Source of the DNA: Cruoricaptor ignavus
GTDB taxonomy: Bacteria; Bacteroidota; Bacteroidia; Flavobacteriales; Weeksellaceae
NCBI RefSeq assembly: GCF_900141665.1
Contig: NZ_FQYI01000001.1
Span: forward strand, 372,001-436,000
Length of the DNA: 64,000 nucleotides
Reading direction: 5' to 3'
The notes beneath the pieces are model-generated. The model was not told where the DNA came from. It saw nothing but the letters and a program-made list of their open reading frames with translations, and ran no database searches. Position numbers and translations under genes: made by a program. Shown here one piece after another: positions 1 to 64,000 of this stretch (within the stretch, counting starts at the first letter, position 1; each line of letters begins with the position of its first letter).

Positions 1-27
1 CATATTGGCTTTTCAGCAAATTTAAAA

Positions 28-528
28 TTATTTAATGATTGTGAAAGCATTCGGCTCCGCCCCGGATTTTTTAAAGACGCATTTTCTGTTATAGCTAATG
101 CTCTTCACGCTGAATTTCCGTGGCGTCCATTCATAAAGGACGATCATTGTGTCGCGGGTGATGTCGGTTGCGGAATCTTTCTTCAGTTCCAATAGCATCT
201 CCGATCGGTAGAATTTCTGTTCCGGGTTTAGGGAATCGGTGAGGTTTCTTTTTGCGCCAGCGATGTATTCCGCGAAATATTTCCCGGCATCATCCCGGGC
301 AATTTTGGCATTTCCCAAAGAAACAAGGTCGCGGATGCCGCCAAGGTCTTTCAGATGAACTTCCCGAAAGCCAGGTTTTGCATCTTTGCTAAGCAAATCT
401 TCCCCCTCGGCATTTTGGAAATAAATGTGCACCACCTGATCGATGATCTGCGCATCATCCCCGTCATTTCGGCAGCCTGCCATTGCCAAAAGCGATACGG
501 CAGCAAAGCTCAGAAATTTATTCTTCAT
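28..528 (-). CDS. Hypothetical lipoprotein
   Basis: This encodes a 166-residue protein that I do not recognise. It begins with a lipoprotein signal peptide: a basic start, a hydrophobic stretch and the lipobox LAMAGC with Cys19. The mature part is charged and mixed alpha/beta in look, with no familiar motif, and should sit on the periplasmic face of a membrane. Its start codon overlaps the stop of the flippase gene by 4 bases, so it is probably the last gene visible of the glycosyltransferase-flippase operon. A surface-glycan role would be a guess from position only. Confidence 0.75.
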   Translation of the reverse strand: MKNKFLSFAAVSLLAMAGCRNDGDDAQIIDQVVHIYFQNAEGEDLLSKDAKPGFREVHLKDLGGIRDLVSLGNAKIARDDAGKYFAEYIAGAKRNLTDSLNPEQKFYRSEMLLELKKDSATDITRDTMIVLYEWTPRKFSVKSISYNRKCVFKKSGAEPNAFTIIK

Positions 529-1790
529 TTTGTAAAAATACGGCTTCGTGAGAAATTAATTTTTGAAAAATACAGTGCAAAACCTACCGCGCCAGCCACG
601 AGCAGGGCTATGAGCATTGCCCAAGCCATGCCCAGAATACCTAATGGCGGTACCAGAACCGCCCCCGCGCATACGAGCACAAGCACAGAGAGAACCCCGG
701 TAGCCGTATTTACCCGCACAAAGCCAGAAGCCGCCAGCAGGTAATTGGCCAAAACTTTGATGAGCATACTGATGGCGAAGGCAACAGTAAGCACGCGGAA
801 TGCGCCGGCTGTTCCGGTATAGGTTTCCCCAAAGAAAATGCGGATAATTTCTTCATCCCAGATAAAGAGCACGAGGATAAGGACCGCCGACACCGGAAGG
901 AAGAGCTTGTAGAACTGCAGAATGTAGTTCCGCACAAAAGCTCTGTCGGCATGCTTTTTAACAAGTTCGGGATAATCTGCCTGTAGAAAACTTTGCGCAA
1001 GGAAGATGATATTGGAAGGTATAAGGATCGCCGTGCGGTACTCCGCCACTGCCTGCTCATTCATCAGGAAACTGATCATCAGGATATCTGCGGAGTAAAG
1101 AAGCTCGGAGAGCGCATTGGTAATGCCCGTATGCAGAGAAAAAGACCTCATTTCCCTGATGCTGAACACTTTTGTAGCCTCCATTAAACTGAAATACCTG
1201 CCACGCTTCCAGAACAGACTTAGAAATGGGGCGAAGGCGAACGCGATGAGATAGCCGCGGAGCCCGCCCGCATATGCCGCAGCGACCACTATGGCGAACT
1301 GCAGAAGCGCATTTGTCAGGGTAAATCTTGCATAGGCAGCATTGCCGCGGCGCACCCTTAGCTCGCACTGTATGTGTGTGAAGACGAACAAACCGAGGAG
1401 GCGTACCGCAAACGCTGTGAAGATCGGGATAATGCCCTCGTACCTATCAATGTAAAAAAGCGAGCACAGGAAAAAAAGCACGGATAATATGACCTGAGAA
1501 AAAAAGCCCCGACGAAACAAATCTGCGGAGATCCTCCCTTGATCCTCTTCCGACTCAGCGAGCAGCCCGTAGCGCAGCAACGCGTTTGGGTAGCCCAACC
1601 CGGCGAAAGGTGCAAAAACCGTAAAAAATGCCGGCGCTATAGACAATAGCCCGAAATCTTCTTTTGTCAAAAAACGGATGAGCAGAACATTGGTGAAAAA
1701 TGAAGTAAGCTTCGCCACCGCAAAAGCGAGGAATACCCACTGCCCGTTTCCCCTAAGAAAACTCCGCAAGAAATGCCACAGACTTTTCAT
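525..1790 (-). CDS. Polysaccharide flippase family membrane protein
   Basis: This 421-residue protein is almost entirely hydrophobic, with about 12 predicted membrane segments. The opening LRFLRG..WVFLAFAVAKLTSFFTN region and the following TKEDFGLLSIA are typical of oligosaccharide flippases of the Wzx/MATE-like (MVF) superfamily. Such proteins move lipid-linked glycans across the inner membrane. It lies between a GT4 glycosyltransferase and a lipoprotein, overlapping each by 4 bases, which fits a small exopolysaccharide or LPS-related operon. The substrate cannot be told from sequence. Confidence 0.8.
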   Translation of the reverse strand: MKSLWHFLRSFLRGNGQWVFLAFAVAKLTSFFTNVLLIRFLTKEDFGLLSIAPAFFTVFAPFAGLGYPNALLRYGLLAESEEDQGRISADLFRRGFFSQVILSVLFFLCSLFYIDRYEGIIPIFTAFAVRLLGLFVFTHIQCELRVRRGNAAYARFTLTNALLQFAIVVAAAYAGGLRGYLIAFAFAPFLSLFWKRGRYFSLMEATKVFSIREMRSFSLHTGITNALSELLYSADILMISFLMNEQAVAEYRTAILIPSNIIFLAQSFLQADYPELVKKHADRAFVRNYILQFYKLFLPVSAVLILVLFIWDEEIIRIFFGETYTGTAGAFRVLTVAFAISMLIKVLANYLLAASGFVRVNTATGVLSVLVLVCAGAVLVPPLGILGMAWAMLIALLVAGAVGFALYFSKINFSRSRIFTK

Positions 1791-2902
1791 CCCAAAACTT
1801 CTTCATAAATTTCCGAAAACTGCGCCGCGATTTTTTCGGGTGAAAAGGTTTGCCGGGCAAATTCAGCGGTTGCTTTTTCGTTCAGAAAGCTTTTCTGTAA
1901 AATTTTGCGCATTGCAGTTTCCAAGGCTTCCGTGGAAATTTCTTCGAGCAAAATTCCCGCATATTCAGGGAAAAATTCCGCAATGCCGCCAACATTTGTG
2001 GAAATCACCTGAGTTCCGCAGGAAAAGGCTTCGGCAATTACGCAGGGCTGATTTTCATAATCGCTGAAGAGAATGAAACAATTGGCACCGCCCATTTTAG
2101 CAGCAACTACTTCCGAAGTTAAAGTTCCAAAAATTTCAATTTTTTCTGTAAATCCCGAATTTTCTGCGATTTTTTTCAAAGGCGAAACATCACCATCACC
2201 ACCAATTTGCAGTTTAAATTCATAACCTTCGTCCAAAAGTTTCAGCGCGGTTCTTAAAATTTTATCCGCATTTTTTTGTGGCGAAAGATTGGAAATATGC
2301 AGAAATGTAAACGCTGCATTTTTTGGTTTTGGCGTAAAAACTTCCGTATTCACAACATTTGGCACAACTTTCATCGGCGTTTTTATGCCCAATTCCTGAA
2401 GGCTTTGCTTCAGATTTTCGGAAACCGGCATTATTTTATTTGCTTGATTTCCAATAAATTGCGACAGTTTCTTCTGGAGAAATGATAACTTAGGATGATT
2501 TTCACGCTGCAACGCCGTCCAGTGTTCGGTTACCACAAACGGAATTTTTTCAAACCATTTCAGCCAAACTGCAAAAAGCAAATTGTTGTAAAGTACATTT
2601 GCGTGAATCACATCCGGTCTCTTAACTCGCTGAAAACCAATCCTGTATGCCCACATTCTACGGAAGAAATTCACCGGTTTCAGTGAACTTCTGCGGTAAT
2701 AGACAATCACGGTTTTCACGCCGTTCAATTCTTCCTCCACAATCCGGAAAGCTTTTTTCTGCGAAATGCCCACAGAATGAAGCACTTCCACATTTTCGCG
2801 AAGCCCTACCGCTTCAGCGTGCCGCTTCACAAAATTGCCGTTCGTAGGTTCCGCTTCAGAAGGGTACCACGATGAAATGAACAGGATGTTTTTCCGCTTC
2901 AA
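1787..2902 (-). CDS. GT4-family glycosyltransferase
   Basis: This is a 371-residue retaining glycosyltransferase of the GT-B fold. The N-terminal NILFISSWYPSEAEPTNGNF is the usual first strand and loop of GT4 enzymes. The C-terminal half has GGDGD, then EIFG, and the EX7E motif in ENQPCVIAEAF, followed by STNVGGIAE, which bind the nucleotide-sugar. I chose the TTG start at 2902 because it places KRKNILFIS at the N-terminus; the longer frame to 3121 would run across the divergent methyltransferase gene. Its stop overlaps the flippase start by 4 bases, indicating an operon. The acceptor and sugar are unknown. Confidence 0.85.
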   Translation of the reverse strand: MKRKNILFISSWYPSEAEPTNGNFVKRHAEAVGLRENVEVLHSVGISQKKAFRIVEEELNGVKTVIVYYRRSSLKPVNFFRRMWAYRIGFQRVKRPDVIHANVLYNNLLFAVWLKWFEKIPFVVTEHWTALQRENHPKLSFLQKKLSQFIGNQANKIMPVSENLKQSLQELGIKTPMKVVPNVVNTEVFTPKPKNAAFTFLHISNLSPQKNADKILRTALKLLDEGYEFKLQIGGDGDVSPLKKIAENSGFTEKIEIFGTLTSEVVAAKMGGANCFILFSDYENQPCVIAEAFSCGTQVISTNVGGIAEFFPEYAGILLEEISTEALETAMRKILQKSFLNEKATAEFARQTFSPEKIAAQFSEIYEEVLG

Positions 2903-2914
2903 AATCCGAAATCT

Positions 2915-2922
2915 TATCTTTG
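2915..2922 (+). promoter_or_regulatory. Bacteroidota -7 box before methyltransferase gene
   Basis: TATCTTTG fits the TAnnTTTG -7 consensus of Bacteroidota. It lies 19 bases before the ATG at 2942, implying a very short leader. I see no clear TTTG at the -33 position. Confidence 0.5.
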
Positions 2923-2941
2923 CCGGAATTGCCGGGCATTT

Positions 2942-3757
2942 ATGAAAGACAAATTTAATAAACTTGCGGAAGCTGCGAAGATTCTGGTGAAGCAGCCCAG
3001 CCTGATTAATCTGATGCTGAACAGCAATGAAAATTTTAAAACTAAATTCCAGGCAAAATATCCGAATATCTCCGCGCTCAATCAATTGACTATCAATTAT
3101 TTGTGCGATGAAGTTCCGCAAATTCCGGTTTCCACATTTTTTCTTGACGGTGGCTCGATGCTCACAGATTTACGCTTGCTGATGGGCCTGGCTTCGCGCA
3201 AAGATGTGAATTCTTATTTCGAAATCGGGACTTGGCGCGGCGAAAGCGTTTTCAATGTGGCGAAAATTCTCGAGGATTGCACCACGATGAATCTTTCGAA
3301 AAAGGACATTGTGAGTTTGGGACTGAATGCTGGATATGCCGAGCAACACGGCATTCTGTCGAGAAAGAATCCAGCAATCAAGCACATCGAAGCGAACACG
3401 AAAACTTTTGATTTTTCAAAACTTGGCAGAACATTCGACCTGATTTTCATCGATGGCGATCACTCTTATGAAATGGTGAAAAACGACACTCGGAAAGTTT
3501 TCGCCAGTCTTGTTCACGAGAAATCCATCGTTGTATGGCACGATTATGCCTACAGCCCGCGGAAAATCCGCTACGAAGTTTTTATGGGAATTCTGGATGC
3601 ACTGCCGCAGAACCTGCATAAGAAGCTGTATCACATCAAAAATACGATGTGTGCGGTTTACTTTCCATTTGAAATTTCATCAGAAAAGTATAAAGAATTT
3701 TCCCTGCCGGAAACTATTTTTGATGTGGAAATTACGGAAAAGGAATTCAGAAATTAA
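2942..3757 (+). CDS. Class I SAM-dependent methyltransferase
   Basis: This 271-residue protein has the class I methyltransferase signature: motif I FEIGTWRGES at residues 93-102 for S-adenosylmethionine binding, and FDLIFIDGDHSYEMV further on, where the Asp and His pairs resemble the Methyltransf_24/macrocin O-methyltransferase group. An N-terminal helical region of about 80 residues precedes the fold. It is divergent from the glycosyltransferase operon and converges on the next gene, overlapping its stop by 4 bases. By context it could modify a glycan, but the substrate is not shown. Confidence 0.8.
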   Translation: MKDKFNKLAEAAKILVKQPSLINLMLNSNENFKTKFQAKYPNISALNQLTINYLCDEVPQIPVSTFFLDGGSMLTDLRLLMGLASRKDVNSYFEIGTWRGESVFNVAKILEDCTTMNLSKKDIVSLGLNAGYAEQHGILSRKNPAIKHIEANTKTFDFSKLGRTFDLIFIDGDHSYEMVKNDTRKVFASLVHEKSIVVWHDYAYSPRKIRYEVFMGILDALPQNLHKKLYHIKNTMCAVYFPFEISSEKYKEFSLPETIFDVEITEKEFRN

Positions 3758-4245
3758 CGCAGGTATTGCCCTGCCCAGCTTCTTTCCAGCGGCAAAAGAA
3801 AATCTGAGAGAAAGGCTACGAAGGTGTTTTTCGAGAAATCGAACACCTGCACTTCTTTGGAAATCTCGCCGTTTTTCACCACGTTGCGAAAATCTGCCAG
3901 CGGCATAGTTTTCACTTCGCCGTTTTCCAAATAGCTGGCCTTCATCCTGTCGAAAAATCCCAGCTGAAATTCGGCGTCCAGTTCGCGCATTACACCGTTC
4001 AGCGCATCCATCGAGCAGCCTGATGCAGGCTCCGCATCTTCATCTACCGTGATGATTATGAATTGGTTACGCTCAAATTTGAATGATGAAGAGAGCGGCT
4101 TTCCGTGGGCTTTCCAGTTTGAGAGAAAATCGAACAGCCGCTCTGAAACCGCCTTGCTTTCCTTTGCGGTGAAAGGCCGTGTCGCCGGATAAATTATCAC
4201 CCGGTAATCATTCGTTTCAATAATTTCAGACTCGTTGATTTTCAT
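3754..4245 (-). CDS. Conserved hypothetical protein (163 aa)
   Basis: This soluble protein of 163 residues has no signal peptide, no membrane segment and no Walker motifs. From memory, relatives in flavobacteria are often labelled ABC transporter ATPase, but nothing here supports ATP binding. It contains alternating strands and helices with a conserved-looking RPFTAKESKAVSERLFDFLSNW start. It is 12 bases downstream of the vapD stop on the same strand, so it may be the last gene of the MCE/Fe-S operon into which the vapD pair was inserted. Function unknown. Confidence 0.7.
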   Translation of the reverse strand: MKINESEIIETNDYRVIIYPATRPFTAKESKAVSERLFDFLSNWKAHGKPLSSSFKFERNQFIIITVDEDAEPASGCSMDALNGVMRELDAEFQLGFFDRMKASYLENGEVKTMPLADFRNVVKNGEISKEVQVFDFSKNTFVAFLSDFLLPLERSWAGQYLR

Positions 4246-4257
4246 TTTGCTTTGAAA

Positions 4258-4536
4258 TTATTCTTTCATAAATTCAGTAAAATCCGACCACTGTTCCACA
4301 CGGAATGCTTTGATATCACGGACAGATTTTGCAAACCAAGTTGTTGATTTTAAAGCTGTTAAAGCGCGTAGTAGATTTGCCATATCTTCATTCGTCGAAA
4401 GGTAAACGCTTCCCTGTGTGTTGTAGAAGCCGTATTGGCTTAGGATTCTCCCAATCTCAAAATACGCATTATTGTATGGCTCGCCGAAATGCTCTCTCAG
4501 CTTCCCAACCGTCATATCAAAAGCAATGGCAAACAT
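4258..4536 (-). CDS. vapD: VapD-family endoribonuclease toxin
   Basis: This 92-residue protein matches VapD throughout: MFAIAFDMTV at the start, YFEIGRILSQYGFYNTQGSVY in the middle and WFAKSVRDIKAFRVE near the end. Family knowledge: VapD has a ferredoxin-like fold related to Cas2, forms dimers and cleaves RNA, and the conserved Asp in the first strand (AFD) is a likely catalytic residue. The start codon shares one base with the stop of an upstream 57-residue ORF, the arrangement of a toxin-antitoxin pair. It is not part of a CRISPR locus: no array or other cas gene is near. Confidence 0.9.
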   Translation of the reverse strand: MFAIAFDMTVGKLREHFGEPYNNAYFEIGRILSQYGFYNTQGSVYLSTNEDMANLLRALTALKSTTWFAKSVRDIKAFRVEQWSDFTEFMKE

Positions 4537-4709
4537 CAGGCAGCAACAAAAAATTTTTCTTCGCCAAAGAAAATTCTGCCGAGCGCATCTTTTATTGCGA
4601 TAATAATGCCTTTGAAAGGGTTTTTCTGAATATCAATCACAATTCCTTCCACCCATTCATCAAGCCCTGTAAAATCAGGATCCACCTTTGCTTTATCACC
4701 AATTTTCAT
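4536..4709 (-). CDS. Small VapD partner, candidate antitoxin (57 aa)
   Basis: A 57-codon ORF starts with ATG at 4709 (MKIGDKAKVDPDFTGLDEW) and ends in a TGA that overlaps the vapD ATG by one base, so the two are almost certainly translationally coupled. The peptide is rich in short strands and Gly (GIVIDIQKNPFKGIIIAI, then FFGEEKFFVAA), suggesting a small beta barrel of the KOW/SH3 type. Position is that of VapX antitoxins beside vapD, but I see no clear similarity to the Haemophilus VapX. The antitoxin role is therefore inferred from position. Confidence 0.75.
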   Translation of the reverse strand: MKIGDKAKVDPDFTGLDEWVEGIVIDIQKNPFKGIIIAIKDALGRIFFGEEKFFVAA

Positions 4710-4727
4710 CGCGGATTTTTTACAAAG

Positions 4728-5513
4728 TTACAAATCTTCCGCTTCAGCCAGAAGTTCTGCGATGTCTTTCACTGCAACCTCCCGCTCTTTATTGAAATGC
4801 TTTACGCCATCGGTAATCATCGTATTGCAAAACGGGCACCCTGTGGCGATTACCGCTGGTTTTTCCTGCAGCGCTTCCTCCGTCCGCTCGATGTTGATAT
4901 CCTTGTTCCCTTTTTCCGGCTCTTTAAACATCTGTGCACCGCCAGCCCCACAGCACAGGCCGTTCTGCCGGCAGCGTTTCATTTCCACAAGCTCTGCATC
5001 CAGGCTTCGCAGCAGTTCGCGAGGCGCTTCGTACTCATCATTTGCACGGCCAAGATAGCACGGATCGTGGAAGGTGATTTTTTTTCCTTCAAATTTTCCG
5101 CCTTCCACTTTCAGCCTGCCGCTTTCCATTAGCTTTTTCAGGAACTGTGTGTGGTGCAGCACCTCGTATTTTCCGCCAAGGCTCGGATATTCGTTCTTCA
5201 AGGTATTAAAGCAGTGCGGGCAGGCAGTTACGATGGTTTTAACTTCGTAAGCGTTCAGCACTTCGATGTTGGTGAGCGCCATCATCTGAAACACAAACTC
5301 ATTTCCGGCGCGCTTCGCAGGATCACCTGTGCAGGATTCTTCCTGTCCGAGCACGGCAAACTCTACCCCTATTCTGTTTAAAATCTTAGCAAAAGCCCTA
5401 GTAATCTTTTTGGCTCGGTCATCAAAACTGCCGGCGCAGCCCACCCAGAAGAGTACTTCGGGAGATTTTCCTTCTGCGGCATATTCTGCCATTGTTTTTA
5501 TAGCGAAATCCAT
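4728..5513 (-). CDS. CCG-domain Fe-S protein, HdrB/HdrD-like
   Basis: This 261-residue cytoplasmic protein has two cysteine-rich (CCG) domains. The first has GCAGSFDD, ESCTGDPAKRAG and ACPHC, with the usual CC replaced by CT. The second has DPCYLGR, NGLCCGAGG and TGCPFC. Family knowledge: such domains hold noncubane 4Fe-4S clusters in heterodisulfide reductase subunits B/D, GlpC and LutA/GlcF. It follows the membrane Fe-S gene by 12 bases, and together they resemble an HdrDE-type redox pair. Electron donor and acceptor are unknown. Confidence 0.85.
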   Translation of the reverse strand: MDFAIKTMAEYAAEGKSPEVLFWVGCAGSFDDRAKKITRAFAKILNRIGVEFAVLGQEESCTGDPAKRAGNEFVFQMMALTNIEVLNAYEVKTIVTACPHCFNTLKNEYPSLGGKYEVLHHTQFLKKLMESGRLKVEGGKFEGKKITFHDPCYLGRANDEYEAPRELLRSLDAELVEMKRCRQNGLCCGAGGAQMFKEPEKGNKDINIERTEEALQEKPAVIATGCPFCNTMITDGVKHFNKEREVAVKDIAELLAEAEDL

Positions 5514-5525
5514 CTTTCTGAAAAA

Positions 5526-6860
5526 TTAATCATTAGCCCAGTTCAGGCGGTCTGCCTGGTTATACTGCCAGGGCGCGGCATTGTTTTCTATATTGCTCAT
5601 CATCAGGTTCCATTCCTGCGGTGCGGAACTTTCCTCCATAATCATATACCTGCGAAGATCCATAATGATGGAGAGCGGATCTATCAGGATTGGGCACGCT
5701 TGTACGCAGGCATTGCAAGTGGTGCAGGCACGCAGCTCCTCCCGCGTGATGTGGTCGTCAATCAGTTTTTTTCCATCATCCACGAACTTTCCGTTGGCGT
5801 TGATATTTCTACCTACTTCCTCCAGCCTGTTGCGGGTATCCATCATTATTTTCCTTGGGGAAAGCTTTTTCCCGGTAAGGTTTGCAGGACAAACGGAGGT
5901 ACACCGGCCGCACTCCGTGCAGGTATAGGCGTTGAGCAGCTGCACCTGGTTGAGATCGAAGATGTCATTTGCACCAAATTTTTCCGGTACTGCGTTCGGG
6001 TCCGGTTCCGGTGCTGCAGCGTACGGGTCAGCATTGGGATCCATCATCAGTTTTATCTCATCAGTTACGGACTGAAGATTGTTCAGCTGTCCCTTTGGCT
6101 GAAGTTTTGCAAACCAGGTGTTGGGGAAAGCAAAAAGAATGTGCAGGTGTTTAGACCAGTAGAGATAATTCATAAAAAACATCACACCGAGGAAGTGAAA
6201 CCACCACGCGAATCTTTCTATAAACATCAAGAAAGTATCACTGAAACTGAAAACCTCGAAAAACGGCGCTATCAAGTTGGAACTGATAGGGAAGGAACCG
6301 TGTTTCGGCAGCACGCCCCTCTGCTGCAGGATGCTGTCTGCGGCATTCATACTGAAAAACGCCATCATAAGGGCAAATTCAATGATCAGGATTAAATTGG
6401 CATCCTTCATCGGCCATCCTACCATCTCCTTCATATTCAGCCTTTTGATGTGGATGATATTCCTGCGGATAAAAAACACCACCACGGCTATGGTAACCAG
6501 CAGCGCCATAATATCCAGCAGCGCCGTAAAGTAGCTATAAAGCGTATCCCCGAAAATGCCAGCTAGGAAGCGGTGTGTACCGAAGATACCGTCAATGAAA
6601 ATCTCTATCAGCTCCAGATTGATGATTATGAAACCGGAATATACCAGGAAGTGCATAAAGCCTGCGACAGGCCTCGCCCCCATCTTGCTTTGCCCAAAAG
6701 CTACCCGGAACATCGTGTTCCAGCGTTCTTTCGGGTGGTCCCTCCTGTCGATGGATTTACCAAGCTTTATATTCCGGTAAATCTCCTTAATGTGCTTATA
6801 GAAAAACCCCAGCCCGGCTATTAGGCAGATCGCAAAAAATATATTATCAAGATATTGCAT
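5526..6860 (-). CDS. Membrane 4Fe-4S protein, HdrE/NarI-like fused to ferredoxin domain
   Basis: This 444-residue protein has about five N-terminal membrane segments (residues 5-260) resembling the cytochrome b-type gamma subunit of nitrate reductase and HdrE, then a cytoplasmic ferredoxin domain. That domain carries two cluster motifs, CTECGRCTSVCP and CTTCNACVQACP. It presumably passes electrons between the quinone pool and the CCG protein encoded just downstream. The gene is 7 bases after the MCE gene, and the pairing of an MCE protein with this redox module is discussed as a finding. Confidence 0.85.
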   Translation of the reverse strand: MQYLDNIFFAICLIAGLGFFYKHIKEIYRNIKLGKSIDRRDHPKERWNTMFRVAFGQSKMGARPVAGFMHFLVYSGFIIINLELIEIFIDGIFGTHRFLAGIFGDTLYSYFTALLDIMALLVTIAVVVFFIRRNIIHIKRLNMKEMVGWPMKDANLILIIEFALMMAFFSMNAADSILQQRGVLPKHGSFPISSNLIAPFFEVFSFSDTFLMFIERFAWWFHFLGVMFFMNYLYWSKHLHILFAFPNTWFAKLQPKGQLNNLQSVTDEIKLMMDPNADPYAAAPEPDPNAVPEKFGANDIFDLNQVQLLNAYTCTECGRCTSVCPANLTGKKLSPRKIMMDTRNRLEEVGRNINANGKFVDDGKKLIDDHITREELRACTTCNACVQACPILIDPLSIIMDLRRYMIMEESSAPQEWNLMMSNIENNAAPWQYNQADRLNWAND

Positions 6861-6867
6861 ATTGACT

Positions 6868-7815
6868 CTAATTACTGTTTTTGCCGAATACAGAGAAATT
6901 CACATAGCGTTTCGGGTTACGCTTTACATCCAGAATCAGGCTGTCCAGATGGTTGGAAGTTCTGTTAAGATTTTGGTAAAGCTCCTCATCATACGCCAGC
7001 TTGCCAAGCGATCCGTTGCCCTGCTGAATATTGGTCACTACATTGTTCAGTTTTTCGGATGTCACGGAGAGCTGGTCTATCGTTCTGTTAAGCTTCTGCA
7101 CATCGATTTCATCTGCAACGCGGTAATACCTGTCCAGCGCGGTACGGGCGCTCAGGGTGGCGAGGCTCGCATTGTCCAGCACCTGCTGCAGGCGGGGATC
7201 ATTATTAGTAAAAAGCGTATTCGCCCCGGAGCCCGCGGTCTCAAAGGAAGCCACGGCGCGGTTCATATTTTGAAGCAGTTGCCGGATCTCTTCGCGGTTC
7301 CGTGCATCCACCACCTGGTTGGTGCTGATAAGCAAGGAGTCCAGGTTCGCCATCACCACCTGGAATTGGTCTTTCACAGGCTCCAGTTGCGTAGAAAGGT
7401 CATTCAGTGCAGACGACTTGATGTGGCCCGCTAGCGTGTCGCCGTCCTTAGCCATGAGGCTGCCCGTCCCGAGGTTAATTCTCATCTCCTTACCGGTCAT
7501 AAACCCGGGCTCAAATACCTCAACCGTAGAGTTTCGGGCGAATTTAAAATCATCATTTATCCTTAATTTCAGGATGAAGAAGAGCCTGTTTGCCTTGTCT
7601 GTTATGGGGGTAATCTCCTCCACCTGCCCTACCTTCATCCCGTTAATAGAAACAGGGCTGGATTGGGAAAGACCTTCCACATTGTCGAATTTTGCGTAGT
7701 ACACATCATCCGTGCTGAAGATGTGCTTCCCGCTCATAAACCTGTACATAAATACGAAACCGAGGATCGCGAGTACAGCAATAAGCCCGGCTTTTAATTC
7801 TTTAGAAAATTTCAC
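6868..7815 (-). CDS. MCE (MlaD-like) lipid-transport protein
   Basis: This 315-residue protein has a single N-terminal membrane anchor (about residues 9-27) followed by one MCE domain: YYAKFDNVEGLSQSSPVSING then MKVGQVEEI. The rest is a long helical tail. Family knowledge: MlaD-type proteins form periplasmic hexamers that ferry phospholipids between membranes, working with an MlaE permease and MlaF ATPase. Those two are not beside it but at 18.5-20.0 kb in this window, on the other strand. It is first in an operon with two Fe-S genes. Confidence 0.88.
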   Translation of the reverse strand: MKFSKELKAGLIAVLAILGFVFMYRFMSGKHIFSTDDVYYAKFDNVEGLSQSSPVSINGMKVGQVEEITPITDKANRLFFILKLRINDDFKFARNSTVEVFEPGFMTGKEMRINLGTGSLMAKDGDTLAGHIKSSALNDLSTQLEPVKDQFQVVMANLDSLLISTNQVVDARNREEIRQLLQNMNRAVASFETAGSGANTLFTNNDPRLQQVLDNASLATLSARTALDRYYRVADEIDVQKLNRTIDQLSVTSEKLNNVVTNIQQGNGSLGKLAYDEELYQNLNRTSNHLDSLILDVKRNPKRYVNFSVFGKNSN

Positions 7816-7871
7816 AGTTGTGCGCAGTTATTTCAGATGACAAATATAGATAAAATTTCAGAAGAAAAAGA

Positions 7872-7903
7872 TGAAAAAGGCAGGCCTTCCGCCTGCCAGT
7901 ATT
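7872..7903 (-). terminator. Terminator after the PpiD-type gene
   Basis: GGCAGGC and GCCTGCC at 7879-7897 form a 7-bp stem, and on the minus strand the stem is followed by a T tract. It lies just past the stop of the peptidylprolyl isomerase gene. Confidence 0.75.
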
Positions 7904-7926
7904 TTATATTAATTCTAAATTACGGC

Positions 7927-10056
7927 TTACCTCTCCGACCTGTTCCGGATTTCGATCCTGTAGTCCTTTATATCTGCATTCCTCTCCAGGCTGTTGATCA
8001 GCGCCAGCCCAAACTCTTGCGCATTCCGGGAGGATAGTGTTTTGGCGATCTCCTTGGCATCCGGGCCGGGCTGCTTATTCACGGTCTCATTCTTCTTCAC
8101 GAGAAGGTAGACACCCGTCATTCCCTCGACTGGCTTGCTTGTTTTTCCTTTCGCAACGCCGAAGGCCGCACCGGCAACCTTAGGCTCTATGCTGCCGTTC
8201 ACCATCGGGTTCAGCATATTCACCTGCGCGGTTTGCTTCATTTCTCCGAACATTTTTGCTGCGGCATCCATCGATGGGGTATTTCCAAGTTTTTCGATGA
8301 TCTTTTTCGCTGCCAGCTCATTTTTCACTATTGGCTCTATCTGGTCGCGCACACTCTCTGCATCTGCGAGCCCGGCGTCCTGCTTACCGTTGAGATAAAC
8401 GACTATTCTGTCGCCCGTGCCCTCCACCTGGAAAAGCTCTGTATCTCCCTTCTTTCTTTTCTTGTCGTATGCCCAGGCGATGATTTCTTCATCCTTGTCC
8501 GTGCCCAGTCCCTGGATGTAACCCGAAAACCTCTTCACAGATTTTGCATTGCTGAACTGCCCTCCCGATTTTTTTGCAAGATTTACAAAATCGTTAAAAG
8601 ACTTGCCCTGCGCCTGCTGGATGAACCGCTTGGCATCCCTATCTGCGGCGGCTTCAGTTTGCTCACTCGGCTTTATTTCCTTTACCAAATTTGCGATCTG
8701 GTAAGTCATCGCGCCTGCTTTTTTGTCTTCTATATTGATGATATGATAGCCAAACTGGCTCTCCACCACGCCGGTAGCTCCTTTGGAATTTTCAAGTAAA
8801 AACTTCTGAAACTCCGGCACGAACGGCGTCTGCGGCGTAGTCCAGCCTAGGCTGCCGCCCTGCGCAGCCGAGCCGGGGTCGTTGGAAAGATTAACAAATT
8901 CGGAAAACCTCGCCGGGCTAGCCTTTACGATGGCACCGATGGAATCTGCAAGTTTCGCCGCCTCTTCCCGGCTCCGCTTCACGCCCTGCCCCGCGGGGCT
9001 GCCGCTGTACGCAATCAGGATATGCCGGGAAAGCGTGGAGTCGCTGGGCTTCTTATCTATCAGCTTGGAAACTACATACAGATTATCCTGCTTGTACGGC
9101 CCTACCATAGTCCCGCTGCCGCCGGAGATCATTTGGGCGCGGATGTTTTCCGGCATCTGGTTGGGCATCAGGTAGTTATCGTTAAACTTTACATCCGAGT
9201 AGGCATTAAGGTACGCCCTTGCATCCGTGGTATTGGCAAAGTTTTCGGATGTCTCGCCACTGGCAAGCCTGGTGATTTCTTCCAGCGCGGCAGCGTCATC
9301 CGCTGCGGAGGGCACCGCCGGGAAGTGTACTGCTGCGAGGTTTCTGCTTGCTTCCGACTTAAATAACGACGGATGTTTTTTAATATAATCCTCCAGATCC
9401 TTGTCGGAAACTTTCAGCGGATTTTTCTGCAGGTACTTTTCGTAATCAATTTTCACGAAATCTATATCCGCTACGGCATCGCGCCGGCGCATCATTTCCT
9501 CCGCCTCTTTGCTGCTGGTGGTTACGCCCGCCGTTACATTACCGAAAACCTGGCGCGCCATCATGCGATATTCTATCATCCGCCGCATTTTCAGCCAGTC
9601 GTTATACGCCTCGGCATTCCCGGAGTTTTTCAGGTCTTCTACTTGTTTCTTTATTTCCTTAATTCTGAAATTCCCCTTTTCATCAAAATTCTCCTGATTT
9701 TGCGCAAAGAGCGGATCAAACTGAAGCTGGTTATAGAAAAAATCCTCCGTCAGCTCCAGCCCCATCTTTTCGAACTGCTGGCGGATGAGCTTCCCCTGCA
9801 CCACCATCTGCCACGCCTGGTCCTCCAACCCCTGAGACGGCTGCCCCTGCTGCTGAGCCTGCGCACGAAGCACATACAGCACATCGTGGTATTCATCGGC
9901 GGTGATCTTCTCACCGTTCACCTTGCCCAGCACATTTGGGTTTTTGCCAAAAATATTATCCAGACTACTCGGATTCACCAAAAAAGCCAATAGCCCCAGC
10001 GCAATCATCACAATTACGAGCCACGGGCGATTCCTTATTTCTGTTAAAACTGCCAT
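7927..10056 (-). CDS. PpiD/SurA-type peptidylprolyl isomerase
   Basis: This 709-residue protein has one N-terminal membrane anchor (WLVIVMIALGLLAFLV, about residues 12-28) and a large periplasmic part. The SurA_N-like chaperone region begins with VNGEKITADEYHD. A parvulin (PpiC) rotamase domain lies at about residues 340-450, with LSRHILIAY, DPGSAAQGGSLGW and FGYHIINIED. A C-terminal region resembles a second, degenerate parvulin-like domain. PpiD-type proteins help fold proteins emerging from the Sec translocon into the periplasm. It is monocistronic by its terminator and divergent from lon. Confidence 0.9.
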   Translation of the reverse strand: MAVLTEIRNRPWLVIVMIALGLLAFLVNPSSLDNIFGKNPNVLGKVNGEKITADEYHDVLYVLRAQAQQQGQPSQGLEDQAWQMVVQGKLIRQQFEKMGLELTEDFFYNQLQFDPLFAQNQENFDEKGNFRIKEIKKQVEDLKNSGNAEAYNDWLKMRRMIEYRMMARQVFGNVTAGVTTSSKEAEEMMRRRDAVADIDFVKIDYEKYLQKNPLKVSDKDLEDYIKKHPSLFKSEASRNLAAVHFPAVPSAADDAAALEEITRLASGETSENFANTTDARAYLNAYSDVKFNDNYLMPNQMPENIRAQMISGGSGTMVGPYKQDNLYVVSKLIDKKPSDSTLSRHILIAYSGSPAGQGVKRSREEAAKLADSIGAIVKASPARFSEFVNLSNDPGSAAQGGSLGWTTPQTPFVPEFQKFLLENSKGATGVVESQFGYHIINIEDKKAGAMTYQIANLVKEIKPSEQTEAAADRDAKRFIQQAQGKSFNDFVNLAKKSGGQFSNAKSVKRFSGYIQGLGTDKDEEIIAWAYDKKRKKGDTELFQVEGTGDRIVVYLNGKQDAGLADAESVRDQIEPIVKNELAAKKIIEKLGNTPSMDAAAKMFGEMKQTAQVNMLNPMVNGSIEPKVAGAAFGVAKGKTSKPVEGMTGVYLLVKKNETVNKQPGPDAKEIAKTLSSRNAQEFGLALINSLERNADIKDYRIEIRNRSER

Positions 10057-10498
10057 TTTACTCTCTACAAAATTATCGGTCTGCGAAGATAGAAATTTTT
10101 GTTAATTTGAGAAGAAAATGCAGCTATAATTGATAAAAGATGATGGGTGTTTTACAGAAAACCTAATCAACAAAACACTGTGGCTCCGTGGTTTAAACTT
10201 TAAACACGGCGTCACGGATTTTTTTCTTGAGGGGGGGTGAATAAACACGGAGAACACGGATTTCACTTAACAATTAAAAAAAACTGTGTCTCTGTGTTTT
10301 GCTGAAGATTCAATCAACTAAACACTGTGGCTCCGTGGTTTAAAATTCTCGCCACTTCAGAAATCTTTCTGCCAAATCGTCTGGTGGCATAGGAATTGAG
10401 CAGATAACGCTCCTGATGAATTTTTGCGGGTTTGCGGGCATTGCGATGGTTCGCTCAGGAAATTTCGTGGAAAAAATGACTTTTTGTCACCCAAGTTT
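10057..10498. repeat. Spacer with CCGTG-type intergenic repeats
   Basis: This 442-base noncoding spacer lies between ppiD and lon. A 33-base unit beginning AATCAAC and containing GTGGCTCCGTGG occurs at 10165-10197 and again at 10312-10344 with one mismatch. Between them lie inverted and direct variants: AAACACGGAGAACACGGATT near 10243 and CTGTGTCTCTGTGTTTTG near 10283. From memory, short CCGTGT/CTCCGTG repeats of this kind occur between genes in many bacteria. Both divergent promoters must also be here, but I could not place a convincing -7 box for lon. Confidence 0.7.
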
Positions 10499-12910
10499 AT
10501 GATTGATTTTGAAGATATTGATATGGGCAGCGTGCTGCCGGACGGCATCGGAATTTTAACCGAAGAAATCAGCCTGAAAGATCTGGAGCAGGTGCTCGGC
10601 GAAAATGAGAAACAGCAGAGTTTCCCGATTTTGCCAGTGCGGAATATGGTGATGTTCCCTACCGTGATTACGCCGATAACCGCAGGCCGCGAGCAAAGCA
10701 AACGCCTGCTGGAAGATGCGCTGAGCACCGGTGATCTGGTGGGCATCATCTGCCAGAAAAATTCTAATGTGGACAGCCCTGCGCAAGAGGACCTATTCAG
10801 CGTGGGAACTTTGGCTAAAGTACTGAAAACCATCAAGTTGCCCGATGGAAACATCTCTGCCATCGTCCGCGGAATTCAGCGGTTTAAAGTAAAAAATTAT
10901 ACCGAGAAAAAGCCGTATTTCAGAGCGGAAATTGAGAAGCTGGGCGACAGCAAGCCGCGGAAAAAGGAAGACTGGGACGCCCTTCTGGACAACATCAAGG
11001 ATCTGGCGCTGCAAATCGTAAACCTTGACCCAAGCATTCCGAACGGTGCAGCTTTCGCCATCAACAACCTTGGCAACCGGGAAGAGCTGCTGAACTTCAT
11101 CTGTTGCAATGGCAATTTTGAAGCGGCGCAGAAGCAGAGGCTCCTTGAAGAAAAAAGCCTGCAAAAGCGCGCCGAATTTTGCTACCAGCTGATGCACGAA
11201 GACTTCCGCAAGCTGGAACTGCGCAACCAGATTCACCAAAAAACCAATAAGGAACTCGACAGAAACCAGCGGGAATATTACCTGAATCAGCAAATCCGCA
11301 CCATACAGGAAGAGCTTGGCGGCGGACCGGATACCGATGCTGAGGAGCTTCTGGAAAAGGCAAAGTCGAAAAAATGGGACGAGGAAACCGAGGCGCACTT
11401 TCAGCGGGAACTGAAGCGGCTTCAGCGCCAAAATCCCAGCTCGCCGGATTACAACATTCAGCGGAATTACCTTGATTTCTTTCTGGAACTGCCATGGCAG
11501 CATTACTCAAAAGACATTTTCGACATCAGGAAGGCGCGCAAGACGCTGGACAGAGCGCACTTTGGCCTGGACGATATCAAGAAGCGCATCCTGGAGCATA
11601 TGGCCGTGCTGAAACTGAAAGACAATATGAAATCGCCGATTCTCTGCCTGGTTGGTCCGCCTGGTGTTGGTAAAACTTCGCTCGGGAAAAGCGTGGCAGA
11701 TGCCCTCGGCAGAAAATATGTGCGCGTTTCTTTAGGCGGCCTGCACGACGAAAGCGAAATCCGCGGGCACAGGAAAACCTACATAGGTGCCATGGCAGGG
11801 CGAATCCTGCAGAGCCTGAAAAAAGCGGGCACGGGAAATCCGGTGATGATTCTAGACGAAATCGACAAGATTGGGCGCGGCGTACACGGCGATCCAAGCG
11901 CTGCGCTTCTGGAGGTGCTGGACCCGGAGCAAAACAGCAGCTTCTACGACAATTTCCTGGAAATGGGCTACGACCTTAGCAAGGTGATGTTCATCGCCAC
12001 GGCAAACACGGTAAGCGAAATACAGACACCGCTGCTGGATAGGATGGAAGTGATCCGCATTGCTGGCTACACACTGGAGGAAAAGGTGGAAATCGCGAAA
12101 CGCCACCTCATCAAAAAAATTCAGGAAGAGAACGGGCTTCCCGCCGATTCCTTCAAGCTGGGAAATGCGGAGCTGAGGCACATCATAGAAGCGCACACAT
12201 CGGAAAGCGGCGTGAGGGCGCTTAACCAAAAAATATCTGCCATTGCAAGATGGGCAGCGCTGCAAACTGCGATGGACAATGATTATGACGCAAAGATTTC
12301 CATTAGGAAAATTGACGAGATTCTCGGCGTGCCAAGGCCAAAAACCCTGTCGGAAATCACGGATTCACCAGGCGTAGTCACAGGCCTGGCGTGGACATCG
12401 GTGGGCGGCGATATCCTCTTCATCGAAAGCATCCTGAGCAACGGCGAAGGCAAGCTGACGATGACGGGAAACCTGGGCAATGTGATGAAGGAATCTGCAC
12501 AGATCGCGCTGGAATATATCAAGGCAAAGCACGAACAACTGGGCATTTCGGAAGAGATGATGGCGAAAAAAAATGTGCACATACATGTGCCGGAAGGTGC
12601 CACGCCGAAAGACGGGCCTTCGGCCGGAATTGCGATGCTAACATCCATGGTGAGCAGTTTTAAAAACAAAAAAGTAAAGCAGCACTGGGCAATGACAGGC
12701 GAAATCACGCTGCGCGGAAAGGTGCTTCCTGTGGGCGGAATCAAGGAAAAGCTGCTGGCCGCTGCACGAGCCGGCATTACGGATGTAATCTTGTGCGATG
12801 CGAACCGGAAGGATGTGGAAGAAATAAACCAGGACTACCTGAAAACGCTGACAGTGCACTATGTAAAGACAATGAGCGAAGTGATAGAGTTGGCGATAGA
12901 TGACAATTAG
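10499..12910 (+). CDS. lon: ATP-dependent protease Lon
   Basis: This 803-residue Lon protease has all three parts. The N-terminal substrate-binding domain begins with FPILPVRNMVMFP. The AAA+ domain carries Walker A GPPGVGKT and Walker B MILDEIDK. The C-terminal protease domain has the catalytic Ser in PKDGPSAG and the Lys in GGIKEKLLAA. Lon degrades misfolded and some regulatory proteins in the cytoplasm. I chose the ATG at 10499 (MIDFEDIDMG) over the in-frame start at 10424 because the acidic N-terminus matches flavobacterial Lon as I remember it. A terminator follows. Confidence 0.95.
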   Translation: MIDFEDIDMGSVLPDGIGILTEEISLKDLEQVLGENEKQQSFPILPVRNMVMFPTVITPITAGREQSKRLLEDALSTGDLVGIICQKNSNVDSPAQEDLFSVGTLAKVLKTIKLPDGNISAIVRGIQRFKVKNYTEKKPYFRAEIEKLGDSKPRKKEDWDALLDNIKDLALQIVNLDPSIPNGAAFAINNLGNREELLNFICCNGNFEAAQKQRLLEEKSLQKRAEFCYQLMHEDFRKLELRNQIHQKTNKELDRNQREYYLNQQIRTIQEELGGGPDTDAEELLEKAKSKKWDEETEAHFQRELKRLQRQNPSSPDYNIQRNYLDFFLELPWQHYSKDIFDIRKARKTLDRAHFGLDDIKKRILEHMAVLKLKDNMKSPILCLVGPPGVGKTSLGKSVADALGRKYVRVSLGGLHDESEIRGHRKTYIGAMAGRILQSLKKAGTGNPVMILDEIDKIGRGVHGDPSAALLEVLDPEQNSSFYDNFLEMGYDLSKVMFIATANTVSEIQTPLLDRMEVIRIAGYTLEEKVEIAKRHLIKKIQEENGLPADSFKLGNAELRHIIEAHTSESGVRALNQKISAIARWAALQTAMDNDYDAKISIRKIDEILGVPRPKTLSEITDSPGVVTGLAWTSVGGDILFIESILSNGEGKLTMTGNLGNVMKESAQIALEYIKAKHEQLGISEEMMAKKNVHIHVPEGATPKDGPSAGIAMLTSMVSSFKNKKVKQHWAMTGEITLRGKVLPVGGIKEKLLAAARAGITDVILCDANRKDVEEINQDYLKTLTVHYVKTMSEVIELAIDDN

Positions 12911-12942
12911 CAGATGTGATTGATAATTGATAGCTGATTTTT

Positions 12943-12972
12943 CCCCAGGAATTTTTCCGGGGATTTTTTATT
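12943..12972 (+). terminator. Terminator after lon
   Basis: CCCC(A)GGAA and TTCCGGGG at 12943-12962 pair with one bulged A and are followed by a T tract, a good intrinsic terminator between lon and pgi. Confidence 0.75.
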
Positions 12973-12976
12973 TGAG

Positions 12977-12984
12977 TAAATTTG
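12977..12984 (+). promoter_or_regulatory. -7 box of pgi
   Basis: TAAATTTG matches the TAnnTTTG consensus and lies 22 bases before the pgi ATG at 13006. It argues against the in-frame TTG at 12982, which lies inside the box. Confidence 0.55.
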
Positions 12985-13005
12985 AAGAAAATAAAAACCT
13001 ACACA

Positions 13006-14646
13006 ATGCTTCCGAAAATTAACCCTGAAAACACCGATGCCTGGCTAAACCTGAACGACCATTTCCTGAATTCTGATTTTGAACTTCGCCAGTTGTTCGC
13101 CGAAAACCCTAACCGCTTCGCCGAATTTTCCGTGAAGGGGGAGAATTTCCTTTTTGATTATTCCAAAAATCTGGCGGATGAAAAAACGATGGAGCTGCTG
13201 CTGAACCTTGCCGAGGAATGCCAACTGAAAACGGCAATTGATGCGATGTTTTCCGGGGAGAAAATTAACGAGACGGAAAACCGCGCCGTGCTGCATACTG
13301 CGCTCCGCGATTTTTCTGACCGCGAAATTTTAGTGGACGGTGAAAATGTAAAGCCATTGATCCAAAAGGTTTTAGGGCAGATGAAGGCCTTTTCGGAAAA
13401 GGTGATCTCCGGTGAACACAAAGGATTTTCTGGCAAGGAAATCACCGATGTTGTGAATATCGGCATCGGCGGTTCGGATTTGGGGCCTGTGATGGTTTGC
13501 AGTGCGCTGAAGCATTTTAAAACAAGGCTGAATGTGCACTTCGTTTCCAATGTGGACGGCAATCATCTCGCGGAAACTCTGAAAAACCTTAACCCTGAAA
13601 CCACGCTGTTCATCATCGCCTCAAAAACTTTTACCACGCAGGAAACGATGACCAATGCGGAATCTGCGAAGGGCTGGTTCCTGAAATCCGGCAGCGAAGG
13701 CGATGTGGCAAAGCATTTCGTGGCGCTTTCCACCAACCTGGAAGCCGTGAAGAAATTCGGCATCGCGGAAGAAAATGTGTTCGAGTTCTGGGATTGGGTT
13801 GGCGGCAGATATTCGCTGTGGTCGGCAATTGGGTTGAGCATCGTGCTTGCCGTGGGCTACGATAATTTTGAGCAGCTTTTGCGCGGTGCTTTCGATACGG
13901 ACGAGCATTTCCGCAGTGCGGATTTCCGCGAAAACATCCCTGTGCTGATGGGGCTTTTGGGCATCTGGTACCGCAATTTCTACGGTGCGCCAACCTACGC
14001 CATCCTGCCTTATTCTCAGTACCTCGACCGTTTTGCGGCGTATCTGCAGCAGGGCGATATGGAGAGCAACGGCAAATCTGTGGACAGAAACGGCGATTTC
14101 GTGGAGTATGAAACCGGGCCGATCATCTGGGGTGAACCGGGAACTAACGGACAGCACGCGTTTTACCAGCTGATACACCAGGGAACGGAGCTGATTCCGG
14201 CGGATTTTCTAGCCTATGTAAAATCGCCGAACGAAGTGGGCGACCATCAGGAGAAACTTCTGGCGAATTTCTTTGCGCAGACTGAAGCCCTGGCTTTCGG
14301 GAAAACCGAAGACGAGGCGAAAGCCGAACTGGAAGGCAGCGGGAAGAGTGAGGAAGAAATCCGCAAGCTGCTGAATTACAAGGTTTTCAGCGGAGATACG
14401 CCTACCAATTCCTTCCTGTTTGAGGAGCTTACGCCGTTTTCCCTTGGGCAGCTCATCGCACTTTACGAGCACAAAATCTTCGTGCAGGGCATCATCTGGA
14501 ACATTTTCAGTTTCGATCAGTTTGGCGTGGAGCTTGGCAAAGTGCTGGCAGGCAATATTTTAAAGGAAATAAAAACGGGCACGGAAGTCACCACGCACGA
14601 TTCTTCCACGAATGGGCTGATGAATTATTATCTTTCGAAGAAGTAG
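13006..14646 (+). CDS. pgi: Glucose-6-phosphate isomerase
   Basis: This 546-residue enzyme interconverts glucose 6-phosphate and fructose 6-phosphate in the cytoplasm. The family signatures are clear: [20 protein letters not shown], the [14 protein letters not shown] block, and [17 protein letters not shown]. Length is normal for the full-size (eukaryote/enterobacteria-type) family. The start at 13006 ([13 protein letters not shown]) is supported by the upstream -7 box. The next gene starts 12 bases downstream but is an AT-richer toxin-antitoxin pair. Confidence 0.95.
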
Positions 14647-14658
14647 AAAAATTTTGGG

Positions 14659-14952
14659 ATGATTATGATTACTCAAACGCAATCCAATAAAATCATAGAG
14701 ATACTGAAACCGTATAATCCTAAAAAAATAGGTGTGTTCGGTTCTTTTGCGCGCGGTGAAAATCTTGAAGGCAGCGATTTGGATATTCTTTACGAATTTG
14801 CGGAGCCTATTTCCCTGTTTAAAAAATTTGAAATTCAGGAGGCATTGGAAGAAAATCTAAAAACTTCTGTAGACCTGGTGTCTGAGAAATACCTGCATCC
14901 CTTACTGCGCGAAGAAATTTACCGAGATTTGAAAATTATTTATGAAAACTAA
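14659..14952 (+). CDS. mntA: MntA-type nucleotidyltransferase antitoxin
   Basis: This 97-residue minimal nucleotidyltransferase carries the signature GSFARGENLEGSDLDILYEF, in which the two Asp of DLD and the GS are the catalytic core. Family knowledge: MNT proteins paired with HEPN toxins neutralise them, in characterised cases by adding AMP to a conserved Tyr of HepT. The ORF overlaps the HEPN gene by 11 bases, as expected for such a pair. The start may be the ATG at 14659 or at 14665. Base composition is more AT-rich than pgi and folD, consistent with acquisition. Confidence 0.9.
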   Translation: MIMITQTQSNKIIEILKPYNPKKIGVFGSFARGENLEGSDLDILYEFAEPISLFKKFEIQEALEENLKTSVDLVSEKYLHPLLREEIYRDLKIIYEN

Positions 14953-15283
14953 TCAGGATATTCTGCGGCTGGAACATATTCTGCAAAGCATAGAGCGGAT
15001 AGATTTTGTACTTAAAAATCTTTCATACGGTGAATATTTGGAGGACTGGCAAAAGCAGGATATAATAGTCAGAAATATGGAAATTATTGGCGAAGCATCT
15101 ATTTCTGATGAATTGAAAAATTTACACTCTGATGTTGCTTGGAAACCTGCTGTAGGAATGAGAAATTACCTAATTCACGAATACTTTTCTGTCAATTATG
15201 ATGAAGTTTGGACTACTTTGAAAGAAGATTTACCAATATTTAAAAATCAAATCAAAAACATTCTCAAAACCCTAACCCAATGA
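14942..15283 (+). CDS. hepT: HepT-type HEPN ribonuclease toxin
   Basis: This 113-residue protein is all-helical and ends its third helix with RNYLIHEYF, which is the HEPN RNase motif R-x4-H-x-Y. The Arg and His are the ribonuclease residues, and the Tyr is the target of AMPylation in studied HepT/MntA pairs. It overlaps the nucleotidyltransferase gene upstream by 11 bases and the next gene by 4. The active-site motif is intact, so the toxin should be functional when not modified. Confidence 0.9.
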   Translation: MKTNQDILRLEHILQSIERIDFVLKNLSYGEYLEDWQKQDIIVRNMEIIGEASISDELKNLHSDVAWKPAVGMRNYLIHEYFSVNYDEVWTTLKEDLPIFKNQIKNILKTLTQ

Positions 15284-15582
15284 ACAAATACCTACTGCAC
15301 GGCGCGCTTTCTGCGAAGGCCGGAAAAGCAAACGAACTGGCGGAAATCCTGCTGGAAGCATCCCAACTGGTTTCCACGGCGAAAGGCTGCAAACTCTATG
15401 TCATCAGCACCGATGGTTCCGATAAAGTTTTCGTGACGGAAATCTGGGACAGCAAGGAAGACCACGATAATTCCCTGAGCATCCCTGGAGTTCGCGAGTT
15501 CATCGGAAAGGCGGTGCCCTTGCTGGAGGGCCAGCCGGAGAAAGGCCAGGAACTGAATTTACTGGGCGGTTTCGGAATTTAA
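15280..15582 (+). CDS. Antibiotic biosynthesis monooxygenase-like (ABM) protein
   Basis: This 100-residue protein has the dimeric ferredoxin-like ABM fold: LHGALSAKAGKANELAEILLEAS, then CKLYVISTD, then VFVTEIWDSKEDHDNSLSIPGVREFI. Related proteins include YgiN-type quinol monooxygenases and heme-degrading enzymes, but many have no known reaction. It overlaps hepT by 4 bases and precedes folD by 13, so it is probably transcribed with them, and the toxin pair may have been inserted upstream of it. Substrate unknown. Confidence 0.8.
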   Translation: MNKYLLHGALSAKAGKANELAEILLEASQLVSTAKGCKLYVISTDGSDKVFVTEIWDSKEDHDNSLSIPGVREFIGKAVPLLEGQPEKGQELNLLGGFGI

Positions 15583-15595
15583 AATCAAAAAGAAA

Positions 15596-16474
15596 ATGGC
15601 AAAAATTCTCGACGGACAGGCCCTGTCCCAAACCATCAAAAATGAAATAAAGGCGGAGGTTTCCAAAATCACCGAGGGCGGAAAAAGGCCGCCGCATCTT
15701 GCCGCAATTCTCGTGGGAGAAAACGGCGCAAGCAAGGCCTATGTAAATTCCAAGGTGAAGGACTGCAAGGAAGTAGGCTTCGGCTCTACACTTTTGCGCC
15801 TGCCAGAAACGATTTCGGAAGACGAGCTCCTCGCTGAAATTCAGAAGCTGAACGATAATCCGGAAATTGACGGCTTCATCGTGCAGCTGCCTTTGCCGGA
15901 AAATTTTGACCAAGAAAAAATCATCGAGGCCATAGACCCGAAGAAAGATGTGGACGGCTTTCACCCGGAAAACTTCGGGAGAATGGCGCTAGAGATGGAA
16001 GCCTTCCTTCCAGCCACACCCTTCGGAATAATGCAGCTTCTGGAAAGAAACCAAGTAGAAACAAAGGGCAGACACTGCGTAGTCATCGGCAGAAGCCGCA
16101 TAGTAGGCAGGCCGATGAGCATCTTGATGAGCAGTAAAGGAAATCCCGGAGATTCCACCGTGACCATCGTGCACAGCCACACACCCAACATTGCGGAATT
16201 TACCAAAATGGCAGACATCGTGATCGTTGCGCTCGGCAGGCCGAAATTTCTGACGGGCGATATGATAAAGGACGGCGCCGTGATCGTGGATGTGGGCATC
16301 ACCAGGGTGGATGATGATTCTAGCAAAGGCTATCATCTGGAAGGCGATGTGGATTTCGATTCCTGCGAACCCAGGGCATCCTGGATAACGCCTGTGCCAG
16401 GAGGCGTAGGCCCGATGACAAGGGCAATGTTGATGAAAAATACGCTGATTGCTTACCAAAAAAATTTTAGATAA
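15596..16474 (+). CDS. folD: Methylenetetrahydrofolate dehydrogenase/cyclohydrolase
   Basis: This 292-residue bifunctional enzyme converts 5,10-methylene-THF to 10-formyl-THF using NADP in the cytoplasm. It shows the family blocks YVNSKVKDCKEVGFGS, with the catalytic Lys, DGFIVQLPLP, KDVDGFHPENFG, and the nucleotide-binding GRSRIVGRPMS. The C-terminus TPVPGGVGPMT is diagnostic. Its stop is 2 bases before the next gene. Confidence 0.95.
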   Translation: MAKILDGQALSQTIKNEIKAEVSKITEGGKRPPHLAAILVGENGASKAYVNSKVKDCKEVGFGSTLLRLPETISEDELLAEIQKLNDNPEIDGFIVQLPLPENFDQEKIIEAIDPKKDVDGFHPENFGRMALEMEAFLPATPFGIMQLLERNQVETKGRHCVVIGRSRIVGRPMSILMSSKGNPGDSTVTIVHSHTPNIAEFTKMADIVIVALGRPKFLTGDMIKDGAVIVDVGITRVDDDSSKGYHLEGDVDFDSCEPRASWITPVPGGVGPMTRAMLMKNTLIAYQKNFR

Positions 16475-16476
16475 TT

Positions 16477-17718
16477 ATGTCAACTCAAATTAAAAACCAA
16501 CACACGCAAAACGCGTTCATTACCGCCTGGGCTATAGGGCTCGTTTTTTATTTCATTGCCTATGCCACGCGTTCCACGCCTTCTGTAATGACTCAGCAGT
16601 TTTCTGACCTATACGGAGTGGCTCCTCAGCGCGCGCTGGAAATCTTCGGGGCATATTATTACACCTACTCCATCTGCGCTTTGCTGGCGGGCATTTGCCT
16701 GGATAAATTCGGGGCTAGGCGGTCTATGTTTGCGGGCACCCTTGTTCTGGGCATTGGCTGCGCACTGTTTATCCTCGCCTCAGAGGCTACCGGCGTTACG
16801 GGGCGGATGCTTCAGGGGGCGGCGAGTGCGTTTGCATTCCCGGGCTGTATTTTCCTCGCTACCAGAGGTTTTTCTCAGAAAACACAGGCAACGGCTATAG
16901 GCATCACGCAATGCGTTGGGATGTTCGGCGGCTTTGCTGGGCAGTCTTTTATGCCGCTGATAATGTCTCTCGGGGTAGAGTTTAAGACCGTGTGGCTGGT
17001 ACTCAGCGCGCTGTGCTTCATCCCTGCGGTTTTAATGCTCCTCATCATCCCAAGGCCGACCCCAGAGGATGCGGCACGCAGGAAACAGATGCCCATCCTG
17101 GAGCCGCTGAAAATAATCTTCAGCAATCCGCAGTCGTGGCTTACGGGTGCCATTTCCGGGCTGATGTTTGCCCCTACTACCGTGTTTGTAATGACTTGGG
17201 CGGTAGGCTATTTCGTGACCGATCTCGGCTTTACCAAAGAGCTGGCAGCGCGTACCGCCGCTATGGCATCCCTCGGCTGGGTGGCGGGGGCGCCGCTGAT
17301 GGGCTTCATCTCCGACAGGATTGGCAGGAGGAAACCCGTAATCTTCGGCGCGCTGATCGGTATGGCACTGATGATCGTTCAAGGTATGCTGGCACCCAAC
17401 CTGCTGCCGCCAAAACTTACTATGTTCCTGTTCGGCGTTTTCTCCGGCTCGGCTATGGTTCCGTATTCCATCATTAAGGAAGTGAACCCAAAGAATGTAA
17501 TTGGGAGTGCTTCCGGGGTACAGAATTTCATCACCTTCGGGGTCACCAGCATTATCGGGCCTTTGTTTGCAAAAACCCTTGGCAGCCAGCTTGCCACGGT
17601 TACCGACCTTCACGAGCATTTCCAAAGGAGCCTGATGTTCTGGGTATTCTGCATCGCGCTGGCATTCATCCTCACCTTCTTCCTAGAGGAAACCCACGGC
17701 AACCAGAGAGAGGAGTAA
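16477..17718 (+). CDS. MFS transporter
   Basis: This 413-residue protein has 12 predicted membrane segments and the MFS loop motifs LDKFGARRSMFAG after segment 2 and SDRIGRRKPVIFG after segment 8. The pattern of the first helix pair and the GRMLQGAASAFAFPGC block suggest an anion:cation symporter or related group, with organic acids or sugar acids as possible substrates. The substrate cannot be set from sequence. It directly follows folD by 2 bases. Confidence 0.85.
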   Translation: MSTQIKNQHTQNAFITAWAIGLVFYFIAYATRSTPSVMTQQFSDLYGVAPQRALEIFGAYYYTYSICALLAGICLDKFGARRSMFAGTLVLGIGCALFILASEATGVTGRMLQGAASAFAFPGCIFLATRGFSQKTQATAIGITQCVGMFGGFAGQSFMPLIMSLGVEFKTVWLVLSALCFIPAVLMLLIIPRPTPEDAARRKQMPILEPLKIIFSNPQSWLTGAISGLMFAPTTVFVMTWAVGYFVTDLGFTKELAARTAAMASLGWVAGAPLMGFISDRIGRRKPVIFGALIGMALMIVQGMLAPNLLPPKLTMFLFGVFSGSAMVPYSIIKEVNPKNVIGSASGVQNFITFGVTSIIGPLFAKTLGSQLATVTDLHEHFQRSLMFWVFCIALAFILTFFLEETHGNQREE

Positions 17719-17765
17719 GGTTTTAGCTAAATTTACTGCCCGTCCGTTTTCGCTAAAGTTTTGCG

Positions 17766-17773
17766 TAATTTTG
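17766..17773 (+). promoter_or_regulatory. -7 box of queE
   Basis: TAATTTTG matches TAnnTTTG and lies only 7 bases before the ATG at 17781, implying an almost leaderless transcript. No clear -33 element is visible. Confidence 0.45.
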
Positions 17774-17780
17774 CAGACTG

Positions 17781-18404
17781 ATGACTTTAAATTCTGATCT
17801 GGAAAGCGGGCTGGCACTTCCCGTGATGGAGCATTTCTACACGCTGCAGGGCGAGGGTATGCACAGCGGCAGAGCTGCGTACTTCATCAGGCTGGGCGGC
17901 TGCGATGTGGGCTGCCACTGGTGCGATGTGAAGGAAAGCTGGGATGCGGAACTTCATCCGCTGATGAACGCGGAAGAACTGGCAAAAACTGCGGCGGCAC
18001 ACTGCAAAACCATCGTGATAACTGGCGGGGAGCCGCTTATGTGGAACCTGAACCCGCTTACGCAGCATCTGAAATCTCTGGGCTGCGCCATCCACATAGA
18101 AACCTCGGGTGCGCACCCTTTGAGCGGAAGGCTGGATTGGGTAACGCTTTCGCCGAAGAAAAACTCCCTGCCTTTGGAGGAAATTTATCAAAGGGCAGAC
18201 GAGCTGAAAGTCATTGTGTACAATCAGCACGATTTTCAGTTTGCAAAAGCCCAGGCGGAAAAGGTCTCTGATAGCTGCCATTTGCTGCTGCAGAGCGAGT
18301 GGGGCAGGCGGGAGATTCTGTACCCGGAGATCACGAAATTTATATTGGAAAACCCGAAATGGCGGGCATCCGTGCAGACGCATAAGTATCTGAACATACC
18401 CTGA
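17781..18404 (+). CDS. queE: 7-carboxy-7-deazaguanine synthase
   Basis: This 207-residue radical SAM enzyme makes 7-carboxy-7-deazaguanine in queuosine precursor synthesis. The short family-specific N-terminus ends in YTLQGEGMHSGRAAYFIRL, and the cluster-binding cysteines are in GCDVGCHWCDV (Cx3Cx2C), followed by VITGGEPL. It stands alone here; the tRNA-modifying end of the same pathway, tgt, is at 48.3 kb in this window. Confidence 0.9.
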   Translation: MTLNSDLESGLALPVMEHFYTLQGEGMHSGRAAYFIRLGGCDVGCHWCDVKESWDAELHPLMNAEELAKTAAAHCKTIVITGGEPLMWNLNPLTQHLKSLGCAIHIETSGAHPLSGRLDWVTLSPKKNSLPLEEIYQRADELKVIVYNQHDFQFAKAQAEKVSDSCHLLLQSEWGRREILYPEITKFILENPKWRASVQTHKYLNIP

Positions 18405-18472
18405 TAAGCTATCCATTTGGTTTTGAAACAGAAAAGCATAGAAGACAACTAAAAAAATCTTACTTTCGCAGT

Positions 18473-19225
18473 ATGATAAAAAAATTCCTGACCGCAATCG
18501 GTGAATATTTCCTGCTGCTGGGCAAGGCGATCCGCCCCCCGCAGAAGTGGAATATGTTCTACAAAGCTTTTATGCGGGAAATCAACGACTTAGGTGTCAA
18601 TTCTTTTGGACTAACGGTTTTCACATCCATATTTTTCGGGGCTGTGGTCGCCATACAGATGTATAATAATTTTGATGCATCCACATTCCCGATCCCTACC
18701 ACCTTTGTGGGGTACGCTACCAAGGCCGTGCTGGTACTGGAGTTTGCCCCCACGGTCATCAGCCTGGTGCTGGCGGGCAAGGTAGGTTCTTACATAGCCT
18801 CCAGCATCGGGACTATGCGCGTTTCCGAGCAAATTGACGCTCTGGACATTATGGGGGTGAATTCACCCAACTTCCTCATCGCTCCAAAGGTGCTGGCAGC
18901 CGTAATTTTCAACCCGCTGCTGATAGCCCTGAGTATGGTATTCGGCATCCTGGGAGGCTACTGGGCAGGGATGATGACCGGGAAGTGGACGACTGCCGAT
19001 TATATCACCGGGATCCAGATGTATATGCCGGCGTACTTCTACCGCTATGCGTTTATCAAGACGGTGGTCTTCGCCTTCATTATTGCCTCCGTGCCTGCCT
19101 ATTTCGGCTATACGGTAAAGGGCGGCTCCCTGGAGGTGGGCCGCGCAAGTACCGATGCCGTGGTGTGGACGATGGTCTTTATCATCGTTTCTGAATTACT
19201 TTTAACCCAAATGCTGATGAGCTGA
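18473..19225 (+). CDS. mlaE: MlaE-family lipid ABC permease
   Basis: This 250-residue membrane protein belongs to the MlaE/TTG2B permease family. It shows about five membrane helices, the NSFGLTVFTSIFFGAVVAIQ start, and the strongly conserved ELAPTV-like segment, here VLEFAPTVISLVLAGKVGS, followed by EQIDALDIMG. It forms the inner-membrane core that moves phospholipids with an MCE protein. Its stop overlaps the start of the ATPase gene by one base. A TACTTTCG box at 18461-18468, 4 bases before the ATG, may be its promoter. Confidence 0.9.
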   Translation: MIKKFLTAIGEYFLLLGKAIRPPQKWNMFYKAFMREINDLGVNSFGLTVFTSIFFGAVVAIQMYNNFDASTFPIPTTFVGYATKAVLVLEFAPTVISLVLAGKVGSYIASSIGTMRVSEQIDALDIMGVNSPNFLIAPKVLAAVIFNPLLIALSMVFGILGGYWAGMMTGKWTTADYITGIQMYMPAYFYRYAFIKTVVFAFIIASVPAYFGYTVKGGSLEVGRASTDAVVWTMVFIIVSELLLTQMLMS

Positions 19226-20043
19226 TGATTGAGGTAAAAGATTTAACGAAACAGTTCGGGGATAATAAAGTTTTAAAAGGCATCACCGCCACTTTTGAGA
19301 CAGGAAATGTAAACCTCGTAATCGGGCAAAGCGGCTCCGGAAAAACCGTGTTCCTGAAAAGCCTGCTGAATGTGCACGAGCCCACCAGCGGCAACATCCT
19401 CTTCGACGGGAGGGACATCACTAAGATGGGCAGGGAGGAAAAGCAGAACATACGCATGGAAATAGGCACCGTGTTTCAGGGCAGCGCGCTTTTCGACTCT
19501 TTGACGGTGGCGGAAAACATCAGCTTCCCGCTGGATATGTTTACCAACCTATCCTTCCGGGAGAAGAAGAGAAAGGTACAGGAGGTAATGGACAGGGTGC
19601 ATCTGATAAAGGCAGGGAGAAAATACCCGTCTGAAATCTCCGGAGGTATGCAGAAGCGCGTGGCAATAGCCAGGGCAATTGTGAACAACCCGAAATACCT
19701 CTTCTGCGACGAGCCAAACTCCGGGCTGGATCCGTTTACCTCCAATGTGATTGATGACCTGATTCTGGAGATTACCCGGGAGTACCAGACCACCACCATC
19801 ATCAACACCCACGATATGAACTCCGTGCTTACCATCGGGGAAAAAATCGTGTACCTGAAGGACGGGCTGAAGGAGTGGGAAGGCACCAAGGACGATGTAA
19901 TCTCTGCGCCGAATGAAAATCTGATTAATTTCGTTTACTCCTCTGAAATGTTCAAAGAGCTGCGGGATTATATGCTAAGAACCAATAAAACTTCCATTGA
20001 AAACATCATCACAAAACCACCGAAGAATGAAGGAATTGATTAG
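19225..20043 (+). CDS. mlaF: MlaF-like lipid ABC ATPase
   Basis: This 272-residue ATPase has Walker A GQSGSGKT, the signature EISGGMQKRVAIARA, Walker B YLFCDEPNSGLD and the switch His in TIINTHDMNS. It powers the MlaE permease encoded directly upstream. The MCE subunit is not adjacent; the only one in the window is at 6868-7815. The end of the gene overlaps the start of the beta-barrel gene by 17 bases. Confidence 0.92.
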   Translation: MIEVKDLTKQFGDNKVLKGITATFETGNVNLVIGQSGSGKTVFLKSLLNVHEPTSGNILFDGRDITKMGREEKQNIRMEIGTVFQGSALFDSLTVAENISFPLDMFTNLSFREKKRKVQEVMDRVHLIKAGRKYPSEISGGMQKRVAIARAIVNNPKYLFCDEPNSGLDPFTSNVIDDLILEITREYQTTTIINTHDMNSVLTIGEKIVYLKDGLKEWEGTKDDVISAPNENLINFVYSSEMFKELRDYMLRTNKTSIENIITKPPKNEGID

Positions 20044-20677
20044 CGCCATCGCCCTTGCGTGCAGCGGTATTGCCTCTGCACAGTTTGTATCGTTTTCTGC
20101 CAAGGCCAACCTGCTGGTGCCGGTAGCCAAGGCAGACTGGAAGCAGGGCTACGCCGCGGCGAAGGAGACCATTAGCAGAAAGGGCGAAAACAGCACGGGG
20201 TTCAACATTGGGCTTTCCTCAAAAATCAATTTGCCGATGTCCCTATATGTAATGCCGGAGGTTTACTACACTCATTTTAAAAACGAAATCACGGAAGCCG
20301 CTTACAATGAAAAAATAAAAGCGAGCAGCAACCGCCTGGACATCCCCGTACTGGTAGGCTACAAGATCTGGGGCAACCTGATTAGCACACATACCGGCCC
20401 TGTGCTGAGCTATAATTTCTCACCGAAAAGTGAGGATATCAGCGATGACAGCTACCAGCATTTTTATGAAGATTCTGAAAAAAACCTCAATGTCGGCTGG
20501 CAGTTTGGCTTCCAGAGCGAAATTAAGAAGCTGGTATTAAGCCTAAAATATGAAACAGCCCTGTCCAAAGAAAAGAGGAAATTTGTAGAAAAAGTAATGG
20601 ATGGCGGAGGTTACAACAATATCTCCTACGACTACCGCCCTGCCTTTGTGATGCTTGGCATTGGCTACAAACTTTAA
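20027..20677 (+). CDS. Outer-membrane beta-barrel protein
   Basis: This 216-residue protein starts inside the end of mlaF at 20027 (MKELISAIALACSGIASAQ), which reads as a cleavable signal peptide ending at AQ. The rest shows alternating amphipathic strands with Tyr/Phe-rich ends and closes with FVMLGIGYKL, the C-terminal aromatic strand typical of barrels (porin-family PF13568-like). Coupling to mlaEF suggests an outer-membrane partner of lipid transport, but that is inference. Confidence 0.75.
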   Translation: MKELISAIALACSGIASAQFVSFSAKANLLVPVAKADWKQGYAAAKETISRKGENSTGFNIGLSSKINLPMSLYVMPEVYYTHFKNEITEAAYNEKIKASSNRLDIPVLVGYKIWGNLISTHTGPVLSYNFSPKSEDISDDSYQHFYEDSEKNLNVGWQFGFQSEIKKLVLSLKYETALSKEKRKFVEKVMDGGGYNNISYDYRPAFVMLGIGYKL

Positions 20678-20683
20678 TAAAAC

Positions 20684-21022
20684 TTATTTCCTGGTAAAGA
20701 ATCGGGCGGCTTTTCTCAGCTCCTCCGCCTGTGGGTCATAGTCGGGCTGGCTCATCCGCTCCGCCTGCGCGGCGCGCCGTTCCAGCTCTTCTTTCTCGCG
20801 GCGCAGCCTCTCCAGTTCCTGGCGCTTGCGCTCGGCCTTTATGGCGCTGCCCTTTGCGGAGTATCCTACAATACCGCCGATGATGAGCCCTATGCCTACC
20901 CCGCCCATAATGCCCATTATGTGGGATAATTGAAATTTCTCTATCGAAAAATCTGTTGTAAGATAAAAAAGCAATCCTGAAATAAGTAGGAGTACGAAGC
21001 CTACAGCGGTAAGTCCTTTCAT
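20684..21022 (-). CDS. Small membrane protein with coiled coil
   Basis: This 112-residue protein starts MKGLTAVGFVLLLISG and has two membrane helices (about residues 3-20 and 36-56), the second very Gly-rich. A basic, Arg/Glu-rich coiled coil follows (KAERKRQELERLRREKEELERRAAQAE). I do not recognise the family. The longer frame from 21046 begins inside the terminator hairpin, so the ATG at 21022 is preferred. It converges on the beta-barrel gene. Confidence 0.6.
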   Translation of the reverse strand: MKGLTAVGFVLLLISGLLFYLTTDFSIEKFQLSHIMGIMGGVGIGLIIGGIVGYSAKGSAIKAERKRQELERLRREKEELERRAAQAERMSQPDYDPQAEELRKAARFFTRK

Positions 21023-21036
21023 TTGCAGTAAATAAA

Positions 21037-21070
21037 AACTTCCCAAAGTTACGAAACTTGGGAAGTTTTT
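21037..21070 (-). terminator. Terminator of the M48 gene
   Basis: A long stem pairs AACTTCCCAA at 21038-21047 with TTGGGAAGTT further on, with A-rich flanks giving T tracts on both strands. It separates the M48 gene from the small membrane protein gene. Confidence 0.8.
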
Positions 21071-21080
21071 GTGGAATTAA

Positions 21081-21887
21081 TTAAATCTTCCCTCCGGAAG
21101 CCTTATAATATTCTAGTGCGCGCGGCAGATTTTTCTCTATATCCTTTACGCGGTTGCCAGGATTCGGGTGGGTGGAGAGGAATTCAGGTGCGCGCTGCCC
21201 GCCGGATGCTGCCTCCATCCGCTGCCAGAAGGGTACCGCCTCTCGCGGATCATAGCCCGCCATAGACATTAGGTAAAGCCCCATCTGATCTGCCTCCAAC
21301 TCTTGGCTGCGGCCGTATCGGAGAAGTACGACCTGCGAACCGATAGGGTAAGCCGCCTGGAAAACCTGCTGCCAGGCCGCACTAGAGATCGTGCTGCCCG
21401 CTATAGCTCCGCCGTACTGCGCCAGCATAGCCTGGGAAATTCTCTCGTTTCCGTGCCCCGCCAGGGCGTGAGATACTTCGTGCCCCAAAACTACGGCGAG
21501 GCCTGTATCATTTTTTGTCACCGGCAAGATCCCGGTGTATACCGCTACTTTTCCGCCAGGCATACACCAGGCGTTCATCTGGTTTTCATCTATGAGGTTG
21601 AATTCCCAATTGTAATCCTGCAGGTCGCTGCTGCGTCCTATGCTACGGTAGTAGTTTTCGGCAGCATTTTTTATCCGGAGCCCTACATTGTTTACCTGTT
21701 TTGATGCGGCAGTGTTAGTAATTACCTTAGATTCGGAAAGCGTCTGGCGGTACTGCTGGAAAGCCATAGCATTTATCTGTTGGTTACTCACCATCTGCAG
21801 GGAGCGGCGCCCTGTCACGGGATTTGTGGTACAGGCAACAGTGGCAAATGCAGCAGCCCCCATTGCGATAGCTTTTATTTTTTTCAT
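21081..21887 (-). CDS. M48-family metalloprotease lipoprotein
   Basis: This 268-residue protein has a lipoprotein signal (AAAFATVACTT, Cys19) and the zinc protease motif HEVSHALAGHGNER (HExxH), followed by the third ligand region ELEADQMGLYLMSMAGYDP. It resembles periplasmic LoiP/OMA1-type peptidases that trim or degrade damaged outer-membrane proteins. The PFWQRM and FLSTHPNPGNR blocks near the C-terminus are typical. It has its own terminator. Confidence 0.9.
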   Translation of the reverse strand: MKKIKAIAMGAAAFATVACTTNPVTGRRSLQMVSNQQINAMAFQQYRQTLSESKVITNTAASKQVNNVGLRIKNAAENYYRSIGRSSDLQDYNWEFNLIDENQMNAWCMPGGKVAVYTGILPVTKNDTGLAVVLGHEVSHALAGHGNERISQAMLAQYGGAIAGSTISSAAWQQVFQAAYPIGSQVVLLRYGRSQELEADQMGLYLMSMAGYDPREAVPFWQRMEAASGGQRAPEFLSTHPNPGNRVKDIEKNLPRALEYYKASGGKI

Positions 21888-21986
21888 TATAATTTCCTTA
21901 AAATTTCAATTTTGCATATCAATTTCTATTCCAAGAGGTTTTTCAAGACTTAAGCATATTTCGTGATTTAGATTCAAAAAGAAAAA

Positions 21987-22130
21987 ATGTTTCGTCCCCT
22001 TTTAATTTCCTCGACTTTGTGTTTATATGGCTGCCTAATCTTTTCTGCTCAATATGGCTCGCTAATTGAACGATTCGAGCAGCAGGCTCAAAACTACCTT
22101 GCTCATAAACCGTCATTTGCTAGTTTTTAG
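21987..22130 (+). pseudogene. 5' remnant of an interrupted secreted-protein gene
   Basis: A plus-strand ORF of 47 residues begins MFRPLLISSTLCLYGCLIF and then SAQYGSLIERFEQQAQNYL, which reads as a signal peptide plus the start of a mature secreted protein. It follows an A-rich site (GAAAAAATG) suited to Bacteroidota translation. The frame ends in TAG inside the hairpin at 22114-22141, right where the Rhs island begins. I take it as the head of a gene cut by the island; the possible tail is at 25505-25561. The protein family is not recognised. Confidence 0.5.
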
Positions 22131-22141
22131 GCTAACAAATG
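22114..22141. repeat. Hairpin repeat copy 1 (island left edge)
   Basis: CATTTGCTAG and CTAACAAATG form a 10-bp stem with one mismatch around an 8-base loop. The same element recurs at 22756-22784. This copy lies past the stop of the minus-strand gene at 22188 and ends the plus-strand remnant ORF. Confidence 0.75.
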
Positions 22142-22187
22142 CTTGTTATATAGGTTTTATTAGATTGGTTGGGGCAAATGTAACAGA

Positions 22188-22622
22188 CTATTTTTTATAA
22201 TTAAGGTGATATTCTAGGAAATCTTTAAACGTATCCCATTTTTTATCACAATAATTATCAATAAGAAATTTTTGAATATTATTAGATTTGATAAAAATTA
22301 CATTATCTATATCTTTATCATAAAATAGGAAGTCTTCATTTTCAAAATTGAATAATGAATAATATTGAATTGGCAGATTTAATTGTTTTCTTAAAATCTT
22401 TGTTAAACTTTTATCAAAGTCCCTAATTTCATAAGCAAACGGATATAATATACCAAGTTTTCCCTTGATTTCATCATTATATTTAGACCAAAATTCAACA
22501 AAATCACTATTAATTTTATTGAAACCTAATTCATTAAATTTCGAGTTGTATTCCTCAGTATATTTCGGTAGAACTTTATCAAATTTTTTATCTAAAAATT
22601 GAATGAATTTAATATCAAGCAT
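22188..22622 (-). CDS. Putative SUKH-type immunity protein
   Basis: This 144-residue acidic, AT-rich gene product has the look of an SMI1/KNR4 (SUKH) immunity protein: the helix-loop FNKINSDFVEFWSKYNDE, then aromatic strands (YYSLFNFENEDFLFYD) and a C-terminal helix. The match is weak. It follows a toxin tail (22649-22774) with a good AAAAAGGAA site, the toxin-then-immunity order of Rhs cassettes. It would protect the cell from the now-missing toxin. Confidence 0.55.
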   Translation of the reverse strand: MLDIKFIQFLDKKFDKVLPKYTEEYNSKFNELGFNKINSDFVEFWSKYNDEIKGKLGILYPFAYEIRDFDKSLTKILRKQLNLPIQYYSLFNFENEDFLFYDKDIDNVIFIKSNNIQKFLIDNYCDKKWDTFKDFLEYHLNYKK

Positions 22623-22648
22623 ATTAGTTCCTTTTTAAAATTAATTAA

Positions 22649-22774
22649 TTAACATTTACCTTTAGCAGCAGCTCTTCTACGTTTTCTCTCAGCTTTACCT
22701 GAAAATCTGCTCATCGGTATACTCTTGGATTTGCCGATTGTTGTCTTATCAAAAACATTTGCTAGTTTTTTAGG
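22649..22774 (-). pseudogene. C-terminal remnant of a third Rhs-type toxin
   Basis: An open frame with no proper start encodes 41 residues, PKKLANVFDKTTIGKSKSIP then MSRFSGKAERKRRRAAAKGKC, and a stop. The very basic end resembles the C-terminus of a nuclease toxin. The frame begins inside hairpin copy 2 and ends 26 bases before the SUKH-like gene. I read it as the tail of a toxin whose upstream part was lost by recombination at or near the hairpin. Confidence 0.5.
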
Positions 22775-22784
22775 CTAGCAAATG
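22756..22784 (-). repeat. Hairpin repeat copy 2 / possible terminator
   Basis: CATTTGCTAG and CTAGCAAATG form a perfect 10-bp stem with a 9-base loop. On the minus strand the stem is followed by GTTTTTGAT, so it could end transcription of the immunity gene that stops at 22824. It nearly duplicates the element at 22114-22141. Confidence 0.7.
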
Positions 22785-22823
22785 CTGTTTTTATTGGTAT
22801 CCATGGTGATGTAATAAATAATT

Positions 22824-23648
22824 TTACCAACTTGTTAATGGTCTATGAATATTTGACCAATACGGAGTAAGATGATTAGAGAAAAAATAGTATTCCTCAT
22901 GACTTGAATCTATAGAAAATCCCAACTCATTAAAAACTATTCTTCCATCTCTTCTTTGAATAAAATGATTATTTTTCATTAATTCCAGAATTTCACTATC
23001 ATCTAATAGTGATTTATTATTTAATAAAATTGTAATCTTACTATTGATTTTTTTATCATAAAAAATTTCAGATAGTTTATTGTCTATGAATTTAAATATT
23101 AAACCATCTATTTCAAAAATTTTCTTACCATCATAAATAACTTCGTTACTTGATAACAATAGTTTCTCTTCAAAATCTTTAATACTCGTTCCAAATATAA
23201 ATTTTCCAAAACTTTTATATGGTAAAAAAGTTAAATTTGAATCTAAAGTTAAATTTTTCTTAGTTTCATAATTTTCAACAGTTTCTACTCCATCTTCATA
23301 AAAGCTTTTTAAGGTAGAGTCATAAATTAGAATTTGAGAAAAAAATTTTCTACTTTCATCAAAATTAACAATTATATTAAAGTTGGTAAAAATATATGAT
23401 TTATAAGTTTTAAAATCCTCAATTAGAGTAGATTTACGTTCTTTTTTTAAAAATTGCCAAAAATTTTCAATGTCTATTTTAATATCATTCAAATAGAACT
23501 CGCATAAATCCTTAGAATAAACAGTAATTAGTCGATTACTATTATTTTTATCAAATTCAAAAAAGAGATTATCTTGCTTATCTATAAATGGATATGTATC
23601 TCCTAATTTAAATCCATTAACTATACTATCAAAAATAATTAATGACAT
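22824..23648 (-). CDS. Candidate immunity protein for the HxxHMPA Rhs toxin
   Basis: This 274-residue protein has no signal peptide or membrane helix and is rich in Phe, Asn, Lys and Asp. It contains two halves with related openings, GFKLGDTYPFIDKQDNLFFEF and FGTSIKDFEEKL, each followed by a strand ending FEF or FKF, which suggests an internal duplication. I do not recognise the family. Its ATG lies inside the last codons of the frame-restored toxin (10-base overlap), which marks it as the cognate immunity gene. The gene is far more AT-rich than its chromosomal neighbours. Confidence 0.65.
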   Translation of the reverse strand: MSLIIFDSIVNGFKLGDTYPFIDKQDNLFFEFDKNNSNRLITVYSKDLCEFYLNDIKIDIENFWQFLKKERKSTLIEDFKTYKSYIFTNFNIIVNFDESRKFFSQILIYDSTLKSFYEDGVETVENYETKKNLTLDSNLTFLPYKSFGKFIFGTSIKDFEEKLLLSSNEVIYDGKKIFEIDGLIFKFIDNKLSEIFYDKKINSKITILLNNKSLLDDSEILELMKNNHFIQRRDGRIVFNELGFSIDSSHEEYYFFSNHLTPYWSNIHRPLTSW

Positions 23649-24486
23649 AATCTATATTTCCTCTTCAATCGATTAGCTTCTCTATTATCTATATACCCCT
23701 TATCTTTTGCGTAATCAACCATTTCTTTCATCCCAGAGTTATATTTTGAGCCATTTTTCTTTGTACATCTCTAATATCCATTTCCATAGCTTTACCAAAT
23801 TTGCCTCTTGAAATTAAATCAGCTTGTACAGTTCTCCATCCTTTTGAAGTTGTTGCACTACCCCAACTAGCTGTCTTCAAATGATCGACCCTTTCCATCC
23901 ATGTTGATGGTGCACTATAATGAGAAATAGCAGAGCCCCCAGATTTTATCGAATTATGGGCAGGCATATGATTTACTTCTCCTCCAATACTTTGAGATCT
24001 GGTCAAACCATAACTTCCGCCTCCCTTAGCACTCAACCCCCACGGGTCAATCCACCCAATCGGATTGGGAGCATATTGGAATACATTATATCCGCCCAAT
24101 AATTCAATTGGGTCACGGCTAATAAACATCCCAACGTCTGAATCGTAGTATCTAAACCGATTATAATGCAACCCTGTTTCCGTATCTAAACTCTGCCCCT
24201 GAAACTTAATCGGCTGTAACTCATTCTCCGTAATGGCAAAGTTATCAATAAACTGCGGTTTATAAATCGTATCAAACGACCCACCCCACGCTCTATCATA
24301 ACTCAACCAAACAATATCGCCTTTATCATCGCTTAATTCCTGCGGAGTACCAAGATGATTACAATGATAATGATAAATATTGATTAACGGCTGAGACTTA
24401 TCTTGTATTCGTTGATTAATCGTTTCTTCAGATTCACCAATTCTAACAAAGCGTCTTGTCTCGTAGGCAATATCGTATGAAGGAAA
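23639..24486 (-). pseudogene. Rhs core fragment with nuclease-type toxin tip, frameshifted
   Basis: The open frame begins just after a stop at 24487-24489 with no start codon and encodes the end of an Rhs core: YHYHCNHLGTPQEL, SLDTETGLHYNRFRYYD, SRDPIELLGGYNVFQYAPNP, WIDPWGL. The tip contains GGEVNHMPAH, MERVDHLKTASWG and GKFGKAMEMDIRDVQ, resembling a predicted HNH-like polymorphic toxin. The frame stops at 23728, but adding one A to the run at 23754-23758 restores KNGSKYNSGMKEMVDY and onward to a stop at 23639, inside the next gene. So this is a displaced toxin tip that is broken, or misread, by one base. Confidence 0.8.
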
Positions 24487-24502
24487 CTATAGATAAGATA
24501 AA

Positions 24503-24928
24503 TTAATCTACATATTTCTCAACTATTTCATCAAATGAACTAAATAATATTTCTAGAGTTTGTTCATCATGATAGTAAATAAAAATATTATCATTGCAAT
24601 TTGAGACTAGAATACTATTTCCAGAACCATCATCACCAATAACTAAATAATTTTGAAGTTGTTTAATATTGGAGAGATTTTTTCTAAACATTAATGTTAA
24701 ATCAATTACAGTTTCGTTTCCCTGAATAGGAGCATTTGATAATCCATGAATATCAATTCCTATAAAGCATCCTCCAAAACGTTCTAGTATTTCTTTGTAG
24801 CTCGAATTAAATTCCAAATTTAATACTTTTTCCGCATTTTGAACGGCTATTTCACTGCTAGGTTCACCATGATAGGTAGGATTAAGCATGAAATAACGTT
24901 CTAATTTTTCAATATTTTCAACTTTCAT
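24503..24928 (-). CDS. SUKH (SMI1/KNR4) immunity protein
   Basis: This 141-residue protein is a clear SUKH-superfamily member: an N-terminal helix (IEKLERYFM), the LNLEFNSSYKEILERFGGC block, and the strand pair NYLVIGDDGSGNSILVS typical of SMI1/KNR4 folds. Family knowledge: SUKH proteins neutralise many nuclease toxins, including HNH types. It starts 17 bases after the HNH-type Rhs tip at 24946, so it is very probably that toxin's immunity protein. Confidence 0.85.
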   Translation of the reverse strand: MKVENIEKLERYFMLNPTYHGEPSSEIAVQNAEKVLNLEFNSSYKEILERFGGCFIGIDIHGLSNAPIQGNETVIDLTLMFRKNLSNIKQLQNYLVIGDDGSGNSILVSNCNDNIFIYYHDEQTLEILFSSFDEIVEKYVD

Positions 24929-24945
24929 TTAGATTTACCTTTACC

Positions 24946-25506
24946 TTATGTACAACTAGGAGTAATGCCACGTCTTTTTAATTCTTCAGCGGCTTGGTTA
25001 TGCCAAAACTCTCGTTTCCAATTATTGAACTGTTCTCTATTTGAAATTCCACCTTTATTGCCTAATGGATGAAGGTTTTTGGAATTCGATTGGTGTTGTC
25101 TAGCTGGCATTCCAATAATTGATCCCATATCTTGCTGGCGGTAATGATGTAAAACAATAGTGTTACCTTTTCTATCAACTGGCGATTTGCCAAAAGGTCT
25201 TGGATTATCAGGACTATTTAAATAATGTAAAGATTTTAAGTCTGAATCACTATAATGACTTAAATCAGTATATCCATGTACTTCCAGTGTGAAGCCCGTG
25301 CTATCAGTAAAGCTTGTGGTTTTTCTACTTAGTCCTACAGGATCAATCCACATTACAGGATTCGGAGCATACTGGAATACATTACTACCACCAAGCAGAC
25401 CGATAGGGTCTCTGGCAATAAACATCCCCACATCAGAATCATAATACCTAAATCTGTTGTAGTGAAGTCCAGTCTCAGTATCTAACGACTGCCTTTGAAA
25501 TTTTGT
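24946..25506 (-). pseudogene. Rhs core end with LHH/HNH nuclease toxin tip (orphan tip)
   Basis: The open frame begins directly after a stop at 25507-25509 and has no true start. It encodes KFQRQSLDTETGLHYNRFRY, then ARDPIGLLGGSNVFQYAPNP, the end of an Rhs core, then a tip. The tip has TIVLHHYRQQ, GMPARQHQSNSKNLHPLG and FNNWKREFWHNQAAEELKRR, the pattern of HNH/Endo VII (LHH) nuclease toxins. The toxin part is complete to its stop. Without the Rhs body it cannot be made as a normal Rhs protein, so I call it an orphan tip that could be restored by recombination with a full-length rhs. Confidence 0.8.
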
Positions 25507-25561
25507 TTACCTTCGCTTTGCAGACCGCCAGCGCATCAGTTTTGATGGTTATTTAAAATAA
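25505..25561 (+). pseudogene. 3' remnant of a plus-strand gene at the island right edge
   Basis: On the plus strand the frame VYLRFADRQRISFDGYLK ends in TAA at 25559-25561, directly followed by a terminator hairpin. It has the composition of normal coding sequence and no minus-strand explanation. It could be the tail of the gene whose head is at 21987-22130, with the Rhs cassettes between them. It is short, so chance is possible. Confidence 0.35.
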
Positions 25562-25592
25562 AAAAAACGGACAAGTTTCGCCCGTTTTTTTC
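25562..25592. terminator. Bidirectional terminator at the island right edge
   Basis: ACGGAC and GCCCGT-type arms (ACGGaC / GcCCGT around AAGTTTC) are flanked by an A run on the left and a T run on the right. It can serve the plus-strand remnant and the minus-strand lipoprotein gene at 25609. Confidence 0.7.
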
Positions 25593-25608
25593 AAAATATT
25601 AACATAAT

Positions 25609-25839
25609 TTAGTTTGTAGCCGCATCCGGAGTCGTCACAGTAGTAGTTGTAGATGTAGCTACAGTATCTACCACAGCTTCGTTTGTCTCGGGCACTACTG
25701 TTTCGCCAGTTGTCATAGTCTCCTCAGCAGGCGTTACTACTTCAGTTTCTGTAGTCTCCACAGTTTCTACTTCTTTTTTCTGGCAAGATACTACAGAAAG
25801 TACTGCCACAGCGCTAAGCGCGAAAAATGCTTTTTTCAT
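25609..25839 (-). CDS. Small Thr/Val-rich lipoprotein
   Basis: This 76-residue product has a lipoprotein signal ending VLSVVSC (Cys19) and then a low-complexity acidic, Thr-rich tail (VETVETTETEVVTPAEE and later ATSTTTTVTTPDAATN). No fold is expected in the tail. It resembles the N-terminal part of the neighbouring lipoprotein at 25921, so the two may share ancestry. Function unknown. Confidence 0.7.
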   Translation of the reverse strand: MKKAFFALSAVAVLSVVSCQKKEVETVETTETEVVTPAEETMTTGETVVPETNEAVVDTVATSTTTTVTTPDAATN

Positions 25840-25920
25840 AGTTGATAATTTTTTAGTGCTGCAAAATTAAAACTTTGCGGCGATTTTGCAAATATAAATG
25901 ATGAAAAGTGTGATTTTAAT

Positions 25921-26355
25921 TTATCTGGTTCTCCTTTCGATGTCTCTTTGCACATCCTGCGCCCCTGCCTTTACATCATTGGCACCTTTTTTCGCCGCTG
26001 TACTCACATCATTGGCTACTTCTTTTGCTCCTGCCTCTACATCCTGAGCGCCTTTTTTAATGGCGTTACCCGCCTTATCAAGGCCTTGTTCAGTTTTGTC
26101 AAGAGCGCGCTCGAAGTCGTTTTTGGCTTCATTCGATGGTTCCAAAGTGGTAGTTGTGCTGGTGGTAGTTTCCGTTACCGGCCCGGTGCTCACAGCTCCC
26201 GTGCTTAGGGTATCGCCAAGGGAGGAGGTATCGCCAAGGCTGTCTGCTTCGTATACCACAATATTCTCATCCGTGTGGATTTCTTCTTTTTCCACTTTTT
26301 TGCAAGATACTACCGCAAGCGTAAGTGCTGTGGCAGAAAGGATTAGTTTTTTCAT
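25921..26355 (-). CDS. Lipoprotein with LEA-like amphipathic repeats
   Basis: This 144-residue lipoprotein starts MKKLILSATALTLAVVSC, chosen over an upstream in-frame start at 26379 because it gives a clean lipobox. A Thr/Ser-rich linker follows, then from about residue 90 an 11-residue-type Ala/Lys/Asp repeat (KKGAQDVEAGAKEVANDV, KKGANDVKAGAQDVQRDI) that should form a long amphipathic helix. Such repeats resemble late-embryogenesis-abundant or YtxH-like stress proteins. A stress role is only a suggestion. Confidence 0.7.
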   Translation of the reverse strand: MKKLILSATALTLAVVSCKKVEKEEIHTDENIVVYEADSLGDTSSLGDTLSTGAVSTGPVTETTTSTTTTLEPSNEAKNDFERALDKTEQGLDKAGNAIKKGAQDVEAGAKEVANDVSTAAKKGANDVKAGAQDVQRDIERRTR

Positions 26356-26429
26356 TGTATAAAATTTTATTCGGGACAAAAATAAAAAAAGTTTTTAATG
26401 ATAAATATTTTATAAACAAATTTTAATTA

Positions 26430-27506
26430 TCACTCCTCTCCCTTCATTTTCTCAGCGTTTTCCGCCATTATCACGGCGTCCATCATTTCCTGAATATCGC
26501 CGTTCATATAGGCATCCAGGTTGTAGATGGACTTGTTGATGCGGTGGTCCGTCACCCTTCCCTGCGGATAATTGTAGGTTTTGATTTTCGCGGAGCGGTC
26601 TCCCGTGGAAACCATCGTCTTGCGTTGCGCCGCAATATCGCCCTGAACTTCCTGCAGCTTCATATCGTAAAGTTTTGCGCGAAGCATTTCCATCGCCAGC
26701 TCTCTGTTCGCCAGCTGAGAACGCGCCTGCTGACAAACCACCACTATGCCGGAAGGCTTGTGCGTAAGCTGCACCTTGGTTTCCACCTTGTTCACATTCT
26801 GCCCGCCTGCTCCCCCGGATCTTGAAGTCTGCATTTCAATATCGGCCGGGTTGATTTCCACATCCACTTCTTCGGCTTCCGGCAAAACTGCCACGGTAAT
26901 TGCCGAAGTATGCACCCTGCCCTGAGACTCCGTTTCCGGAACGCGCTGAACACGGTGCACACCGGATTCAAACTTCATCACGCCGTACACCCCATCGCCT
27001 TCCACCTTCATTATCAGCTCTTTATAGCCTTTCGCCGCTTCGTTCGAATCGGTAATTTCGTGGCGCCAGCCTTTGTCCTTAAAATACATCGAATACATTC
27101 GGTACACATCTTCCACGAAAATCGCGGCTTCGTCTCCGCCTGTGCCTGCACGCAGTTCCACGATTACATTTTTATCATCGGCTGGGTCTTTCGGAATCAG
27201 CAGGATTTTCAGTTCTTCCTCCAAAATGGGAATTTTCTCCTGAGCTTCCAGCTTTTCCATTTTGGCAAGCTCCGCAAGGTCTTTGTCCGAGCCATCTGCA
27301 ATGATTTCATCGGATTCTTCGATGGTTTTCAGCGCGGCGGAGTATTCATCAAACACCTTCACTATTTTTCCCAAGTCGCTATATTCCTTGTTCAGCTGCC
27401 CGTATTTCTTTTGGTCAGAAATTACATCGGGCTGGATGATCAGGTCTGCCACTTCGTTGTATCGCTGCTTTATCGCTTCTAATTTGGGAATAAGGGACTT
27501 GGCCAT
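26430..27506 (-). CDS. prfA: Peptide chain release factor 1
   Basis: This 358-residue release factor recognises UAA and UAG. It has the catalytic GGQ in [16 protein letters not shown] and the RF1-type codon-recognition region around [17 protein letters not shown]. An acidic N-terminal helical domain precedes them. The start at 27506 ([16 protein letters not shown]) is normal length; the longer frame to 27632 runs through the promoter. Confidence 0.95.
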
Positions 27507-27525
27507 TTTTGGAAAATTGAATTTG

Positions 27526-27533
27526 CAAAGATA
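27526..27533 (-). promoter_or_regulatory. -7 box of prfA
   Basis: On the minus strand TATCTTTG matches TAnnTTTG, 20 bases before the prfA ATG. Confidence 0.5.
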
Positions 27534-27620
27534 GCATTGTAAGATTAAATGATCCCACAGAATTTGTAGTGCGCTTTTGCAAATGAAAATTATTATCTGC
27601 TCAAAATCACAAAACAAAAA

Positions 27621-27647
27621 ATTCCGCAACAATTTCTGCTGCGGATT
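27621..27647 (-). terminator. Terminator after the 27.7 kb membrane gene
   Basis: AATCCGCA and TGCGGAATT pair on the minus strand around a loop of about 11 bases, followed by TTTTGTTTT. Confidence 0.75.
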
Positions 27648-27669
27648 AAATTTTCTAAAGATTTAAGGG

Positions 27670-27975
27670 CTACTGATAGGTAGGCGCATCGTCAGCATGC
27701 GTGCCGTGGCCGTGCTCGTGGATGAAAGGCCCCTCACCTTTAGGGTTGCTGTAGACCACTTCCACACCTTCCTGCTCCGGCAGGGTTTTCCTTCGGATAT
27801 CTTCCGGGTCGAACGGCTTGGTTTTGCCAAAATATTCTGCAAGCCCTTCCGTAAGCCACATTGGCACCACTACCAGGCCAAACATAAATATACACCAAAA
27901 CCCCACTAAGAACATAACCAGAAAGAACAGCGTCCAGAGAAATTGGTAAAATGGCCAAAGAAGAAAAGTAAGCAT
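27670..27975 (-). CDS. Small inner-membrane protein (101 aa)
   Basis: The preferred start at 27975 gives MLTFLLWPFYQFLWTLFFLV, a protein with one or two membrane helices in the first 50 residues and a hydrophilic tail that includes DPEDIRRKTLPEQEGVEVVY and a His-rich end (IHEHGHGTHADDAP). I do not recognise the family. A full promoter (TTTG-N19-TACTTTTG) lies directly upstream, which also rules out the longer start at 28026. It is divergent from fumC. Confidence 0.65.
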   Translation of the reverse strand: MLTFLLWPFYQFLWTLFFLVMFLVGFWCIFMFGLVVVPMWLTEGLAEYFGKTKPFDPEDIRRKTLPEQEGVEVVYSNPKGEGPFIHEHGHGTHADDAPTYQ

Positions 27976-27991
27976 CCTGTTTGATTTTAGG

Positions 27992-28022
27992 CAAAAGTAA
28001 GACAAATTTCCATTTCCGCAAA
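27992..28022 (-). promoter_or_regulatory. Full Bacteroidota promoter of the small membrane protein gene
   Basis: On the minus strand TTTG at 28019-28022 and TACTTTTG at 27992-27999 are separated by exactly 19 bases, the consensus TTTG-N19-TAnnTTTG. Confidence 0.75.
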
Positions 28023-28045
28023 ACATTTATATATGATTTTTTTCG

Positions 28046-28076
28046 TTTGCGGCAAGGAGATTTTTTTGTACTTTCG
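28046..28076 (+). promoter_or_regulatory. Full Bacteroidota promoter of fumC
   Basis: TTTG at 28046-28049, a 19-base spacer, and TACTTTCG at 28069-28076 match the consensus except for C at the seventh base of the -7 box. The ATG of fumC is 33 bases downstream. Confidence 0.7.
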
Positions 28077-28109
28077 TTGCAGACAGTTTAAACATAAATT
28101 TTATCAAAT

Positions 28110-29504
28110 ATGGAATTCCGTATTGAAAAAGACACAATGGGCGAAGTGCAGGTGCCCGCCGAGAAATTCTGGGGCGCACAGACAGAGCGTTCCCGAAACA
28201 ATTTTAAAATCGGGCCGGAAGGCAGTATGCCGCACGAAATCATCGAAGCCTTCGCCTACCTGAAAAAAGCCGCAGCCTATACCAATGCGGAACTTGGCGT
28301 GCTGAGCGAGGAAAAGCGCGACGCCATAGCGAAAGTGTGCGACGAAATCCTGGATGGAAAGCTGGACGACCAATTTCCGCTCGTAATCTGGCAGACAGGC
28401 TCCGGCACGCAGAGCAATATGAATGTGAACGAAGTAATTGCCAACCGCTCTCATACCAATGCCGGCGGAAAACTGGGCGAGAAAACCACCGTGCACCCGA
28501 ACGATGATGTGAACAAATCGCAATCATCGAACGATACCTACCCAACCGCAATGCACATCGCAGCGTACACCAAAGTTGTAAAGCATACACTGCCTGCGTT
28601 AGAAAAACTTCGCAACACGCTGGATGAAAAGGCGAAGAAATTCGAAAACATCGTAAAAATCGGGCGCACACACTTGATGGACGCTACGCCGCTAACGCTC
28701 GGTCAGGAATTTTCCGGCTATGTGGCTCAGCTGGATTATGCGAAAAAAGCCATCGAAAATACGCTGGCACACCTTAAGGAACTAGCATTAGGCGGAACGG
28801 CCGTAGGCACCGGGCTGAACACGCCGAAAGGCTACGATGTAAAGGTAGCGGAATACATCGCGAAATTTACAGGGCTGCCTTTCGAAACGGCACCAAATAA
28901 ATTTGAAGCTCTGGCAGCGCACGACGGCATCGTGGAAACGCACGGCGCATTGAAGCAGCTTGCCGTGGCGCTCTACAAAATCGCGCAGGATGTGCGTTTG
29001 CTGGCATCCGGCCCAAGGTCTGGCATCGGTGAAATTTTCATTCCTGAAAATGAGCCCGGCTCTTCGATAATGCCCGGCAAGGTGAACCCTACGCAAAATG
29101 AGGCGATTACGATGGTTTGTGCGCAAGTTCTTGGGAACGATACCACGATTTCCTTCGCCGGAACTCAAGGAAATTACGAGCTGAATGTGTTCAAGCCCGT
29201 GATGGCGTACAACTTCCTGCAATCGGCGCAGCTTTTGGCGGATGCGATGATTTCGTTCAACGACCATTGTGCCGTGGGCATCGAGCCGAACGAGCCGAGA
29301 ATAAAAGAGCTGGTGGAAAAATCCCTGATGCTTGTGACGGCGCTGAACACACACATCGGCTACGAAAACGCGGCGAAAATCGCGAAAACCGCTCACAAAA
29401 ACGGCACCACACTGAAGGAAGAAGCCATCAATCTAGGGCTGCTAACGGCAGAGCAATTCGACGAGTGGGTGAAGCCTGAGGATATGGTGGGAAGCCTGAA
29501 GTAG
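28110..29504 (+). CDS. fumC: Class II fumarate hydratase
   Basis: This 464-residue enzyme interconverts fumarate and malate in the citric acid cycle. The superfamily signature [11 protein letters not shown] is present, with the flexible loop Ser. [20 protein letters not shown] and [20 protein letters not shown] are typical of fumarase C rather than aspartase. Length is normal. It is monocistronic, with its own promoter and a shared terminator with mutS. Confidence 0.95.
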
Positions 29505-29731
29505 AGCCAAGACACAAGAATCAAGATACAAGTTTCAAGTTCAAGGCTAAAAGTATAGTTTACAGTTTAAGGCTGCGGGCTTGCGGTTTTTGCGTGAGGG
29601 CGGAAGCCATTGTTTGAGCTCTTGCGAAGCGCAGCGGAGCAAAGCGAGTGGCTGCAGACCGACCCTCAGTTTCGCGCCTTAGCGAAACTGAGGGGCACGC
29701 CAAAGAATTCAAAGTTTTAAACTCGATAAAG
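29505..29731. repeat. Intergenic repeat with 13-bp-stem hairpin
   Basis: This noncoding stretch begins with a CAAGACACAAGAATCAAGATAC-like tract that resembles the spacer at 47.1-47.2 kb in inverse orientation. It ends with a perfect hairpin: CCCTCAGTTTCGC at 29663-29675 pairs with GCGAAACTGAGGG at 29682-29694 around a 6-base loop. In between, a run of GCGAAGCGCAGCGGAGC-type sequence looks like a dispersed repeat. No ORF is convincing. Confidence 0.6.
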
Positions 29732-29763
29732 AAAAACCCGGCGGAATTCTGCCGGTTTTTTTT
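29732..29763. terminator. Bidirectional terminator between fumC and mutS
   Basis: CCGGC at 29738-29742 pairs with GCCGG at 29751-29755, with an A run on the left and eight T on the right, so it can end both converging genes. Confidence 0.85.
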
Positions 29764-29772
29764 GTAAAATAA

Positions 29773-32355
29773 TCATCCACCGATCATTTTTTTTATCGCG
29801 TTCAGCTTCATCAGCGCTTCGATGGGTGTAAGGGTGTTGATGTCGATTTTCGTGAGTTCTTCGCGGATGTTTTCCAGCACAGGGTCATCCAGCTGAAAGA
29901 AGGACAGCTGCAGGTTTTTTTCCGTTACGCGCTTTATTTTGTCGGTGCTTTCTGCGCTGCGGCTTGCCTCCAGTATTTTCAGAATTTCCTGCGCACGGCT
30001 CACCACCTTAGCAGGCATCCCGGCAAGTTTTGCCACATAAATTCCGAAGCTGTGTTCGCTTCCGCCAGGCAGAAGTTTTCGCATAAAAATCACGCTGCCC
30101 TTGTTTTCCTGAATTGCGATGTGGAAATTTTTAATCCTCCCGAAAGTCAGCGCCATTTCGTTCAGCTCGTGATAATGCGTGGCGAAAAGCGTTTTCGGCC
30201 GTGTAGCGTGCCCGTGCAGAAATTCGGCAATTGCCCAGGCTATGGAAACACCGTCATAAGTGGAAGTTCCGCGCCCTATTTCATCCAGCAGAATCAGGCT
30301 GCGCTCGGTCACATTATTCAGGATGTTCGCCGCCTCGTTCATTTCCACCATAAAAGTGGATTCGCCGGCTGAAATATTGTCCGAAGCGCCCACTCTGGTG
30401 AAAATCCTATCCAGAATGCCGATTTCTGCGTGCTTTGCCGGAACGAAACTGCCAATCTGAGCAAGTAGGCAAACAATCGCCGTTTGCCGAAGAATCGCCG
30501 ATTTTCCCGCCATATTTGGTCCGGTTACCATCAGAATTTGCTGCGTTTCATTGTCCAGAAAAATATCATTCGGGATGTATTTTTCGCCAAGCGGTAGAGA
30601 ATTTTCTATGATGGGATGCCTTGCTTCTTGCAGCTCAATCGCAAAGCCCTCGTTCAAAACAGGCCTTGTATATCCTTGATTATCAGCTAATAAGCTAAAA
30701 CCTAAAGCTACATCAATCTGAGCGATAATGGCGGAATTCTGCTGGATGTCATCCATAAATTCCAGAACCTGCGCACAGATTTTCCGGTAAAGCGAATATT
30801 CCAGGGCGGAAATTTTTTCTTCCGCGCCAAGGATCTGCGTTTCATAATTTTTCAGTTCTTCGGTGATGTAGCGCTCGGCATTCACCAAAGTCTGCTTCCG
30901 CACCCAATCCTGCGGCACCTTGTCTTTATGCGTGTTTCGCACTTCGATGTAGTAGCCGAAAACATTGTTGAAATCTATTTTCAGCGATGCAATTCCGGTG
31001 CGCTCCGTTTCCCTGGCACACATTTCCTCCAGGTAGTTTTTCCCGTTCTGCTGCAGGTTTCGCAGCGCATCCAGCTCATCATCCACACCTTCCCTTACCA
31101 CATTGCCTTTCGCTAAATTTACCGGCAATTCTTCCTGTAGATTTTTTTGCAGAAAAGTGATGATTTCCGATAAATCGTGCAGCGGCTCAATCCAGGCAGG
31201 TATATCGTGAAAAGGACGCAGTAACTCCCTGATTTTCTGAACACTAACTAAACTTGAGCGAAGGTAGCCCAGCTCTTTCGGCGAGATTTTTTCCGATGCT
31301 AATTTCCCTATTAACCTTTCCAGATCAGAAATGGTTTTCAGCAATTCTGAAATCTCGAAACGCAGCTCTTCTTCCCTGCTGAAAAACTCCACCAGGTTTA
31401 GCCTTCGGTTAATTTCGTTCACAGATTTTAGCGGCAGTATCAGCCTTCTTCGCAAAAGCCTTGCGGCCATTGGCGTTGAAGTTTTGTCGATGATGTCCAG
31501 CAGAGATTTTCCGTCCGGATGGTTGGGCTGCAGGATTTCCAGATTGCGAAGCGTAAAGCCGTCCAGCATCAGGAAATCGTCCTGCGGAATTAGCTGGATC
31601 TTCGTAATGTGCTGAAGCAGAGCGTGATGCGTATCCTCAACTAGGTAAGCGAAAATGGCGCCTGCTGCTGTGATGGCCAGCGGAAATTGCTCTATACCGA
31701 AGCCTTTCAGCGAGTTGGTTTTGAAGTGCGCCGTGAGTTTTTCGTAAGCGTAAGGGTATTGAAACGCCCAGTCTTCCAGCTTGAAAATGCTGCGGGTCTT
31801 CAGCTGTTCAGGGATGGGCACGCTTCTTTGGTGGATGATTTCGGAAGGACTGAAGGTGTGCAGGATGTGCAGCAGTTTCTCCAGATTGCCTTCTGCCACC
31901 AGGAATTCTCCGGTGGAAATATCGACCAGCGCTATGCCGTATTTTCCCTTTTCCTGATGCAGCGAGAGCAGGAAATTATTCTTTCGGGAATTCAGCACCT
32001 GATCGTTGAAGGTTACGCCCGGTGTCACGAGTTCCGTTACGCCGCGCTTTACGATGCCCTTCACAGTTTTCGGGTCTTCCAGCTGATCGCAGATTGCCAC
32101 GCGAAGCCCTGCCCGAACAAGCTTCGGCAAATAAGAATCCAGCGAATGATGCGGGAAACCGGCAAGCTCCGTATGAGAATCGCCGTTGTTTCTCTTGGTA
32201 AGTACGATGCCCAGGATTTGGGAAGTTTTCACGGCATCCTGCCCAAAAGTTTCATAGAAATCGCCTACGCGGAAAAGCAGCAGCGCATCAGGATATTTCG
32301 CCTTAATGCTGTTGTACTGCGTCATCAGCGGTGTTTCCTTCCGGGATTTTGCCAT
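29773..32355 (-). CDS. mutS: DNA mismatch repair protein MutS
   Basis: This 860-residue MutS recognises mismatches and small loops. The N-terminal mismatch-binding motif is RVGDFYETFG, with the Phe-Tyr-Glu wedge. The ATPase carries TGPNMAGKS, LLDEIGRGTSTYDG and the conserved ATHYHEL. Length is that of MutS1. A kinase-like gene ends one base upstream of its start, so they may be cotranscribed. MutL is at the far end of the window. Confidence 0.95.
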   Translation of the reverse strand: MAKSRKETPLMTQYNSIKAKYPDALLLFRVGDFYETFGQDAVKTSQILGIVLTKRNNGDSHTELAGFPHHSLDSYLPKLVRAGLRVAICDQLEDPKTVKGIVKRGVTELVTPGVTFNDQVLNSRKNNFLLSLHQEKGKYGIALVDISTGEFLVAEGNLEKLLHILHTFSPSEIIHQRSVPIPEQLKTRSIFKLEDWAFQYPYAYEKLTAHFKTNSLKGFGIEQFPLAITAAGAIFAYLVEDTHHALLQHITKIQLIPQDDFLMLDGFTLRNLEILQPNHPDGKSLLDIIDKTSTPMAARLLRRRLILPLKSVNEINRRLNLVEFFSREEELRFEISELLKTISDLERLIGKLASEKISPKELGYLRSSLVSVQKIRELLRPFHDIPAWIEPLHDLSEIITFLQKNLQEELPVNLAKGNVVREGVDDELDALRNLQQNGKNYLEEMCARETERTGIASLKIDFNNVFGYYIEVRNTHKDKVPQDWVRKQTLVNAERYITEELKNYETQILGAEEKISALEYSLYRKICAQVLEFMDDIQQNSAIIAQIDVALGFSLLADNQGYTRPVLNEGFAIELQEARHPIIENSLPLGEKYIPNDIFLDNETQQILMVTGPNMAGKSAILRQTAIVCLLAQIGSFVPAKHAEIGILDRIFTRVGASDNISAGESTFMVEMNEAANILNNVTERSLILLDEIGRGTSTYDGVSIAWAIAEFLHGHATRPKTLFATHYHELNEMALTFGRIKNFHIAIQENKGSVIFMRKLLPGGSEHSFGIYVAKLAGMPAKVVSRAQEILKILEASRSAESTDKIKRVTEKNLQLSFFQLDDPVLENIREELTKIDINTLTPIEALMKLNAIKKMIGG

Positions 32356-32991
32356 TTACTTTTGGTAGAAATTTTCAGTGAGGTAAAAAACGGTGTCGAT
32401 GAAAAATGGAATTCCATTCTCAAATATCACATTCTCATCGTGTATGTCTTCTAAAATGAGCCCTAAATCTTTATTAATAAAATCCTGATTTCGTATTTTT
32501 CTGAAACCGTTGTGCTCCAAAAATTCATTTACAATTTCAAGATTCACAGGTTCGGTTTCCTTTACAAATGATTGGAGCACTACGGAATAAATTTTATCAT
32601 CAAAAAATTCAAAACCCAATAATTCATAGGCGGTTAAAGGGAAGAAGTAATTGTGAATCAGCAGGCTGTTCAGGTAGTCCAGCCAGAATTCGTAGAAAAT
32701 ACCATCATTAAATTTAACAACTTTTGAATTTCCAAATCGGTAAACTTTCTGCTCTGCGCCTTCGGAAAGATAATTTAGGTTTAAATCTTCTCTGTTAAAA
32801 ATCAGTCCGTTTTCTTCACAGAATTTTCGCAGCAGCTTTTTTTCTTCACTTTTGATTGGCTTCTGCACTTTATGTTTTGCACCTGCTCCCTCATTTCCTC
32901 CAAGGTAAATTTGCGCTCTTTTGAGAACACTTCCGCCGCAAGCCTGTTCATCTCCTGAAATGATATTTTGTAGTTCATCCTTTACCAGCAT
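32356..32991 (-). CDS. Kinase-like protein, polyvalent-protein kinase family (putative)
   Basis: This 211-residue protein has the layout of a small kinase fold: a first strand EGAEQKVYRF, a Lys in VVKF, the catalytic-loop-like LEDIHDENVIF and a DFG-position Asp in FFIDTVF. The N-terminal KRAQIYLGGNEGAGAKHKV resembles the kinase domain found in polyvalent proteins of mobile elements, as I remember it. It abuts mutS with no gap. Key residues seem present, but activity and target are unknown. Confidence 0.6.
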   Translation of the reverse strand: MLVKDELQNIISGDEQACGGSVLKRAQIYLGGNEGAGAKHKVQKPIKSEEKKLLRKFCEENGLIFNREDLNLNYLSEGAEQKVYRFGNSKVVKFNDGIFYEFWLDYLNSLLIHNYFFPLTAYELLGFEFFDDKIYSVVLQSFVKETEPVNLEIVNEFLEHNGFRKIRNQDFINKDLGLILEDIHDENVIFENGIPFFIDTVFYLTENFYQK

Positions 32992-33021
32992 TGGATTACA
33001 AAAATAGGAAATTTTGCCGCG

Positions 33022-34047
33022 CTATTCCGGCCGCCATTCCACCACTGCATTCACGAAGGCCTCCGCATTTTCCACCGGAATGTTCGGCAGGATGCCGTGC
33101 CCAAGGTTCACGATGTAGCGGTCTTTGCCGAAACGCCGTATCATCTCGTGCACCATTTTCCGTATGGTTTCCGGCGAAGAATGCAATCTCGCAGGGTCGA
33201 AATTTCCCTGGAGCGTAATTTGGTTTCCGCTGAATTTCCGCGCATTTTCCGGCGTTATCGTCCAGTCCACGCCAAGTGCCGAAGCCTTGCTGTGCGCCAT
33301 TTCTTCCAGCGCAAACCAGCAGCCCTTCCCGAAAACTACCACCTTCGTTACTTCGCTGAGCGCTTCCACGATTTGGTTGATGTACTGCCAGGAAAACTCG
33401 CGGTAATCTTCCGGCGAAAGCATACCGCCCCAGGAATCGAAAATCTGCACTGCTGAAACGCCTTTTTCCACCTTGCGTTTCAGGTAGGCAATCGTGGTGT
33501 CGGTGATTTTCTGTAAAAGTAAATGCGCGGCTTCAGGCTCGGTGTAGCAGAATTTTTTGGCCAAATCAAAAGCCTTCGAGCCCTTGCCTTCTACGCAATA
33601 GCAAAGGATGGTCCACGGTGAACCGGCAAAGCCAATCAGCGGAACGGCACCGTTGAGTTTTTCCAGTGTAATTTCCACAGCATCAAATACATAGCCTAAA
33701 GTTTCGTCCACATCAGGCACTTGTATTTGCCGCACTTGTTCCGCCGTTCTTATCGGGTTGTCAAGCCAAGGCCCTACGGATTCCTTCATCTTGAAATCGA
33801 TGCCCATAGCCTGCGGAACCACCAGAATGTCTGAGAATAAAATGGCGGCATCCAGCGGAAAGCGCCGCAAAGGCTGCACGGTAATTTCCGCTGCCAACTC
33901 TGGCGTTTGGCATCTAGTGAAGAAGTCATATTTCTCTCTAAGTGCCATAAATTCAGGCAGATAGCGCCCAGCTTGCCGCATCATCCAAACCGGCGGCCTT
34001 TCCACGGTTTCGCCGCGCAAAGCACGAAGATAAAGGTCGTTTTTCAT
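33022..34047 (-). CDS. hemE: Uroporphyrinogen decarboxylase
   Basis: This 341-residue enzyme removes four carboxyl groups from uroporphyrinogen III to give coproporphyrinogen III. The signature [15 protein letters not shown] is complete, and [16 protein letters not shown] and NLGHGILPN are typical. I chose the ATG at 34047 ([13 protein letters not shown]), 5 bases after the hemD stop. It is the last gene of a hemA-hemC-hemD-hemE operon. Confidence 0.95.
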
Positions 34048-34052
34048 CATAA

Positions 34053-34745
34053 TTATTTCGCTGCCTTCTTGCCGCAGCATTCTTTTTTAATCAGGGAAAG
34101 CAAATCATCAATGTTGCTTTCCGTGCTTGTAAATATTTGAGAATCAGTGTGTTTCCTAATTTCTTTTTCGGTAGTGTAGCCTATGGAAAATATTTTTTTT
34201 CCTTCCAGCGAATTTTTTTCTACAAAGCTTCTCACACCGCTCGGACTGAAAAATACCACCGCATCAAAAGGCTTTTCTACCTTCGGGTAAAGCAAAATCG
34301 TGTTGTAGACCACCACTTTTTTATACCAGATGTTCTGCAACGGCAGCGTTGTATCCAGCACATCCAGCGCTAAATTTCCGCAGAAGTGCAGGAATTTTTC
34401 TCCCGCAGAATTTGCCGTGATAAATTCCGCCAGTTCCTGTGCGTGCTTCTTCACCTTGAAGGTTTCGTAGCCGTGCTTTCGCAGCTCTTTTTTCGTCTTT
34501 TTCCCAACGGCGTAAATCTTGTTAAATTTCTCTTTCGTGAAATCAGCCTTCGGTTTGAAGCCATTGGCGAAAAAAGATTCCACTCCATTTACGCTCGTGA
34601 AAATCAGCGACTTACTCTTCATGTCAAACGGCTCCACCTTCAGATGTTTCGCCGAAATTACCTCCACGAAATCAAAGCGGCAGTTGCCGTTCAGCACTTC
34701 GGAAATCTTCTTTCTCTCGGTTAATTTTGTAAATAAAATCTCCAT
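34053..34745 (-). CDS. hemD: Uroporphyrinogen-III synthase
   Basis: This 230-residue protein has the two-lobed HemD layout, with [12 protein letters not shown] in the first lobe and [16 protein letters not shown] plus [15 protein letters not shown] in the second. It closes and inverts the linear tetrapyrrole made by HemC. HemD diverges widely in sequence; the position, sharing one base with hemC and 5 bases before hemE, makes the call firm. A second HemD-like gene lies at 43498. Confidence 0.88.
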
Positions 34746-35671
34746 CAGCTTCCCACATTCATTTTCCGCAGGGCATCCATTATTTCCTTTCCACCGTTCT
34801 CCAAAACTTTCTGTGCCAACCTGCTTCCGAAGCCTGCAACATATTGAATATCAGTGGTTTCGTCTGTTTCAACACAGTCTTTCCCGTCGATTGAGCATAG
34901 CCTTCCCACAAGTCTCATCTTTCCGTTTTCAATTTCGGCAAAGGCACCTATTGGCGCTGTGCAACCGCCTTCCATCGTCTGCAAAAATTCCCTTTCAGCC
35001 TGAACGCAAAGCGCAGTTTCTTCGTGATTGATTTGGTTTAAAATCGAGCTTATCCATTGATTATCAGTTCTTCCGGCGATTGTAATGACACCCTGCGAAG
35101 CTGCATTCAGCATAAAAGGCAAAAGTTCATAATCAATGTTTAGCGCCAATCTTTTCAGACCTGCCAAGGAAAAAATCGTGGCGTCTGCCAAGCCGTCCTC
35201 TATTTTCTGTAATCTTGTCTGCACATTTCCTCTGATGTCGGTAAATTCCGTGTTGGGAAATTCCTTCAGCCAAAATGCTCTGCGGCGTAAACTGCTCGTT
35301 GCAACTTTCAGGTTTTCAATGGGTTTCGCTTTAGATTTTGAATTTCTCACCAAAACATCCTGCGGAAAATCGCGCTCTAAAAATGCGAAAAGCGAAATAT
35401 TTTCTGGCAAAATCGTTGGCACATCTTTCAGGGAATGCACCGCAATATCTATTTCGTCATTAAGTAAGGCGGCGTCCAAATCCCTCGTGAAAACCCCGGT
35501 TATTCCCATCGAATACAGCGGCTGAGAAAGATTCTTGTCTCCGGAAGACAGCACCGGAACTATCTGACAATCAATGCCTAAGCTCTTTAGCTTTCTCGCT
35601 GCCTCGTTGGCCTGCCAAAGTGCCAAGGGTGAATTTCTTGTGCCAATTCTAATGCTTTTCATTGAATTCAT
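34745..35671 (-). CDS. hemC: Porphobilinogen deaminase (hydroxymethylbilane synthase)
   Basis: This 308-residue enzyme joins four porphobilinogens. IGTRNSPLALWQA, HSLKDVPT and RRRAFWL are hallmark blocks, and the cofactor-attachment Cys lies in EGGCTAPIGAFAE. The start may be 35671 or the ATG at 35662 (MKSIRIGTRN), which fits the family better. The gene overlaps the end of hemA by about 20 bases. Confidence 0.95.
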   Translation of the reverse strand: MNSMKSIRIGTRNSPLALWQANEAARKLKSLGIDCQIVPVLSSGDKNLSQPLYSMGITGVFTRDLDAALLNDEIDIAVHSLKDVPTILPENISLFAFLERDFPQDVLVRNSKSKAKPIENLKVATSSLRRRAFWLKEFPNTEFTDIRGNVQTRLQKIEDGLADATIFSLAGLKRLALNIDYELLPFMLNAASQGVITIAGRTDNQWISSILNQINHEETALCVQAEREFLQTMEGGCTAPIGAFAEIENGKMRLVGRLCSIDGKDCVETDETTDIQYVAGFGSRLAQKVLENGGKEIMDALRKMNVGS

Positions 35672-36923
35672 TTTTAGGCTGCTCCACCAGAATTTCTTTC
35701 ATCAGAGAGCTCACTTCTTCCGCTTTCCAGGGGTGATCTATGATGTACTTTGCGAAGCGGTTCGTAAGTTTCTGTACCAGGCGGTCGCTCAGCTCCATAT
35801 CTTCTATGCTGATGTAGCGGTGCTTGCGGTGGATGTTGTGCATTTCTAAATCTTCCATCCGCTTTAGTACTGCCTTAAATTCGTGAATTTTTGGCGCCAT
35901 TTTCCTGCGTCTCTCCCACTCCTGGAACTCTTTGGTCATCACACGGATGATGTTTTCCGCCTTGGGAACTTCCTTTTTGCGTTGCTCCATCGTCTCGCCG
36001 ATCTGCTTCGAAAGTGCATCCACATCCACGAGGCTAATACCTTCCAGCATTCCCACGGATTTCTCCACATTGTTGGGAATAGAGAGGTCGAGGATAAGCA
36101 TTGGCCTGCCAGCGGGGATGTGCTGCATTTTCACCACAGGTTCCTGTGCACCGGTCGCTACGATGAGGATGTCCGTCTCGAGAAGCTCCTTCGTGAAATT
36201 TTCAAAAGGGATGAAGGGGATATCAAACTTCCTGGAAATCTCTTCCGCTGTTTCCTGCGTGCGGTTGGCAATTTTTACCTTTGGTTCTTGGATGTGCTTC
36301 AGCAGGTTTTCTACGGTATTCCTGCCTATTTCGCCTACCCCCAGCAGCAGGATATTCCTTTCGGAAAGCCGCTTTTGGGTATTCAGAATGTAGTGCACCG
36401 CTGCATAGGATACGGAAGCCGCTCCGGTGGAAATGCCCGTCTCGGTCTTTATTTTCTTGGAAATTTGAATCGCCAGATTAATGGCGCGCTCAAGGTAGGG
36501 ATTGGAGTATTTTTTTTCCTTTTTAAATCTTGAATAAGCCTTTTTTATCTGCCCGATGATTTCAAAATCCCCGATGATCTGGCTCTCCAGCCCCGCCGCC
36601 ACGCGGAAGAGATGCATCAGCGCCTCTTCCCGGCTGTAGACGGTGACATATTGCATAAACTCCATTAAAGAAACACCCGTAGCCCTGCAGAATTCTTCAG
36701 CAATGAGCAGGTAATTGTGCGTCGTGGTGTAGATTTCCGTGCGGTTGCAGGTAGAGACGATAAAGGCATCGCCCAAATCCTTATCGTGAATGTTTTTTAC
36801 GAAGCCCTTTATCTGATGATCAAAAAACGCAAATCTCGAGCGTGTCTCCGCATCGGCTTTTTCATAGCTGATGCTGAGCACCACAAAATTGGCAGTCTGA
36901 TAAATATTTGATGGAGCGGACAT
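35649..36923 (-). CDS. hemA: Glutamyl-tRNA reductase
   Basis: This 424-residue enzyme starts the C5 heme pathway by reducing Glu-tRNA to glutamate-1-semialdehyde. The catalytic Cys is in VSTCNRTEIY, ESQIIGDFEIIGQIK follows, and the NADPH site is LLGVGEIGRNTVENL. I chose the ATG at 36923 (MSAPSNIYQTANF), just after a -7 box; the longer frame to 37067 crosses the promoter. It heads the heme operon. Confidence 0.93.
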   Translation of the reverse strand: MSAPSNIYQTANFVVLSISYEKADAETRSRFAFFDHQIKGFVKNIHDKDLGDAFIVSTCNRTEIYTTTHNYLLIAEEFCRATGVSLMEFMQYVTVYSREEALMHLFRVAAGLESQIIGDFEIIGQIKKAYSRFKKEKKYSNPYLERAINLAIQISKKIKTETGISTGAASVSYAAVHYILNTQKRLSERNILLLGVGEIGRNTVENLLKHIQEPKVKIANRTQETAEEISRKFDIPFIPFENFTKELLETDILIVATGAQEPVVKMQHIPAGRPMLILDLSIPNNVEKSVGMLEGISLVDVDALSKQIGETMEQRKKEVPKAENIIRVMTKEFQEWERRRKMAPKIHEFKAVLKRMEDLEMHNIHRKHRYISIEDMELSDRLVQKLTNRFAKYIIDHPWKAEEVSSLMKEILVEQPKNEFNEKH

Positions 36924-36935
36924 AAAAAATGACTG

Positions 36936-36943
36936 CAAATTTA
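36936..36943 (-). promoter_or_regulatory. -7 box of hemA
   Basis: On the minus strand TAAATTTG matches TAnnTTTG, 13 bases before the chosen hemA ATG. Confidence 0.5.
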
Positions 36944-37072
36944 CTGATTTTTTTTGCTTAAGGCCGAGTATTTCGGGAAGGAAGCTGCTACCACCTGGAC
37001 AAATCTGAGGGCAATTCATCAAAATTTCACTCAAAATTCCAAAAGGGGAGGAAAATGATGAAGGCAAATTTA

Positions 37073-37080
37073 TATCTTTG
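37073..37080 (+). promoter_or_regulatory. -7 box of the rod-shape operon
   Basis: TATCTTTG matches TAnnTTTG and lies 24 bases before the mreB ATG at 37104. Confidence 0.5.
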
Positions 37081-37103
37081 TAAACTTAAACGCTTTCAAA
37101 AAA

Positions 37104-38129
37104 ATGGGACTTTTTGATATGTTCACTCAGGAGATCGCCATAGATCTCGGTACCGCGAACACACTTATAATACACAACAACAAAATTGTAATCGACCAGC
37201 CCTCCATTGTAGCCGTGGAGCGCTCCAGCGGCAAACCCATCGCCGTGGGCGAGCAGGCGAAGCATATGCAGGGCAAGACGCACGAGGATATTAAAACCAT
37301 CCGCCCGCTGAAGGACGGGGTAATTGCGGATTTCCAGGCGTCGGAGCATATGATAAAGGAATTTATCAAAATCATACCCGGGATCAAGGGTAAGCTGATA
37401 CAGCCGGCGCTGCGCATAGTGATCTGCATCCCCTCCGGCATTACAGAGGTAGAGAAGCGCGCCGTACGGGATTCCGCCCAGAAGGTGAATGCTAAGGATG
37501 TAAGGCTGATCTACGAGCCGATGGCGGCGGCAATCGGCGTAGGCATCGATGTGCAGAAGCCGGAGGGCAATATGATCATCGACATAGGCGGCGGTACTAC
37601 GGAGATCGCCGTAGTGGCGCTGGGGGGTATCGTCTGTGATAAATCGGTAAAAATCGCGGGAGACGCCTTTACCAACGACATCGCCTACTATATGCGCACT
37701 CACCACAACCTGTATGTGGGCGACCGCACCGCGGAACGCATTAAAATAGAGGTGGGCTCCGCAGTGGAGGAGCTCGACATAGAAATTGACGAAATCCCCG
37801 TACAGGGGCGCGACCTCATCACTGGGAAGCCGAAGGAGATTATGGTAAATTACAAAGAAATCGCCCGCGCGCTGGATAAGTCCATCATCCGCATCGAAGA
37901 TTCCGTGATGGAGACCCTCTCCCTCACCCCACCGGAGCTTGCGGCGGACATCTACAAAACAGGCATCTACCTCGCCGGCGGGGGCGCGCTGCTACGCGGG
38001 CTGGCAGACCGCCTGAACCGCAAGACCGGCCTGCCGGTGTTCGTTTCCGAAGATCCGCTGCGTGCGGTGGTGCGCGGTACGGGCATCGCGCTGAAGAATA
38101 TGGATAAATTCAATTTCCTGATAAAATAG
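37104..38129 (+). CDS. mreB: Rod-shape actin homologue MreB
   Basis: This 341-residue actin-like ATPase forms membrane-bound filaments that guide cell-wall elongation. It begins with a short amphipathic stretch (MGLFDMFTQEIAIDLGTANT), where the phosphate-1 motif DLGTAN is intact; IDIGGGTTEIAV is phosphate-2 and LAGGGALLRGL the adenosine motif. It is the first gene of mreB-mreC-mreD-mrdA-rodA. Confidence 0.95.
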   Translation: MGLFDMFTQEIAIDLGTANTLIIHNNKIVIDQPSIVAVERSSGKPIAVGEQAKHMQGKTHEDIKTIRPLKDGVIADFQASEHMIKEFIKIIPGIKGKLIQPALRIVICIPSGITEVEKRAVRDSAQKVNAKDVRLIYEPMAAAIGVGIDVQKPEGNMIIDIGGGTTEIAVVALGGIVCDKSVKIAGDAFTNDIAYYMRTHHNLYVGDRTAERIKIEVGSAVEELDIEIDEIPVQGRDLITGKPKEIMVNYKEIARALDKSIIRIEDSVMETLSLTPPELAADIYKTGIYLAGGGALLRGLADRLNRKTGLPVFVSEDPLRAVVRGTGIALKNMDKFNFLIK

Positions 38130-38146
38130 CAATACGGTAGCGCAGG

Positions 38147-39001
38147 GTGGGATATCTTTTAAGATTTTTAAGGGAGAATGCACTTTTCGTGCTGTTCTTT
38201 TTCCTGCAAATAATCGCCCTGGTGCTGATGTTCAGCCGGAATTCCATGCAGCGGTCGTGGATCGCGGCGCAGGCAGCCGCATTCAACTCCCGCGTGTCGG
38301 GCTATATAGACGAGGGCGCCTCCTACCTGAAGCTTAAGCAGATTAATGAGCAGCTGGTAGCCCAGAACCGCCAGCTGATGCTGGAGCTCTACGGGAAAGA
38401 TTATTCCAGAAACCCGCAGTTCCGCAAGGTGCACGATACCGTGGGCGGCGGGCAGATTTATACCTTTGTGGATGGGGAAATCGTTTACAACAGCATCAAC
38501 AGGCAGGATAATTATTTTACCATAAACCGCGGCAGGCGGGATGGCGTAAAACCGCAGATGGGCGTCATTGCTCCGCAGGGCATCGCCGGGATCGTTGTAA
38601 ATACCACGAACGAATACGCCCTTGTGCAGTCGGTTTTAAGCGTGAATAAAATTAAAATCAACGGGTCGCTGAAGAAATCCGGGTATTTTGGCACCCTTAC
38701 CTGGCGGGGAGATAATTCGCGGATCATGCACCTTGCAGATGTCCCGAAATATGTGCCGCTGGCCATCGGCGACACCGTGGTAACTGACGGGAAATCCGCC
38801 ATATTCCCACAAAATGTGATGATCGGGCGGGTGGCTGGCTACCAGGTGGATACCAAAACCGGATTCTGGGACATCTCTGTGGAGCTCTCCGAGCAGATGG
38901 GGAAACTCAGCAAAATTTATGTGGTGAAAAACCTCCGGAAAACAGAGGTACAGAAAATTCAGGATACGCTGCAGGCGGCAATAAAAAAGGATGATCAGTA
39001 A
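38147..39001 (+). CDS. mreC: Rod-shape protein MreC
   Basis: This 284-residue protein has one N-terminal membrane helix (ALFVLFFFLQIIALVLMF), a helical stalk around YLKLKQINEQLVAQNRQLM, and the beta-rich MreC domain with FTINRGRRDGVKPQMGVIAPQGIAG. It links MreB to periplasmic PBP2. The start is GTG at 38147. It overlaps mreD by 11 bases. Confidence 0.92.
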   Translation: MGYLLRFLRENALFVLFFFLQIIALVLMFSRNSMQRSWIAAQAAAFNSRVSGYIDEGASYLKLKQINEQLVAQNRQLMLELYGKDYSRNPQFRKVHDTVGGGQIYTFVDGEIVYNSINRQDNYFTINRGRRDGVKPQMGVIAPQGIAGIVVNTTNEYALVQSVLSVNKIKINGSLKKSGYFGTLTWRGDNSRIMHLADVPKYVPLAIGDTVVTDGKSAIFPQNVMIGRVAGYQVDTKTGFWDISVELSEQMGKLSKIYVVKNLRKTEVQKIQDTLQAAIKKDDQ

Positions 39002-39497
39002 AACGCTATATTCCGACATCATACAGATCGTGGTGCTGGTGGCGCTGCAGATTTTTGTGCTGAACAGGGTGACGCTTTTCGGCAGATATACCCCCGTGAT
39101 GTACCCAATGTTCGTGATGTTCTGGCCCTTCTTCCGGAACCGGTATCAGTTCCTCCTACTTAGCTTTCTGCTGGGCTTAAGCATAGATGCCTTCCTTGGC
39201 ACCTGGGGCATCAATGCCTTTGCCACCACCGCGCTCGCCTACTTCCGCACGCTGATTTTCAGGACTTCTACCGACACGGAGAGCGATTTCTTCTCCTTCC
39301 AATCGCTTCAGTGGCCGCAGTTTCTCTTCTTCATCTTCAGCAGCATATTCCTGCATCAGTTCCTTGTGCAGTTTATGGAGTTTTTCAAGCTAAGCGGGGT
39401 TTTAGAAATTCTGCTAAACATCCTCATTACCAGCACGATTTCTTTCTTCTGCATTCTGCTGTACGCCCTGGCTTTTAAAATTAAACAAAAAGTTTAG
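38991..39497 (+). CDS. mreD: Rod-shape protein MreD
   Basis: This 168-residue inner-membrane protein has about five helices. The block FMVMFWPFFRN then LLSFLLGLSIDAFLGTWGINAFA is the most conserved region of MreD proteins. The identity also rests on its place between mreC and the PBP2 gene. Confidence 0.88.
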   Translation: MISKTLYSDIIQIVVLVALQIFVLNRVTLFGRYTPVMYPMFVMFWPFFRNRYQFLLLSFLLGLSIDAFLGTWGINAFATTALAYFRTLIFRTSTDTESDFFSFQSLQWPQFLFFIFSSIFLHQFLVQFMEFFKLSGVLEILLNILITSTISFFCILLYALAFKIKQKV

Positions 39498-39503
39498 CAA
39501 GGT

Positions 39504-41534
39504 TTGAATCAGCAGTATCTGAAAATAATAACCGCTATAGGCATCATCGCTGTGATCTTCATTGCGAGGCTCGCCTACCTGCAGCTATTTACCGACCGCT
39601 ATGCGCTGAATGCCGCCAACACTTCCATCAAGGCGGAGTACATCATCCCGCAGCGCGGCATCATTTTCGACCGCAACGGCAAAATCCTCGTGGGGAACCA
39701 GCCAGCGTACGAATTGTCCTTTACGCAGGCTCTTATGATGCCGGACTTTGATACGCTTGGCTTCTGTAATTTGCTAAAAATCAGCAAGCAGGAATTCATT
39801 ACCAGAATAGAAAACATTAAAAAGGAAAAATATTACTCGAAGCTCACGCCGATGACTTTCGCGAAAAACCTCAGCCGGGAAGACATCGCGCGCATCCAGG
39901 AGATCATCTTTAAATACCCGGCGTTCAGCATCGTGCCGAGGCCGCAGCGCCAGTATGAAATCAACACATCCGGCAACCTCCTCGGCTACACGAACGAGGT
40001 GAACGATGCCGATATCAGGCGGGATTCCCTCTACTACCTGCCGGGCGACAACATCGGGAAGAAAGGCGTGGAACGCTCTTACGAAAAAGAACTCCGCGGC
40101 GTGAAGGGCGTGAACTACATTCAGAAAGATATAAAACTGCGGAGCATCGGGCCCTATAAAAACGGGGCGCTGGACAGGGAGGTGGTTTCCGGGAAGGATT
40201 TAACTCTCACCATCGACTACGACCTGCAGAAACTGGCACAGGAAATGCTGGTGAACAAACACGGAGCGATAGTAGCCCTGGACCCCAACAACGGGGAGAT
40301 CCTGGTAATGGCTACCGGGCCGGACATAGACCCCAACCTCTTTACCGGGCCGGAAAAAACCAAAAACCTCTACCGCATCCAGAACGATACGCTCTACAAC
40401 AACAAGCCCTCCTTCGACCGATCTGTGCAGGCTGCGTACCCGCCAGGTTCTACCTTCAAGCTCTTTACCGCGCTCGCCGGTATGCAGATGGGCGTAATGA
40501 CGGATAAAACCATCTTCCCCTGCGGCGGAGGTTTTTACTATAAAGGTTTGAGAATCAAGGGCCACGGTGGCGCAGACCCGCTGGTGCCGGCAATACGGGT
40601 TTCCAGCAACTGCTATTTCTCCTACGCATTCCTGGCTATGACGAACAAATACCCGGGCAATCCCAGCAAAGGCGTGGATGAATGGCAGAAAATTATGAAC
40701 AGCTTTGGCTTCGGAGTATTTCTGAATAATGACCTGGCATCCGGCGTGAAAGGCAGGATCCCCGGTGGCGAGTTTTACGAAAACAGAATGGCGCGCATCT
40801 ACAAAGCCAGCGGCTCCAAAGCAGATCCTGCGAAGTGGGACCCCCTGGCTACTGGTGCCGTATTCAACGGGATGGGGCAGGGCGATATTATGATAACACC
40901 GCTGCAGCTCGCCAACGGGATGGCTGCCATAGCGAACAAAGGCTGGTACTACACGCCGCATATCGTGAAATCCATAGACGGGGAACCAAACCCCGACCCG
41001 AGATTTAAGGTAAAACATAAAGTACTGGTGGACGAGAAGTACTTCGATCCCGTGCTGGAAGGTATGGCGCAGGTAGTAACCGGCGGTACCGCCAGAAGGC
41101 TGAAAAGCAACGACTTTACGCAGCTAGCGAAAACCGGAACGGCGCAGGTGCCGCAGGGCAAGGACAACTCTATTTTCGTGCTGATAGCCCCGGCAGAAAA
41201 TCCTAAAATAGTGGTAGCCGCCGTGATGGAGCACGCAGGTTTCGGAGCCACCTGGGCGGGCCCGGCCTCCAGCCTTATCGCTGAAAAATACATCACCGGG
41301 ACCATCAAGCGGGAGCACCTTTACAAGCAGATGGTAAATGCCAGCTTTATGCCCGAATACAAGCGGCAATACACCGCCGAGCTGAAGCGCAAGGGCTGGT
41401 ATGTAGAACCTAAGCCCGACTCCGCAGCACTGAAGCGGCAGCAGGACAGCATAGACCTGCTGAAAAAGAAGCAGGACGCAGCAAAAGCTACGCAGATGAA
41501 AAAAGATTCACTAAAAAAACAGGCAAAGAAATGA
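39504..41534 (+). CDS. mrdA: Penicillin-binding protein 2
   Basis: This 676-residue class B transpeptidase crosslinks peptidoglycan during elongation. After one membrane anchor it has the PBP dimer domain (RGIIFDRNGKILVGNQP) and the transpeptidase with PPGSTFKLF (SxxK), VSSNCYF (SxN) and AKTGTAQVP (KTG). The start is a TTG at 39504. A Lys/Gln-rich C-terminal tail of about 40 residues is unstructured. It overlaps rodA by 4 bases. Confidence 0.95.
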   Translation: MNQQYLKIITAIGIIAVIFIARLAYLQLFTDRYALNAANTSIKAEYIIPQRGIIFDRNGKILVGNQPAYELSFTQALMMPDFDTLGFCNLLKISKQEFITRIENIKKEKYYSKLTPMTFAKNLSREDIARIQEIIFKYPAFSIVPRPQRQYEINTSGNLLGYTNEVNDADIRRDSLYYLPGDNIGKKGVERSYEKELRGVKGVNYIQKDIKLRSIGPYKNGALDREVVSGKDLTLTIDYDLQKLAQEMLVNKHGAIVALDPNNGEILVMATGPDIDPNLFTGPEKTKNLYRIQNDTLYNNKPSFDRSVQAAYPPGSTFKLFTALAGMQMGVMTDKTIFPCGGGFYYKGLRIKGHGGADPLVPAIRVSSNCYFSYAFLAMTNKYPGNPSKGVDEWQKIMNSFGFGVFLNNDLASGVKGRIPGGEFYENRMARIYKASGSKADPAKWDPLATGAVFNGMGQGDIMITPLQLANGMAAIANKGWYYTPHIVKSIDGEPNPDPRFKVKHKVLVDEKYFDPVLEGMAQVVTGGTARRLKSNDFTQLAKTGTAQVPQGKDNSIFVLIAPAENPKIVVAAVMEHAGFGATWAGPASSLIAEKYITGTIKREHLYKQMVNASFMPEYKRQYTAELKRKGWYVEPKPDSAALKRQQDSIDLLKKKQDAAKATQMKKDSLKKQAKK

Positions 41535-42760
41535 GGTGGGCGCAGGGTTTGGATAAGCTAGGCCTCGGGCTGTACTTCGTGCTTTGCATATTTGCCATCC
41601 TGAACATCTACAGCGTAGATCCCGGCAGCGGCACACGGCAGGCGGTATGGTTCGGAGTGTCGCTGTTCGTGGGCCTTTTAATTTTTTTAACGAGGACAAA
41701 ATTTTTCGAAAATCTTTCGGGCATCATCTACATCATCGGCGTTCTACTGCTGATAGGGCTCTTCCCTTTCGGGAAGGAGGTGATGGGGCAGAAAAACTGG
41801 TACAAATTCGGGCCGGTGAGCCTGCAGCCAGTTGAGTTTGCAAAAATCGGCACTGCGCTGATGCTTGCCAATTATCTAAGCAATCCGGATTTTAATATAA
41901 AAAACAGACGGTCGCTCCTCACGGCGCTTGCCATCATCGGGCTGCCAGCATTGGTGGTGCTTGCGATCCCGGATGTTGGCTCGCTGCTAGTCTTTATGGC
42001 GTACTTCATCGCCCTCTACCGCGAGGGAATGAGCGGCTGGTTCTTTGGGTTTATCGCCATTCTCGCAGCGGTATTTCTGCTGTCCCTAGCGGTGGCGCCG
42101 CTGTATGTTGTATTGGGGATCGTCGTGTCGGCAGGAATTATTCTACTGTTAAATTCCCGCAGGATCCACTGGAATGCGCTGAGCGTAGCAGGCATAGCAG
42201 GCGGGATTTTGCTGCTTTCCGGGCTCTCGTTTGCCTCGCCCTTTGTTCTGGAAAAACTTCCGAAGCACCAGCGCGAGAGGATCGAGGTTTTGTTTAAAGG
42301 CGAGCGGGCATTCCGGGATACATCGGGCTACAACCTTCTCTATTCCAAAACGGCGATCGGCTCGGGCGGGTTGTTCGGCAAAGGCTACCGCGAGGGGTCT
42401 GTAACGCAAGGGAAATTCGTGCCGGAGCAGAGCACGGACTACATCTTCTGCACCGTGGGCGAAGAGTGGGGCTTCCTCGGCAGCTCGCTGCTGGTACTTG
42501 CCTACAGCCTTTTTATAGGAAGAATTTATTACCTTGCCGAGAATCAGAAAACGACTTTCAACAGGGTCTTCGGATACTGCTTTGCAGGCGTGCTGCTGAT
42601 GCACTTCTCCATCAACCTCGCCATGGTGATGGGCCTCTTCCCCACCGTGGGCATTCCACTGCCGTTCTTCAGCTATGGGGGGAGCTCGCTGCTTGCCTTT
42701 TCCATTATGACCGCCATTTTCTTCAAACTCAACTATGCGGATAAAAACAGCCTGGTATAA
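41531..42760 (+). CDS. rodA: RodA peptidoglycan polymerase
   Basis: This 409-residue SEDS glycosyltransferase polymerises lipid II with PBP2. It has about ten membrane helices and SEDS landmarks: NWYKFGPVSLQPVEFAKIG, IPDVGS, the loop QSTDYIFCTVGEEWGF with its conserved Asp and Glu, and VGIPLPFFSYGGSSLLA near the end. It directly overlaps the PBP2 gene, its usual partner. Confidence 0.95.
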   Translation: MRWAQGLDKLGLGLYFVLCIFAILNIYSVDPGSGTRQAVWFGVSLFVGLLIFLTRTKFFENLSGIIYIIGVLLLIGLFPFGKEVMGQKNWYKFGPVSLQPVEFAKIGTALMLANYLSNPDFNIKNRRSLLTALAIIGLPALVVLAIPDVGSLLVFMAYFIALYREGMSGWFFGFIAILAAVFLLSLAVAPLYVVLGIVVSAGIILLLNSRRIHWNALSVAGIAGGILLLSGLSFASPFVLEKLPKHQRERIEVLFKGERAFRDTSGYNLLYSKTAIGSGGLFGKGYREGSVTQGKFVPEQSTDYIFCTVGEEWGFLGSSLLVLAYSLFIGRIYYLAENQKTTFNRVFGYCFAGVLLMHFSINLAMVMGLFPTVGIPLPFFSYGGSSLLAFSIMTAIFFKLNYADKNSLV

Positions 42761-42829
42761 TTTCGATAGCTGGGAAACATTTGCCCGCCAACACTCCGGG
42801 GACTTTATTATTTTTGCAAAAATTTGATT

Positions 42830-43471
42830 TTGCCAAGAATTCCTGAACAGAACGACTGGGTTTTCTTCCTGGTTTTCGGATGCCTGGGTGCCCTTGCCTT
42901 TACATTAAATATTTTCAACAGGGATGCATCGGTAAAGGATTTCCTGCTGCAGGACCGCGCATCTGCGGCAAATATATTCCCAAGTTGGCTGCTGGTATCT
43001 GCAGCAGACGCCCTGCTGCTTGCCGCATTGCTTTCTAAAATGCTTCCCGGCCTGCCAAGGTGGGCAGAGAGCCTGAATCTTTTTGGTTTCGGGATGAGCA
43101 GATTTTGGCTGGCATTTGCCGGGCTGCTGATACTCTACCCGCTGCGCGCGCTGCTCACGCTGCTGCTTTACTACACCACGGGCAACGGCGAGCGGTGGGA
43201 GAGGTTTTATTTCGTGGCTGGGAAATTTTATTTCGTGCTTGCCTTCCCGCTGGCGGCCGCCGTCTTCTATGCCTACTACAGCGGCGCGGATGGGCTGCTT
43301 TTCTTCCGCGCCGCCGCTGCTGCCGCCTGTATTTTGTTCATTTTCAAAAATATATTCTACCTGGCGCACCCTCTCCACATACTTCCCCGGCAGTGGTATT
43401 ATAAAATTTTGTACCTTTGCACCCTGCAAATGGCGCCTACCTTAGCGCTCGTGAAACTGCTGTTTCTCTAA
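42830..43471 (+). CDS. DUF4271 membrane protein
   Basis: This 213-residue protein has about six membrane helices, a conserved LPRIPEQNDWVFFLV start, and a C-terminal HILPRQWYYKILYLCTLQMAPTLALVK block typical of the DUF4271 family. The start is one of two TTG codons (42824 or 42830); the second is preferred because the TATTTTTG box at 42809-42816 is very close. It sits between rodA and a HemD-like gene, an arrangement I associate with flavobacteria. Function unknown. Confidence 0.75.
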   Translation: MPRIPEQNDWVFFLVFGCLGALAFTLNIFNRDASVKDFLLQDRASAANIFPSWLLVSAADALLLAALLSKMLPGLPRWAESLNLFGFGMSRFWLAFAGLLILYPLRALLTLLLYYTTGNGERWERFYFVAGKFYFVLAFPLAAAVFYAYYSGADGLLFFRAAAAAACILFIFKNIFYLAHPLHILPRQWYYKILYLCTLQMAPTLALVKLLFL

Positions 43472-43497
43472 AAACACAGAATAATAAAAAATCGTTG

Positions 43498-44238
43498 ATG
43501 AAGATCAAATCCATACTGGTATCGCAGCCCGCACCAGGAGAGACTTCGCCCTATGCGGAGATTGCAAAGAAGGAGAAAGTAAAGTTTGATTTCCGTCCGT
43601 TTATTCAGGTCGAGGGCGTAGATTCCAAGGAACTGAGGACGCAGAAAATCGATCTTTCGCAATACACGGGAGTCATTATGACATCCAAAAATGCGGTAGA
43701 CCATTACTTCCGCCTCGCCGAGGAAATGCGCTTTGCCGTGCCCGATTCTATGCGGTATGTATGCCAGTCGGAGGCTATTGCCAATTACCTTCAGAAGCAT
43801 GTCGTTTACCGTAAAAGGAAAATCTCTTTCGGGGAGAAAACCGTGGTGGATATGCTGCCGCTCTTCAAAAAATACCCAGACGAAAAGTACCTGATACCCA
43901 CCTCCGATGTGATGAGCCCGGATATCCCCGCGGCACTGAACAAGGCGGGCATCGACTGGACGCGCGCCATCATGTACCGCACCGTATATTCCGACCTCTC
44001 CGACCTCCGGGTGAAGGATTATGATATGATAGTCCTCTTCACGCCGCAGGGCATCCGCTCACTCAAGGATAACTTTAAAGACTTTGAGCAGGGCAGCACA
44101 AAAATCGGCGTCTTTGGCGCCAATACGCAGAAGCTCGCAGAAGAGGAAGGCCTTACGGTAGATGTAATGGCACCCACGCGGGAAACCCCGAGCATGACGA
44201 TGGCAATAGAGCGCTATATCCGCAGCATGAATAAATAA
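43498..44238 (+). CDS. Second uroporphyrinogen-III synthase-like protein
   Basis: This 246-residue protein has the HemD two-lobe pattern: QYTGVIMTSKNAVDHYFRLA in lobe one, RTVYSDLSDLRVKDYDMIVL, FTPQGIRSLKDN and KIGVFGANTQKLAEEEGL in lobe two. It differs strongly from the operonic HemD at 34053 and lies away from heme genes, after DUF4271. Either it is a paralogue with another ligand or it shares the HemD task. The start at 43498 (MKIKSILVSQPAP) fits the fold. Confidence 0.75.
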   Translation: MKIKSILVSQPAPGETSPYAEIAKKEKVKFDFRPFIQVEGVDSKELRTQKIDLSQYTGVIMTSKNAVDHYFRLAEEMRFAVPDSMRYVCQSEAIANYLQKHVVYRKRKISFGEKTVVDMLPLFKKYPDEKYLIPTSDVMSPDIPAALNKAGIDWTRAIMYRTVYSDLSDLRVKDYDMIVLFTPQGIRSLKDNFKDFEQGSTKIGVFGANTQKLAEEEGLTVDVMAPTRETPSMTMAIERYIRSMNK

Positions 44239-44263
44239 TTTAAATTTCAAGCAATGCATTCTG

Positions 44264-44291
44264 AGCCAACTTCCCGCGGAGTTGGCTTTGT
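44264..44291 (+). terminator. Terminator after the HemD-like gene
   Basis: AGCCAACT and AGTTGGCT pair perfectly around an 8-base loop at 44264-44287 and are followed by TTGTCTT. Confidence 0.75.
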
Positions 44292-44321
44292 CTTACAAAA
44301 ATTAAAATAGTTTACAAAAAA

Positions 44322-44690
44322 ATGAGCGATGCGCAACTTTGGGAATGGATTGAGGACTTCTTCCGGGAGAATTTCGGCACGGAGCAGAGCGCCTCGCTCG
44401 ACACCATTCTTTTCCTCATCGGCGTACAGGAGCTGGGCAGCGGCCCGCAGGCTTTCAGTAAGGATGATAAGCTGAACCTCCTCCACATCGCCGTGTGCCG
44501 CCTGCTGGAGCCCTTCGGCTATTATGAATTTTCGCATTATGACCTGGATGGCTTCCCGCATTTTTCAGAAAAAAAGCCTCTGCCCGCACTAAAGCCAAAT
44601 GAACAGCAGATCCTTATGAAAAAGGCTGTGATCCAGTACTTTATCGACGAAAACCTATTCCCTGAAGAGATCGTTGCTGGGATGATTTAG
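44322..44690 (+). CDS. Conserved hypothetical protein (122 aa)
   Basis: This 122-residue soluble, mostly helical protein starts MSDAQLWEWIEDFFRENFG and has an LDTILFLIGVQELG block and a C-terminal DENLFPEEIVAGMI. No motif points to a reaction. It seems to be a conserved flavobacterial protein of unknown function. Terminators lie on both sides, so it is transcribed alone. Confidence 0.7.
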   Translation: MSDAQLWEWIEDFFRENFGTEQSASLDTILFLIGVQELGSGPQAFSKDDKLNLLHIAVCRLLEPFGYYEFSHYDLDGFPHFSEKKPLPALKPNEQQILMKKAVIQYFIDENLFPEEIVAGMI

Positions 44691-44724
44691 GCAAATATGT
44701 TAAAACCAACTTCAAACCAAATTA

Positions 44725-44751
44725 ATGCGCAGAAATTCGGCGCATTTTTTG
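44725..44751 (+). terminator. Terminator after the 122-aa gene
   Basis: AATGCGC at 44725-44730 region pairs with GCGCATT ending at 44746, followed by a T run. Confidence 0.75.
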
Positions 44752-44801
44752 TTAGAGATTTGTTAAAAAATTAAATTTTAACAGTTTAACAAAACTTCTG
44801 G

Positions 44802-46349
44802 ATGAATAAGCGTTTCATTCCCGTGATTGCCGTTCTTATGACGGTTTCGCTACTTATCTTCGTCACGCTGCAGATTCGCTGGCTGAAGGTGTACTACAGC
44901 GCCCTGAACAAGGAGTTTTCCGGCAGGGTGGCTGGCGCGATGGAGAATTCGGCAAAGCGGGTGAATGAAATCGAAATCGACACCTACCTGAACGGCATTA
45001 ACCCAAATTTCGCCAAAACCGTAGAGGAACACAGCAGCCAGCCGAGCCTCATCGCCGTGAACCAGGTGCAGGACTCGGCATCGAAGACGGTGCTCACCTT
45101 CCAGAAAAGCATCATCGAAAGGCAGGATATGCCGCTTTCCACCCGGGGAGACAGCCTGAAAATCACCAAGCTGTGGAATGAAGAGGGCATTGAGCGCATC
45201 CGGAAATCCCCCGGGAGCACGGCGCCCCTTACCACTGATCTGAACAACTCCATAGCCTCCGGGGAGTACACCCTGAAGGAATTTGCAAAGCTGAACGCCG
45301 AGAATGTGCCGATAGAGAAGCGTGTGAGCAAAGCTACGCTGGACAGCGTCATTAGCCGGGAACTGAGGGAGAAAGGCATCTCTGCCGGCTTCAGCTTTGC
45401 CGTGCTGGATAAAAATTTTAATGTAACGCCCATCGCCACGGAGGATTTTAAAAAAGGGGAAAAAAAATCATACCGGCGTACGCTCTTTACCGACCGGGAG
45501 GACCGCCCGCTTTACACCCTTGCCGTGGCATTCCCGAATAAAAATTTCTCGCTCATCAGGAGCTACTACCCTATGCTGCTGGGGACTTTCTTCTCGCTTA
45601 TAACCATCCTTGCCATCTACGCCACTTCCATCAATTATATGATGAAGCAGAAGAAAATTGCCGATGTGAAGACGGACTTCCTCAACAATATGTCGCACGA
45701 GTTTAAGACGCCGCTGGCGACCATCTCCATCGCGACCGACTCGCTGGCGAATGACAGAATCGCCACCAATCCGGAGAAAGTAAAATATTACTCCCAGGTC
45801 ATAAAGCAGGAAAACCTCAGGATGAAGAATCAGGTAGATAATGTGCTGAATATGAGCAAATTGGAACGAAACGAAGTAAAGCTCTTCCTGAAAGAAACGG
45901 ATGTAAGAAAACTGATAGAGGATGTGAGTGCATCTTTTGAGCTGATCCTCCGCGAGAGAAGCGGTGCGCTGAATAAGTATTTTCAGGCGGAAAAATTCCT
46001 CTTCAGGGTGGACGAGCTGCACCTCTCGAATGTACTGGTAAATTTATTGGATAATGCCAACAAATATTCTCCGGAAAACCCGGAAATCACCATACGCACA
46101 CGGAACGAGGGGGACTGCTATGTGATCGAAATTCAGGATAAGGGCATTGGGCTTGACCCTCAAAATAAGAATAAAATTTTTGAAAAATTCTTCCGGGAGG
46201 AGACTGGCAACATCCACAATGTGAAGGGCCAGGGGCTTGGGCTGTCTTATGTAAAAAAAATTGTGGAGCTGCACAATGGTAAAATAGAGGTGGAATCCCA
46301 AAAAGGAAAAGGCTCAAAGTTTATAATAAAATTGCCGATGAATTTATGA
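44802..46349 (+). CDS. Sensor histidine kinase
   Basis: This 515-residue kinase has two membrane helices (about residues 6-24 and 250-275) around a periplasmic sensor region. The HisKA box is NNMSHEFKTPLATISIATDS with the phosphorylated His. The ATPase domain has NLLDNANKYS (N box), IEIQDKGIGLD (G1) and GQGLGLSYVKKIVELHNG (G2). It pairs with the response regulator 65 bases downstream. The layout is like RprX of Bacteroides, but the signal is unknown. Confidence 0.9.
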   Translation: MNKRFIPVIAVLMTVSLLIFVTLQIRWLKVYYSALNKEFSGRVAGAMENSAKRVNEIEIDTYLNGINPNFAKTVEEHSSQPSLIAVNQVQDSASKTVLTFQKSIIERQDMPLSTRGDSLKITKLWNEEGIERIRKSPGSTAPLTTDLNNSIASGEYTLKEFAKLNAENVPIEKRVSKATLDSVISRELREKGISAGFSFAVLDKNFNVTPIATEDFKKGEKKSYRRTLFTDREDRPLYTLAVAFPNKNFSLIRSYYPMLLGTFFSLITILAIYATSINYMMKQKKIADVKTDFLNNMSHEFKTPLATISIATDSLANDRIATNPEKVKYYSQVIKQENLRMKNQVDNVLNMSKLERNEVKLFLKETDVRKLIEDVSASFELILRERSGALNKYFQAEKFLFRVDELHLSNVLVNLLDNANKYSPENPEITIRTRNEGDCYVIEIQDKGIGLDPQNKNKIFEKFFREETGNIHNVKGQGLGLSYVKKIVELHNGKIEVESQKGKGSKFIIKLPMNL

Positions 46350-46414
46350 TTCATAATTGACATTATTAGCGAGTTAATACCTTTTCAGTAAAATTTACAA
46401 TTAAAACAAAGAAT

Positions 46415-47098
46415 ATGAACAGAATACTATTGGTAGAGGACGACCAGAGCTTTGGCGCGGTACTGAAAGACTACCTGAGCATTAATAATTTTGAAGTAAC
46501 CCTGGCTACGGATGGCGAGCTGGGGCTAAAAGAATTTACCGACGGAGAATTCGACCTGTGCATTTTCGATGTGATGATGCCGAAGAAAGACGGCTTCAGC
46601 CTCGCGGAAGATGTAAAAAAAATAGACAAAAACACCCCGATCATCTTCCTTACAGCGAAAAATATGCGGGAGGATATTCTGAAGGGCTACCAAATCGGGG
46701 CAGACGACTACATCACCAAACCGTTTGATACTGAGCTACTTCTGTATAAAATCCGGGCGATCCTGCAGCGAAGTTCCACATTGGAAAACGAGGAGCAGGA
46801 GCAGTTTAAAATCAGCAACATTTACTTCGATTCAGTGCTGCGGCAGCTGAAGGTGCACGACCAGGAACACAAGCTTTCGCCGAAGGAAAACGACCTGCTG
46901 AAGCTGCTCTGCATACACCGCAACGACTTTATGCCGAGGGATTTGGCGCTGCGGAAAATCTGGAAGAAGGAAAACTACTTCACGGCGCGCAGTATGGATG
47001 TGTACATCGCCAAGCTGCGCAAGCTGCTGAAGGACGATGAAGGCTTGGAAATCATCAATGTGCACGGCGAAGGCTTCCGGCTGCTGGTGAAGAATTAA
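46415..47098 (+). CDS. OmpR/PhoB-family response regulator
   Basis: This 227-residue regulator has a receiver domain with the acidic pair (VEDD), the phospho-acceptor Asp in LCIFDVMMPKKDG and the Lys in ITKPFD. A winged-helix DNA-binding domain follows, with HKLSPKENDLLKLL and SMDVYIAKLRKLL. It is the partner of the kinase at 44802. It resembles RprY in length and layout; targets are unknown. Confidence 0.92.
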   Translation: MNRILLVEDDQSFGAVLKDYLSINNFEVTLATDGELGLKEFTDGEFDLCIFDVMMPKKDGFSLAEDVKKIDKNTPIIFLTAKNMREDILKGYQIGADDYITKPFDTELLLYKIRAILQRSSTLENEEQEQFKISNIYFDSVLRQLKVHDQEHKLSPKENDLLKLLCIHRNDFMPRDLALRKIWKKENYFTARSMDVYIAKLRKLLKDDEGLEIINVHGEGFRLLVKN

Positions 47099-47181
47099 TT
47101 TTTAGAACGGAGATTTTAGAGCCAAGAATTAAGAGTTTTGGTTAGTCGCAAAATCCATTGATGAGTCTTGATTCCTAGTTC

Positions 47182-47211
47182 TTGCATCTTGTGTCTCAAG
47201 TCGTATCTTTG
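47182..47211 (+). promoter_or_regulatory. Bacteroidota promoter of the GT2-tgt-lptG operon
   Basis: TTG at 47182-47184, a 19-base spacer and TATCTTTG at 47204-47211 match the phylum consensus. The ATG is 10 bases further on. The spacer before it (47099-47180) holds an AAGAATTAAG/CTTGATTCCTAG-type tract like that at 29.5 kb. Confidence 0.7.
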
Positions 47212-47220
47212 CCGATTTAA

Positions 47221-47937
47221 ATGAAGAAGCTCGTCATCATCCCAACTTTCAACGAGAAGGAAAATATCGAGGCCATTATCCGGGCGGTTTTCGCTATGCA
47301 GCAGGGCTTCGAAATTCTTGTGGTGGACGATTCTTCTCCGGATGGCACGGCGGAAATCGTGCAGAAACTTCAAGCGGAATTCCCTGAAAATCTGTACCTT
47401 ACGGTGCGGAAAACTAAGGATGGCCTTGGCAAGGCGTACATCCACGGTTTTCGCTGGGCACTCGATAGAAACTACGATTTCATCTTCGAAATGGATGCCG
47501 ATTTCTCGCACAATCCCGAAGATTTAATCCGCCTTTACAACGCCTGCCAAACCGCAGATATGAGCATCGGCTCACGCTACTCTCAGGGTGTGAATGTCGT
47601 AAACTGGCCTATGGGTAGGGTGCTGCTGTCGTACTTCGCATCCATCTATGTCAGGCTGGTGCTCGGCATCCCCGTGGCAGATACCACGGCGGGTTTTGTT
47701 TGTTTTAAACGGGAAACTTTGCTAAAAATTAACATTGACAAAATAAAGCTGAAAGGCTACGGTTTTCAGGTGGAGATGAAGTACCGGGCATTTTTGCAGG
47801 GGATGAAAATCGTGGAAGTGCCGATAATCTTTACCAACAGGGTACGCGGCGAAAGCAAGATGAACGGCAACATCATCGGTGAAGCTGTGGTGGGAATTTT
47901 GCAACTGAGATGGAAAGCGCTGACGGGAAAACTATGA
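47221..47937 (+). CDS. Polyprenol monophosphomannose synthase-like GT2
   Basis: This 238-residue inverting glycosyltransferase has a GT-A fold: IIPTFNEKENIEAIIRAV, VVDDSSPDGTAE, EMDADFSHNPEDL (the DxD) and GSRYSQGVNVVNWP. These blocks are those of dolichol/polyprenol phosphate mannose synthases, which make membrane-bound mannosyl donors. There are no C-terminal membrane helices. It heads an operon with DUF4296, tgt and lptG; its stop overlaps the next start by 4 bases. Confidence 0.88.
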   Translation: MKKLVIIPTFNEKENIEAIIRAVFAMQQGFEILVVDDSSPDGTAEIVQKLQAEFPENLYLTVRKTKDGLGKAYIHGFRWALDRNYDFIFEMDADFSHNPEDLIRLYNACQTADMSIGSRYSQGVNVVNWPMGRVLLSYFASIYVRLVLGIPVADTTAGFVCFKRETLLKINIDKIKLKGYGFQVEMKYRAFLQGMKIVEVPIIFTNRVRGESKMNGNIIGEAVVGILQLRWKALTGKL

Positions 47938-48290
47938 AAAAGCTCCAGATTTTAGCCTTATCTGTACTGCTTTCCTGCAGCGGCACCATACCGAAGCCGG
48001 AAAACCTGATACCGGAAGGGGAAATGAGCAGCATCATCGCGGATTTTGCAATCAATGACCAAATGGGCTTACTGAACCAGCAGGGGGATATGCAGCAGCA
48101 GGGACTTTTCATACTTCAGCAGCACAGGATCTCGCAGGAGCAATTTTTGGAAAGCCACCGGTACTACCTCACGAAACCCTGGAAGCTGGAGAAAATTTAC
48201 TCAGACGCTCAGGACATTATTCTGTCGAAAGATCCAGAAGCTAAGGCTTATATTGAAAAGAAAACAAAAGAAGAGACAGCCCCAAACTAA
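47934..48290 (+). CDS. DUF4296 lipoprotein
   Basis: This 118-residue protein starts at 47934 with MKKLQILALSVLLSC, a short lipoprotein signal (Cys15). The region after it, LIPEGEMSSIIADFAINDQM, and later LESHRYYLTKPWKLEKIYSDA match the DUF4296 family as I know it. The start overlaps the upstream stop by 4 bases and tgt begins directly after its stop. Function unknown. Confidence 0.8.
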   Translation: MKKLQILALSVLLSCSGTIPKPENLIPEGEMSSIIADFAINDQMGLLNQQGDMQQQGLFILQQHRISQEQFLESHRYYLTKPWKLEKIYSDAQDIILSKDPEAKAYIEKKTKEETAPN

Positions 48291-49424
48291 ATGAATCCTT
48301 TTTTCCAAATTGAAAAAACCACGGAAAGCAAGGCAAGGGCCGGAATAATTTCCACAGATCACGGCAAAATCGAGACGCCGATTTTTATGCCCGTGGGAAC
48401 GGTGGCTTCCGTGAAAACCGTGCACCAAAGTGAACTTCGGGAGGATATCAAAGCCCAGATAATCCTTGGGAACACCTATCACCTTTACCTTCGTCCTGCA
48501 ATGGAGGTGATGCAGAATGCTGGCGGTTTGCACAAGTTTATGAACTGGGATTTGCCGATTCTCACGGATTCCGGTGGCTTTCAGGTGTTCAGCCTTTCGG
48601 ATTCAAGGAAGATGACGGAGGAAGGCGTGAAATTCAAATCGCACATCGATGGAAGTTATCATTTCATCTCACCAGAAAAATCAATGGAAATTCAGCGGCA
48701 AATCGGCGCCGATATTTTTATGGCCTTCGATGAATGCACGGCCTATCCTTCCACCTACACTCAGGCGAAACTTTCGATGGAGATGACGCATCGCTGGCTG
48801 AAACGCTGCATAAAATGGTGCGAAGAAAATCCGGAAATCTATGCGCACAGGCAGCACCTTTTCCCGATTGTTCAGGGCTCTACTTTTTCGGATTTACGGA
48901 AGATTTCCGCGGAATTCATTTCGGAGCAAAACTGCGATGGCAACGCAATTGGCGGGCTTTCCGTAGGTGAGCCGGAAGACGAAATGTACCGCATAACGGA
49001 TGAGGTGACGGACATTCTGCCGAAGGAGAAACCGCGCTACCTGATGGGTGTGGGCACGCCGTGGAACATCCTGGAATCCATAGGCCTTGGCATCGATATG
49101 ATGGACTGCGTATTGCCTACGCGAAACGCAAGAAACGGGATGCTCTTCACCTGGAAAGGCGTCATCAACATTAAAAACGAGAAGTGGAAGAACGATTTTT
49201 CGCCGCTGGATGAATTCGGCAAAAGCTATGTGGATAGGGATTATTCCAAGGCTTATGTGCGGCATTTGTTTGTATCGAGGGAGTACCTCGGGAAGCAGAT
49301 TGCATCCGTGCACAACCTGGCGTTTTATCTGGATTTGGTGAAAACCGCACGGCAGCACATCCTTGCAGGCGATTTTTACCAGTGGAAAAATTCCGTGCTT
49401 CCAGAATTGAAAAACCGACTTTAG
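48291..49424 (+). CDS. tgt: tRNA-guanine transglycosylase
   Basis: This 377-residue enzyme swaps guanine 34 for preQ1 in tRNAs with GUN anticodons. The acid/base Asp93 is in LTDSGGFQVF and the nucleophile Asp272 in GIDMMDCVLPTRNARNG. The zinc cysteines (CxCxxC) expected at about residues 307-316 are absent: the sequence reads DEFGKSYVDRDYSKAY, while the ligand His341 in SVHNLAFY is kept. The gene starts right at the stop of DUF4296 and ends right before lptG. Confidence 0.93.
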   Translation: MNPFFQIEKTTESKARAGIISTDHGKIETPIFMPVGTVASVKTVHQSELREDIKAQIILGNTYHLYLRPAMEVMQNAGGLHKFMNWDLPILTDSGGFQVFSLSDSRKMTEEGVKFKSHIDGSYHFISPEKSMEIQRQIGADIFMAFDECTAYPSTYTQAKLSMEMTHRWLKRCIKWCEENPEIYAHRQHLFPIVQGSTFSDLRKISAEFISEQNCDGNAIGGLSVGEPEDEMYRITDEVTDILPKEKPRYLMGVGTPWNILESIGLGIDMMDCVLPTRNARNGMLFTWKGVINIKNEKWKNDFSPLDEFGKSYVDRDYSKAYVRHLFVSREYLGKQIASVHNLAFYLDLVKTARQHILAGDFYQWKNSVLPELKNRL

Positions 49425-50519
49425 ATGAAAATCATCGACAGATACATCATCCGGAAATTCCTGGGAACGCTGGCGTTTATGCTGGTGCTGCTGTCGGTAA
49501 TCGTGGTAGTCATCGATGTTCAATCTAAGGCGCCCCGCATCGAGAACAACGGCTATACCGTGGGCTATTTCCTGCTGCACTACTATCCGTACTGGATGGT
49601 GTATCTCATCATCACCTTTATGTCCATCCTCGTTTTCATCTCGGTGATTTTCTTCACATCAAGGATGGCGAACAATACTGAGATCGTGGCAGTGGTGAGC
49701 AGCGGCGCGAGCTTCCACCGTTTTGCGCGGCCATATTTTATCACCTCGCTGCTGCTCGCCGTGATGGCATTTTTCATCAACCACTACGGCCTGCCGAGGG
49801 CGAATGTGAAAAAGAACAAGCTGGAAGCCTATGTAGGCACAGAGCGCAAAAAACAGGCTCTGGAAGGTGATGTGGAAATCGCTACCAAGCTTACGCCAGA
49901 CACTTATCTTTTCATCTTCAACTACAACCGGAAAAGCGAGCGCGGTACGGGGATGCTTTGGCAAAAATTTGATAAAAACGGCAAGCTGCTGCACCAGATT
50001 TCAGCGAATGATATATACTGGGAACCTCAGAAGCAGCGCTTTGTCCTTAGCAATTTTTATGAAAGGAAAGCAGGGGAAAAAGATACGCAAATAATCAGCG
50101 ATGGCGACACAAAAATGCTGGACTTCGGCAGGCCGCCGAAGGAGCTCTTCCCGGACGAACTTTCCGCACAGTCCAAAACCACGCCGGAGCTCCGCAGCTT
50201 CATCCGCGAGGAAAAACTGAAAGGGAACGGCAACCTAACCACCAACTACATCGAACTTTACCAGCGGACCTCTATGCCGGTGTCCATCATCATTCTCAGC
50301 GTACTGGCACTCTCCCTCTCCTCGCAGAAAAAACGCGGCGGCCTGGGCGTCAATCTTGCCATCGGCATTGCGCTGGCGTTCGTTTTCATCTTCTCCTTCG
50401 AGGCGCTGAAAGTGGTGGCGGAGCACAATACCATCCCGCCGATGCTGGCGATGTGGCTGCCCAACATCGTTTTTGCGCCGGTAGCCTTTTACCTGTACTG
50501 GAAAAGGGCAAATCAGTAG
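49425..50519 (+). CDS. lptG: LptF/LptG-family LPS export permease
   Basis: This 364-residue permease has six membrane helices, three at each end, around a periplasmic jellyroll domain. The start IIDRYIIRKFLGTLAFML and VVAVVSSGASFHRFARP are family landmarks. It draws LPS from the inner membrane into the Lpt bridge. Whether it is LptF or LptG is hard to say; other Lpt genes are not in the window. It converges on birA, overlapping by 7 bases. Confidence 0.85.
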   Translation: MKIIDRYIIRKFLGTLAFMLVLLSVIVVVIDVQSKAPRIENNGYTVGYFLLHYYPYWMVYLIITFMSILVFISVIFFTSRMANNTEIVAVVSSGASFHRFARPYFITSLLLAVMAFFINHYGLPRANVKKNKLEAYVGTERKKQALEGDVEIATKLTPDTYLFIFNYNRKSERGTGMLWQKFDKNGKLLHQISANDIYWEPQKQRFVLSNFYERKAGEKDTQIISDGDTKMLDFGRPPKELFPDELSAQSKTTPELRSFIREEKLKGNGNLTTNYIELYQRTSMPVSIIILSVLALSLSSQKKRGGLGVNLAIGIALAFVFIFSFEALKVVAEHNTIPPMLAMWLPNIVFAPVAFYLYWKRANQ

Positions 50520-51232
50520 AGCAGCTCCATTTCTTTGTGGTAAAATTTCCTTAGCCCTCCGTTTTCCAACTCTACCCAAAGGAAACCTTCCGCATCGGCT
50601 TTTCGGATGATGCCATTTTGTCTTACTTTTTCAATTTCAAAAACGGATACTTCATCCTTGCGGAACAGATGCCCGTTAAATTTCTCCAGGATTTCTTCAT
50701 CGCCTTTTTGGGGGAAAATATTCTCGCTAATGTACTGGTGAAATTCTTCCGTAAACATATGTAAATCAGGCTTTAAGCCCGTTTGAGTAAATAACGATCC
50801 CGCTTTCGGCAGCTCCGAAAACTCATCACTTAAAATATTGATCCCTATGCCGATAATGAAGTATTCCCGAAGATTCTCAGCCTTATGTTTCTCAATCAGG
50901 ATGCCGCAGATTTTCTTTTTTTTAAGGATAATGTCGTTCGGCCACTTTATTTCCGCACCACAATCAGTCACTTTGGCAATGAAATCTCTCACCACCGTGG
51001 CGGTATGATAATTGAATAAGTTCGCAGAAGTGCGGAGTAAATTCGCTTCTACAGCAAGGCTGTATGCGAGGTTTTCTCCGGGGCGGCTCTGCCAGCGGTT
51101 GCCGTATTGCCCACGCCCTGCCGTCTGGCAAAATGTGTATACGGCCGTACCACAGGGGTTTCCCTGGAGGAACTCCAGGATTTCGGAATTGGTAGAACCG
51201 CAGGTGGGGATATGGTGCAGGCTTATCAACAT
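50513..51232 (-). CDS. birA: Biotin-[acetyl-CoA carboxylase] ligase
   Basis: This 239-residue monofunctional ligase attaches biotin to carrier proteins. QTAGRGQYGNRWQSRPGENLAYS is the biotinyl-AMP site (GRGxxG), IKWPNDIILKKKKICGILIE holds the catalytic Lys, and IGIGINI follows. No N-terminal DNA-binding domain is present, so it is not a repressor. It is divergent from rsfS. Confidence 0.93.
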   Translation of the reverse strand: MLISLHHIPTCGSTNSEILEFLQGNPCGTAVYTFCQTAGRGQYGNRWQSRPGENLAYSLAVEANLLRTSANLFNYHTATVVRDFIAKVTDCGAEIKWPNDIILKKKKICGILIEKHKAENLREYFIIGIGINILSDEFSELPKAGSLFTQTGLKPDLHMFTEEFHQYISENIFPQKGDEEILEKFNGHLFRKDEVSVFEIEKVRQNGIIRKADAEGFLWVELENGGLRKFYHKEMELLY

Positions 51233-51290
51233 TGTAATATTTTGAAAATCAAATAATTATTTTTTTAACTTTAAACTTGGTAAAAAGCGG

Positions 51291-51298
51291 TAAATTTG
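51291..51298 (+). promoter_or_regulatory. -7 box of rsfS-ftsH
   Basis: TAAATTTG matches TAnnTTTG and lies 18 bases before the rsfS ATG at 51316. Confidence 0.5.
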
Positions 51299-51315
51299 CA
51301 AATATAAATTTTTGA

Positions 51316-51678
51316 ATGACAAAATCTGCAGAAAAGCAAAGACTAATATCAACAATCACTGAAGCCATCCAGGATGTAAAAGGCGAAGAAATTCGCATAC
51401 TCGATCTTTCCGGAATAGAAAACGCCGTAGCCGAAACATTCATCATCTGCAGCGGCAACTCCAACACGCAGGTGGCAGCCATCTCCGCCGCGATCCAGCG
51501 CCGCGTAAGGAACGAGGCAGGCGAGCGCCCGTGGCATGTGGAAGGCGAGGAGAACGCGATGTGGATCCTGATGGATTATGTATCCGTAGTTGTCCATATT
51601 TTCCAGAAACAAATCCGTGAGTATTATGACATCGAGGAGCTCTGGGGCGATGCCAAAATCACTGCCATAGCAGATTAA
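51316..51678 (+). CDS. rsfS: Ribosomal silencing factor RsfS
   Basis: This 120-residue protein binds L14 on the large ribosomal subunit and blocks joining when nutrients fall. It shows the family core: FIICSGNSNTQVAAISAAIQ, PWHVEGEENAMWILMDY and VVVHIFQKQIREYYDIEELW. Length is normal. It precedes ftsH by 32 bases. Confidence 0.93.
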   Translation: MTKSAEKQRLISTITEAIQDVKGEEIRILDLSGIENAVAETFIICSGNSNTQVAAISAAIQRRVRNEAGERPWHVEGEENAMWILMDYVSVVVHIFQKQIREYYDIEELWGDAKITAIAD

Positions 51679-51710
51679 TTTTTTTAAAACAATTTTTTCT
51701 AAATTTTAAG

Positions 51711-53690
51711 ATGAACAACAAGGGATTCAACTGGTTTTTCCCAATAGCCATCCTCGCGATGATTTTCTTCTTCTTCGGTAATGGATTCGGGGAAGATTTA
51801 GCTAAAGCAAAAATTAATGAAGAGCGCTTTTTCGAGCTGATGCGCGAGGGCAAAGTAGATAAACTAATCCTTTACAAAGATGCCGAAGATGCCGATGTAT
51901 TCCTCACAAAGGAGGCGGCATCGGCGAGCGTGAAAAACAGCCGCGCCGAGGAGATGTTCCCGGGTATGAATTTTGCTGCCGGGCCGGTGGCGGATTATTC
52001 GTTCAACTATGGGGACCTGCAGCATTTCCAGGAAAAATTCGATGCCGAAAAGGCAGCCAACCCGGCGCTAACGACACAGCTGAACATAGACCGCAAGGGC
52101 TCCGAGATGAAGAGCCTGCTGCTGCAGATGGCGATGTGGTTCGGCGTAATGTTTTTAATCTATTACATTTTCTTCCGCAGAATGGCTGGTGCAGGCGGCC
52201 CCGGGGGGCAGATTTTCTCCATCGGGAAATCCCGCGCAAAACTTTTTGACGAAAAGGAAAAAGTAAATGTAACCTTCGCCGATGTTGCAGGCCTAGAAGG
52301 CGCGAAGGAAGAAGTGCAGGAGGTGGTAGATTTCCTTAAAAATTCTGAAAAATACACCAAGCTTGGAGGGAAAATTCCAAAAGGCGTGCTGCTGGTAGGT
52401 CCGCCAGGAACTGGTAAAACCCTTCTGGCAAAGGCTGTAGCCGGCGAAGCCAAGGTGCCGTTCTTCTCACTTTCCGGCTCAGATTTCGTGGAAATGTTTG
52501 TCGGTGTAGGGGCGTCGAGAGTGCGTGATTTGTTTGCGCAGGCGAAAGCAAAATCTCCGGCGATTATTTTCATCGATGAAATTGACGCCATCGGCAGGGC
52601 ACGGGGAGGAAAGAATTTCACAGGGGGTAATGATGAGCGTGAAAACACTCTGAATCAGCTACTTACAGAGATGGATGGTTTCGGTACGGATACCAATGTC
52701 ATCGTAATGGCGGCTACCAACCGCGCCGATATTCTGGACAAAGCCCTGATGCGCGCCGGCCGGTTCGACCGCTCAATTTATGTAGACCTGCCGGAACTCC
52801 ACGAGCGGAAGCAGATTTTCAATGTGCATCTCGCTAAAATTAAGGTGGATGAATCTGTAGATGTAGATTTCCTTGCGAAACAGACACCGGGATTCAGCGG
52901 TGCTGATATCGCGAATGTCTGCAACGAATCTGCCCTGATCGCCGCGCGGAACGGGCACGAAGCCGTTACAAAACAGGATTTCCTGGATGCTGTAGACCGG
53001 ATTATCGGCGGTCTCGAGAAGAAAAATAAAGCCATCAAGCCTTCGGAGAAAAAGCGGGTTGCCTACCACGAGGCCGGCCACGCCACGATTTCCTGGCTGG
53101 TAGAGCACGCCGCACCGCTTCTGAAAGTAACCATCGTTCCGCGCGGCCGTTCCCTCGGCGCCGCCTGGTATCTTCCGGAAGAGCGGCAGCTGACGACCAC
53201 GGAGCAGATGCTGGACGAGATCTGCGCTACCCTCGGCGGGCGCGCCGCGGAGCAGACTATTTTCGGGAATATTTCCACCGGAGCGCTGTCTGATTTGGAA
53301 AGGGTAACCAAACAGGCACAAGCGATGGTGACCATTTATGGGCTGAATGACAAAGTAGGGAATATTTCCTATTACGACAGCTCCGGCCAGGCAGAATTCA
53401 GCTTTGGCAAGCCTTATTCCGAAGAAACTGCAAAAACCATAGATGAGGAAATCTCCAAAATAGTGGAGCTGCAGTATCAGCGCGCGCTGGAGATCCTTGG
53501 CACCCACCGCGACAAGCTAGAGAGGCTGGCAGAAAAACTATTGGAAAAAGAGGTGATCTTCCGTGAGGATTTGGAAGAGATTTTCGGCAAGCGCGCCTGG
53601 GATCCGGAGCTTACGGAAAAACCTCTGACCACCGTAGAAAACGAAATTCCGGAAACGGTGGTGGCGCCGGAGAGCGGCGGAGTTATTTAA
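51711..53690 (+). CDS. ftsH: ATP-dependent zinc metalloprotease FtsH
   Basis: This 659-residue membrane protease has two N-terminal helices (about residues 5-22 and 130-150), the AAA+ domain with [20 protein letters not shown] and the second region of homology ([21 protein letters not shown]), and the zinc site HEAGH. It degrades membrane and short-lived cytoplasmic proteins. The C-terminus is acidic and unstructured. Confidence 0.95.
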
Positions 53691-53697
53691 ATAAGTT

Positions 53698-53732
53698 TAA
53701 TAATCCCTCGGGGCCCGCCTGGGGGTTTTTAT
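53698..53732 (+). terminator. Possible terminator after ftsH
   Basis: A GC-rich run (CCCTCGGGGCCCGCC then TGGGGG) followed by TTTTTATT lies just after the ftsH stop. The pairing is not as clean as in the other terminators. Confidence 0.5.
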
Positions 53733-53781
53733 TATCGGCAAAAATATTTATACATTTGTATAATAATACACGCACGGTCAG

Positions 53782-54363
53782 TTGAGTATTTTTAAGAAAA
53801 TAATAAAAAAAATCGTCCCGCAGCAGGAGCCCGCAGACGAGCGCAATGTGGCAAGGCTTGCCGATCAGCTGAAGAATGCTGATCCGGACTACCGATTTGC
53901 TCAGCTCTTTACTCACGACGGAGGCTTTTTCAACTATTGCGGCGATGAGGCCGAGGCATTGCAGACGCTGAATCAAATAATTAAAATAGAAGAAATTCAG
54001 TCAGTGTACTGTTTCGATGAAGATCTGAAGAATTTCCTCAGCGTCATCAATGTAAAATATACTCCCGTGCTGGAGCTTTTTAATGACGCGGCATTTATCA
54101 CTTGCGAATATCTAATGGCGGACAGCGGGCGTATCATGCTCACTTCCAACAATATACAGCATTACCCTTCTTCACGCCTGCCAGATAAAATCATCATAAT
54201 GGCTACGGTATCCCAGATAGTGACGAACCTGAACGAGGCTATGATGAAGGTAAAACGCCAGGGCACCTGCAAAAACCTGACCTCCATCAGTTGCGGGAAG
54301 GGGCAGCTGGAGACCATGGAGAAGGCTAACACAAAAATCTTCCTACTTTTGCTGGAAGATTAG
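53782..54363 (+). CDS. LUD-domain protein (LutC-like)
   Basis: This 193-residue protein starts at a TTG (53782) and has the LUD fold: FEDLKNFL-like helices, then AAFITCEYLMADSGRIMLTS, LPDKIIIMATVSQIV and TSISCGKGQLETMEKANTKI. Family knowledge: LUD proteins are lactate-oxidation components or related; in this group the reaction is not known. It ends 6 bases before cdsA, and pairing with phospholipid genes is noted as a finding. Confidence 0.75.
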   Translation: MSIFKKIIKKIVPQQEPADERNVARLADQLKNADPDYRFAQLFTHDGGFFNYCGDEAEALQTLNQIIKIEEIQSVYCFDEDLKNFLSVINVKYTPVLELFNDAAFITCEYLMADSGRIMLTSNNIQHYPSSRLPDKIIIMATVSQIVTNLNEAMMKVKRQGTCKNLTSISCGKGQLETMEKANTKIFLLLLED

Positions 54364-54369
54364 CATCTT

Positions 54370-55224
54370 ATGGACCGCAACCTCATCCTGCGTACCGTCT
54401 CCGGCATCGTTTACTGCGCGGTAATTATCGTGTGTACCGCTCCCGTGCTGCAGGCTATCTTCCCGCACCTGCCGCAGCAGCACCTGTTTTGGGGCCTGAT
54501 GGGCTTCCTGATGCTTTGCGGGGCGTGGGAGTGTACGCGCCTGATGAAATTCGACAAGAGATCCTGGGAATTCTATGCCGTATTCCCGCTAGTAATTCTT
54601 GTTTTCTACAGATTTTCGGTGCGCTACTACCGACACGGGTTTTATTTCAGCTTCCATCTTCCAGAGCTGCTGGAGCTGAGCCTTATTGCCCTCGCCGCAG
54701 TCACATTATTCAGATTCCGCGATGAGCTGTATTATGAAAACGGGAAGCTGATTTTCACAGTGATCTACACCGCGCTGCCCTTCTCCTTCGCCCTCGGGCT
54801 GCCGAAGTTCGGGAGCAGCGATTTTTCTCTGGAGGTATTTTTTCTCTTCATCCTCATCTGGTGCAGCGACACCTTCGCCTACCTGGCGGGGCGGCTCTTC
54901 GGAAAACACAAGATGGCGCCGAAAATTTCTCCCAAAAAAACCTGGGAAGGCTATGCCGGGGGAGTGGTTTTAACGCTGATCGTTTCATTTTTTGTGGAAA
55001 AATACAATCCCGACCTTCGTGGCAACTGGATCGCGGTAGGCCTGCTGGTCTCGCTCTTCGCCCCCCTGGGGGATCTGGTGGAAAGCCAGCTGAAACGCAG
55101 CTTCGGAGCGAAGGACAGCGGCAAGCTGATCCCCGGTCACGGCGGCGTGCTGGACCGGCTGGATAGTTTCATCATTTGCGCCCCGGTTGTATATTTGTAC
55201 TTCTTAATCGAAAAACTTTTCTGA
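54370..55224 (+). CDS. cdsA: Phosphatidate cytidylyltransferase
   Basis: This 284-residue inner-membrane enzyme makes CDP-diacylglycerol. It has about eight helices, SDTFAYLAGRLFGKHK, and the signature SFGAKDSGKLIPGHGGVLDRLDS with the catalytic Asp residues. Its TGA shares one base with the psd ATG, so the two steps of phospholipid synthesis are translationally coupled. Confidence 0.95.
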   Translation: MDRNLILRTVSGIVYCAVIIVCTAPVLQAIFPHLPQQHLFWGLMGFLMLCGAWECTRLMKFDKRSWEFYAVFPLVILVFYRFSVRYYRHGFYFSFHLPELLELSLIALAAVTLFRFRDELYYENGKLIFTVIYTALPFSFALGLPKFGSSDFSLEVFFLFILIWCSDTFAYLAGRLFGKHKMAPKISPKKTWEGYAGGVVLTLIVSFFVEKYNPDLRGNWIAVGLLVSLFAPLGDLVESQLKRSFGAKDSGKLIPGHGGVLDRLDSFIICAPVVYLYFLIEKLF

Positions 55225-55874
55225 TGAAACTCCACCGAGAATCCAGGGCTACGCTCCTTATTTCCTCAGTTTTATTTGCCATTATCGCGGCTATTTCCAT
55301 CTACTACCTGGAAATGTGGTCGCTGCTGATAATAGTGCCGCTGCTGGTAACTTACGGCCTGATCCTGTGGTTCTTCCGCGTGCCGAAGCGCCAGATCGCG
55401 GAGCACAGCGAGACGGTGGTAGCCCCTGTGGACGGCAAGGTGGTGATGATAAAGGAGGTGGAGGAAAATGAGTTCCTGAACCAGAAAGTGATGCAGATTT
55501 CCATTTTTATGTCACCGCTGAATGTGCACATCTGCCGCTACCCCGTCACCGGAGAGGTTATTTATAAAAAATACCACCCGGGGAAGTACCTGATGGCGTG
55601 GAACGAGAAATCCTCCACGGACAATGAGCGCACTACCCTTGCGGTACAAACCGCTATAGGGCACCCGGTAGTGTTCCGCCAGATCGCCGGGTATATGGCG
55701 CGGCGCATCGTGTTTTATGCCAATGAGGGCGATGCGGCAAAGGCCGGCCACGAGTTTGGCTTCATCAAGTTCGGCTCGCGGATGGATGTCTTTATCCCGA
55801 CCAATTCCGAAATCCGGTGCAAAATCGGGGATAAGGTAAAAGGCGGGCTGGATGTAATCGCTAAGCTGGTGTGA
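55224..55874 (+). CDS. psd: Phosphatidylserine decarboxylase (short type)
   Basis: This 216-residue proenzyme makes phosphatidylethanolamine. Two N-terminal membrane helices precede the domain with VVAPVDGKVV, the block ISIFMSPLNVHICRYP and, near the end, FIKFGSRMDVFIP. In the short PSD-A type the Gly-Ser in FGSR is cleaved to give the pyruvoyl group. The start overlaps the cdsA stop. Confidence 0.93.
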   Translation: MKLHRESRATLLISSVLFAIIAAISIYYLEMWSLLIIVPLLVTYGLILWFFRVPKRQIAEHSETVVAPVDGKVVMIKEVEENEFLNQKVMQISIFMSPLNVHICRYPVTGEVIYKKYHPGKYLMAWNEKSSTDNERTTLAVQTAIGHPVVFRQIAGYMARRIVFYANEGDAAKAGHEFGFIKFGSRMDVFIPTNSEIRCKIGDKVKGGLDVIAKLV

Positions 55875-55922
55875 CTGTAGCATTTAATTTTATTTTTCTT
55901 AAATTTTCCAAAAAATTTTCAG

Positions 55923-56486
55923 ATGAAGTTTCCCGCGTCTCTCTTTGCCATTGGCATTATTTTAATCTCCTGCAGCAAAATTGACAACAGCCGCGAGGCA
56001 GGCCTGCGCGAGCGAGATTCCTTGCTTACCGCGCGCGAACAAGCTTTGGCTTTAAAGGAAGCCGATTATCAGAACCTTATAAAGATGCGCGACAGCATCC
56101 AGGCACAGCAGGACAGCCTCGCCGTCACCCCGCAGCTTTCTCCCGTTTTTGCCGGTAGGTGGAATGGTAAAGTAGTGTGTACAGAATCCAACTGCTCCGA
56201 CTATGTGGTGGGAGATACGCGGGTAGATGCCTGGGAGCTCACGATAGACGGCAGCGACATAGTGCTTTCCAACACCAACAAATCCGGCAGCGTACAGGTA
56301 TACAAAGGCCAGTACGACGGGACGAACATAAACCTGACGAATGAGCGCACCACGGATTCCGGGAAGCTCATCGAGATAAGAATGCAGCTGAACAACATAG
56401 GGCAGAAGCGCATTTCCGGCACGCGCGAGCTGCAGGTAGATAAAAACTGTACCGCAAAATACACCGTGGAACTCATCAAAGAATAG
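55923..56486 (+). CDS. Hypothetical lipoprotein
   Basis: This 187-residue product starts MKFPASLFAIGIILISC, a lipoprotein signal (Cys17). A helical, Arg/Asp-rich stretch of about 50 residues follows (coiled-coil-like: RERDSLLTAREQALALKEADYQ), then a beta-rich C-terminal domain with FAGRWNGKVVCTE and SGTRELQVDKNCTAKYTVEL. I do not recognise the family. It is 3 bases upstream of the antiporter gene. Confidence 0.7.
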   Translation: MKFPASLFAIGIILISCSKIDNSREAGLRERDSLLTAREQALALKEADYQNLIKMRDSIQAQQDSLAVTPQLSPVFAGRWNGKVVCTESNCSDYVVGDTRVDAWELTIDGSDIVLSNTNKSGSVQVYKGQYDGTNINLTNERTTDSGKLIEIRMQLNNIGQKRISGTRELQVDKNCTAKYTVELIKE

Positions 56487-56489
56487 CGT

Positions 56490-58532
56490 ATGCTAACAAT
56501 TTTAGATCATTTTACCCTGCCGGTGGAGGATCCTGTGCTGAAGTTCCTCCTCATCCTGCTGATTATCCTCTTTGCGCCGCTGCTACTCAACAGGGTTAAG
56601 GTGCCGCACCTCATCGGGCTGATAATCGCCGGCGCGCTGGTGGGCCCGAACGGCTTCAACCTCCTGCCGCGCGATGCCAATATCGTGGTTATTGGGACTA
56701 CAGGTCTGCTTTTCATCATGTTTCAGGCAGGGCTGGAGATCGACCTTACGGAATTCTACAAAAATAAATGGAAAAGCCTGGGGTTCGGCTTCTACACTTT
56801 TATGATCCCGCTGATTTTCGGGATCATCGCTGGGCGGTATTTCCTTGGTTTTGAGTGGCTTACGGCGGTACTCTTCGCCAGCCTCTTTTCCTCGCATACG
56901 CTCATCACCTACCCGCTGGTAAGCAAGCTCGGCATCGCGAAAAACCCTGCCGTTACCATCACCGTGGGCGGAACGATGATTACCGACATCGCCGCACTCC
57001 TGATACTCGCCGCGTGCGTGGGAATGGCGAAGGGCGATGTAACCACAGAGTTCTGGATACGCCTGGGTGGCTCCGTTCTTGCCTTTGGCGCCGTGGTTTT
57101 GTGGCTTTTTCCCATCATCGGGCGGTGGTTTTTCAAGACAGTGGATGATAAAATTTCGCAGTTCATTTTTGTAATGGTGATGATTTACTTTGCCGCGCTG
57201 CTCGCCGAAATAGCAGGCATTGAGGCAATCATCGGGGCATTCCTCTGCGGTCTCGCGCTGAATAGGCTCATCCCGCACACTTCCGTACTGATGAACCGCA
57301 TCGATTTTGTCGGGAATTCATTATTCATTCCTTTTTTCCTGATCAGTGTGGGGATGATTATTGATTTCAGAGCCTTCTTCAAAAACCCGGAAACGATAAA
57401 GGTGGCTTTGGTAATGACGGTTCTTGCGCTGGTGGGGAAATATCTCGCCTCGGTAGCAACACGAAAGACCTTCCGCCTCAGCCGTGCCGAGGGCGGCGTG
57501 ATATTCGGGCTTAGCTCTGCCTCGGCGGCGGCTACCCTGGCTTCGGTAATGGTAGGCTACAACATCATCCTTGGCGAGAATGAGAATGGAGAGCCCATCC
57601 GCTTGCTCAACGAAAGCGTGCTGAATGGCAGCATCCTGCTTATTTTGGTGAGCTGTACCATCTCGTCCTTTGTGACCCAGAAAAATGCGGGGAAAGTAGC
57701 GCTGGAGATGGATGAAGAAGATGATAGCGGAGAGGGCGAGGAGCGCATAATGATAGCTCTGAATTATCCCGAAACTATAGAAAGCCTGACGGAGCTAGCC
57801 CTGCAGACAAAATCCCCCAAGAATAAAGACAGGCTCTTCGCCCTGAACATCATCGTAGAGGATGAAAGTGCGGAAGTAAATGAATCCAGCGACAAAAATG
57901 CGGATAAGCTTCTGCAGCAGGCTACGCAGATCACCACGGCTTCGGATGTGGCGATGACCCCGCTAAAGCGGTACGATTCTGATGTGATTGCGGGCATTAA
58001 CAATGAGATCAAAAAGAATAAAATCACCGACCTGATCATCGGGGTGGAGCCGGATAAAGGCTTCTCGCCCACTTTTGTGTACAATCTCTACAGCGGATAC
58101 CTGGCGGATGAGGATACCACGGTGCTGGTTTCGCACATACTACAGCCTATCGGCACGCTTGCGGAGTTCCACATCGCGCTGCCGGCCGGGGCAGAGCTGG
58201 AGGCCGGCTTTCAGCAGGCGCTCTCCCGAATTTGGAATTTAGGGAAAAACCTTGGGGCAAAAATGAACTTCTACACCACGGAAAAGACCATCCGGATACT
58301 TGAAAGATTCCAGCGAAGAACGGCTTTGAATGCGGAATTTATTATCCTGGAAAACTGGAAGGAACTTACAAAGATTTCCGGCAAGATAAAAGCCAACCAT
58401 TGCCTGATCCTGCTAATGTCCCGCCGGGGGCGTGCCGCATACCTGCCGGAGATGTCGGCAGTGCCGGACTTCTTGAACGGAAACTTCCGCGAGAAAAATT
58501 ATGTGCTGATCTACCCGGGAGTGCAGAGCTGA
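56490..58532 (+). CDS. Kef/CPA2-type cation:proton antiporter
   Basis: This 680-residue protein has an N-terminal CPA2 membrane domain of about 13 helices: HLIGLIIAGALVGPNG, FMFQAGLEIDL-like (FIMFQAGLEIDLTEF), GGTMITDIAALLIL and EAIIGAFLCGLALNRLIP. The C-terminal 280 residues form a soluble domain with universal-stress-protein-like alpha/beta segments. It exchanges Na+ or K+ for H+; no RCK (TrkA-N) domain is seen. Confidence 0.88.
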   Translation: MLTILDHFTLPVEDPVLKFLLILLIILFAPLLLNRVKVPHLIGLIIAGALVGPNGFNLLPRDANIVVIGTTGLLFIMFQAGLEIDLTEFYKNKWKSLGFGFYTFMIPLIFGIIAGRYFLGFEWLTAVLFASLFSSHTLITYPLVSKLGIAKNPAVTITVGGTMITDIAALLILAACVGMAKGDVTTEFWIRLGGSVLAFGAVVLWLFPIIGRWFFKTVDDKISQFIFVMVMIYFAALLAEIAGIEAIIGAFLCGLALNRLIPHTSVLMNRIDFVGNSLFIPFFLISVGMIIDFRAFFKNPETIKVALVMTVLALVGKYLASVATRKTFRLSRAEGGVIFGLSSASAAATLASVMVGYNIILGENENGEPIRLLNESVLNGSILLILVSCTISSFVTQKNAGKVALEMDEEDDSGEGEERIMIALNYPETIESLTELALQTKSPKNKDRLFALNIIVEDESAEVNESSDKNADKLLQQATQITTASDVAMTPLKRYDSDVIAGINNEIKKNKITDLIIGVEPDKGFSPTFVYNLYSGYLADEDTTVLVSHILQPIGTLAEFHIALPAGAELEAGFQQALSRIWNLGKNLGAKMNFYTTEKTIRILERFQRRTALNAEFIILENWKELTKISGKIKANHCLILLMSRRGRAAYLPEMSAVPDFLNGNFREKNYVLIYPGVQS

Positions 58533-58546
58533 GAGACGCTTTCTCA

Positions 58547-60385
58547 TTAACCAAAGTTCTGCAGCTCTACCAGTTTTCTGTATATACCGCCCAAGGCAAG
58601 CAGCTCGGAGTGCGTACCCTGCTCCACGATGCTGCCGCGATCCATTACCACGATTAAATCCGCTTTTTTTATAGTGGAAAGCCTGTGGGCTATCACCAGC
58701 GAGGTGCGGTTTTCCATCATCTTTTCAAGGGCATCCTGCACAAATTTCTCGGACTCGGTATCCAGCGCGGAGGTGGCCTCATCCAGAATCATCACGGGTG
58801 GGTTTTTCAGCACGGCGCGGGCTATGGAGAGCCGCTGCCGCTGCCCGCCGGAGAGCTTGCTGCCCTCGTCCCCGATATTGGTATGGTATTTTTCAGGGAG
58901 GCTTTCTATGAATTGATGCGCATTGGCAATTTTCGCGGCTTTTACCACCTCCTCCTCCGTAGCCCGGGGGTTGCCGATAAGGATATTGTTGTACACGGTA
59001 TCGTTGAACAGCACCGACTCCTGCGTTACCATACCGAGCAGGCTGCGGAAATCGGTCAGTTTTAAATCTTTTACATTCACCCCGTCTATCAGGATTTCTC
59101 CTTCGGAAACATCGTAGAACCGCGCGAGCAGGCTAGCCACCGTGGATTTCCCGGAGCCGGACTGCCCTACGAGTGCCACCGTTTTCCCCCGCGGTATGGT
59201 GAGGTTAAAATTTTTGAGTATGATATTTTCTTTTTCGTAAAAGAACCCAACATTGCGGAACTCGATTTTATCCTTAAGATTTTCCACCGGCTGTGCATTT
59301 TCCCGCTCCGCCACTTTTATATCAAAATCCAACACCTCGGTGACGCGCTCCAGGCTTGCCATACCGCTCTGCACGCTGCTGATGGCGTTGGAGAAACTCT
59401 TTGCAGGCTCCAGAATCTGGAAAAAAAGCCCGATGAATACCAGAAATGCCTCTGGCTGCATGCTGTGCTCCTCAATAATCTGCCTGCCTGCAAACCAGGT
59501 GATCAGCAGTATGGTGACGCTCCCCAGGAACTCGCTGGAGGGCGATGCCAGCATACGGCGGCGGCTCATCCGCATCGTGTAGTCCTGCCAGTTTTCGGAT
59601 GTGGTATTAAACCGCCGTTTAAGAATTTCTTCCGCATTAAATATTTTAATAATTTTCGATGCCCTCAGGGTTTCATCTACCATAGAAAAGAGATTCCCCA
59701 GCTCGTGCTGGGCTGCGTGTGCCTCGCGCTTCAGGGACTTGCCTACGCGGGAGATGATCCAGCCCATCACGGGGAAAACGATCAGGGAAAACATGGTAAG
59801 CTGCGGCGAGAGGGCGAAGAGCGCCAAGAGGGAGAAAATTATCATAAAGGGCGCATTTACCAAATCCACCAGGCTGCCGAGTATCCCCGAATCCACCGTA
59901 TTGATGTCGTTGGTAATGCGGGACATCATATCCCCGCGGCGGCGCTCCGTGAAGAAGGCTACCGGCAGCTGCAGAAATTTATTGTACATCTCGGCACGCA
60001 TATCCCTGGTAATGAGCACCCTATAATTCACGAGCAAAAGCGAACCGATGTACCGGAAAAGGTTCCTCAGCAGGAAGGCGAACCCGGTAACCGAGCAGAG
60101 CACCGCCAGCACCGGGATGGCGCCGTGCTCATTGATCTGCAGCTGGATGGCGTAATAAACACGCTGCTGCAGGGAACCGAAGAATTCCGAAATTCCGCCT
60201 CCGCTGGGCGGCGCCTGGGTGGTATCCACAGCTTCCACAGTGCCGAACATCAGCCCGAGAATCGGGAGCATAGTGGCTACGGAGAAGATATTCAGCACGG
60301 AGTACAGAATGTTGAAAAACATACTGCCCCAAAGATAGCGGCTGTATGGTTTGGCAAATTGCAGGATTCTTTGTGAAGGCTTCAT
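58547..60385 (-). CDS. MsbA-like ABC exporter
   Basis: This 612-residue half-transporter has six membrane helices (residues 15-320) and an ATPase with Walker A GQSGSGKS, signature LSGGQRQRLSIARA, Walker B PVMILDEATSALD and H-loop AHRLSTI. The family includes the lipid A flippase MsbA and drug exporters; an envelope-lipid role is plausible from its neighbours but not shown. It converges on the antiporter gene with a 14-base gap. Confidence 0.9.
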   Translation of the reverse strand: MKPSQRILQFAKPYSRYLWGSMFFNILYSVLNIFSVATMLPILGLMFGTVEAVDTTQAPPSGGGISEFFGSLQQRVYYAIQLQINEHGAIPVLAVLCSVTGFAFLLRNLFRYIGSLLLVNYRVLITRDMRAEMYNKFLQLPVAFFTERRRGDMMSRITNDINTVDSGILGSLVDLVNAPFMIIFSLLALFALSPQLTMFSLIVFPVMGWIISRVGKSLKREAHAAQHELGNLFSMVDETLRASKIIKIFNAEEILKRRFNTTSENWQDYTMRMSRRRMLASPSSEFLGSVTILLITWFAGRQIIEEHSMQPEAFLVFIGLFFQILEPAKSFSNAISSVQSGMASLERVTEVLDFDIKVAERENAQPVENLKDKIEFRNVGFFYEKENIILKNFNLTIPRGKTVALVGQSGSGKSTVASLLARFYDVSEGEILIDGVNVKDLKLTDFRSLLGMVTQESVLFNDTVYNNILIGNPRATEEEVVKAAKIANAHQFIESLPEKYHTNIGDEGSKLSGGQRQRLSIARAVLKNPPVMILDEATSALDTESEKFVQDALEKMMENRTSLVIAHRLSTIKKADLIVVMDRGSIVEQGTHSELLALGGIYRKLVELQNFG

Positions 60386-60408
60386 TGGTTTTCAAAATTA
60401 AATAAAAA

Positions 60409-60939
60409 TTACCGCAAAATCCGGAAGAACTCCCACATTATGATCCCTGCACACACGGAAACATTCAGCGAGTGCTTGGTGCCCAGCTGAGGAATTTCCA
60501 GAAAAGCATCGCAGTGCTTCATGGCGCGCTGCGAAAGCCCCTCCACCTCATTGCCCAGCACGAGGGCGTATTTTTTGTCTTTGCAGATTTTAAAATCGGT
60601 AACAGCCCGCGAGGCCGTCGTTTGCTCAATGCCGATGATTTCGTACCGCAGAGTTTTAAGATCGAGCAGCGCTTCAGATATATTCTCGTAAAACCGCCAC
60701 TCTACGCTTTCCGTAGCGCCAAGCGCAGATTTGTGGATTTCTCGGTGGGGCGGTTTTGGCGTAATGCCGCAGAGGAAGATTTTCTCCACCAGAAACGCGT
60801 CCGCCGTGCGGAATACCGCGCCTACATTGTGCATGCTCCTCACATCATCCAGCACTACGACCAGCGGGGTTTTTGCGGCGTTCTTAAACTCCTCGATGCT
60901 TATCCTACCGAGCTCTTCAAGTTTTAATTTTTCTGTCAA
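60409..60939 (-). CDS. TrmH/SpoU-type RNA methyltransferase
   Basis: This 176-residue SPOUT enzyme has motif 1 LDDVRSMHNVGAVFRTAD, motif 2 ALVLGNEVEGLSQ and motif 3 IPQLGTKHSLNVSVCAGI, which form the knotted S-adenosylmethionine site. It lacks an N-terminal RNA-binding extension and methylates a 2'-O ribose in tRNA or rRNA; the site is not known. Confidence 0.9.
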   Translation of the reverse strand: MTEKLKLEELGRISIEEFKNAAKTPLVVVLDDVRSMHNVGAVFRTADAFLVEKIFLCGITPKPPHREIHKSALGATESVEWRFYENISEALLDLKTLRYEIIGIEQTTASRAVTDFKICKDKKYALVLGNEVEGLSQRAMKHCDAFLEIPQLGTKHSLNVSVCAGIIMWEFFRILR

Positions 60940-60950
60940 TTTTAAAAATA

Positions 60951-61268
60951 TTATTCTGCGGCCTTTGGCTCGCTCTCGTTGGTTTTAGTCCTGTCTTTCA
61001 GGTTTTTATCCTGCGGCTTCTCGGCTTTTTTCTTTGCGGAGTCTTTGGTTTTTGGCTTAATGTTTTTCAAGGAATCTACCGGCACCGTGTCGTATCTCAC
61101 CAATACCACATTCCTCGAAGTGGCGCCCGGGGCGAAGGAATCCACCGCGGCGGTATCGTAGGGCGCAGGAAGGTTATCCGCTTCTGCTGCCGGCAACTCG
61201 CCCTGTGGTTTGCTGCAGAAAGCAAGGCAAAGGGCTGCCGAAAGGTATAAAAATTTATAAGCTCTCAT
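60951..61268 (-). CDS. Small hypothetical lipoprotein
   Basis: This 105-residue product has a lipoprotein signal (LSAALCLAFC, Cys18), a short middle with two VRYDTVPVDS-like segments, and a Lys/Glu-rich tail. No family recognised. It follows the EEP gene directly and precedes the SPOUT gene by 11 bases. Confidence 0.65.
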   Translation of the reverse strand: MRAYKFLYLSAALCLAFCSKPQGELPAAEADNLPAPYDTAAVDSFAPGATSRNVVLVRYDTVPVDSLKNIKPKTKDSAKKKAEKPQDKNLKDRTKTNESEPKAAE

Positions 61269-62228
61269 CTATTTCAAAGTGAATGTAGCGATTACTGGGT
61301 AATGGTCGGAATAGCGCACGCCCCGGTCTACGCGGTAGGTACTCGGCAGTATATCTTTGGAACAGAAAAGATAATCGATGCGGATCGGGAATTTAAAATC
61401 GTGGAAGCTGGTGGCGCTGCCCCTGCCTGCCGCGGTAAACGCGTCCTGCAAGCCTTCCGAAAGCGAGTAATATTCAAAGGAGTTGGGTACGGAATTCAGG
61501 TCCCCACCTACGATCACGGGATAGGGCGAGTTTTTGATAAATTTTTGGATTACCGGCACCTGCTGCCCGTGAATGCGGAAGGTGGAGAGTAGCCTGTTTT
61601 TCAATACATCAGCTTTCATTTCATTTTTCGCTGCAGATTTCACTAAATCTTTATTGATATAAAACGGCTCGAGGTAGATGTTGATAAAACGGATTACTTT
61701 GCCGTTTATCTGTATGTCTGCCGCCATCGCCTGAGAATTTCCGTCGCCAATATCTATGAGCTGATAATTTACGATCCTGTGCGCAGAACTGATGGCAACC
61801 ACAGATTCCTGCTTCACGATAGGGTAGAAATTCTCCGCCGGCCTGTATTCCTGATGGAAAACCACATCCGCGTTGTGCCTCAGCAGGTAGTTCCGCACCG
61901 CATCATTCTCGCCGCCGTTATAATGACCGTTGTAGGTGATCACCTTAAAATTTCCGGGCTTTTTTTCAGGGGTAAAATTAATCCACCTCTGCGCCGGTTT
62001 GAAGAAAAAGATGCTCATCAGCAGAAAAAACACGGCACGCTTGCGCCGAAGTAGCAACCAAAGTACGGAGAGCGCGGCATGAATGCCAAGCAGCGCCGGG
62101 AACGCCAGCGAAAGGAGGTTGAGGTAAGGAAAAACGACCGGCGACACCACCGCATTCAGCCCGCAGAGCAGCAGGGCCACCACCACCAGAAGGTGGACGG
62201 CGGCAAGGAAAGTGCGCAGCAGATTCAT
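61269..62228 (-). CDS. Endonuclease/exonuclease/phosphatase-family membrane protein
   Basis: This 319-residue protein has about three N-terminal membrane helices and an EEP catalytic domain on the far side. VITYNGHYNGGEN and VVFHQEYRP hold the metal-binding Asn and Glu, VIVGGDLNSVPNS the Asp-Asn pair, and YSDHYPVIATF the catalytic His. Such proteins cut phosphodiesters in lipids or nucleic acid; the substrate is unknown. It overlaps the rhomboid gene by 4 bases. Confidence 0.85.
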   Translation of the reverse strand: MNLLRTFLAAVHLLVVVALLLCGLNAVVSPVVFPYLNLLSLAFPALLGIHAALSVLWLLLRRKRAVFFLLMSIFFFKPAQRWINFTPEKKPGNFKVITYNGHYNGGENDAVRNYLLRHNADVVFHQEYRPAENFYPIVKQESVVAISSAHRIVNYQLIDIGDGNSQAMAADIQINGKVIRFINIYLEPFYINKDLVKSAAKNEMKADVLKNRLLSTFRIHGQQVPVIQKFIKNSPYPVIVGGDLNSVPNSFEYYSLSEGLQDAFTAAGRGSATSFHDFKFPIRIDYLFCSKDILPSTYRVDRGVRYSDHYPVIATFTLK

Positions 62229-62872
62229 CGGTAGAAATTATGTTGAGGCAGTTTTTTCTTCCAACTCCGTGCCATTATCCAGCCTACGATTGCCCCGCCC
62301 ACATGCGCGAAGTGCGCTATCCCGCTCATCTGGTCGCTGAAGCCCAGGTATATGGATACTACGATGATGACCGGGAGGATGTACTTTGCGCTGATGGGTA
62401 CGGGTATGAACATAAAGTAGAGCTTGGTATCCGGGAAGAGAGTGGCGAAGGCGGTCATCACCCCAAAAATAGCCCCCGACGCCCCCACCATCGGCGTATT
62501 CAGTATGGCGTCGCCCTCGGCGGTGCCTGCTGCCTGGGTGTAGAGGTAATAATTCCATAAATTAAACAGCAGAAATGCCCCGAGACCGCTAAGGAAATAC
62601 AGCAGGGTAAACCTCTTCCCGCCAAAGAGCCGCTCTATGGTAGGCCCGAAACTCAGAAGCGTAAGCATATTGAAAAGGATGTGCATAAGGCTGCCGTGCA
62701 TAAACATATGCGTAATCACCTGCCACCACCGGAAATAAGGCGAGAGTGGAAAATAGGCTGGGAAGCTCACCAGAAGCTGGTGCGCCGCGGGCAGGGGGAG
62801 GTACATCAGTGCAAAGATCACTGAGTTGAGCAAAATAATATTTTTGGTGATGGGCGCCTGATTGTCAAACAT
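62225..62872 (-). CDS. Rhomboid-family intramembrane serine protease
   Basis: This 215-residue protein has six helices, a first loop with YFRWWQVITHMFMHGSLMHI, the catalytic Ser in MVGASGAIFGV and the His in FAHVGGAIVGW. It should cleave membrane proteins inside the bilayer. It is preceded by mutL and followed by the EEP gene, overlapping the latter by 4 bases. Confidence 0.92.
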   Translation of the reverse strand: MFDNQAPITKNIILLNSVIFALMYLPLPAAHQLLVSFPAYFPLSPYFRWWQVITHMFMHGSLMHILFNMLTLLSFGPTIERLFGGKRFTLLYFLSGLGAFLLFNLWNYYLYTQAAGTAEGDAILNTPMVGASGAIFGVMTAFATLFPDTKLYFMFIPVPISAKYILPVIIVVSIYLGFSDQMSGIAHFAHVGGAIVGWIMARSWKKKLPQHNFYR

Positions 62873-62876
62873 TGGT

Positions 62877-64000
62877 TTAAAATTTATTTTTTAATTCCTC
62901 CAAAGGTAATTCAATAAAACAAATTTTACCGTCCGGAGCGTAATTCGGGAAGCCCGCCGCGGAGAAATCCCTGAGCAGCTCCTGCATTTCATATTTATAA
63001 ATAAAATCAAACCGGGACTTGGAATGCAGCTTATTCCACTGATTGTCATAGAAATGCAAAAAATCCTCCTCGGTGTGATAGTCAAGGATTTCGAAGAGGT
63101 CCTCCAGTAATTTTATCACCTTCGTCTCCTTCAGCCCCTGCGGCACGGCGTCTATCCTCAGCACATTCTCCTGTGCCAGCGTCATATCAAAACCCAGCTG
63201 CGGGAGGTATTTCTTTATGGAGCGGAACTTTGTTTTCTCAATTTCATTGAGGTGATATTCCAGCGAGAATAGCAGCTGGTGGGCTTCCGTACTCCGCTTT
63301 TTTCCTTTATTTCGCTCCGCATTGATGACGCGGTGCATCCGCCCGGGGTCCAGCATCAGCGTCCCGCCCTGGCGGTTCAGCAGCCAGTAGCCGTTGGGCA
63401 GCCGCAGCAGGTCTTCGTCAAGGTTTTCATCATCCTCAAAAAGGTTGATTTTTGAAGGAGCAGTTTCGGCAGTGCCGTAGATTTCCTCCAGATTCAGCAT
63501 TTCCGGCCGGGTTTTGCCTTCCTGTTCAAAGGGATTGAAATTCCGGTCTACCGGGATGCCCGCCGGCTTGTTCAGCGAGCTGGCCGTAGCGTTTCCGAGA
63601 AAATTCTCAACCTGCGGATCTCGGTCAAAATCTAGCGACGGGGCAATGTTGTAGATGCCCAGAGCGCGCTTGACGGTGGAGCGGATGAGGGCGAAGATCA
63701 GGCTTTCATCCTCAAACTTTACCTCGGTTTTCTGCGGATGTATATTGACATCAATCCTGCCAGGATCCAGCTCCAGGTAGAGGAAAAACGACGGAATGTA
63801 GCCCGGCATCAGCAGCCCTTCGAATGCCTCCACCACTGCCTTGCTGAGGTACGGGCTGCGGAAATACCTGCCATTTACAAAGAAAAACTGCTCGCCGCGC
63901 ACCTTCTTTGCCCCCTCCGGCTTAGCCACATATCCGTGAAACCGTACCCAGTCCAGCTCCTCTTTTATGGGGATAAGGAGCGGCTGCAGCTTCCGCCCGA
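62877..64000 (-). CDS. mutL: DNA mismatch repair protein MutL, C-terminal part
   Basis: The frame is open to the end of the window, so the N-terminal ATPase lies beyond it. What is seen starts with the transducer domain: GEQFFFVNGRYFRSPYLSKA and RIDVNIHPQKTEVKFEDE. A linker and the C-terminal dimerisation domain follow, ending in ELPLEELKNKF. The place of the endonuclease motif DQHAx2Ex4E reads DPGRMHRVINAE (63315-63350), which lacks most metal ligands. It works with the MutS encoded at 29773. Confidence 0.9.
   Translation of the reverse strand, partial: GRKLQPLLIPIKEELDWVRFHGYVAKPEGAKKVRGEQFFFVNGRYFRSPYLSKAVVEAFEGLLMPGYIPSFFLYLELDPGRIDVNIHPQKTEVKFEDESLIFALIRSTVKRALGIYNIAPSLDFDRDPQVENFLGNATASSLNKPAGIPVDRNFNPFEQEGKTRPEMLNLEEIYGTAETAPSKINLFEDDENLDEDLLRLPNGYWLLNRQGGTLMLDPGRMHRVINAERNKGKKRSTEAHQLLFSLEYHLNEIEKTKFRSIKKYLPQLGFDMTLAQENVLRIDAVPQGLKETKVIKLLEDLFEILDYHTEEDFLHFYDNQWNKLHSKSRFDFIYKYEMQELLRDFSAAGFPNYAPDGKICFIELPLEELKNKF

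Follow-up and report, generated by a model that had tools for sequence, protein, structure and literature searches.

In the usual schemes, bacterial mismatch repair by MutS and MutL begins with a nick that is made either by MutH or by MutL itself. The mutL gene at the right-hand edge of the window (the whole stretch of 64,000 nucleotides analysed here) raises the question of how repair could begin when the genome offers neither a recognisable MutH nor a MutL with the usual nuclease site. The window holds the last 373 codons of this gene (62880-63998) and its stop codon, and the gene extends past the window's edge; read from the genome, the whole open reading frame (L002:4878-6638, minus strand) encodes 586 amino acids with no internal stop. 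Its product scores above the Pfam cut-offs for HATPase_c_3, DNA_mis_repair (S5-type) and MutL_C and carries the GHKL ATPase motifs LLENAIDA, DNGIGM and GFRGEAL, which places it in the MutL family. The parts that concern the nuclease are these:

62877..64000, minus strand: C-terminal two thirds of mutL with its stop codon, identified by Pfam; the remainder lies beyond the window
62880..63410, minus strand: MutL C-terminal domain (residues 410-586), with a MutL fold and no nuclease site as judged from an AlphaFold model and structure matches
63315..63350, minus strand: DPGRMHRVINAE (residues 430-441) in place of DQHAx2Ex4E, from alignments and a profile
63015..63023, minus strand: SKS in place of ACR, from the bases and an alignment
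62922..62939, minus strand: APDGKI in place of CPHGRP, from the bases and alignments

The initial annotation had reported that the endonuclease motif appears to be missing at 63315-63350 and that no CPHGRP-type segment is seen near the C-terminus. Its coordinates are exact and both observations hold, APDGKI occupying the latter position. Alignments place DPGRMHRVINAE on the DQHAx2Ex4E columns of other MutLs, and a profile built from 56 C-terminal domains of related proteins pairs this helix with IDQHAAQERIKYE in B. subtilis MutL and IDMHAAAERVNYE in N. gonorrhoeae MutL (E about 2e-23 against these two domains). It was through this profile that the C-terminal domains in the PDB were reached, the search with the single window protein having returned N-terminal MutL domains only. 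The annotation had allowed for the motif lying elsewhere in the protein or in a second MutL; alignments with relatives place it nowhere else, and the genome (2.23 Mb, 99.98% complete) encodes a single MutL. Under our assumption as to which motif letters are the metal ligands, the five ligand positions of the window protein are occupied by Gly, Arg, Lys, Ala and Asp, and these positions vary widely across the class. The His, first Glu and Cys/His positions of the site are missing in 16 of 16 Chryseobacterium-group relatives, in an alignment that includes the best 80 of 589 relatives; this shared loss and the intact reading frame led us to reject chance or assembly error as its cause. DQHAx2Ex4E, ACR and CPHGRP are described in the available text of one study as metal-binding motifs common to MutL endonucleases, and the same text reports that in A. 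aeolicus MutL replacement of the catalytic Arg of CPHGRP by Lys alone leaves weak activity (PMC10366529). A Lys stands at this place in the window protein. Judged from its residues, the window MutL almost certainly has no canonical nuclease site, and because a metal-dependent endonuclease site has been lost it is very likely unable to nick DNA in the way that B. subtilis or PMS2-type MutLs do.

The domain that carried this site persists. An AlphaFold model (mean pLDDT 88.4, pTM 0.77) predicts that the MutL C-terminal fold is kept, and the top matches to the model among solved structures, by Foldseek and VIA-align, are nuclease MutL domains, with 3ncv aligning at Z 14.4 (rmsd 4.4 Å over 175 residues), 3gab at Z 14.1 (4.1 Å, 172 residues) and E. 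coli MutL (1x9z) at Z 12.4 (4.3 Å, 163 residues). Comparison of close relatives shows it to be under purifying selection: five of eight Chryseobacterium-group pairs gave a C-terminal dN/dS value, all between 0.005 and 0.034, with two of these values resting on dS above 2 and with synonymous saturation in the other three pairs, the window protein and L004 among them. In the same set the N-terminal dN/dS lay between 0.013 and 0.030 in seven pairs, one pair being saturated. Within the Chryseobacterium group 40 of 177 C-terminal columns are invariant as against 175 of 330 N-terminal columns, so the C-terminal domain is the faster evolving of the two.

The initial annotation had described the absence of the site in this protein. 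The loss is real, but in our sample it is nearly class-wide rather than peculiar to the window MutL. A PF01119 search over 296 phylum genomes and 149 class genomes detected MutL in 295 and 147 of them, respectively; of the 295 in the phylum sample, 294 gave a single match and the remaining one (G065) gave two. We aligned the window protein with the best 80 of 589 relatives found in a scan of genomes (L004-L083) and with 134 fetched MutL genes, which combine best-scoring loci with places picked for wider family coverage and are thus a sample and no census. A site was scored as complete when D, H and E, the Cys of ACR and the Cys and His of CPH were all present. By this measure it is complete in 0 of 18 family members (the window protein counted, and the best 80 of 589 relatives included in the set), and in the order in 0 of 5 members from the phylum and class samples and 0 of 64 among the best 80 of 589 relatives, or 0 of 87 for family and order together. 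One order member, L060, has a partial site. Three of 84 proteins from the rest of the class are complete, all with the family code f82 (L141, L142 and L148). In the rest of the phylum the figure is 27 of 44; a further 14 of the 44 lack the Cys of ACR together with the Cys and His of CPH, and three are partial. We infer from the Flavobacteriales among the relatives that the sampled class is Bacteroidia; on this evidence nearly all of the class very probably share the loss. The motif letters suggest that the site decayed stepwise: many class members keep DQxxAHE and have lost ACR and CPHGRP, Flavobacteriales mostly read (D/N/H)QxxAH(Q/T/E)RxLYE, and the Chryseobacterium group mostly reads D(L/P)GRMHR.

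How old the loss is, and how often it occurred, was approached with two trees of the N-terminal domain. The first, with 149 rows and a simple model, required at least six changes of site state, gave f82 the sister position at a weak support value (34) and put the long-branched class member L180 outside the class. The second, with 107 rows under the default mixture model, recovered the class as one clade (SH-aLRT 96) with f82 sister to 69 nuclease-dead class members (support 81), and required at least three changes of state. This second tree omits 28 rows from the class and the phylum that were long-branched or nearly duplicated others, among them L180, L118, L127 and L096, all of which lack the site, and the lower number of changes is due in part to these omissions. 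The simplest reading, which the trees suggest, is one old loss in the class after f82 had branched off, though f82 may instead have regained the site or received it by transfer. Two groups of the phylum outside the class, one of L092, L214 and L215 and a further one of L095, L112, L115, L124, L126, L129 and L213, seem to have lost it in separate events.

A second contact of the C-terminal domain, that with the clamp, can be followed through the same alignment:

63267..63281, minus strand: HQLLF, what is left of a clamp-binding motif that most relatives have as QxxLF, from motif comparison

Here Leu-Leu-Phe is retained and the first Gln is gone. A stricter pattern, used at the outset, matched 100 of the 150 class members that are nuclease-dead and do not belong to the Chryseobacterium group; after inspection of the failures it was widened to Qxx[LMI][FY]. 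In this form it is present in all 44 proteins from outside the class, in 151 of 154 other class members and in seven of 17 from the Chryseobacterium group (with the best 80 of 589 relatives included); in the ten in which it is broken, it is mostly the first Gln that has been lost. These counts fit a putative clamp contact that in most of the class has persisted beyond the loss of the nuclease and that is now weakening in the Chryseobacterium group, where active-site helix and clamp motif alike have decayed further.

If MutL does not cut, a separate enzyme might. The initial annotation did not expect MutH here and left open how strands are nicked, and our searches agree with it on both counts: with one MutL, the genome has no match to MutH (PF02976; the E. 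coli control was positive) and none to NucS (PF01939; seven of 14 control genomes were positive). Among 423 distinct genomes (296 and 149, with 22 shared), 11 gave MutH-family matches, four in the larger set and seven in the smaller. These looked like counter-evidence and proved to be of another kind, since of the ten proteins scanned nine score above the Sau3AI cut-off and none reaches that of MutH, which makes these nine Sau3AI-type restriction enzymes; the tenth, L231 (213 residues), is above no cut-off. The eleventh match, in G341, lies outside the scanned ten, falls below the Pfam cut-off (E 3.4e-4) and contains in-frame stops. Two adjoining open reading frames that were scanned encode cytosine methylases. 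The Sau3AI-type enzymes (L134-L137 and L226-L230) occur in scattered genomes, and the Pfam MutH model alone would misname them MutH.

Other repair genes are in place. MutS is found in 292 of 296 genomes, the window's own included, and the four without it all lie outside the class. The window's genome also has two UvrD-family helicase matches and one small Smr protein. On contig C19 the one open reading frame for a D12-class methylase, the candidate in this genome for a Dam-type GATC methylase like that of E. coli-type repair, is followed by one of 259 residues (L252:973-2962), and the two may instead form a restriction-modification pair.

The genes that follow mutL are a more local place to look for a nuclease:

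61269-62872 of the window: genes for rhomboid proteases and for an EEP-family protein after mutL, from gene-row comparison

A rhomboid gene stands in the mutL row at all 80 of the best 80 of 589 relatives, and an EEP gene at 74 of these 80 (15 of 15 and 59 of 65). Across the class a rhomboid was found near mutL at 62 of 84 loci, and outside it at 0 of 44, in flanks of about 1 kb probed with the window's rhomboid, so that distant ones may have been missed; the downstream DNA of the f82 loci L141, L142 and L148, one stretch of which is short, contained none. As for the EEP protein, a script called between two and eight overlapping hydrophobic stretches, a noisy result, and on our own reading of the sequence it would cross the membrane with about three helices and have a domain on the non-cytoplasmic side. 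We regard it as the one physical lead to the missing nickase, and as a weak one: it lies near mutL at just six of 20 class loci, and its nuclease domain would sit behind membrane helices.

The best reading of these data, to which we give a probability of about one half, is that MutL has become a matchmaker that does not cut, and that repair proceeds from strand breaks that already exist, without a dedicated nick. In this scheme mismatch repair would continue, and MutL, driven by ATP, would bring together MutS, the clamp and a UvrD-type helicase. Breaks already present in the DNA, such as the ends of Okazaki fragments, the nicks of ribonucleotide excision and the 3' ends of leading strands, would give the helicase its starting points, and therefore no dedicated nicking enzyme would be needed. 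There is a precedent in E. coli, whose repair can do without MutH when the DNA already carries a nick. A second line of support comes from Elizabethkingia. According to the available text of a report on an E. anophelis outbreak, an isolate with a mutS mutation is a hypermutator whose mutation spectrum departs from that of other isolates as expected of mutS loss (PMC5458099). The MutL of Elizabethkingia miricola (L012) lacks the nuclease site. From these two observations, a genus with a site-less MutL appears to have functioning MutS-dependent repair, and the hypermutator suggests that mismatch repair works in the family; the report concerns mutS and not mutL. Against repair from existing breaks stand the three f82 members of the class and the 27 of 44 sampled MutLs outside it that have kept the nuclease, and against a clamp-guided scheme in the Chryseobacterium group in particular stands the weaker clamp motif there. 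The Lys at the catalytic Arg position, which as a lone replacement leaves A. aeolicus MutL weakly active, also weighs against this reading, and a separate nickase would give the same picture in these data.

The main rival supposes that an unrecognised endonuclease of another family is recruited and activated by MutS and the non-cutting MutL. A MutL that has lost its site and is still kept under selection is what one sees in the E. coli MutL-MutH scheme, and the failure to find either of the known mismatch-repair nickases searched for in the genome leaves room for such an enzyme, for which the EEP gene, with its nuclease fold and its frequent place in the mutL row of the best 80 of 589 relatives, and the small Smr protein could be put forward. 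However, no candidate tracks the loss across the class, and the EEP protein suffers from the patchy class-wide occurrence and the apparent membrane topology described above. We hold a separate nickase to be possible and on balance rather unlikely. MutL might instead have left the usual repair pathway, with MutS working through other partners and MutL, for example, limiting recombination. The further decay of active-site helix and clamp motif in the Chryseobacterium group would suit such a change of task, as would the fact that the hypermutator described in the accessible portion of PMC5458099 is a mutS mutant; yet MutL and MutS are both retained in nearly all sampled genomes, and the ATPase motifs and the C-terminal domain are conserved, which makes a departure of this kind quite improbable. 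Lastly, the C-terminal domain could still cut DNA through a metal site rebuilt from other residues. Asp430, Asp544 and Cys573, invariant in 16 Chryseobacterium-group sequences, and the Lys at the catalytic Arg position could be enlisted for this, but the substitutions at the ligand positions of the window protein, and their wide variation across the class, leave a rebuilt site very unlikely.

For the class as a whole, we think it likely that nearly all members (of what we take to be Bacteroidia, with at least one early branch excepted) combine an old loss of the MutL nuclease with the absence of MutH and repair mismatches by a third route, either free of incision through existing breaks or by way of an unrecognised nickase. 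Among the papers listed by our literature search there was none on a nuclease-dead MutL in Bacteroidetes; subscription papers were outside its scope, and the loss may have been published before. Banasik and Sachadyn are said to have surveyed MutL motifs in 2014. A review states, in its available text, that the motif is present in all MutL homologues except those of some MutH-bearing gammaproteobacteria (PMC3848065); the site counts contradict this for nearly the whole sampled class. If no dedicated nick is needed, these bacteria would lay strand choice open to study in its simplest form; if an unrecognised nickase is used, bacteria that are very common would have a core repair enzyme still to be discovered.

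The window MutL can be set beside three known systems. It resembles the MutL endonucleases of B. subtilis and N. gonorrhoeae (3gab, 3kdk and 3ncv) in the modelled fold of its C-terminal domain (Z 13.9-14.4, rmsd 4.1-4.4 Å over 171-175 residues), and organisms of this type are described, in the parts of the literature available to us, as likewise without MutH. It differs from these enzymes in that DQHAx2Ex4E, ACR and CPHGRP are all missing. With E. coli MutL (1x9z), which we take to be without the nuclease motif, it shares both the C-terminal fold and the want of a nuclease site, whereas E. coli has MutH and here neither the window's genome nor any scanned match from the class or phylum samples provides a protein at the MutH cut-off. 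NucS/EndoMS repair, as presented in the accessible text of PMC5290159, offers the likeness of a prokaryotic mismatch repair that departs from textbook schemes; the window's genome, unlike that system, has no NucS match and retains both MutS and MutL.
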